38,730 bases of DNA from Hydrogenophilus sp. (lineage in GTDB: Bacteria > Pseudomonadota > Gammaproteobacteria > Burkholderiales > Thiobacillaceae): positions 1 to 38,730 of the forward strand of contig JAIMKU010000014.1 in the NCBI GenBank assembly GCA_020692235.1. Direction: 5' to 3'. The position numbers were made by a program, and so were the translations under genes. The notes under the pieces are model-generated. The model did not search any database, had not been told where the DNA came from, and worked only from the letters and a program-made list of their open reading frames with translations. Each line of letters starts with the position of its first letter. Position 1 is the stretch's first letter. This document shows, piece after piece, positions 1 through 38,730 of the stretch.

Positions 1-890
1 AGCAGCGCTTGAGGGGTTTGCGCCGGATCGATGAACGTGGCCCATTCCCAGGCCTCGGCGTCGTCAAGCAGGGCGCACAGCAGCGTGTTGTTCAGGCCAT
101 GCCCGGACTTGTAGGCGGCAATGGCGCCCAGCAAGGGGTGCCCGGCCAGGTAGAAGTCGCCCACGGCATCGAGCACCTTGTGTTTGACGAATTCGTCGGC
201 ATAGCGCAGGCCGTCGGCATTCAACACCCGGAACTCGTCCATGACGATGGCGTTGTCCAGACTGCCGCCCAGGGCCAGGCCGTTGGCGCGCAGGTATTCG
301 ACCTCCTGCATGAAGCCGAAGGTGCGGGCACGGCTGATCTCCTTGACGTAGGAGGTCTCGGCGAGGTCGATGCTGATTTCAGTGCCGGAGCGTTGCAGCA
401 CCGGGTGTTCGAAATCGATCTTGAACGACAGACGAAAACCGACATAGTGCGAGATCTCGGCCCACTTGTCGCCGTCTTCCACCCGCACGGTCTTTTTCAC
501 GCGGATAAAGCGGCGCGGCGCGTTTTGTTCCTCGATGCCCGCCGATTGCAGCAGGAACACGAAGGGCGCGGCCGAGCCATCGAGGATGGGCACCTCGGCG
601 GCGTCGATGTCGATGAAGATATTGTCTATGCCCAGCCCGGCCAGGGCGGACATCAGGTGTTCAACGGTGGCGACCCGCGCGCCATTGGACTCCAACGCGG
701 TGCACAGGCGGGTATCGCTAACCAGATGCGGCTCGACCCGGAACGAAACCGGTGTGGCCAGGTCGACGCGACGAAAAAAAATCCCGTTGTCGGGCGGCGC
801 CGGGCGCAGTGTGATCGCCACCTTCTGGCCCGAGTGCAACCCGACACCGGTTGCGCGTACAAGAGTTTTGATGCTGCGCTGCTTAATCAT
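1..890 (-). CDS. lpxC: UDP-3-O-acyl-N-acetylglucosamine deacetylase LpxC (C-terminus runs off the window)
   Basis: Reverse-strand reading from ATG at 890: [41 protein letters not shown]...[21 protein letters not shown]...[28 protein letters not shown]; follows ftsZ as in typical dcw clusters. Absent from the ORF track because it is open at the edge. Confidence 0.96.
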
Positions 891-926
891 GCAGCGATTT
901 TAGCGTTATTCACTCCATTCGTAACC

Positions 927-2123
927 TCAGTCGGCCTGCCGGCGTATAAAAGCCGGTATGTCCAGCTTCTCAATGCCTCGTTGCGGCGCAACGTCGCCGG
1001 CGCCTGAACCACCGCCACGCTCGGGGTTAATGCGAATGTGGGTGGGGACGTCATAATCAGTTTCGACCGCCCCGCCACGAAATGCGCCTGGCCAACCGTT
1101 GGTGCCGTTGGCCTTAGCCTGAGCGTTGTCGATCACCACCTGCGGCTTGTTGGCCTTATTGCCCAAAGGACTGCCCAGGCCGGTCGCCACCATGGTGACC
1201 CGCAGGATGCCGCCCATGGCCGGATCCATGGCGGTGCCGACGATGACCGTAGCCTCTTCGGCGGTGAACGACTGGATGGTGTTCATGACCTCGTAGAACT
1301 CGTCCATCGTCAGACTGTCGTCGGAGGTAATGTTGACCACCACGCCGCGGGCGCCGCGCAGGTCGACGCTTTCTAGCAGCGGACTCTTCACCGCCGCCTC
1401 GGCAGCCTCGCGGGCGCGGCCTTCGCCTTCGGCCTGAGCGGTACCCATCATGGCCATGCCGACCTCGCTCATTACGGTGCGAACGTCGGCGAAATCGACG
1501 TTAATCATGCCTGGGTTGCTGATGATCTCGGCGATGCCGCCCACCGCGCTGTGCAGCACGTCGTTGGCTGCCATGAAGGCATCGTTGAGCTTCATGCCGC
1601 CGCCCAGCACCGAACGTAGCTTGTCGTTGGGGATGATAATCAAGGAATCGACAAGCTCGGCCAGTGCCTTGAGACCATGTTCGGCCACCCGTATACGCTT
1701 GCCTTCGAAGGCAAACGGCTTGGTCACCACGGCCACGGTCAGGATGCCCAGTTCCTTGGCCACTTCGGCCACTACGGGGGCCGCGCCGGTGCCGGTGCCG
1801 CCGCCCATGCCGGCGGTGATGAACAACATGTCGGCGCCATCGATTACCTCGGCGATCCGCTCGCGGTCCTCCAGAGCCGCCTCGCGGCCGATTTCCGGCT
1901 TGGCGCCGGCGCCCAAACCCTTGGTGACATCGGCGCCGATCTGCAACTGGAGCGGCGCCTGATTGTGGCGCAGCGCCTGGGCATCGGTATTCAATGCCAG
2001 AAATTCAACCCCGGTCATGCCCTTGCCGATCATGTGATCCACGGCATTGCCACCGCAACCGCCGACGCCGACCACCTTGATGATGGCGTCCTGTACGTCC
2101 ATGTCTTCCAGTTCAAACAGCAT
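927..2123 (-). CDS. ftsZ: Cell division protein FtsZ
   Basis: KVVGVGGCGGNAVDHMI, GGGTGTGAAPVVA tubulin signature, C-terminal LDIPAFIRRQAD. Confidence 0.99.
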   Translation of the reverse strand: MLFELEDMDVQDAIIKVVGVGGCGGNAVDHMIGKGMTGVEFLALNTDAQALRHNQAPLQLQIGADVTKGLGAGAKPEIGREAALEDRERIAEVIDGADMLFITAGMGGGTGTGAAPVVAEVAKELGILTVAVVTKPFAFEGKRIRVAEHGLKALAELVDSLIIIPNDKLRSVLGGGMKLNDAFMAANDVLHSAVGGIAEIISNPGMINVDFADVRTVMSEVGMAMMGTAQAEGEGRAREAAEAAVKSPLLESVDLRGARGVVVNITSDDSLTMDEFYEVMNTIQSFTAEEATVIVGTAMDPAMGGILRVTMVATGLGSPLGNKANKPQVVIDNAQAKANGTNGWPGAFRGGAVETDYDVPTHIRINPERGGGSGAGDVAPQRGIEKLDIPAFIRRQAD

Positions 2124-2170
2124 GTCTCTTTCCTTTACGCGCGAAAAAACAAAACATCACAAAGCGAATC

Positions 2171-2198
2171 CGTCATGTCCGCCTGCACGGGCATGACG
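2171..2198. repeat. REP-like palindrome / hairpin in the ftsA-ftsZ spacer
   Basis: CGTCATGTCCG-cctgca-CGGGCATGACG: 11-position stem with a single G.U-compatible mismatch and a 6-nt loop. Confidence 0.7.
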
Positions 2199-2208
2199 AC
2201 GAAAAACG

Positions 2209-3447
2209 TTAAAACGTGTTCTTGAACCATGTCTTCATCCGTTCCAGCACCTGGCTGAAACTGGCGTTCTGAATCCTGGCCTCCTGGTCCGACTGGTGTT
2301 TCTCCATGCCGGCCAGCAACAGGCCGACGCCAGTGGCGTAGGCTGGGCTGCGTACTCGTTCCGACAGACCGCCGACGTACTCCGGCACGCCGACCCGCAC
2401 CGGCATGTGGAAGACCTCCTCGGCCAGTTCCACCATGCCCTTCATCTGACTCGAACCACCGGTGAGCACGATGCCCGAGGAGATTTGTTGTTCGAAGCCG
2501 CTGCGCCGCAACTCTGCCTGGACCAGGCTGTAGAGCTCCTCGACCCGCGGTTCGATTACCTCGGACAGCAATTGCTTGGACAGCATTCGGGCGCTACGCT
2601 CGCCGATGCCCGGCACCTCGATCATCTCCCTGGCATCGGTCAGTTGGCGCAGGGCGACGCCATGGCGAATCTTCAAGTCCTCAGCCTCGCGAGTCGGTGT
2701 GCGCAAGGTCATGGCGATGTCGTTGGTGATCTGCTCGCCGGCGATCGGCAGCACAGCGGTATGCTGGATGGCACCGTGGGTAAACACCGCCAGATCGGTG
2801 GTGCCGCCGCCGATGTCCACCAGGCAGGCGCCCAGTTCCTTCTCATCGTCGTTCAACACCGCCAGCGCCGAGGCCAGCGGTTGCAGTATCAAGCCCTTCA
2901 CTTCCAGCCCGCAGCGACGCACGCACTTGACGATGTTTTGCGCCGCTGACACCGCGCCAGTGACGATATGCACCTTCACCTCCAGACGCACGCCGGACAT
3001 GCCGAGCGGCTCGCGCACGCCTTCCTGGCCGTCGATGATGAACTCCTGGGGCAGGACATGGATGATCTGCTGGTCGGTCGAGATGTTTACCGCGCGCGCC
3101 GTTTCGACCACCCGGTCGATGTCGTTCTGGGTGACTTCACGGTCCCGGATCGGCACCATGCCGTGGGAGTTCAACGAGCGGATATGGCTGCCGGCGATGC
3201 CGGTGTAGACCTCGCCGATCTTGCAGTTGGCCATCAGTTCGGCGTCCTCCAGGGCGCGCTGGATGGCCGCCACAGTGGTCTCGATGTTGACCACCATGCC
3301 CTTTCTCAGGCCGATCGACTGCGCCAGGCCCATGCCCAGGATATTGACGCCGCCTTCGGGCGGCGACTCCGCCACCAGCGCCACGATTTTTGACGTCCCG
3401 ATATCCAGGCCGACAATCAGCTCTTTGCTGTCTCGCATCTTGTTCAC
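2209..3447 (-). CDS. ftsA: Cell division protein FtsA
   Basis: ELIVGLDIGTSKIVALVAE, ACLVDIGGGTTDLAVF, VLTGGSSQMKGM; position in dcw. Confidence 0.99.
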   Translation of the reverse strand: MNKMRDSKELIVGLDIGTSKIVALVAESPPEGGVNILGMGLAQSIGLRKGMVVNIETTVAAIQRALEDAELMANCKIGEVYTGIAGSHIRSLNSHGMVPIRDREVTQNDIDRVVETARAVNISTDQQIIHVLPQEFIIDGQEGVREPLGMSGVRLEVKVHIVTGAVSAAQNIVKCVRRCGLEVKGLILQPLASALAVLNDDEKELGACLVDIGGGTTDLAVFTHGAIQHTAVLPIAGEQITNDIAMTLRTPTREAEDLKIRHGVALRQLTDAREMIEVPGIGERSARMLSKQLLSEVIEPRVEELYSLVQAELRRSGFEQQISSGIVLTGGSSQMKGMVELAEEVFHMPVRVGVPEYVGGLSERVRSPAYATGVGLLLAGMEKHQSDQEARIQNASFSQVLERMKTWFKNTF

Positions 3448-3458
3448 ACTCGCTAAAC

Positions 3459-4178
3459 TTATGTCCGCTGTTTCTCCGCCGAGCCGTTCTGGCCCCCCTC
3501 GCCCTGGACGGCGAAGCCGTTCGGGTAACGCATGTCAACCCGACGGATGGCCGCCATCCGGCTCGCCACCAGGGGGTAAAAGGCGACAAAGCGTTTGAGC
3601 CGTTCGGCCAGCCGGTCGTGGCCCAGCTCGACGGTCGGTCCCCCGGCCAGGGCAACCGTCCAGGTATGTCGTGCATCGACCTGGACCGCCGTGATCCGCC
3701 AGCCCCCCGGCGCCAGGGCCGAGGCGAATTCGCCATAGCGCCGGGCCGCTTCCTTGGTCATTCCGTCCGGACCGGACAATCGGGGCAGGCCAGGCCACGG
3801 CTGCGCCGCGAAGACCTCGCCATGCACATCGAGGAGCGCCAGATCGTTCCAGGCTGCGGCCGGCACGCGTTCTTCCAGGGTCACGGCCAGACCGTGCGGC
3901 CAGACCCGGCGCACACTGGCGCTCCGCACCCAGGGCAGGGCCTCGAAGCCGCGCCGGGCCGCCGCCAGATCGACCGAGAACAAACCGCCGGACAGCCCAG
4001 CCAGCACCGGCCGGATGGCCCGACGCGTCTCCAGGTGCGCGGCGCCGCTCACCGTCACCTCGCGCACCGGCAGCCAGGTCTCGGCGGCCTGCCTGCCCGC
4101 CATGGCGAGCGCGAACAACAACACCGCCAGCAGGAGCATCCGGGTTACACGGTTCAGGATTGCCGGGTTATCCCACAT
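3459..4178 (-). CDS. ftsQ: Cell division protein FtsQ
   Basis: Single N-terminal TM, POTRA-like [45 protein letters not shown]; between ddl and ftsA. Confidence 0.96.
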
Positions 4179-5076
4179 GGGCCAACTCCAGAACGCGCAG
4201 ACAGAGGTCGGGAAAATCGATGCCCAGGGTACGGGCCGACATCGGCACCAGGCTGTGATTGGTCATGCCGGGGGTGGTATTCACCTCCAGAAAATAGGGC
4301 GTGCCGTCGGCGGCCAGGATCACATCGACCCGGCCCCAACCACTGCAACCGAGGACCTGAAAGGCGCGCAGGACGGTTTTGGCAAGCGCCGCCTCTGCCT
4401 CGGCCGGCAGGCCGGGACAGTGGTACACGGTGTCGTCGCGGAAGTACTTGGCCTGGTAGTCGTAAAACTCGCAGGGCGTTTCCACCAGGATAGAGGGCAG
4501 AATTTGATCGCCCAGGACCGGAAACTGCACCTCGCGGCCGGCAATAAACTGCTCGCACAGCACCAGCTTGTCGTACTTGGCGGCAGCCCGGTAGGCCGCC
4601 GCCAGGTCTTCGGCGCGCTTGACCTTGGTGACGCCAATACTGGAGCCCTCGGTCGCTGGTTTGACGAACAAGGGTAGGCCCAGTCGCGCGATCACCTCAT
4701 CGAAGTCGGTGTTCTCGTCCAGCATCGCAAACGGCGCGGTGGGGATGCCGGCCGCTTGCCAGATCAGTTTACTGCGCCACTTGTCCATGCCCAGGGCGGA
4801 GGCCATCACCCCGCTGCCGGTATACGGGATGCACAGCAGTTCAAGCAGACCCTGCATGGTGCCGTCCTCGCCGCCACGGCCGTGCAGGATGAGGAAGACA
4901 CGGTCGAAGCCCTCGGCCTTCAGCGCCGTCAGATCGCGCTCGGCCGGGTCGAAGCCATGGGCATCTACGCCTTTTTCCAGCAAGGCAGCTAGCACGGCCT
5001 TGCCGCTCATGAGCGATATTTCCCGCTCGGCCGAGTGACCGCCCATCATCACCCCAACCTTACCGAAATCAGTCAT
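4168..5076 (-). CDS. ddl: D-alanine--D-alanine ligase
   Basis: [78 protein letters not shown]. Confidence 0.99.
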
Positions 5077-5203
5077 GCCATACCTCTACGCTTGACTCCC
5101 GGCGAGCGGTCACCGGCCGCCCTTCCCGCACCAACCCGTTATGCGGGCACCGAGTCAGGGCGGCCCCGTCCATCATCACCCCAACCTTACCGAAATCAGT
5201 CAT
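5069..5203 (-). other. 44-codon mini-ORF starting with a duplicate of the Ddl N-terminus; its TGA overlaps the real ddl ATG
   Basis: [44 protein letters not shown]; stop/start overlap ATGACTGA. Confidence 0.6.
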
Positions 5204-5330
5204 GCCATACCTCTACGCTTGACTCCCGGCGAGCGGTCACCGGCCGCCCTTCCCGCACCAACCCGCTACGCGGGCACCGAGTCAGGGCGGCCCCGCCCAT
5301 CATCACCCCAACCTTACCGAAATCAGCCAT
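5196..5330 (-). other. Second 44-codon mini-ORF with Ddl-like N-terminus; stops overlapping the next copy's ATG
   Basis: [44 protein letters not shown]. Confidence 0.55.
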
Positions 5331-5395
5331 GCCGTTGCTCCGCCATAGGGCGGCCGATGACCACCGTGTCGGTCATGGCCCGACCTATGTATTCG

Positions 5396-6328
5396 CTATT
5401 TTTCACCGATGATCCTCACTTCCCGTTGCAGACGGATGCCGGTCTTTTCCGCCACCGTCAGTTCCACTTGATCGATCAGGTTTTCGATATCTGCGGCACT
5501 TGCTCCGCCCCGGTTGACGATGAAGTTGGCATGCTTTTCCGAGACCTGGGCACCACCGATCCGCACGCCCTTGAGGGCGCAGGATTCGATCAGGCGGGCG
5601 GCGAAATCGCCCGGCGGGTTACGGAATACCGAGCCGGCATTGGGCAATTGCAACGGCTGACTGGCGATTCGTTGTTCCAGCAGGCGGGTGATCTCGCGCC
5701 GGCTGGCCTGGCCGTCGCCGCGTTCGAACCTGAACCAGGCTGCCGCGAACCATTCGTCGCGCGGGCTATCCGGTTCGACATGGCGGTAGCCGATGGCAAA
5801 CTCGCCTGGGCCGCGTCGGTGCAGTTCGCCGTGTCGATTCACGGTCAGCGTTTGCGCGACATGGTCCCAGGTCTCGTGGCCATGGCAGCCGGCGTTCATG
5901 GCCATGGCGCCGCCCACCGCGCCGGGTATGCCGGCCAGAAATTCGGCCCCGACCAGGTCGTGATTGGCTGCGAACCGCGCCAACTTGGGGCTGGCGACCC
6001 CGGCCTCGGCATAAATGACGCCCTGGCCGGCGCGCGCCATGTCCCCGGCCGTCTCCAACTGGATCCGGTTGACAACGCCATGCAGACAGATCGCCGTGCC
6101 CTTGAGACCGCCGTCGCGCACCAGCAGATTGCTACCCAGACCGATGAAGTAAATCGGTTCGCACGCAGGTACGGTGGCCAGGAAGGCGCACAGGTCGGCC
6201 AGGTCGACCGGGGTATAAAGCCGTTCGGCCCGACCACCGGCCCGCCAACTGACATAATGGCCCATGGCCACGTCGCGCGCCAATTCGCCGCGTGGCGGCG
6301 CGGTCCGGGTTTGCCGCTCGGCCATCAT
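5396..6328 (-). CDS. murB: UDP-N-acetylmuramate dehydrogenase MurB
   Basis: [70 protein letters not shown]. Confidence 0.99.
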
Positions 6329-7722
6329 GACTGGGTCCCCAGCGCGGCCAGCTTGATCGGCGTCTGACCAACCGATCCGGCGCCCATGGTCAGCACCACG
6401 TCGCCGTCCTGGACGAAATCAGCTATCGCCGCCGGCAGGTCGGCCACCTCGGGCACGAACACCGGTTCCACCCGGCCGGCCACCCGCACCGCCCGGGCCA
6501 GGCTACGGCCATCGGCGGCGACGATGGGTGCCTCGCTGGCGGCGTAGACCTCGGTGAGCAACAGCGCATCGACCAGCGACAAGACCTGAACGAAGTCCTC
6601 GAACAGGTCGCGGGTCCGGGTGTAGCGATGCGGCTGGAAGGCCAGTACCAGACGACGGCCGGGAAAGGCGCCGCGAGCGGCCGCCAGGGTGGCGCGCATC
6701 TCGACCGGGTGATGGCCATAGTCGTCGACCAGGGTGAAGCGGCGGCCATCGGCCAGATGAATCTCGCCATAACGCTGGAAGCGCCGGCCGACCCCGGAAA
6801 AACCGGCCAGCGCCCGTTGCACCGCGACATCGGGAATCTGCAACTCCCAGGCCACTCCGATCGCTGCCAGGGCATTCAGGACGTTGTGCATACCCGGCAG
6901 GTTGAGGCGAATGTCGATCGGCGAGCGGGTGCCGTTGCGTAGCGCGGTAAACGCCATCCGGCCATCCTCAACCCGGATGTTCACTGCCTGGATGGTGCAA
7001 TCGTCGGTGCTGCCGTAGGTCATTAGCGGTTTTTCGATCCGGGGCAGCAACTCGCGCACCACTGGATCGTCGGCGCACAGCACCGCCATGCCCCAGAACG
7101 GCAAGCGATGGAGGAAATCGACGAAGGCGGACTTCAAGCGTTCGAAATCGTGGCCGTAGGTCTCCATGTGGTCGGCGTCGATATTGGTGACCACGGATAT
7201 TGCCGGAGACAGGTGCAGGAATGAGGCATCCGACTCGTCCGCCTCAGCCACCAGCCACTCGCCCTTGCCCAGCTTGGCGTTGGCGCCGGCGGCCAGGAGC
7301 TTGCCGCCGATGACGAAGGTCGGGTCCATGCCGGCCTCGGCCAGCACGCTGGCGATGAGGCTGGTGGTGGTGGTCTTGCCGTGGGTGCCGGCGATGGCTA
7401 CGCCCTTCTTGAAGCGCATCAGTTCGGCCAGCATCATGGCCCGCGCCACCACTGGGATGTGGGCGGCGCGCGCGGCCTGCACCTCCGGGTTGTCCTGCTT
7501 GATGGCGCTGGAGACCACCAGCACGTCGGCGCCGGCCATGTTGCCGGCAGCATGACCCAGGAATACCTCGGCGCCCATGCCGGCCAGGCGGCGGGTCGCC
7601 GCGTTGTTGCTCGCGTCGCTGCCCGAGACCTGGTAGTTCAGGCTGAGCAGCACCTCGGCGATGCCGTTCATGCCGGCGCCGCCGATGCCGACAAAATGAA
7701 TCCGATGCACCTTGTGTTTCAT
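6325..7722 (-). CDS. murC: UDP-N-acetylmuramate--L-alanine ligase MurC (start trimmed to [10 protein letters not shown])
   Basis: [43 protein letters not shown]; 4-nt overlap with murG supports this start over the longer ORF. Confidence 0.98.
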
Positions 7723-8849
7723 AGCGCCACCTCCTTGACGATGGCGGCCATCCGCCGCGCGGCATCGGGCTTGCTCAGGGCGTGGGCGTGTTCGGCCCGG
7801 CGCAGCAATTCGGTCCGGGTCAGGCTGCCCAGCCAGACTGCCAGCTCGTCCGCGCTCAGCGTGTCCTGAGGTAGTAGCCACGCGGCGTTGGCATCGACTA
7901 GAAAATGGGCATTCAGGGTCTGGTGGTCGTCCACTGCGTGCGGGTAGGGCACCAAGCCGGCCGGCACTCCGGCTACCGCCAGCTCTGCCACCGTCGAGGC
8001 GCCGGCGCGGCAGATGGCCACGTCGCACCAGGCATAGGCCGAGGCCATGTCGTCGATGAATGCCAGACACTCGGCCGCGACCCCTGCGGCGGCATAGTTG
8101 GCCTTGAGGGCATCGATATGTTTGGCGCCGGACTGGTGTCTGGCTTCCGGCCGCACCTCGGCCCGCATCTGGGCCAGGGCGCGCGGCACGACATCATTGA
8201 GCGCCTGCGCGCCCAGGCTGCCACCGATCACCAGCAGACGCAGTCGGCCCTCGCGTCCGGCATAGCGTTCGGCCGGCGCGGGCAGGGCGGCGATCTTCGT
8301 CCGCACCGGGTTGCCTACCCATTCGGTCTTGACCTTGCCGCACGGCAGAGGTTTGTCCATGCCTTGCTCGAAGGCGCCGGGCAGGCCGAGCAAAACCCGT
8401 TTGGCCAGGCAGGCGAGCACTCGGTTGGTCAGCCCGGCCACGGCATTCTGTTCGTGGATGACCAGCGGCTTGCCGCTCAGGGCCGCCATCGCCCCGCCCG
8501 GAAAGGCTACGTAACCGCCCAGGCCGACCGCCACGTTGGGTTTGACGCGGCGGATGACGCGGCGCGCCTGGCGGAAGGCGATCAGCATCTGGAACGGCAG
8601 CTTGATAAGGCGTGCCAGGCCCTTACCGCGGACCCCGGCGAAATCGATCCAGACCATCTCGAAGCCGCGTTCACGCCCGATGCGGGCCTCCATGCCTTGC
8701 CGGGTACCCAGCCAGACCACACGCCAGCCGGCGTCGCGCAGCACCTCGGCCACCGCCAGCGCCGGCATGATATGGCCGCCGGTACCGCCGGCCATGACCA
8801 GGGCGGTATGCAAGGGACGCGGGCGGGTCGCCTCTTGGCCAAGAATCAT
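7719..8849 (-). CDS. murG: UDP-GlcNAc:lipid II glycosyltransferase MurG
   Basis: [51 protein letters not shown]. Confidence 0.99.
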
Positions 8850-10006
8850 TGCCGTTTACCTTTCATCAAGCGCCGATTCTCGAAGTCAATCCGCATCAGT
8901 AGCGCGATGGCCAGACAGTTGGCGACAATGCCGGAACCGCCATAGCTCATCAGCGGCAGGGTCAGACCCTTGGTCGGCAACAGGCCGAGATTGACGCCCA
9001 TGTTGATGAGGCTTTGCACGGCAAGCCAGATGGCGATCCCCTGGGCGGTCAGGGCCTGAAAATTGCGACCCATGAGCGCGGCCTGCCAGCCGATCGCGAA
9101 GGCCCGCCAGATCAGCCAGGCGAATAGGCCGACAATCGTCATGACACCCACGAAGCCGAGTTCCTCGCCGGTCACAGCGAGCAGGAAGTCGGTATAGGCC
9201 TCGGGCAGATAGAATAGTTTTTCCACGCTCTCGCCCAGACCGACGCCAAACCATTCGCCCCTTCCCAGTGCGATCAGTGCGTGGGTGAGCTGGTAGCCCT
9301 TGCCATAGGGATCGGCCCATGGGTCCATGAAGCCGATCACCCGTTGCAAGCGATAGGGCGACAGCCAGGTCAGCAGCACGAAGCCGATCGCCAGCATGAC
9401 GATCAGGCCGCCAAGCAACCGTCCGTTGAGGCCGCCCAGGAACAGCACGGCCAGGGCGATGGCGACGATGACCACGAAGGCACCGAAGTCCGGTTCCATC
9501 AGCAGTAGCCAGCCGACTACCAGCATGGCCATGAACATCGGCATGAAACCCTGCCTCGGGTTTTGCATCAGGGCCGCCTTGCGTACCGCGTAATCGGCGG
9601 CGTAGATCACGGTGAACAGCTTGGCCAGTTCCGAGGGCTGAAAATTGCCCAGCGGCCCGAGTGGAATCCAGCGTTGGCTGCCATATACCGCTCGGCCCAA
9701 CCCCGGTATCAACACCGCGATTAGAGCGATAACCAGGCCGAAGAACAGATAGGGCGCCATCTTCTGCCATAGGCTGGAAGGCAGTTGGAAGGCGCTGTAG
9801 GCGGCGGCCAACCCAACCACCAGGTAAGCGGCGTGGCGCATCAGGTAGTAGGTCGACTGATGATTGGCGCTCTTGGCCTCGGCGATGGCGGTGGACGCCG
9901 AATAGACCATCACCAGGCCCAGGCCGAGCAGGGCGAACACCGTCCACAATAGCGACCAGTCGATCGGCGCCAGCGAGGTGCGGCGGACGGCGGCGTTATT
10001 GAACAT
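8846..10006 (-). CDS. ftsW: Peptidoglycan glycosyltransferase FtsW (SEDS)
   Basis: Polytopic; GSQRWIPLGPLGNFQPSELAKL, GKGYQLTHALIALGRGEWFGVGLGESVEKLFYLPEAYTDF, PLMSYGGSGIVANCLAIALLMRI. Confidence 0.99.
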   Translation of the reverse strand: MFNNAAVRRTSLAPIDWSLLWTVFALLGLGLVMVYSASTAIAEAKSANHQSTYYLMRHAAYLVVGLAAAYSAFQLPSSLWQKMAPYLFFGLVIALIAVLIPGLGRAVYGSQRWIPLGPLGNFQPSELAKLFTVIYAADYAVRKAALMQNPRQGFMPMFMAMLVVGWLLLMEPDFGAFVVIVAIALAVLFLGGLNGRLLGGLIVMLAIGFVLLTWLSPYRLQRVIGFMDPWADPYGKGYQLTHALIALGRGEWFGVGLGESVEKLFYLPEAYTDFLLAVTGEELGFVGVMTIVGLFAWLIWRAFAIGWQAALMGRNFQALTAQGIAIWLAVQSLINMGVNLGLLPTKGLTLPLMSYGGSGIVANCLAIALLMRIDFENRRLMKGKRQ

Positions 10007-11390
10007 GGGCCGCCTCCGGTTCCGGGTTCAGCGCCTTGACGGCGGCGATAAACGCCTCGGCACGGTGGACATAGTTGCGGAACATGTCCCAACTGGCGCA
10101 GGCCGGCGACAGCAGCACGGCATCGCCGGGTTGCGCTAAATCGTAGGCGCGCAGCACCGCTTCAGCCATGGTTTCGGCCCGGACGACTGGGCAGGTGCCG
10201 GCGATGGCCGCCTCGACCAAGGGCCCGTCGCGGCCGATCTGGACCACGGCCCGGGTATTGCCGACCGCCGCGCGCAGCGGCGTGAAATCCTGGCCCTTGC
10301 CATCGCCGCCGGCGATCAGTACGACCGGTATGCTAAAACCCTTCAGCGCGGCCGCCGTGGCCCCTACATTGGTGCCCTTGGAGTCGTCATAGAAGGTCCG
10401 ACCGGCCACGGTCGCCACCTGCTCGACACGGTGCGGCAGGCCCTTGAAAGTGCGCAAGGCCGGCAGCAGTTTTTCGTAGGGCAGGTCAATGGCCCGGCAC
10501 AAGGCCAGTGCGGCCAGGCAGTTTGCCGCGTTGTGCAGACCGGCGATGGGCAACTCATCGACCGGCAACAAGGCCTGTTCGCCCTCGGCCAGCCAGGGCC
10601 GCCCATGGCGTTCGAGCAGCCCATAATCGCCGCTGTTCAGACCGAAGGTACGCAGCGTCAGATCGGCGCGGGCCATGGCCATCACTGCCGGATCGTCGCG
10701 GTTCAGGACCTGGACGCCGGCGCTCAGGATGCGCGCCTTGGCGGCAGCATAATCGGCCAGACCGGCATAGCGGTCCATGTGGTCTTCGGAGATGTTCAAC
10801 ACCGTGGCGGCGTCCGGCCGCAGGCTGGCCGTCGTTTCCAACTGGAAGCTGGACAGCTCCAGCACCCAGACGTCGGGCAGGCGGTCTTTGAGCTCGCGTT
10901 CAGTCAAGGCATCCAGTACCGGCAGCCCGATATTGCCGGCCACCACGGTGTCCAGCCCGGCGGCAGCGCACAGGTGGCCGGCGAGTACGGTTACGGTGCT
11001 CTTGCCGTTCGATCCGGTGATGGCGATGACCTTGGAGTGGCTGCCGGCGATGGCTCGGGCGAACAGCTCGACATCGCCGACGATGTCCTTGCCGGCCCTT
11101 GCCGCCGCCTGGATCTCCGGCGTGGTCAGGGCCACGCCGGGGCTGACCACGACGAGATCGGCCCAGTCGAAATCGCCGGCGGCAAAGCCGCCCAGGGTGA
11201 GTGCGCTTTCCGGGAAGGACTCAGCCAGATGAACCGCATGGGGCGGTGCGGCGCGGCTATCGGTACCGCGCACCTCGGCATCGTGCTCGACCAGCCAACG
11301 CAGGCAGGCGGCGCCGCTATCGCCGAGGCCGACCACCAGCGCCTTGCGGCCCTGGAGCGCTGAGGGAGGGGTGAGGAGTGAGGCGTTCAT
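9996..11390 (-). CDS. murD: UDP-N-acetylmuramoylalanine--D-glutamate ligase MurD
   Basis: [46 protein letters not shown]. Confidence 0.98.
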
Positions 11391-12472
11391 CGCAGTTTCA
11401 GACTCGCCAAACCGATGAGTACCAGGATCATGCTGATGATCCAGAACCGGACGACGACTTGCGTTTCCTTCCAGCCCTTTTTTTCAAAGTGATGGTGGAT
11501 CGGCGCCATCAGAAATACCCGCTTGCCGCGCAACTTGAAGGAGCCGACCTGGAGTATGACCGAGATGGCCTCGGCCACAAACACGCCACCCATGATGAAC
11601 AGCGCGATTTCCTGGCGCACGATGACTGCCACGGTGCCCAATGCGGCGCCCAGCGCCAGGGCGCCGACATCGCCCATGAAGACCTCGGCGGGATAGGCGT
11701 TGAACCATAGAAAGGCGAGTCCCGCACCGACGATGGCGGAGCAGAAGATCACCAGCTCGCCGGCCCCCGGGATGTGCGGCAGGCCGAGGTAGTGCGAGAA
11801 CACGGCGTGACCGGCGACGTAGGCGAAGATGGACAGGGCGCCGGCCACCATCACCGTGGGCAGGATGGCCAGACCGTCGGCGCCATCGGTCAGGTTGACC
11901 GCGTTGCTGGAACCGACGATGACGAAATAGGCCAGGGTCACGAAGCCCACAGTGCCGAGCGGCATGACGAAGTGCTTGAAGAAGGGCACGATCAGCTCGG
12001 TCTGGGCCGGTAGGTGAGCCATCCAGGCCAGCCAGGAGGCGGCGATCATGGCGATGACCGACTGCCAGAAATATTTCCAGCGCGAGGCCATGCCCTTGGG
12101 GTTTTTGGCTACCACCTTGCGCCAGTCGTCGGCCCAGCCGATTGCGCCGAAGCCGAGCATGGTGAGCAGCAACGCCCAGACGTAATGGCTGGACAGGTCA
12201 GACCAGAGTAGCGTGGTCACGGTGATCGAGGCGAGTATCAGGGCGCCGCCCATGGTCGGTGTGCCGGCCTTGACCAGATGGGTCTGGGGGCCGTCGTCAC
12301 GCACCGGCTGGCCGACCTTCAACAGGGTCAGCTTGCGGATCATCCAGGGTCCGAGCAGGAACGAGATCAGCAGCGAGGTCAGCGCCGCCAACACCGCGCG
12401 CAGCGTGATGTAGCCGAAGACATTGAAGGCGCGGATGTCGTGGCCGAGCCACTGGGACAGGGTCAGGAGCAT
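11387..12472 (-). CDS. mraY: Phospho-N-acetylmuramoyl-pentapeptide transferase MraY
   Basis: [50 protein letters not shown]. Confidence 0.99.
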
Positions 12473-13815
12473 ACCTGGGCCTCGATAAACGACTTCACCA
12501 CTCGCTCCATCCGCATGAAGCGGGAGCCTTTCACCAGCACCGTGACCTCCGGACCCAGCGCCTGTTCGGTTTCGGCCAGCAATTCCTCGATCCGCTCGAA
12601 ATGCATGGCGCCGGGACCGAAGGCCTGGGCCGTGTTCATGGTCAATTCGCCCAGGCAGAGCAGGCGGTCGATGCCGGCCCGCTTTGCGGCCGCGCCGATC
12701 TCGCTATGCAGCCTGGCCGTGTCGGCGCCCAGTTCACCCATGTCGCCGAGTACCAGTATGCGTTTGCCCTGTTGCGCCGCGAGCACCTCGATCGCCGCGC
12801 CGACCGAATCCGGATTGGCGTTGTAGCTGTCATCGATTAGCCTCGCGCCCAGGATGCAGGCATGGGGCTGGAGCCGGCTCTTGACGCCGGTGTAAGCAGC
12901 CAAACCGCGGCCAATGTCGGCCGGCGACACGCCGGCGACGTGGGCCAAGGCGGCAGCGGCCAGGGCATTGCGGATGTTGTGCAAGCCCGGCACATTGAGG
13001 GTCAGCGCGACAGCGCCGGCCAGCGTATGCAGGGTCAGTTCCGAGGCGAAATCGTGGAGCCGGTAATCCGCCCGGATGTCGCCCCCTGCCAGACCGAAAT
13101 CGACGATGCGATGCGGGCCCGCCAGATCGCGCAATAACGCGGCATGGGGGTCGTCGGCGTTGACCAGGGCCACGCCGTCTGCTTTCAGACCGGCGTAAAT
13201 CTCGGCCTTCGCTTTTGCTACCGCCTCGACACTGCCCAGCCCAGCGAGGTGGGCGCGCAGCGCATTGTTGACCAAGGCCGCATCGGGCCGGGCCAGACGA
13301 CTTAGATAGTCCAACTCGCCGGGATGGTTCATGCCCATTTCCAGCACGGCATAACGATGTTCCGGGGTCAGCCGCAGCAGGGTCAGCGGCATCCCGATGT
13401 CGTTATTCAAATTGCCGACGGTAGCCAGCACGGCCGACTCGCCGGCTTGCGCCTTGAGGATCGCCACCAGCATTTCCTTGACCGTGGTCTTGCCGTTGCT
13501 GCCGGTGATGGCCAACACCTTGGCCGGCATACGGGTCCGGTGCCAGGCGGCCAACCGGCCAAGCGCCAGGCGGGTATCCGGTACCACGATGGCGGCTGCC
13601 AGATCAAGGTTGGCCGAGGCCTCTACCATCACCGCTGCCGCGCCCTGGGCCAGGGCCTGAGCGGCGAAGCGATGACCGTCGAAGCGCTCGCCGCGCAGGG
13701 CGACGAACAGCGCGTCGGCCGGCAGGTCGCGACTGTCGCTGGAGACCGCGCCGAATTCGACATCCGGGCCGATGGCGCGGGCGTTCAAGGCGAGGGCCAC
13801 TTCATGTAAGCGCAT
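12463..13815 (-). CDS. murF: UDP-N-acetylmuramoyl-tripeptide--D-Ala-D-Ala ligase MurF
   Basis: [47 protein letters not shown]. Confidence 0.98.
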
Positions 13816-15253
13816 GGTGCGTCTCCTGCAATGCCAGTTCCGCTACCGCCACATCCGAGAAGGGGTGCCGGACCCCGGCGACCTCCTGATAGTCCTCGTG
13901 GCCCTTGCCGGCGATCAGCACGATGTCCCTGGCCGTCGCCTCGGCGATGGCCGCGCGGATGGCGGTGGCCCGGTCCAATTTGACGGTCTGACCGGCCGGC
14001 ATCCCGGCCAGTATGTCGGCGACGATCTCGTTAGGTTGCTCGTGGCGTGGGTTGTCGCTGGTGACAATGACGCGATCGGCCAGCCGCACCGCCACCGCGC
14101 CCATCAGCGGGCGTTTGCCCTTATCCCTGCCACCGCCGCAGCCGAATACGCAAATCAAGCGGCCGGCGGCCAGGTCGCGCAGGGTGCTCAGGGTCTGGTC
14201 CAGGGCATCGGGAGTGTGGGCGTAATCGACGATCACGGTCGGTCGGCCGCCGTGGCTCAGGCGCTGCATCCGGCCGGCCACCGGGCGGCTCGGTGCCAGT
14301 GCGCCGAGCGCGTCGTCCAGGGTGACGTTACTAGCCAGCAGGACGCCCAGGCAGGCCAGCAGATTTTCAGCGTTGAAGCGGCCGATCAGGCCGGTGTGCA
14401 ACTCGCCGTGGCCCCAGGGGGTCGCTACCGTCATGGTCAGCCCTTCGGCGCTCAGCCGCAACGACTGGCCGCAAATCTCACCGGCGCCCAGGCCATAACT
14501 CAGCCGGTGTACGTCGTGCCCGGCCAGGTCGCGGTGCAGGCGGCGGCCAAGTTCGTCTTCCAGGTTAAGCACCGCCCATTTCAGGCTCGGCCAGTCGAAC
14601 AGCCTGGTTTTTGCGTGGGCATAGGCGGTCATGTCGCCGTGATAGTCCAGGTGATCCCGGGACAGGTTGGTCAGCGCCGCGACATCGAAGGCCACGCCCT
14701 TGACCCGACCCTGATCGAGGGCGTGAGAAGACACCTCCATGACCACGCCCGCCGCGCCGGCAGTACGGTATTCGGCCAGCAGACCTTGTAGCGTGACCGC
14801 GTCCGGCGTGGTATGGCAGGCGCCCTGCAATTTGCCCGGGAAGCCGTTGCCCAGGGTGCCGACGACCGCCGTTTTTCGCTTCAGTCGGCCGAACGCCTCG
14901 GCTAGCCAGTGACTGCACGAGGTCTTGCCGTTGGTGCCGGTGATGCCGGTCATCCAGAGCGATTGCGATGGCTCTTGCCACCAGGCGGCGGCAATGACCG
15001 GCGCCTTGGCCTTGAGCCCGGCAACCGGAAAGTTGACTGCATTCAATTCGCTCGGCCAGGCGTAACCATCGGCTTCCCAGAGCACGGCGGCGGCGCCTGC
15101 GGCCACGGCGGCCGGGATATGGGTGCGACCGTCGTGGGCGGCGCCGGGCATGGCCAGGAAGACATCGCCGGGCCGTACTTGGCGGCTGTCGGCAGTCAGG
15201 CCGGTTAGCCCCGGCAACAGATGCAATTTGGCGATCAGGGCGGCGACAACCAT
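13802..15253 (-). CDS. murE: UDP-N-acetylmuramoyl-tripeptide synthetase MurE
   Basis: DSRQVRPGDVFLAMPG, ITGTNGKTSCSHWLAEA, DYAHTPDALDQTL, TSDNPRHEQPNEI. Confidence 0.98.
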   Translation of the reverse strand: MVVAALIAKLHLLPGLTGLTADSRQVRPGDVFLAMPGAAHDGRTHIPAAVAAGAAAVLWEADGYAWPSELNAVNFPVAGLKAKAPVIAAAWWQEPSQSLWMTGITGTNGKTSCSHWLAEAFGRLKRKTAVVGTLGNGFPGKLQGACHTTPDAVTLQGLLAEYRTAGAAGVVMEVSSHALDQGRVKGVAFDVAALTNLSRDHLDYHGDMTAYAHAKTRLFDWPSLKWAVLNLEDELGRRLHRDLAGHDVHRLSYGLGAGEICGQSLRLSAEGLTMTVATPWGHGELHTGLIGRFNAENLLACLGVLLASNVTLDDALGALAPSRPVAGRMQRLSHGGRPTVIVDYAHTPDALDQTLSTLRDLAAGRLICVFGCGGGRDKGKRPLMGAVAVRLADRVIVTSDNPRHEQPNEIVADILAGMPAGQTVKLDRATAIRAAIAEATARDIVLIAGKGHEDYQEVAGVRHPFSDVAVAELALQETHHALT

Positions 15254-16977
15254 CAGCTTGGCTCCTCCGCGCTGCCGCCCGCCGTCGGCACGATTTCCAG
15301 CGGCCGGTCGGGCGGGATGGCCATAAGGCGCAGGCTGTCGGCCATGACCTTGGCGAACACCGGGGCCGCTATCAGGCCGCCGTAGTATTGTTTGCCGGTT
15401 GGTTCGTCGATCATCACCGCCACCACCACGCGCGGGTTGGACATCGGCGCCATGCCGACGAACGAGGCGATGTATTTGTTGGCCGAGTAGCCCCCGGCCG
15501 TGGCCTTGTGCGAGGTGCCGGTCTTGCCGCCGACCCGATAGCCGGTAATCCGGGCCTGAGGCGCCGTGCCGTCCGACTGGGTCACGCTTTCCAGCATGTC
15601 GCGCATCGCCCTTGCGGTCTTGGCCGACAGCACGCGGACGCCGGCGGGCGCGGCATCGCGCTTCAGGATGGTGATCCGGGGCAGAACGCCATCGTCGGCA
15701 AAGGCACAGTAGCCGCGTGCCAGTTGCAGCAGGCTGACCGACATGCCCATGCCGAATGCCATGGTGGCCTTTTCGATCGGCCGCCAGGTCTCATAGGGGC
15801 GCAACTTGCCGCCGGCCTCGCCGGGAAACCCGGAACCCGGCGCCGTCCCGAAGCCGGCATGGCTCAGCACATTCCAGTAGTCCTCGGACTTCATGGCCAG
15901 GGCGATCTTGGCCGCGCCGACGTTGCTGGATACCTGGATAACCTCGGCGACGCTGAGCAGCCCTTTGGAATGGACGTTGTGGATGCGCTTTTCGCCGATT
16001 TGCAGCCAGCCCGGGTCGGTGTCGATGCGGGTTTCCGGGGTTACCGCGCCGGCCTCCAGCGCCGCCGAGACCAGGAATGGCTTGATGGTGGAACCTGGCT
16101 CGTAGGTGTCGGCAACCGCGCGATTGCGGTCCCGCTCCGGGGTCATGGTGGCGCGGTTATTGGGATTGAAGGTCGGCACGTTGACCAGGGCGAGTATCTC
16201 GCCGGTGCGGGCATCGAGTGCTACCAGGGCGCCGGCCCTGGCCTTGTTGGCGGCGACCGCGGCGGATAACTCGCGGTAGGCCAGGTATTGCAATTGCAGG
16301 TTCAGGCTTAAGGTCAGGTCCCGGCCCGCCTTGGGCGATCGGACCAGTTCAATGTCCTCGATGGTGTTGCCCAGGCGGTCCTTGACTACCCGCTTGGCGC
16401 CCGGTTCGCCGCCCAGCCAGGATTGATAGGCATATTCAATGCCTTCCTGACCGTCGTCGTCGGCCCCGGTCACACCGAGCACCTGGCCGATTACCTCGCC
16501 GGCCGGGTAATAACGGCGGTATTCAGGGGTCGAATGGACGCCCTTGATGGCCATGGCCAGCACCGAGTCGGCGACCTCGGGGTGTAGTTGCCGTTTCAGA
16601 TAGACGAAGGCCTTGCCTTTGTTCGCGAACAAGCGCGCCAGACTGTCCGGATCCCAGTCCAGCTTGCTGGCCAACGCTTGTATCTGGCTCGGCGTGGCGT
16701 CGGCCTCGCGCGGGTTGAGCCAGATCGACTCGACCGGGGTGCTGATCGCCAGCGGTTCACCCCTGCGGTCGGTAATCATGCCGCGATGGGCAGGTATTTC
16801 GACCACTCGCTGGACCCGCAGATCGCCCTGCTGGTTGAGGAAATCGTTGCGCCAGCCTTGTAGATAGGCGGCGCGCGCCGTTAAAACGGTAAATCCGCCG
16901 AACACCAACGCCATCAGGAGGCGTTTACGCCAGCATTGCAGATCGAGTTTCAAGATGGGGTTACGGGCGCGGCTCAT
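15253..16977 (-). CDS. ftsI: Peptidoglycan transpeptidase FtsI/PBP3
   Basis: DTYEPGSTIKPFLVSAAL (SxxK), QVSSNVGAAKI, YRVGGKTGTSHKA. Confidence 0.98.
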   Translation of the reverse strand: MSRARNPILKLDLQCWRKRLLMALVFGGFTVLTARAAYLQGWRNDFLNQQGDLRVQRVVEIPAHRGMITDRRGEPLAISTPVESIWLNPREADATPSQIQALASKLDWDPDSLARLFANKGKAFVYLKRQLHPEVADSVLAMAIKGVHSTPEYRRYYPAGEVIGQVLGVTGADDDGQEGIEYAYQSWLGGEPGAKRVVKDRLGNTIEDIELVRSPKAGRDLTLSLNLQLQYLAYRELSAAVAANKARAGALVALDARTGEILALVNVPTFNPNNRATMTPERDRNRAVADTYEPGSTIKPFLVSAALEAGAVTPETRIDTDPGWLQIGEKRIHNVHSKGLLSVAEVIQVSSNVGAAKIALAMKSEDYWNVLSHAGFGTAPGSGFPGEAGGKLRPYETWRPIEKATMAFGMGMSVSLLQLARGYCAFADDGVLPRITILKRDAAPAGVRVLSAKTARAMRDMLESVTQSDGTAPQARITGYRVGGKTGTSHKATAGGYSANKYIASFVGMAPMSNPRVVVAVMIDEPTGKQYYGGLIAAPVFAKVMADSLRLMAIPPDRPLEIVPTAGGSAEEPS

Positions 16978-17255
16978 GATTGGTTATCCGGTGCCTTGAG
17001 TACCTGAATCTGTTTCAGATCCGGCACCGACATACGTAATTGGCCACGGGCGATTTGTTCGATCCGCGAGTGCATGGCCCAGGTGCTCTGCTCCAGTTGC
17101 AAACGGCCCCATTCGATATCCAGATACCAGCTCTTCTTCTGCTCGGACTGGAGTTCCATAAACAATTCTCGCGCCTGATGGCGCGCAGTGACGACGGCAA
17201 GGGAGCAGCCGACCAAGACCGCCGCCAGGATCGGATTTAACTTCACCCGGTGCAT
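16974..17255 (-). CDS. ftsL: Cell division protein FtsL
   Basis: Small single-TM protein between rsmH and ftsI; 4-nt overlap with fts[38 protein letters not shown]. Confidence 0.93.
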
Positions 17256-18208
17256 GTTGGCTCCACGAATCCTGCCGCGCTGCGTTCGGCTACCCTGAGC
17301 ACCGCGCTACGGGCGCGCGGATTGCGCGCGACTTCCTGATCCGAGGTCTTGATCGCGCGGCCGATCAGGCGCAGCCGGCCCGCTTTCAACTGCGCCGCGA
17401 GCAAGGGAATATCTTTCGGCACGTCCTCGCCTCTCGCCTCGGTGCGCATGAACCGCTTCACCAGCCGGCCCTCCAGGGAATGAAAACTGATCACCGCCAG
17501 CCGTCCTCGGGGACGTAACAAATCGACCGCCTGCGGCAAGGCCTCGACGATTTCGTCAAGTTCCCGGTTAATGTGAATCCGGATAGCCTGAAAGGTACGC
17601 GTGGCCGGGTCCTGGCCACGCTCACGGCTGTGCACCGCGCCCGCCACGATCCGCGCGAGCTGGCCGGTCGTGATAATCGGTTGCTCTGCGCGCGCCGCGA
17701 CAATCGCCCTTGCAACCGACTTAGCAAACCGCTCTTCGCCATACTCACGCACCACCCGGGCCAATTCGTCCTCCTGGACGAGGGCTAGCCACTGTGCCGC
17801 GCTGGAGCCACGGCTGGTATCCATGCGCATATCCAGCGGCGCGTCGTAGCGAAAGCTGAAACCCCGTTCCGGCGTGTCGATTTGCGGGCTGGAGATGCCC
17901 AGATCGAACAACACACCGTCCACCACGGTTATGCCGTGCGTCCGGGCCGCTTCGGCCAGGCGACTGAACGGCTCGTGGACAAACATAAAACGCGAATCGC
18001 GCCAAGTCCGTGCCACGGCGGCGGCCTCGGGGTCGCGATCCAGGGCCAACAGGCGGCCGTTCGGGCCGAGCATATCCAGGAGCGCCCGACTGTGGCCGCC
18101 ACGGCCAAAGGTGGCATCGATATAAACCCCATCCGATCGCAGGTTTAGCGCCGTCAGCGCTTCGTCGAGCAGGACCGAGGTGTGGCCCATGTCCTGGGCC
18201 GGGTTCAC
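17243..18208 (-). CDS. rsmH: 16S rRNA (cytosine1402-N4)-methyltransferase RsmH (MraW)
   Basis: [64 protein letters not shown]. Confidence 0.99.
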
Positions 18209-18675
18209 AGCGAGAAGCCCTTGAGTTCATCCGGAATCTCGCCTTTGGTTAGTGCCTCATTCAGTTGGGCCGGGAGATCGCTGGCCGCGTCGCACTGCGC
18301 CTGCCAACCCGCCGCGCTCCAAAGCTCGAATCGGTTGCCCTGGCCGACCAGGACGACATCCCTGGCCAGTGCCGCACGCTCACGCAGCAGGGCCGGCAAC
18401 AGGATGCGGCCCGAGCCGTCCATTTCCAGATCGGTTGCGTTGCCGACCAGCAGGCGCTGCATCTGGCGGCTCAGTGGATTGAAGCTGGGTAGCGCATTGA
18501 GCTTGCGCTCAATCGGTTCCCACTCGGGGAAGGGGTAGAGTAGCAGGCAGCCAGCTAGGTCCAAGGTCAGGACGAGGTGACCCCCGCAACATTGCATCAG
18601 CAGGTCGCGTAACTTGGTCGGTATCGCCAGCCGGGCTTTAGCGTCCAGGGCAACGGGGGTTGCGCCGTGAAACAT
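18205..18675 (-). CDS. mraZ: Transcriptional regulator MraZ (start trimmed to [26 protein letters not shown])
   Basis: AbrB-like MraZ fold sequence; first gene of dcw; the longer ORF start would run into the MraZ boxes. Confidence 0.96.
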
Positions 18676-18698
18676 CTCGATTTCAAAGGTTTGGTGTT

Positions 18699-18742
18699 CC
18701 CACCAAATCCCATTTTCCTCCACTCTATCCCACTAATGCCCA
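18699..18742 (-). promoter_or_regulatory. MraZ-box array: five TGG(G/A) repeats at exact 10-bp spacing
   Basis: Minus strand: TGGGCATTAG TGGGATAGAG TGGAGGAAAA TGGGATTTGG TGGGAACACC; box starts at 18742, 18732, 18722, 18712, 18702. Confidence 0.92.
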
Positions 18743-18771
18743 CTATAGAGAAGGGAATGGCGCGACGTCAA
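18742..18771 (-). promoter_or_regulatory. Sigma-70-type promoter for the dcw operon (PmraZ)
   Basis: Minus strand TTGACG (18771-18766) - N18 - TATAGT (18747-18742), with A-tract-rich DNA (TTAAAAAAATTAG) just upstream. Confidence 0.75.
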
Positions 18772-19031
18772 GAAGTGAACACTAATTTTTTTAATGACAA
18801 CAATGACTTACAAACACAACAAAAGACTCGTCTATTGATTTTAATTAGTATGATAGGGGCAACACTTAAAGTTGTTTATGAAGTTTACTGAATGTCGATG
18901 AGGGGGTGGTAGTACGTTTGGGTCATACTGTGTGGGCGCGAGTTCAATACCTGACAATACGACTATGACATTGCCCTGATGGCCGCTGACTGGCACACTA
19001 GGCGCATTCGCAAATCAACCAAGGAACCCGC

Positions 19032-19421
19032 ATGGCCGGTCTGTCCAACCAAACGCCCATCCCGACCGAGATCAAGCTGCACAAGCAGTCGAAGATCATG
19101 GAGATCGCCTTTAACGACGGTAGCCGTTTCAATTTACCGTTTGAGGGGTTGCGCGTGTTTTCTCCGTCCGCCGAGGTGCGCGGTCATGGCCCCGGCCAGG
19201 AGACGCTGCAAGTCGGCAAGAAGGATGTCGATATCACCGCCGTCGAGCCGGTTGGCCAGTACGCCGTGACGCTGGTATTCGACGACCAGCACGACTCGGG
19301 TATCTACTCCTGGGATTATCTATATGACTTGGGCCAGCATTACGATGTCTATTGGCGCGAGTATCTGCGCCGTCTGGCGGACGCAGGCGAGTCCAGGGAA
19401 GCCAAAACGCTGGTGAAATGA
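19032..19421 (+). CDS. DUF971 / gamma-butyrobetaine hydroxylase-like N-terminal domain protein
   Basis: TEIKLHKQSKIMEIAFNDGSRFNLPFEGLRVFSPSAEVRGHG...HDSGIYSWDYLYDLG. Confidence 0.93.
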   Translation: MAGLSNQTPIPTEIKLHKQSKIMEIAFNDGSRFNLPFEGLRVFSPSAEVRGHGPGQETLQVGKKDVDITAVEPVGQYAVTLVFDDQHDSGIYSWDYLYDLGQHYDVYWREYLRRLADAGESREAKTLVK

Positions 19422-19474
19422 CTTTGCTTGGGGCGTAGTCACGGCCGTCTGAGCGGTTAACACCAGGTTAACGG

Positions 19475-20926
19475 CTATATCAGGATGATGTCGTACTGCT
19501 CTTGGGTGAACAGGCTTTCAACCTGGAGCGAGACCGGTTTGCCGATGAAGTCGGACAGTTGCGCCAGGTTTTGCGATTCCTCGTCGAGGAACAAGTCGAT
19601 CACCGTCGGCGCGGCCAGGATGCGGAACTCGCGCGCGTCGAACTGGCGCGCCTCGCGCATCAGGTTGCGCAGTATCTCGTAGCACACGCTCTGGGCGGTC
19701 TTGATCTGGCCCCGGCCCTGGCAGGTCGGGCAGGGTTCGCATATTTGCCTGGCCAGACTCTCGCGGGTTCGCTTGCGGGTCATCTCGACCAGACCGAGCG
19801 AGGTGAAGCCGTTGACGGTGATGCGGGTGCGGTCGCTGGCGATGCCCTTGGTCAGCTCGTTGAGCACGGCTTCCTTATGGACGGCCACGTCCATGTCGAT
19901 GTAGTCGACAATGATGATGCCACCCAGGTTTCTCAAGCGCAGTTGCCGGGCGATGACCTGCGAGGCCTCCAGGTTGGTCTTGAAGATGGTCTCGTCGAAG
20001 GTTCGGCCGCTGGTATAGCCGCCGGTGTTGACGTCGATCGTGGTCAGCGCCTCGGTCTGGTCAATAATCAGATAGCCGCCCGATTTCAGGTCCACCCGTC
20101 GGCTTAGCGCCTTCTCGATTTCATCGTCGACGCCATACAGGTCGAACAACGGCCGTTCGGCGACGTAAAGGTTGATCTTCTTGACCAGGTTATGGGTGAA
20201 GTCCTCAGCGAAGCTCATCATGCGCTGATAGGTCTCGCGCGAGTCGATCAGTATGCGGTCGGTCTGGTCGTTGGCGAAGTCGCGCAGGACGCGGTGAGCC
20301 AGGTCGAGTTCCTGATAGATCAGGGTCGGTCCCTCGCTGGTGTCCGCGCGATTTTTGATGGCTTCCCACAAGGTGCGCAGATACTCGACATCGGCCGCCA
20401 ACTCGCAGTCCTCGGCGATGTTGGCCATGGTACGGATGATGAAGCCGCCATGTTCGTCCTGCGGCAGCAGGCCTTGCAGACGGCTACGCAATAGTTCGCG
20501 CTCGGCCTCGTCCTCGATCTTCTGGGAGATGCCGATGCGGGTCTCCTGCGGCAGGTAAACCAGGAAGCGGCCGGCCATGCTAATCTGGGTTGAAAGCCGC
20601 GCGCCCTTGGTACTGATCGGGTCCTTGATGACCTGAACCAGGATGTTCTGGCCTTCGTGCAGGACGCGCTCGATCGGTTGCAGGGTGTCGCCATCGCGGG
20701 CGTCCCAGATGTCGCCGACATGGAGAAAGGCGGCCCGCTCGATGCCGATGTCGATGAAGGCCGACTGCATACCTGGCAGCACTCGGCTGACGCGACCAAG
20801 GTAGGTATTGCCCACCAGGCCCCGTTGATTGGCGCGTTCGATGTGCAGTTCCTGCACCGCGCCCAGGTAGGTAACCGCAACCCGCGTTTCCTGCGGGGTG
20901 ACGTTAATCAGTATTTCTTCGCTCAT
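19475..20926 (-). CDS. rng: Ribonuclease G
   Basis: MSEEILINVTPQETRVAV, GNTYLGRVSRVLPGMQSAFIDIG, DVNTGGYTSGR, CPTCQGRGQIKTAQSVCYEILR. Confidence 0.98.
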   Translation of the reverse strand: MSEEILINVTPQETRVAVTYLGAVQELHIERANQRGLVGNTYLGRVSRVLPGMQSAFIDIGIERAAFLHVGDIWDARDGDTLQPIERVLHEGQNILVQVIKDPISTKGARLSTQISMAGRFLVYLPQETRIGISQKIEDEAERELLRSRLQGLLPQDEHGGFIIRTMANIAEDCELAADVEYLRTLWEAIKNRADTSEGPTLIYQELDLAHRVLRDFANDQTDRILIDSRETYQRMMSFAEDFTHNLVKKINLYVAERPLFDLYGVDDEIEKALSRRVDLKSGGYLIIDQTEALTTIDVNTGGYTSGRTFDETIFKTNLEASQVIARQLRLRNLGGIIIVDYIDMDVAVHKEAVLNELTKGIASDRTRITVNGFTSLGLVEMTRKRTRESLARQICEPCPTCQGRGQIKTAQSVCYEILRNLMREARQFDAREFRILAAPTVIDLFLDEESQNLAQLSDFIGKPVSLQVESLFTQEQYDIILI

Positions 20927-20993
20927 GGTTGGTCCGGAATAGTGGAGAGTCGAGAGCCGGCCAAAACCTGCGTGGCCGACTCTCGACTCGCTG

Positions 20994-21587
20994 CTACAGT
21001 ACCTCGAAGCCCACCGCTTTCAGTAATTCGGAAGTCTCGAACAGCGGCAGCCCCATAACCCCGGAATAACTGCCCGATAGCCGTGCCACGAATAACGCCG
21101 CGCGGCCCTGAATGCCATAGCCGCCGGCCTTGTCGTAGCCTTCCTTGCTGGCCACGTAAGCGGCTATTTCTGTTTCTGAGAGCGGCTTGAAATGCACCTC
21201 GCTCTCGGAAATGGCCGACTCCAGGCGGCCGCCCAGGGCGACTGCAACGCCAGTCAGCACGGTATGGGTGCGGCCCGAATAACGACGCAGCATAGCGGCC
21301 GCCTCGTCGGCGTCGGCCGGCTTGCCGAGGATGGCGTGGTCTATCGTGACCGTGGTGTCCGCCGCCACGACCGGCAGGACCGGCAACCTGCGCTCGGCGA
21401 TGGCCTGCACCCCGGCCTCGGCCTTGCGCCGGGCAAGACGAGCAACATACGCTACAGCATCCTCACCGGGCAGCGGGGTCTCGTCGATAACGGCGCCTAG
21501 ACGCAGCGCGGTCGGCAGAAGGCCGATCTGGCGCAACAGTTCGAGCCGGCGCGGACTTTGCGAGGCGAGGTAAAGCGGTTTGCTCAT
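20994..21587 (-). CDS. maf: Maf-family nucleoside triphosphate pyrophosphatase (full-length copy)
   Basis: LYLASQSPRRLELLRQIGL, VVAADTTVTIDHAILGKPADADEAAAMLRRYSGRTHTVLTGVAV. Confidence 0.96.
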   Translation of the reverse strand: MSKPLYLASQSPRRLELLRQIGLLPTALRLGAVIDETPLPGEDAVAYVARLARRKAEAGVQAIAERRLPVLPVVAADTTVTIDHAILGKPADADEAAAMLRRYSGRTHTVLTGVAVALGGRLESAISESEVHFKPLSETEIAAYVASKEGYDKAGGYGIQGRAALFVARLSGSYSGVMGLPLFETSELLKAVGFEVL

Positions 21588-21606
21588 GATGGCTGGATTC
21601 TACCTT
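21492..21606. repeat. 115-bp direct repeat, copy 1 (5' end of full-length maf plus leader)
   Basis: ggcgcctagacgcagcgcgg...ggctggattctacctt, identical to 22640-22754 (offset 1148). Confidence 0.97.
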
Positions 21607-21607
21607 G

Positions 21608-21688
21608 TTAATCCCGGTGATATGGATGATTGGCCAGTAGCGTCCAGGTCCTATACAACTGCTCGACCAGCAGTACGCGGGCCAGTAG
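21608..21688 (-). pseudogene. rlmH: rlmH C-terminal fragment
   Basis: Reverse strand reads [26 protein letters not shown], matching the conserved RlmH C-terminus (EQLYRAW...NHPYHR); sequence upstream of it is not RlmH. Confidence 0.9.
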
Positions 21689-21935
21689 CAAAAAGGAGGG
21701 GGCCGGGCTCGAATCAATTTCGCGTCCCTTGCCAGTGGGGTGCGGGCATTTTCCTGGTGGCGATTACGCGTCAGCCACGCCATGCCGTGGAGCCAATAAA
21801 AGCTCGCACAAGGTCAGATTTGGCGCAGCCAAAAAGAACAACCGAACAGGGCAATCATTGGTGCTAAAGCGCGCTTCTTGTTAAAAAATCCGAATCGGAC
21901 TAACATTAGTCCACAAAATCGAGGTGAGGTATATT

Positions 21936-22178
21936 ATGCAAACCGTCAACATCCATGAAGCCAAGACACAGTTCTCCCGTTTTGTTGATCGAGCGGAGGC
22001 AGGCGAGGAGATCGTGATTGCCCGCGCAGGTAAGCCAGTCGCGCGTTTGGTGGCATTGGAAAGTGCATCACTTAAGCCGCGCAAGTTGGGCTTGGGTAAA
22101 AAGCAATTTTCCTTTCCTGAGAAATTCGATGACTTGAGTGCTGGCGACATTGCCGATATGTTCGAGCACGGCAAATAA
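21936..22178 (+). CDS. Type II antitoxin, Phd/YefM family
   Basis: MQTVNIHEAKTQFSRFVDRAEAGEEIVIARAGKPVARLVALE; RBS gaggtgagg upstream; abuts the PIN toxin. Confidence 0.93.
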   Translation: MQTVNIHEAKTQFSRFVDRAEAGEEIVIARAGKPVARLVALESASLKPRKLGLGKKQFSFPEKFDDLSAGDIADMFEHGK

Positions 22179-22586
22179 ATGGCCGAACATGTTTATCTGC
22201 TGGACACCAATGTGCTGCTCGCGGCATTGCTTGCTCCGGAACGTTTGCCGCCGGAGGTGGTTGCCGGTTTAACGGATGCGTCAAATACCGTGTATTTCAG
22301 TGCAGCCAGCACCTGGGAAGTGGCCATCAAGCGCTCGCTGCATCGTGCTGATTTTGATTTCTCGCCTGAGGATATTCATCGGCTGGCACTGGACACAGGC
22401 TTTACCGAGTTGCAGGTGAAGGGAGAGGATTGCTACCCGCTGGTGAACCTGCCTTGGCATCACCGAGATCCATTTGATCGTTTGCTGATCGCACAGGCGC
22501 AATCCTTGCCCGCTTACCTGCTGACGACAGATAGCGTGTTGAGTCAATACACTGAATTAGTTATTCGCCTGACCTTGGAACCTTAA
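22179..22586 (+). CDS. Type II toxin, PIN-domain ribonuclease (VapC-like)
   Basis: YLLDTNVLLAALL, SAASTWEVAIK, HRDPFDRLLIAQAQ, LLTTDSVLSQY: PIN acidic residue pattern. Confidence 0.93.
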   Translation: MAEHVYLLDTNVLLAALLAPERLPPEVVAGLTDASNTVYFSAASTWEVAIKRSLHRADFDFSPEDIHRLALDTGFTELQVKGEDCYPLVNLPWHHRDPFDRLLIAQAQSLPAYLLTTDSVLSQYTELVIRLTLEP

Positions 22587-22618
22587 GCACATTTCACAAA
22601 GGAAAAAGGCCCCGCGAG

Positions 22619-22735
22619 TTAAAAAGAATTAAGAGACCAGGCGCCTAGACGCAGCGCGGTCGGCAGAAGGCCGATCTGGCGCAACAGTTCGAGCCGGCGC
22701 GGACTTTGCGAGGCGAGGTAAAGCGGTTTGCTCAT
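22619..22735 (-). pseudogene. maf: Truncated duplicate of maf (38 codons)
   Basis: MSKPLYLASQSPRRLELLRQIGLLPTALRLGAWSLNSF*; first 33 residues identical to full maf, then a non-maf tail. Confidence 0.92.
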
Positions 22736-22754
22736 GATGGCTGGATTCTACCTT
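22640..22754. repeat. 115-bp direct repeat, copy 2
   Basis: Identical to 21492-21606. Confidence 0.97.
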
Positions 22755-22827
22755 TGATGTATTCGCCTTCGGCGGTTTCGGCCCAGGCGGGCAATTTGTC
22801 GCCGACGGCCAGTATCAGTAGTTTCAT
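22735..22827 (-). pseudogene. rlmH: rlmH N-terminal fragment, terminating at the start of the duplicated maf
   Basis: MKLLILAVGDKLPAWAETAEGEYIKGRIQPS*; first 25 residues match the RlmH N-terminus, tail encoded by the maf leader. Confidence 0.9.
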
Positions 22828-23082
22828 GGTGGCGACTATAGCAAAGCCCGCGTCGCAGCCTTGTGCTGTGTTGGCGCCCAATGCACCCGTCGAAGTGGTG
22901 TACACGCCACCTCGCCACCGGGCCGCGTTACGTCTGGGCGCTCCTGCTGGCGTGCATCTACCTGGCCAGCAAAGTTTTGACTTGACTTGGAATGTAATTT
23001 AAGGTACAAAAGCACCATTATTATTATAATAAATAAGGCCGTTAATAATGGCTATATCCCTTGTTGATATTGAGGAGACAAC

Positions 23083-24228
23083 ATGAACGAAGATGCTGGT
23101 TTTTTTCGCAAACTACCCAGCGCCCTACCGGGTCTGGCCCTGATCGTTTTGACCATGGTGGTGATACGTAACTGGATCGAGCCATGGATGTCAACCGCAG
23201 TCGTATTCGGAATGAAGGGTTGGCTGGTCAAGGCCACGCACCTTAATTACATTCTGCTGGGCATCATCTTGGGAATGCTCTACCGCAATGTGATTTTCGG
23301 TGGAAAAATGCCCGCTGTCCTGAGCGACGGATTCAAGCTCTCCCGTCTCATGATCAAGACCGGTATTATTTTGCTGGGCTCGCTCTACACGGTTAACGCC
23401 ATCGTGCAGCTCGGCTCCATGGCGATCATCCTGATAGGCGGTTTCGTGATCCTGACCATCATCATGGTGTTGTGGTTCGGCACCATGCTGGGGCTTGACC
23501 GCTCCATGATCGGCGTCATGGCGAACGCGCTGAGCATCTGCGGCGTCAGCGCCGCTGTGGCCACTTCGCCGGCCGTTGAAGCCAAGGCATCGCATGTGGC
23601 CTACGCCATTGCCACCATTCTGGGCTTCGGCGTCCTGACCATGTTCATCAGCCCCTTCATCGGCCACGCATTGGATCTCACCGACTTGCAGTATGGCGCC
23701 TGGATCGGCACCGGCATTCTCAATTCCGGTCAGGTATTGGCGGCAGCGCTGGCGTTCAATCCCAACATAGCGCCGGGCACGGCGGCGTCGGTGGCGGAAG
23801 TCTGGAACATCATGCGCGTGATCTCTATCCCCTTCGCCGTGTTCGCTGTCACCGTCTGGTATTGGGCCGGCAAAACAGAATTGGGAGAAGGTGGCAAACG
23901 CAAAGGGCTGGGTACCTTGCTGGTCGAGAAATTTCCGGTGTTCGTGCTCGGCTTTTTAGGCATGGTGTTCCTTACCAGCATGGGCACGTTTGGTGATGTG
24001 GGCCTCAAAGGCGGTCCCGCAGCCTCCGATACCGTCAAAATGATGCGTCTGTGGATGACCTGGATCTTCGGCTTCGGCTTGGTCGGACTCGGTGGCTATA
24101 TTGATTTCAAGGAACTCCGCCAAGCCGGCGGCGCGCCGCTCAAGCTTGGCCTGATTGTGGGTGTCACCAAATATGTACTGGCATTGGTGGTGGTATTCCT
24201 GATCAAAGATTACTTGGTTGCAATTTAG
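23083..24228 (+). CDS. YeiH/UPF0324-family polytopic transporter (putative sulfate exporter family)
   Basis: About 10 hydrophobic segments; MIKTGIILLGSLYTV, MANALSICGVSAAVATSPAVEAKASHVAYAIATI, IGTGILNSGQVLAAALAF. Confidence 0.85.
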   Translation: MNEDAGFFRKLPSALPGLALIVLTMVVIRNWIEPWMSTAVVFGMKGWLVKATHLNYILLGIILGMLYRNVIFGGKMPAVLSDGFKLSRLMIKTGIILLGSLYTVNAIVQLGSMAIILIGGFVILTIIMVLWFGTMLGLDRSMIGVMANALSICGVSAAVATSPAVEAKASHVAYAIATILGFGVLTMFISPFIGHALDLTDLQYGAWIGTGILNSGQVLAAALAFNPNIAPGTAASVAEVWNIMRVISIPFAVFAVTVWYWAGKTELGEGGKRKGLGTLLVEKFPVFVLGFLGMVFLTSMGTFGDVGLKGGPAASDTVKMMRLWMTWIFGFGLVGLGGYIDFKELRQAGGAPLKLGLIVGVTKYVLALVVVFLIKDYLVAI

Positions 24229-24255
24229 TAAAATCAACTGCTAGGAGAATGAATC

Positions 24256-24498
24256 ATGGCTAAAACAGGTAGCGAAACCATTGGCGCCACAGGCGATAAA
24301 GGCAAAATGACTTTGTTCAAGGATGACCGCGCAGAGGACATCGGCGCGATTATCATGGCCGTACTCGTCGTTGCCGCAATCATGGTCTTGACCATGAATA
24401 AACCGGCCGCCCAACCGGCAGCACCCGCTGCTCCTGCGGCAACCGCTGTCGCTCCGGTCATAGCGCCGATGGCGCCCGTTGAACCGGTAAAGAAATAA
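24256..24498 (+). CDS. Small single-TM protein with Ala/Pro-rich C-terminal tail
   Basis: 80 aa; RBS taggaga; hydrophobic segment IGAIIMAVLVVAAIMVLTM followed by NKPAAQPAAPAAPAATAVAPVIAPMAPVEPVKK. Confidence 0.75.
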   Translation: MAKTGSETIGATGDKGKMTLFKDDRAEDIGAIIMAVLVVAAIMVLTMNKPAAQPAAPAAPAATAVAPVIAPMAPVEPVKK

Positions 24499-24512
24499 GA
24501 ATCGGCGGCTTC

Positions 24513-24962
24513 GTGGGATTTAAAAACGTTGTTGTTGCGGTAGATGGTTCTGAAGCCTCGCAAGAGGCGTTGAACTGTGCCATAGAGTTGGCCCGTCAGA
24601 GCAAATGCGCCCTGACGGGCCTTTTTATTATCGACGGCGGCTGGCCCGATTATATTGGTAACGATTGGCAATCATCCAAAGGCGCGCGTCAAGGCTTTCT
24701 CGATTACATCCGCAAGGAGCAGGAAGAGCAGGCGGACGCGGCGCGTAAGCAATTCGAAGTAGCCAGCGCAGGGATGGCAACGGCATTCTCGCTGCTGAGT
24801 GGCGATCCAACCGAAGAGTTGCTCAAAATTGCCAATGCAGCAAGCACCGACATCTTTGTCATCAGCCGTCGGGTCTTCCAGGTAAGCGGACGGCCCAGCC
24901 TAAAATCCCTCGCCAAGACCCTGGCGCTAAAAGCCACGCGCCCCCTGTTGCTTCTTCCCTGA
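24513..24962 (+). CDS. Universal stress protein (UspA-like), GTG start
   Basis: FKNVVVAVDGSEASQEALNCAIELAR N-terminal Usp signature; C-terminal ...SLAKTLALKATRPLLLLP. The canonical G-x2-G-x9-G-S/T ATP motif is not obvious. Confidence 0.85.
   Translation: MGFKNVVVAVDGSEASQEALNCAIELARQSKCALTGLFIIDGGWPDYIGNDWQSSKGARQGFLDYIRKEQEEQADAARKQFEVASAGMATAFSLLSGDPTEELLKIANAASTDIFVISRRVFQVSGRPSLKSLAKTLALKATRPLLLLP
24591..24629 (+). terminator. Intrinsic-terminator-like hairpin inside the usp coding sequence
   Basis: GCCCGTCAG (24591-24599) / CTGACGGGC (24612-24620), 9-bp perfect stem, 12-nt loop, followed by CTTTTTATT. Confidence 0.6.
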
Positions 24963-25117
24963 TTTTCCTCGCAGCAAAAAGGGTAGAGCAGAGGACAGGC
25001 TACTGTATTCCGCAGGTCAAGCTATCTGTTGCTGCACCTTCCCGTCTGGCGGCGAATAATTTGTAGCAATAAGGTTGTATGTCGCCTATTAACTATATAT
25101 AAACTGTATAAGCGGTA

Positions 25118-25129
25118 TATAATTACCGA
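25118..25129 (+). promoter_or_regulatory. Candidate -10 element (TATAAT) immediately upstream of hipB; possible leaderless start
   Basis: TATAAT 25118-25123, six nt, then ATG at 25130; no Shine-Dalgarno visible; AT-rich TATA repeats upstream. Confidence 0.45.
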
Positions 25130-25450
25130 ATGAGCCAACTACTATTTAACACCCCGAACGAACTTCAGCACCTTCTGGGTGAGCGGATAAGGCGGCTACG
25201 CCTGAACCGCAACCTGGATCAGCGCACCACGGCGGAAAAAGCCGGTATCTCCGAGAAGTCCTTGCGTAATCTCGAGTCCGGGCGGGGTTCGACGGTAGAA
25301 ACCCTATTGCGCACACTAAAAGCACTCGAATATCTGCAAGGAATCGATATGCTGGCCCCGGAAACCAGTGTTAATCCGCTTGACTTGCTACGCCAGTCCA
25401 AGGCGCCGCAACGTGCGCGGCGAGTGAACAAACAGGCACGGGAAGACTGA
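25130..25450 (+). CDS. HipB-like HTH (XRE) antitoxin/regulator
   Basis: LGERIRRLRLNRNLDQRTTAEKAGISEKSLRNLESGRGSTVETLLRTLKAL; directly upstream of hipA-like gene. Confidence 0.92.
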   Translation: MSQLLFNTPNELQHLLGERIRRLRLNRNLDQRTTAEKAGISEKSLRNLESGRGSTVETLLRTLKALEYLQGIDMLAPETSVNPLDLLRQSKAPQRARRVNKQARED

Positions 25451-25453
25451 TAC

Positions 25454-26743
25454 ATGGATACCCCGGTCATCGAGGTTCGCATCTGGGGGCAACGCATCGG
25501 TGCAGTGGCACCCGATCCGCGTCTTGGCTGTTATGTGTTCGCCTACGAGCCCGCCTGGCGGCGCACCGGTATCGAGTTGGCGCCATTGACCATGCCGCTG
25601 GATGACCCTCGGCAGAACTTTGCCTTTCCCGAGCTTGCCGAGCCGAGCTATAAACGTTTACCCGGGCTCCTCGCCGATGCCTTGCCGGATGATTTTGGCA
25701 ATGCCCTGATCGATGCCTGGATGAGCGCCAAGGGCGTCGAGAAACGCGCCATCACCACACTCGACCGCCTCGCCTACATGGGCAAACGTGGCATGGGCGC
25801 GCTGGAGTTCAAACCTGCGCGCGGTGCCCATCGAGAAAGTGCCGAACCCCTCGAAATGAAAAACCTGGTGGAGGCGGCGCGCAAGGTCGTCCATGGCGAC
25901 TTGTCCGGCGATGTTCATGCCCAGGCCGCGTTGGCCAACATCATCCGGGTCGGCACCTCGGCCGGCGGCGCGCGTGCCAAGGCAGTCGTCGCCTGGAATC
26001 CGCAAACCGAACAGATACGCAGCGGCCAGTTCGACGCCGCGCCTGGGTTCGAGCATTGGCTACTCAAGTTCGATGGCGTCGGCAAGGACGCGGAACTGGG
26101 TGGCAGCGCTAATTACGGCCGTATCGAATACGCCTATCACTTGATGGCCGAAGCCGCCGGCATCCACATGTCGCCATGCCGGCTGCTGGAAGAAAACGGC
26201 CGTGCTCACTTCATGACTCGCCGCTTCGACCGCGATGTCATCGAAGGCCAGACCATCAAGCACCACGTCCAGACGCTCTGTACCATGAGCCACCTCGACT
26301 ACAAGCAGCGAGGCACTCATGCCTATACCCAGCTATTCATGGCGATCGCCCAACTCAAGCTGGGCGACGAAGCTATCGGCCAGGTCTTCCGCCGCATGGC
26401 CTTCAACGTCATGACCAAGAACTGCGACGATCACAGCAAGAACTTCGCCTTCCGCCTGAAGCAAGGGGGTAATTGGCAACTGGCCCCGGCCTATGACGTG
26501 ACTCACGCTTACAACCCCAAGGGCGAGTGGACCTATCAGCACCTGATGAGCGTGAATGGCAAATTCAGCGGCATCAGCCGCGCCGATCTGCTGGTCGAAG
26601 CCGACCGCTTCGGCGTCCGCCGACCGCTGGATGTATTCGCCGACGTCAATAATGCCTTGGATAACTGGTCAAAGTTCGGCCGCGAGGCCGGCTTGGACCA
26701 GAAAACCATTGCCGAGAAACGTGCCGACTTTGAACTGATATGA
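25454..26743 (+). CDS. HipA-like serine/threonine kinase toxin
   Basis: LPGLLADALPDDFGNALIDAW, GTSAGGARAKAVVAW, HWLLKFDG, MTRRFDRD, NVMTKNCDDHSKNFAF, WQLAPAYDVTHAYN. Confidence 0.94.
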   Translation: MDTPVIEVRIWGQRIGAVAPDPRLGCYVFAYEPAWRRTGIELAPLTMPLDDPRQNFAFPELAEPSYKRLPGLLADALPDDFGNALIDAWMSAKGVEKRAITTLDRLAYMGKRGMGALEFKPARGAHRESAEPLEMKNLVEAARKVVHGDLSGDVHAQAALANIIRVGTSAGGARAKAVVAWNPQTEQIRSGQFDAAPGFEHWLLKFDGVGKDAELGGSANYGRIEYAYHLMAEAAGIHMSPCRLLEENGRAHFMTRRFDRDVIEGQTIKHHVQTLCTMSHLDYKQRGTHAYTQLFMAIAQLKLGDEAIGQVFRRMAFNVMTKNCDDHSKNFAFRLKQGGNWQLAPAYDVTHAYNPKGEWTYQHLMSVNGKFSGISRADLLVEADRFGVRRPLDVFADVNNALDNWSKFGREAGLDQKTIAEKRADFELI

Positions 26744-26804
26744 ATTAATCGCCGCCAGCAAATACCATTCCCTTCAAGTCCGACATATCTGCTAGGGCAA
26801 AGCA

Positions 26805-26829
26805 TAAAAAAGGCGCCTTTCGGCGCCTT
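26805..26829 (-). terminator. Intrinsic terminator downstream of the amt remnant
   Basis: Minus strand AAGGCGCC-GAAA-GGCGCCTTTTTT: 8-bp stem, tetraloop, T-run. Confidence 0.85.
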
Positions 26830-26875
26830 GGTAAAAATGCCTGTGAGGGTAACAGACAGTAGGAGCAATCGTGAC

Positions 26876-27451
26876 TTACAGGTTATAAGCCCGCTCGCCG
26901 TGGCTGGCGGTATCGAGGCCTTCGCGTTCTTCCTCTTCCGAGACGCGCAGCTCGATGGTCAGGTCGATCAACTTGAACACCACGAAGGCGACCAGGCCGG
27001 ACCAGATCAAGGCGGTCAGTACCGCTTGCGCCTGAATCCAGACTTGAGCGCCGATCTCGGTATCGATGACCTTGTTGTTGACGTAGTCGACGATGCCGGT
27101 GCCGCCCATGGACCAGGTGTTGAACACGCCGGTCAGCAGCGCGCCGAGGATGCCGCCGATGCCGTGGATGCCAAACACATCCAGCGCGTCGTCGATATGC
27201 AGCATCCGCTTCAGGTCGGTGACGCCCCACAGACAGACCACACCGGCCAGGGCGCCGATGGCCAACGCGCCGCCGGCACCGACCCAGCCACAAGCCGGGG
27301 TGATGGCGACCAAACCGGCCACCGCGCCGGATGTGGCCCCCAGCATTGATGGCTTGCCCTTGAGCAGCCGCTCGGCGAGGGTCCAGGTCAGCGCCGCCGC
27401 CGCCGTGGCGTTAAGGGTGTTGACGAAGGCCAGCGCCGCCGTACCACCGGC
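26876..27451 (-). pseudogene. amt: Ammonium transporter Amt, C-terminal remnant
   Basis: Open frame AGGTAALAFVNTLNATAAAALTW...MLGATSGAVAGLVAITPACGWV...EREGLDTASHGERAYNL*; N-terminal half absent; preceded by in-frame TAA 27454-27452. Confidence 0.9.
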
Positions 27452-27766
27452 TTACAGCGCCGAGCCGGCGTTGAAGCCGAACCAGCCCACCCACAGCAGT
27501 GAAGCGCCGATCTTGCCGGATTGGGCTGCCTTTTGAATGGCCTCGATGGCTTGGTCGAGCCGGTCGGCCATGACGGCGACCTCGACCTTGACCTTGGGCA
27601 GAAAATCCACCACGTACTCGGCGCCCCGGTATAGCTCGGTATGGCCCTTCTGGCGGCCGAAGCCCTTGACATCCGTGACGGTAATGCCGGACACGCCCAA
27701 CGTGGCCAGTGCTTCACGCACCTCGTCCAGCTTGAATGGCTTGATGATGGCGGTAACGAATTTCAT
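27452..27766 (-). CDS. glnK: GlnK-type PII protein truncated at its C-terminus and fused in frame to an Amt segment
   Basis: MKFVTAIIKPFKLDEVREAL...T-loop DVKGFGRQKGHTELYRGAEYVVDFLPKVKVEVAV...AAQSGKIG|ASLLWVGWFGFNAGSAL*; last 17 residues are Amt (LWVGWFGFNAGSA). Confidence 0.9.
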   Translation of the reverse strand: MKFVTAIIKPFKLDEVREALATLGVSGITVTDVKGFGRQKGHTELYRGAEYVVDFLPKVKVEVAVMADRLDQAIEAIQKAAQSGKIGASLLWVGWFGFNAGSAL

Positions 27767-28559
27767 GACAGTCTCCTAAAGTTCGTTCACCGGCTTGGAA
27801 GGTCTTGGCGAAGGACAAGGCCAGTCGACCATTGGCGACCCTCTTGCCGGACCAGGTGTAGGAAGTGTCGTGGGCATTGGTATCGGAATAAGCCATGGTT
27901 ACCGTGCCGTAACCAACATCCTTGGTCACGCCAATCTTCCAGTCGCTGTAGTTGGCATCGGCAATGTTCTTGACCTTCTGATGGCCGGCGTGACCCAGAA
28001 CGCCCCAGCCATTGCCCAGGTCGTAGTTGGCGTTCAGTTCCAGGTAGTCACTGCCCTTGGTTTTGGTAACGCCATCGCTGCCCCAGCCAATGAAGTAGTC
28101 GGAAATGGCATTGCTATATTTCAGCGACAGGAATTTCCAGCTCAGGGCGGCATAGGCCTCGACGGTGTCGGGAGTGGGCAGACCAGCGCCGGCGCCGGAG
28201 CGGCTGCCCGGGTAGTAGTAGCTGATCAGGCCAAGGTCATAGCCGACATCGGCGGGCAGGCTGCCGCGATAGCCGCCGTACAGGTCCCATTCCAGGCTGC
28301 TGTTGGTCTTGGCCGGGCCGGTTTCGACCCAGGCCTGGTTCGATAGCCAGGTGCCGACATACAGACCGCTGGCATGGCTGTAATCGAAACCACCGGAGAC
28401 CTCCGGCTGGTGCTGGGCTTGGCTGATACCCCGGAAGATATAATCCGAGGCAACCCCGATATTGCCGGTCAGCGTACTGGCGGGGGCGCCATCGGCAAGG
28501 GCGGCGGAAGCAAGTGAGGCAAGGCCGCAAAGCGCGATGGCGTGGGATAATTTCTTCAT
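27714..28559 (-). CDS. TorF-like / TIGR02001-type outer-membrane protein, apparently with lost stop codon, reading into glnK
   Basis: Signal peptide MKKLSHAIALCGLASLASAALA; LTGNIGVASDYIFRGISQAQHQPEVSGGFDYSHASGLYVGTW...LALSFAKTF, then QAGERTLGDCHEIR... encoded over the glnK RBS and start. Confidence 0.82.
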   Translation of the reverse strand: MKKLSHAIALCGLASLASAALADGAPASTLTGNIGVASDYIFRGISQAQHQPEVSGGFDYSHASGLYVGTWLSNQAWVETGPAKTNSSLEWDLYGGYRGSLPADVGYDLGLISYYYPGSRSGAGAGLPTPDTVEAYAALSWKFLSLKYSNAISDYFIGWGSDGVTKTKGSDYLELNANYDLGNGWGVLGHAGHQKVKNIADANYSDWKIGVTKDVGYGTVTMAYSDTNAHDTSYTWSGKRVANGRLALSFAKTFQAGERTLGDCHEIRYRHHQAIQAGRGA

Positions 28560-28791
28560 CTTTGGCTCCATGAAAAGGGTATGGTGCAAAGGCGCACACC
28601 CTGCTTCAGCATTCCCCGTGCCAATAAAAAATAATCAAGTAAAACAACTTGTTATAAACGTACTGCGGCATTTATGGAGAAAACCGCACGGAAACGGTGC
28701 GGCGGCGATGCGGCCCGCACCATATAGGTACGAGCGATTGGCCGCCGGCCTTTGGTAAACTGCCTGAATCGTGGCTATGGAGGGATCGAAG

Positions 28792-29025
28792 ATGCTCAAG
28801 AAAAAATTGTTCGAAGAGGTTTCGGCGCGCTTATCCGAAGTAATGGCGGCTTCGCCGGCCAAGGACATCGAAAAGAACCTCAAGGCGGTCCTGGCCGGTG
28901 GCTTGGCCAAGCTGGATTTGGTCACCCGTGAGGAGTTCGATGTTCAGGCCCAGGTCTTGGCCCATACCAGAGAGCAGCTACAGGCGCTCGAACAACGCCT
29001 GGCCCGGCTGGAAAACACGCCGTAA
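28792..29025 (+). CDS. ubiK: Accessory factor UbiK family (BMFP/YqiC) protein
   Basis: MLKKKLFEEVSARLSEVMAASPAKDIEKNLKAVLAGGLAKLDLVTREEFDVQAQVLAHTREQLQALEQRLARLE. Confidence 0.92.
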   Translation: MLKKKLFEEVSARLSEVMAASPAKDIEKNLKAVLAGGLAKLDLVTREEFDVQAQVLAHTREQLQALEQRLARLENTP

Positions 29026-29056
29026 TCCCGCTGGCCGACCCAACCAAGGGAGGGAG

Positions 29057-30553
29057 ATGAGTAGTCTTGCGGTTTTATTTAGCCGCGCCCTGGCCGGTAT
29101 GAGCGCGCCGGAGGTGACGGTGGAGGTCCATCTGGCCAACGGTCTGCCGGCGTTTATCCTGGTCGGCCTGCCGGAGACCGAGGTGAAGGAGTCGAGGGAA
29201 CGGGTGCGGGCCGCCATTCTGCAATCCGGATTCGAGTTCCCGGCCCGTCGCATCACGGTCAACCTGGCCCCGGCCGATCTACCCAAGGAGTCGGGCCGGT
29301 TCGATCTGGCCATCGCCCTGGGGGTACTGGCGGCGTCGGGCCAGGTACCCGGCAACCGGCTGGCGGACTATGAATTTGCCGGCGAGTTGGCGCTGAACGG
29401 CCAACTACGCCCGGTCAGAGGGGCGCTGGCCATGTTGTTGGCGGCGCGTAACGTCGGGCGTGTCTTCGTGTTGCCCAGGGCCAGCGCCGGCGAGGCGGCC
29501 CTGGTCAAGGGCGCCCGGGTTTTACAGGCCGATAGCCTGCTGGCGGTCTGCGCGCACCTGAGCGGTCGCTGCGAATTGACCGCACCCGAAGCGGTCGAGC
29601 CGGTCGGCGTGGCAAGTTACCTGGATCTGGCCGATGTAAAGGGCCAACTGGCGGCCAAACGTGCCCTGGAGGTCGCGGCCGCCGGCGGTCACTCGTTGCT
29701 GATGCGGGGACCGCCCGGCACGGGCAAATCGATGCTGGCCAGCCGCTTGCCCGGTATCCTGCCGGCCATGACCGAACAAGAGGCGCTGGAGTCGGCCGCC
29801 GTGCAGTCCCTCGCCGGTCTCTTTCAGGTCGCCGCCTGGGGTGTGCGGCCTTTTCGTGGGCCGCATCACAGCGCCTCGTCGGTGGCCTTGGTGGGTGGCG
29901 GCGGCAACCCCAGACCGGGCGAGGTCAGCCTCGCACATTGCGGCGTCCTGTTTCTGGACGAGTTGCCCGAATTTTCCCGCCAGGCGTTGGAGGTGCTGCG
30001 CGAGCCGCTGGAGGCGGGCCGCATTACCATTTCCCGCGCCGCCCGGCAGGCCGATTTTCCGGCCCGTTTTCAATTGCTGGCGGCCATGAACCCTTGTCCA
30101 TGCGGTTTCCTTGGCCACCCATCGGGCAAATGTCGCTGTACTCCGGAACAGGTAAGCCGCTACCGGAGCCGACTTTCAGGACCGCTGCTGGATCGGATCG
30201 ACATGCATGTCGAGGTGCCCGCGTTGCCCGAGTCCGATTTGATGGCCGCTGCCAACGGCGAGGCGTCGGCGACCGTGCGGGCACGGGTGGTGGCAGCGCG
30301 CGAACGGCAACTTAACCGCCAGGGCAAGGCCAACGCCGCGCTGGAAACGGCCGAGGTGGACAGCCGCTGCACCCCGGACGCGGCCGGTGCCGAGTTGCTC
30401 AGGCAGGCCATCTCGCGCCTGAATTTGTCCGCCCGTGCCTATCATCGGGTATTGAAGCTGGCCCGCACGCTGGCCGATCTGGCCGGCCAGGACACCATCG
30501 TCGCCGCCCATATCGCCGAGGCCGTGCAATATCGCCGGGGGGCCAGCACATGA
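29057..30553 (+). CDS. comM: YifB/ComM-family Mg-chelatase-like AAA+ ATPase (start trimmed to MSSLAVLFSRAL)
   Basis: VEVHLANGLPAFILVGLPETEVKESRERVRAAI, LMRGPPGTGKSMLASRLPGILP, FRGPHHSASSVALVGGG, NPCPCGFLGHPSGKCRCTPEQVSRYRSRLSGPLLDRIDMHVEVP. Confidence 0.98.
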   Translation: MSSLAVLFSRALAGMSAPEVTVEVHLANGLPAFILVGLPETEVKESRERVRAAILQSGFEFPARRITVNLAPADLPKESGRFDLAIALGVLAASGQVPGNRLADYEFAGELALNGQLRPVRGALAMLLAARNVGRVFVLPRASAGEAALVKGARVLQADSLLAVCAHLSGRCELTAPEAVEPVGVASYLDLADVKGQLAAKRALEVAAAGGHSLLMRGPPGTGKSMLASRLPGILPAMTEQEALESAAVQSLAGLFQVAAWGVRPFRGPHHSASSVALVGGGGNPRPGEVSLAHCGVLFLDELPEFSRQALEVLREPLEAGRITISRAARQADFPARFQLLAAMNPCPCGFLGHPSGKCRCTPEQVSRYRSRLSGPLLDRIDMHVEVPALPESDLMAAANGEASATVRARVVAARERQLNRQGKANAALETAEVDSRCTPDAAGAELLRQAISRLNLSARAYHRVLKLARTLADLAGQDTIVAAHIAEAVQYRRGAST

Positions 30554-30846
30554 ACCACAAGGCGCTCGAATCCTGGCGCGAGGAAAAACGCTCGGCCTAT
30601 CTCTATCGTCTGGTTTCGGATGCCGAATCGGGCACGGCGCGACAAATGCTGTTCCTGGAACTGGCCCAGGCGGCGGAACGGCAAGCGGAGCTCTGGCAAG
30701 CGGAGATCGGCAAGGCGGGCGCCACATTAAGCTTGTTTACCGGGCGCAAGGCCTGGCGGGGCGGCGCCCGGATGCTGCTGATCGGCGCGGCGGCGGGCGC
30801 GGCCACCTGGGCCATCGGGCGGGCGCTGGGGGTGGCCCTGAGTTAG
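30550..30846 (+). CDS. Small protein with ferritin-like/VIT1-CCC1-family N-terminus-like sequence plus a C-terminal hydrophobic segment
   Basis: EEKRSAYLYRLVSDAESGTARQMLFLELAQAAERQAELWQ; 4-nt overlap with comM. Confidence 0.6.
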   Translation: MNHKALESWREEKRSAYLYRLVSDAESGTARQMLFLELAQAAERQAELWQAEIGKAGATLSLFTGRKAWRGGARMLLIGAAAGAATWAIGRALGVALS

Positions 30847-30880
30847 AATCCGCACTAAAGCTTAGAACGAGAAAAATGAC

Positions 30881-31717
30881 ATGGCCGAGCATATCTTCAG
30901 CATGGAGTTCTTTCCGCCCAAGACGGCGGAGGGCGCGACCAAGCTACGCGAGACCCGGCGGCAACTGGCGCAGTTGAACCCGAGATTCTTTTCGGTGACC
31001 TTCGGTGCCGGCGGCTCCACCCGCGAGCGTACCCTGGAGACCGTGTTGGAGATACAGGGCGAGGGGCTGGGCGCGGCGCCCCATCTGTCGTGCATCGGTT
31101 CCACCGAGGAAAGCATCCGCGAGATATTGCAAACGTACAAGGCCCACGGCATCCGCCACATCGTTGCGCTACGCGGCGACCTGCCGTCCGGGGTGGCCGA
31201 CCCGGGCGAGTTCCGCTATGCCAACGAACTGGTGGCATTCATCCGCAAGGAGACCGGTGACTGGTTCGAGATTGAGGTGGCCGCCTACCCGGAAATGCAC
31301 CCTCAGGCCCGGAATTATCAGCAGGACCTGCTCAACTTCAAGCGCAAGGTCGAGGCCGGCGCCAACGCCGCCATCACTCAATATTTCTTCAATGCCGACG
31401 CCTATTTCCAGTTTCGCGACGAGTGTCTGGCGCTGGCCATCGACATCCCCATCGTGCCTGGCATCATGCCGATTTCCAATTATGGCCAGTTGGCCCGTTT
31501 TTCGACCATGTGCGGCGCGGAAATACCGCGCTGGCTGGCCAAGAAGCTGGAGAGTTATTACGACGACAGCGCCTCGATCAAGGCCTTCGGCCTCGATTTC
31601 ATGACTCAGTTATGCGACCGCTTGTTGACCAACGATGCGCCCGGGCTGCACTTTTACACGCTGAACCAGGCCGGCTTGACCTCGACCTTATGGCAACGCC
31701 TGGGATTGTCTCGATAA
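30881..31717 (+). CDS. metF: Methylenetetrahydrofolate reductase
   Basis: FSMEFFPPKTAEGATKL, FFSVTFGAGGSTRERTLETV, HIVALRGDLPSG, NAAITQYFFNADAYFQF, PGIMPISNYGQLARFSTMCGAEIP. Confidence 0.98.
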   Translation: MAEHIFSMEFFPPKTAEGATKLRETRRQLAQLNPRFFSVTFGAGGSTRERTLETVLEIQGEGLGAAPHLSCIGSTEESIREILQTYKAHGIRHIVALRGDLPSGVADPGEFRYANELVAFIRKETGDWFEIEVAAYPEMHPQARNYQQDLLNFKRKVEAGANAAITQYFFNADAYFQFRDECLALAIDIPIVPGIMPISNYGQLARFSTMCGAEIPRWLAKKLESYYDDSASIKAFGLDFMTQLCDRLLTNDAPGLHFYTLNQAGLTSTLWQRLGLSR

Positions 31718-31730
31718 AGGCCAATCGTTA

Positions 31731-31859
31731 ATGCGCATCCTGCTCGCCGACGATCACCCGCTATTTCGGGAAGGGGTAAAGCCGGTACTGATGAAGCTGG
31801 CCGCAGAGGTGGGACAGCGGCAAAGGCATCGCCGAGGCGTTCCAGGAGCGGATTTTTGA
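31731..31859 (+). pseudogene. Response regulator (NarL/LuxR-type) N-terminal fragment
   Basis: MRILLADDHPLFREGVKPVLMKLAAEV..., then out of frame and stop after 42 aa. Confidence 0.85.
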
Positions 31860-32478
31860 GGAATACTTTCAACTGGAAAACCCGGAACGGGGCAGGGATA
31901 AAGGCTTGGGCCTTGGGCTGGCTATTGTCCAGCGGCTGGCGCGGCTACTCGGTAGCCCGGTAGGGGTCCATTCCGCCGTGGGCAAAGGCTCCTGCTTCAG
32001 TATCCGGCTGGCGCGTTGCGAACTGCCGACTAGTCAGGAGGAAATCGCCCCGCCCCGGGAAGTGGCCGTCGTGGCACGGAATGGCCTGCCGCCGCTGGTC
32101 GTTTTTATCGACGATGATGAAACGATACTGGAGGCCATGACCCTGGTATTCGACCAATGGGGCATCGACCTCGCGGCCGGTTTCGACGTCAATCAGATCA
32201 AGGCGGACCTGGAGGAACTGGGCCGCAAGCCCGATGCCATCCTCACCGATTACCGGCTGCGCGACGGCCGGACCGGGGTCGAGGCCATCGCCGAATTGCG
32301 CGCTGCGTTCGGGCCGGACATTCCCGCCGTATTGCTTACCGGCGACACCGCGCCCGCCACCATCCAGGCGATCTCGAATTCCGGACTACCGGTCCTGCAC
32401 AAGCCGCTCCAGCCGGCGAGGCTGAGGGCCTATCTCAATCACATGCTGACCGGTTACCAGGAACCGGTGCCGGACTAG
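31813..32478 (+). pseudogene. Hybrid histidine kinase C-terminal remnant (end of ATPase domain + receiver domain)
   Basis: Open frame DSGKGIAEAFQERIFEEYFQLENPERGRDKGLGLGLAIVQRLARLLGS...GKGSCFSIRL, then VVFIDDDETILEAM...ILTDYRLRDGRTGVEAI...PAVLLTGD...VLHKPL; no DHp or sensor region. Confidence 0.88.
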
Positions 32479-32578
32479 GAGTCTGTCCTCGTCCAGCCGA
32501 TTTCTCGCTTCGATTCTTCAAGTCCGCCAGGCTCCCAGATCGTCACCACGTTTTATTTTGGGTTTTACTTTGACGAGA

Positions 32579-38438
<5,860 letters not shown>

Positions 38439-38548
38439 TTTCGTATTGATCGCCAGTCGAGATGTCTAGATAAAAGGGCGGGGATTTTAAGCCCAAACAA
38501 GGGCTTCCGCCAAACGCCCCGGTATAGCCAGGCCGGCCATGTGGTCAT

Positions 38549-38680
38549 TTTCGTCATACCCGCGAAGGGACGCCCTCCCCGAATGCGCTGGTCGGGTCAG
38601 GTATCCGGTAAACAGGGACAGACGTACGGTTTAATAATCACCCTGGAATAAGAAACTTTAAAAACTGTGGTCTGACCCCT
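38549..38680. repeat. Interspersed-repeat / REP-transposase-associated-like remnants
   Basis: cgtcatacccgcgaaggg; aacagggacagacgtacggttt; aaaactgtggtctgacccctaatta - resemble recurrent intergenic motifs near IS200-like REP-associated transposases; no transposase ORF visible. Confidence 0.4.
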
Positions 38681-38730
38681 AATTATTTGTGGCCTTCCGC
38701 CTGTTGGGCAGAGCGAGAAAACGGTGGCGC

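What the first reader, a model, noticed from the sequence alone, without database searches (positions are those of the whole stretch)
21492..22827. rlmH split and mostly replaced by a Phd/VapC-type toxin-antitoxin pair, with a 115-bp duplication of the maf start
Seen in sequence: 25 N-terminal codons of rlmH (22827 downward) and ~26 C-terminal codons (21608-21688) flank ~1.1 kb carrying an antitoxin/PIN toxin pair on the opposite strand. The middle of rlmH is absent from the window. The 115 bp at the start of maf is perfectly duplicated at the far boundary, joined directly to rlmH codon ~25. The expected rlmH-maf adjacency is known in many proteobacteria. Inference: duplication plus deletion accompanied TA acquisition, removing the 23S rRNA pseudouridine-1915 methyltransferase. 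The perfect repeat suggests recency.
Basis: partly seen in the sequence, partly recalled or inferred. Interest (0 to 1): 0.75.

Follow-up and report, generated by a model that had tools for sequence, protein, structure and literature searches.

The report
Toxin-antitoxin insertion that broke rlmH
A small toxin-antitoxin gene pair from other bacteria has been inserted next to a ribosome-modifying gene (rlmH), duplicating a stretch of its neighbour and leaving rlmH in two useless pieces; related toxin-antitoxin pairs elsewhere also often sit between duplicated stretches, a pattern until now described for restriction-modification genes.

Summary
A 115-bp stretch (maf codons 1-32 plus 19 bp upstream) is perfectly repeated at 21492-21606 and 22640-22754. 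rlmH survives only as 24 N-terminal and 25 C-terminal codons around an intact Phd/YefM-PIN toxin-antitoxin (TA) operon. The rest of the genome (1.8 Mb, 97% complete) holds no other rlmH; the 60 relatives searched all have it.

A same-genus genome (89% identical DNA) supplies the empty site, intact maf-rlmH-amt. It fixes the breakpoints: insert 21686-22639; left copy of the target 21492-21685 (194 bp); right copy cut to 115 bp by a 394-bp deletion at a 2-bp microhomology. Best reading: TA insertion with long target duplication, leaving both genes whole, then a deletion that killed rlmH.

"Insertion with long target duplication" is known for restriction-modification systems. Across 193 loci of this TA family, close direct repeats bracket the module in 19, against 36 of 1726 control positions (p = 5e-7; pre-specified replication set p = 0.009). 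Some hits are ordinary repeats. The pattern may extend to canonical TA modules.

Loss of the 23S methylation is inferred, unmeasured. An assembly chimera cannot be excluded without reads. A second 3.96-kb insert (with HipBA) and a gutted amt-glnK show the locus is eroding.

The parts
20994..21587 (-). maf (Maf nucleotide pyrophosphatase), intact
   Evidence: PF02545 E=3.5e-58; ORF 197 aa
21492..21606 (.). left copy of the 115-bp perfect repeat: maf codons 1-32 plus 19 bp upstream; with 21607-21685 it forms the 194-bp left copy of the duplicated target
   Evidence: the repeat finder; identity checked
21608..21685 (-). rlmH C-terminal fragment, 25 codons plus stop ([25 protein letters not shown])
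   Evidence: PF02590 positions 132-154; alignment to the intact gene in L053
21686..22639 (.). insert 1, 954 bp, GC 51.5% against 62.8% for the window
   Evidence: boundaries from alignment to the empty site in L053; GC
21897..21912 (.). GGACTAA-CA-TTAGTCC, 7-bp-arm palindrome at the TA promoter, probable antitoxin operator
   Evidence: seen in sequence and in the alignment of related loci; found in 26 of 53 loci with toxin identity of at least 60%; function inferred
21936..22178 (+). antitoxin, Phd/YefM family, 80 aa
   Evidence: PF02604 E=4e-12; TIGR01552 E=2e-8
22179..22586 (+). toxin, PIN domain, 135 aa, with acidic residues D9, E47, D97, D100, D118
   Evidence: PF01850 E=5e-9; these residues are at least 97% conserved in 160 aligned homologues
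22640..22754 (.). right copy of the 115-bp repeat (dead maf start), truncated by the deletion that removed the middle of rlmH
22755..22827 (-). rlmH N-terminal fragment, 24 codons plus one base (MKLLILAVGDKLPAWAETAEGEYI)
   Evidence: 91% identical to L053 7367-7461; translation
22848..26803 (+). insert 2, 3956 bp, bracketed by GCAAAGC (22841-22847, 26797-26803): PF03601 membrane protein (YeiH type), universal stress protein, HTH-HipA pair
   Evidence: absent from L053 at this site; Pfam; 88% identical to another Burkholderiales family over 23073-24960
26876..27515 (-). amt remnant with an internal stop, joined to the glnK remnant by a 960-bp deletion

Best explanation
A compact Phd/YefM-PIN type II TA operon, of a family common in Gallionellaceae, was inserted at the 3' end of rlmH together with about 240 bp of foreign flank. 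The insertion duplicated 194 bp of target (maf start plus the last 25 codons of rlmH), so a whole maf and a whole rlmH remained on either side of the insert. Later a 394-bp deletion at a 2-bp microhomology (TT) removed the second rlmH C-terminus and the middle of the gene, leaving 115 bp of the right copy fused to rlmH codon 24. rlmH is dead, so 23S rRNA should keep unmethylated pseudouridine 1915. The duplication probably persists because recombination between the repeats would delete the TA operon, and such cells would be poisoned by surviving toxin. Shown: anatomy, breakpoints, absence of another rlmH, recent duplication, recurrence of bracketing repeats in the TA family. Inferred: order of the two steps, the insertion chemistry, addiction as the reason for persistence, the rRNA consequence.
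For: The empty site is seen in same-genus L053/G004: maf 6359-6952, rlmH 6974-7441 (155 aa) and amt are contiguous, with identity to the window ending at 21685 and resuming at 22753. The copies abut the insert on both sides, as a target duplication must. The deletion junction overlaps by 2 bp, and two other deletions near by (27505-27515, 30718-30728) show 11-bp overlaps, so microhomology deletion is ordinary in this lineage. Only a C-terminal rlmH hit exists in the genome, while 60 of 60 relatives have rlmH. TA homologues share only the block from about 21877 to the toxin stop, with unrelated flanks, so the operon moves as a unit. Close direct repeats bracket the TA in 19/193 loci against 36/1726 control positions (OR 5.1, p=5e-7; replication set 6/55 against 14/501, p=0.009). 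Clear cases: L191 562 bp 99% of a glycosyltransferase 3' end, L135 78 bp 94% of an efflux gene end, L125 79 bp of a gene start, L192 125 bp of an asnB start. Catalytic tail residues and SAM site of RlmH lie in different parts of the protein (PMC5430550), so neither fragment can work.
Against: The right copy of the rlmH C-terminus is not there, so the 194-bp duplication is inferred from geometry; only 115 bp is seen twice. No reads were available, and a 115-bp perfect repeat is a place where short-read assemblies can err. The enrichment is against random positions, not against insertions of non-addictive genes. Several hits are arrays, palindromic repeats or a group II intron end (L109, L229, L281, L284). 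Restricted to single repeat pairs, sets B and C alone are not significant (5/127 against 21/1213, p=0.09), and strict abutment is only weakly enriched (p=0.02 overall). No empty site could be found for L191.
Confidence: 0.6

Rival explanations
1. One-step template switching or illegitimate recombination: a broken or stalled fork at rlmH copied a foreign fragment and then 115 bp of the near-by maf start before rejoining, deleting 105 codons at once. No intermediate with an intact rlmH existed.
For: One event explains insert, copied 115 bp and deletion; short or no homology at the joins.
Against: The left copy abuts the insert exactly as a target duplication would. Other members of the TA family show duplications without a matching deletion (L135, L125, L191).
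Confidence: 0.27
2. Assembly chimera or strain mixture: one variant carries a TA at the rlmH end and another a simple maf-to-rlmH deletion, joined wrongly through the repeat.
For: 63-contig draft assembly with no reads available; the repeat is perfect, as expected if both copies are one sequence.
Against: No second version of the locus in the assembly; contamination estimate 0.18%; the same architecture recurs in unrelated genomes. The TA-to-repeat join would still need a real junction.
Confidence: 0.1
3. Site-specific integration of a mobile element at rlmH, as SCC elements do at orfX/rlmH in staphylococci.
For: The same gene is hit, at its 3' end.
Against: The insert holds only the TA operon and no recombinase ORF. 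The repeat lies mostly in maf rather than in the rlmH end, and rlmH is destroyed rather than preserved.
Confidence: 0.03

Closest known systems
Insertion with long target duplication of restriction-modification systems (Nobusato 2000 and Furuta 2010, as cited in PMC3031569 and PMC3874152)
   Same: A selfish, addictive gene pair, no transposase, target duplications of the order of 100 bp and variable in length, associated with rearrangements.
   Different: Here the cargo is a canonical Phd/PIN type II TA, and the duplication was followed by a deletion that killed a housekeeping gene. The original two papers could not be read here.
Phd/YefM-PIN (VapBC-like) type II toxin-antitoxin modules
   Same: Gene order, domains, conserved PIN acidic residues, palindrome at the promoter.
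   Different: Nothing unusual in the module itself; no solved structure is close in sequence.
SCC elements inserted at rlmH/orfX in staphylococci
   Same: Insert at the 3' end of rlmH.
   Different: No ccr recombinase, no attachment-site structure, rlmH not preserved.

Membership tests
Phd/YefM-PIN type II toxin-antitoxin | antitoxin of the Phd/YefM fold directly upstream of a PIN toxin | tested here: met
   PF02604 E=4e-12 and PF01850 E=5e-9, adjacent ORFs
Phd/YefM-PIN type II toxin-antitoxin | PIN acidic active-site residues present | tested here: met
   D9, E47, D97, D100, D118, each at least 97% conserved over 160 sequences
Phd/YefM-PIN type II toxin-antitoxin | toxicity neutralised by the antitoxin | not testable with these tools
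   needs expression in a laboratory strain
Insertion with long target duplication | relative with an uninterrupted site and a single copy of the target | tested here: met
   L053 has maf-rlmH-amt contiguous
Insertion with long target duplication | direct copies of tens to hundreds of bp abutting the insert on both sides | tested here: met
   left copy ends at 21685 where the insert begins; right copy begins at 22640 where it ends; only 115 of the 194 bp remain on the right
Insertion with long target duplication | recurrence at independent sites for the same module | tested here: met
   19/193 against 36/1726, with the cautions given
SCC-like element at rlmH | ccr or other site-specific recombinase in the insert | tested here: not met
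   only the TA ORFs are plausible genes in 21686-22639
Functional RlmH (SPOUT methyltransferase) | full SAM-binding core plus C-terminal tail in one protein | tested here: not met
   105 of 155 codons absent; both regions are required (PMC5430550)

The most novel reading that the evidence does not exclude
Canonical type II TA modules, like restriction-modification systems, spread through chromosomes by a transposase-free route that duplicates 50-560 bp of target. The duplications, normally unstable, are held in place because excision through the repeats removes the antitoxin and kills the cell. TA modules would then be engines of partial gene duplication and, secondarily, of gene loss.
Probability: 0.35. 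Interest if true: 0.7.

Novelty: new variant of a known kind. Interest (0 to 1): 0.5.

Why it matters
How small TA modules with no transposase reach new chromosomal sites is unresolved. This locus gives before-and-after DNA for one insertion, and the survey suggests a shared architecture with restriction-modification systems, which can be tested directly. It is also a natural rlmH knockout in what is probably a free-living bacterium, and so a place to ask what the otherwise conserved m3Psi1915 is for.

Tried and rejected
Intact rlmH elsewhere in the genome: none. tRNA attachment site: none in the window. Origin of the insert's left flank (21686-21876): no match among TA loci or within the genome. 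Plasmid relatives of the insert: one weak antitoxin match only. Viral-contig scan: the service gave no answer. Empty site for L191: no close relative held; for L125 the tool takes no such centre. Contig-end overlaps to infer the assembler's word length: no exact overlap found, so uninformative. SCC-like integration rejected (no recombinase). Literature searches for TA modules with flanking direct repeats or long target duplication found the phrase only in connection with restriction-modification systems.

Full report
Setting. The window is a whole contig (C17) of a 1.82-Mb, 63-contig draft genome, 97.3% complete with 0.18% contamination. One same-genus genome (G001) has a 302,019-bp contig matching Parasulfuritortus cantonensis NZ_SJZB01000042 in length and in position of a match, so the organism is inferred to be a Thiobacillaceae (Burkholderiales) species. 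The minus strand carries the rlmH remnants, maf and the RNase E/G gene; the plus strand carries the TA pair.

Observation. The 115-bp repeat is exact. It spans maf codons 1-32 and 19 bp upstream, stopping one base before the rlmH stop codon on the left copy. The rlmH pieces are 25 codons plus stop (21608-21685) and 24 codons plus one base (22755-22827). PF02590 finds only the C-terminal piece in the whole genome, while all 60 relatives have the gene; G012 and G042 give partial hits only.

Empty site. Genome G004 (locus L053) is 89.7% identical over 7 kb. There maf (6359-6952), rlmH (6974-7441, 155 aa) and amt (7536-9047) are contiguous. Window identity to L053 runs to 21685, jumps to L053 6859-6972 for window 22642-22754, and resumes at L053 7367 for window 22753, a 2-bp overlap (TT). 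So 315 bp of rlmH is missing, 954 bp (21686-22639) is foreign (GC 51.5% against 62.8%), and 115 bp is duplicated.

Reconstruction. In plus-strand order the ancestor was maf-R-C-mid-N, where R is the repeat and C, mid and N are parts of rlmH. The window is maf-R-C-[TA insert]-R'-N. The left copy (R plus C, 194 bp) ends exactly where the insert begins and R' starts exactly where it ends. That is the geometry of an insertion with a 194-bp target duplication, R-C-[TA]-R'-C'-mid-N, which leaves both genes whole, followed by a 394-bp deletion from R' to N. Deletions with 11-bp overlaps near by (27505-27515, 30718-30728) show that such losses are common here. The order of the two steps is an inference; a single template-switching event would give the same product.

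Age. No difference in 115 bp limits the divergence of the copies to about 2.6% (95%), against about 11% between this genome and G004, unless gene conversion has kept the copies alike.

The TA module. It is a Phd/YefM antitoxin and a PIN toxin with conserved PIN acidic residues and a 7-bp-arm palindrome at the promoter (21897-21912). The closest relatives are in Gallionellaceae (toxin 93% identical). Relatives align only from about 21877 to the toxin stop and have unrelated flanks, so the unit that moves is the operon with its promoter.

Is the duplication a one-off? In the first 69 testable related loci I saw direct repeats around about ten TA modules. A combined test with matched pseudo-positions in the same DNA gave 13/138 against 10/647 (p=2e-5). 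I then wrote down the test and applied it to new loci: 6/55 against 14/501 (p=0.009). Overall it is 19/193 against 36/1726 (OR 5.1, p=5e-7). Cautions: some hits are repeat arrays or a group II intron end (L109, L229, L281, L284); single-pair hits are 12/193 against 25/1726 (p=1.5e-4 overall, p=0.09 in sets B and C alone). At least two control hits themselves bracket other likely TA pairs (a HicB-like gene in L274; a DUF2442/DUF4160-like pair in L115; identified by eye from sequence). Clear cases are L191 (562 bp, 99%, glycosyltransferase 3' end), L135 (78 bp, 94%), L125 (79 bp, 87%, a gene start as in the window) and L192 (125 bp, 90%, asnB start).

Known precedent. Reviews state that some restriction-modification systems insert with long and variable target duplications of the order of 100 bp, without a mobile element (PMC3874152, PMC3031569). 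I found no such statement for canonical TA modules. Restriction-modification systems and TA modules share post-segregational killing, which would protect an otherwise unstable duplication. This is a hypothesis.

Consequence. RlmH needs its SAM-binding core and its C-terminal tail (PMC5430550), so neither fragment can be active. E. coli rlmH deletion strains are viable, with reduced capacity for exogenous protein synthesis (PMC7056703). Two RluA-family synthases remain, so pseudouridine 1915 is probably still made. The locus is eroding more widely: insert 2, a 960-bp deletion that fuses amt to glnK, an internal stop in amt, and a second amt with two stops.

Verdict. The finding is real in the sequence and mostly correctly interpreted. 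It is a new variant of a known kind of event. Its wider value lies in the TA-linked duplications, which need a better control than random positions.

Noticed in passing
window 22848-26803: Second insertion, 3956 bp, between the rlmH start and amt, bracketed by the 7-bp repeat GCAAAGC: PF03601 (YeiH-type) membrane protein, universal stress protein, HTH-HipA pair. The first two genes are 88% identical to a genome of another family, and G004 holds a copy elsewhere. Two TA-type modules thus flank the rlmH remnant.
   Followed up: partly
window 26876-27720: amt and glnK are fused remnants: 960 bp present in G004 (L053 8176-9135) is deleted with an 11-bp overlap, and amt has an internal stop. The other amt in the genome (C20) has two internal stops, so ammonium transport may be lost.
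   Followed up: partly
window 30718-30728: Another deletion relative to G004 (L053 12356-13082, 727 bp) with an 11-bp overlap at the join.
   Followed up: no
L191 4471-5032 and 5910-6471 (reversed orientation): A related TA sits between 562-bp, 98.8% identical copies of the 3' end of a glycosyltransferase gene.
   Followed up: partly
L274 1492-2643 and L115 7903-9068 (L274 in reversed orientation): Control positions with long direct repeats turned out to bracket other likely TA pairs (HicB-like; DUF2442/DUF4160-like), hinting that the pattern is not limited to Phd/PIN modules.
   Followed up: no
genome contig C18, 1783-2067: rsfS and nadD lie apart from rlmH in this genome; rsfS is next to an HsdM-like gene. 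In the same-genus genome G004, rlmH neighbours amt instead.
   Followed up: no
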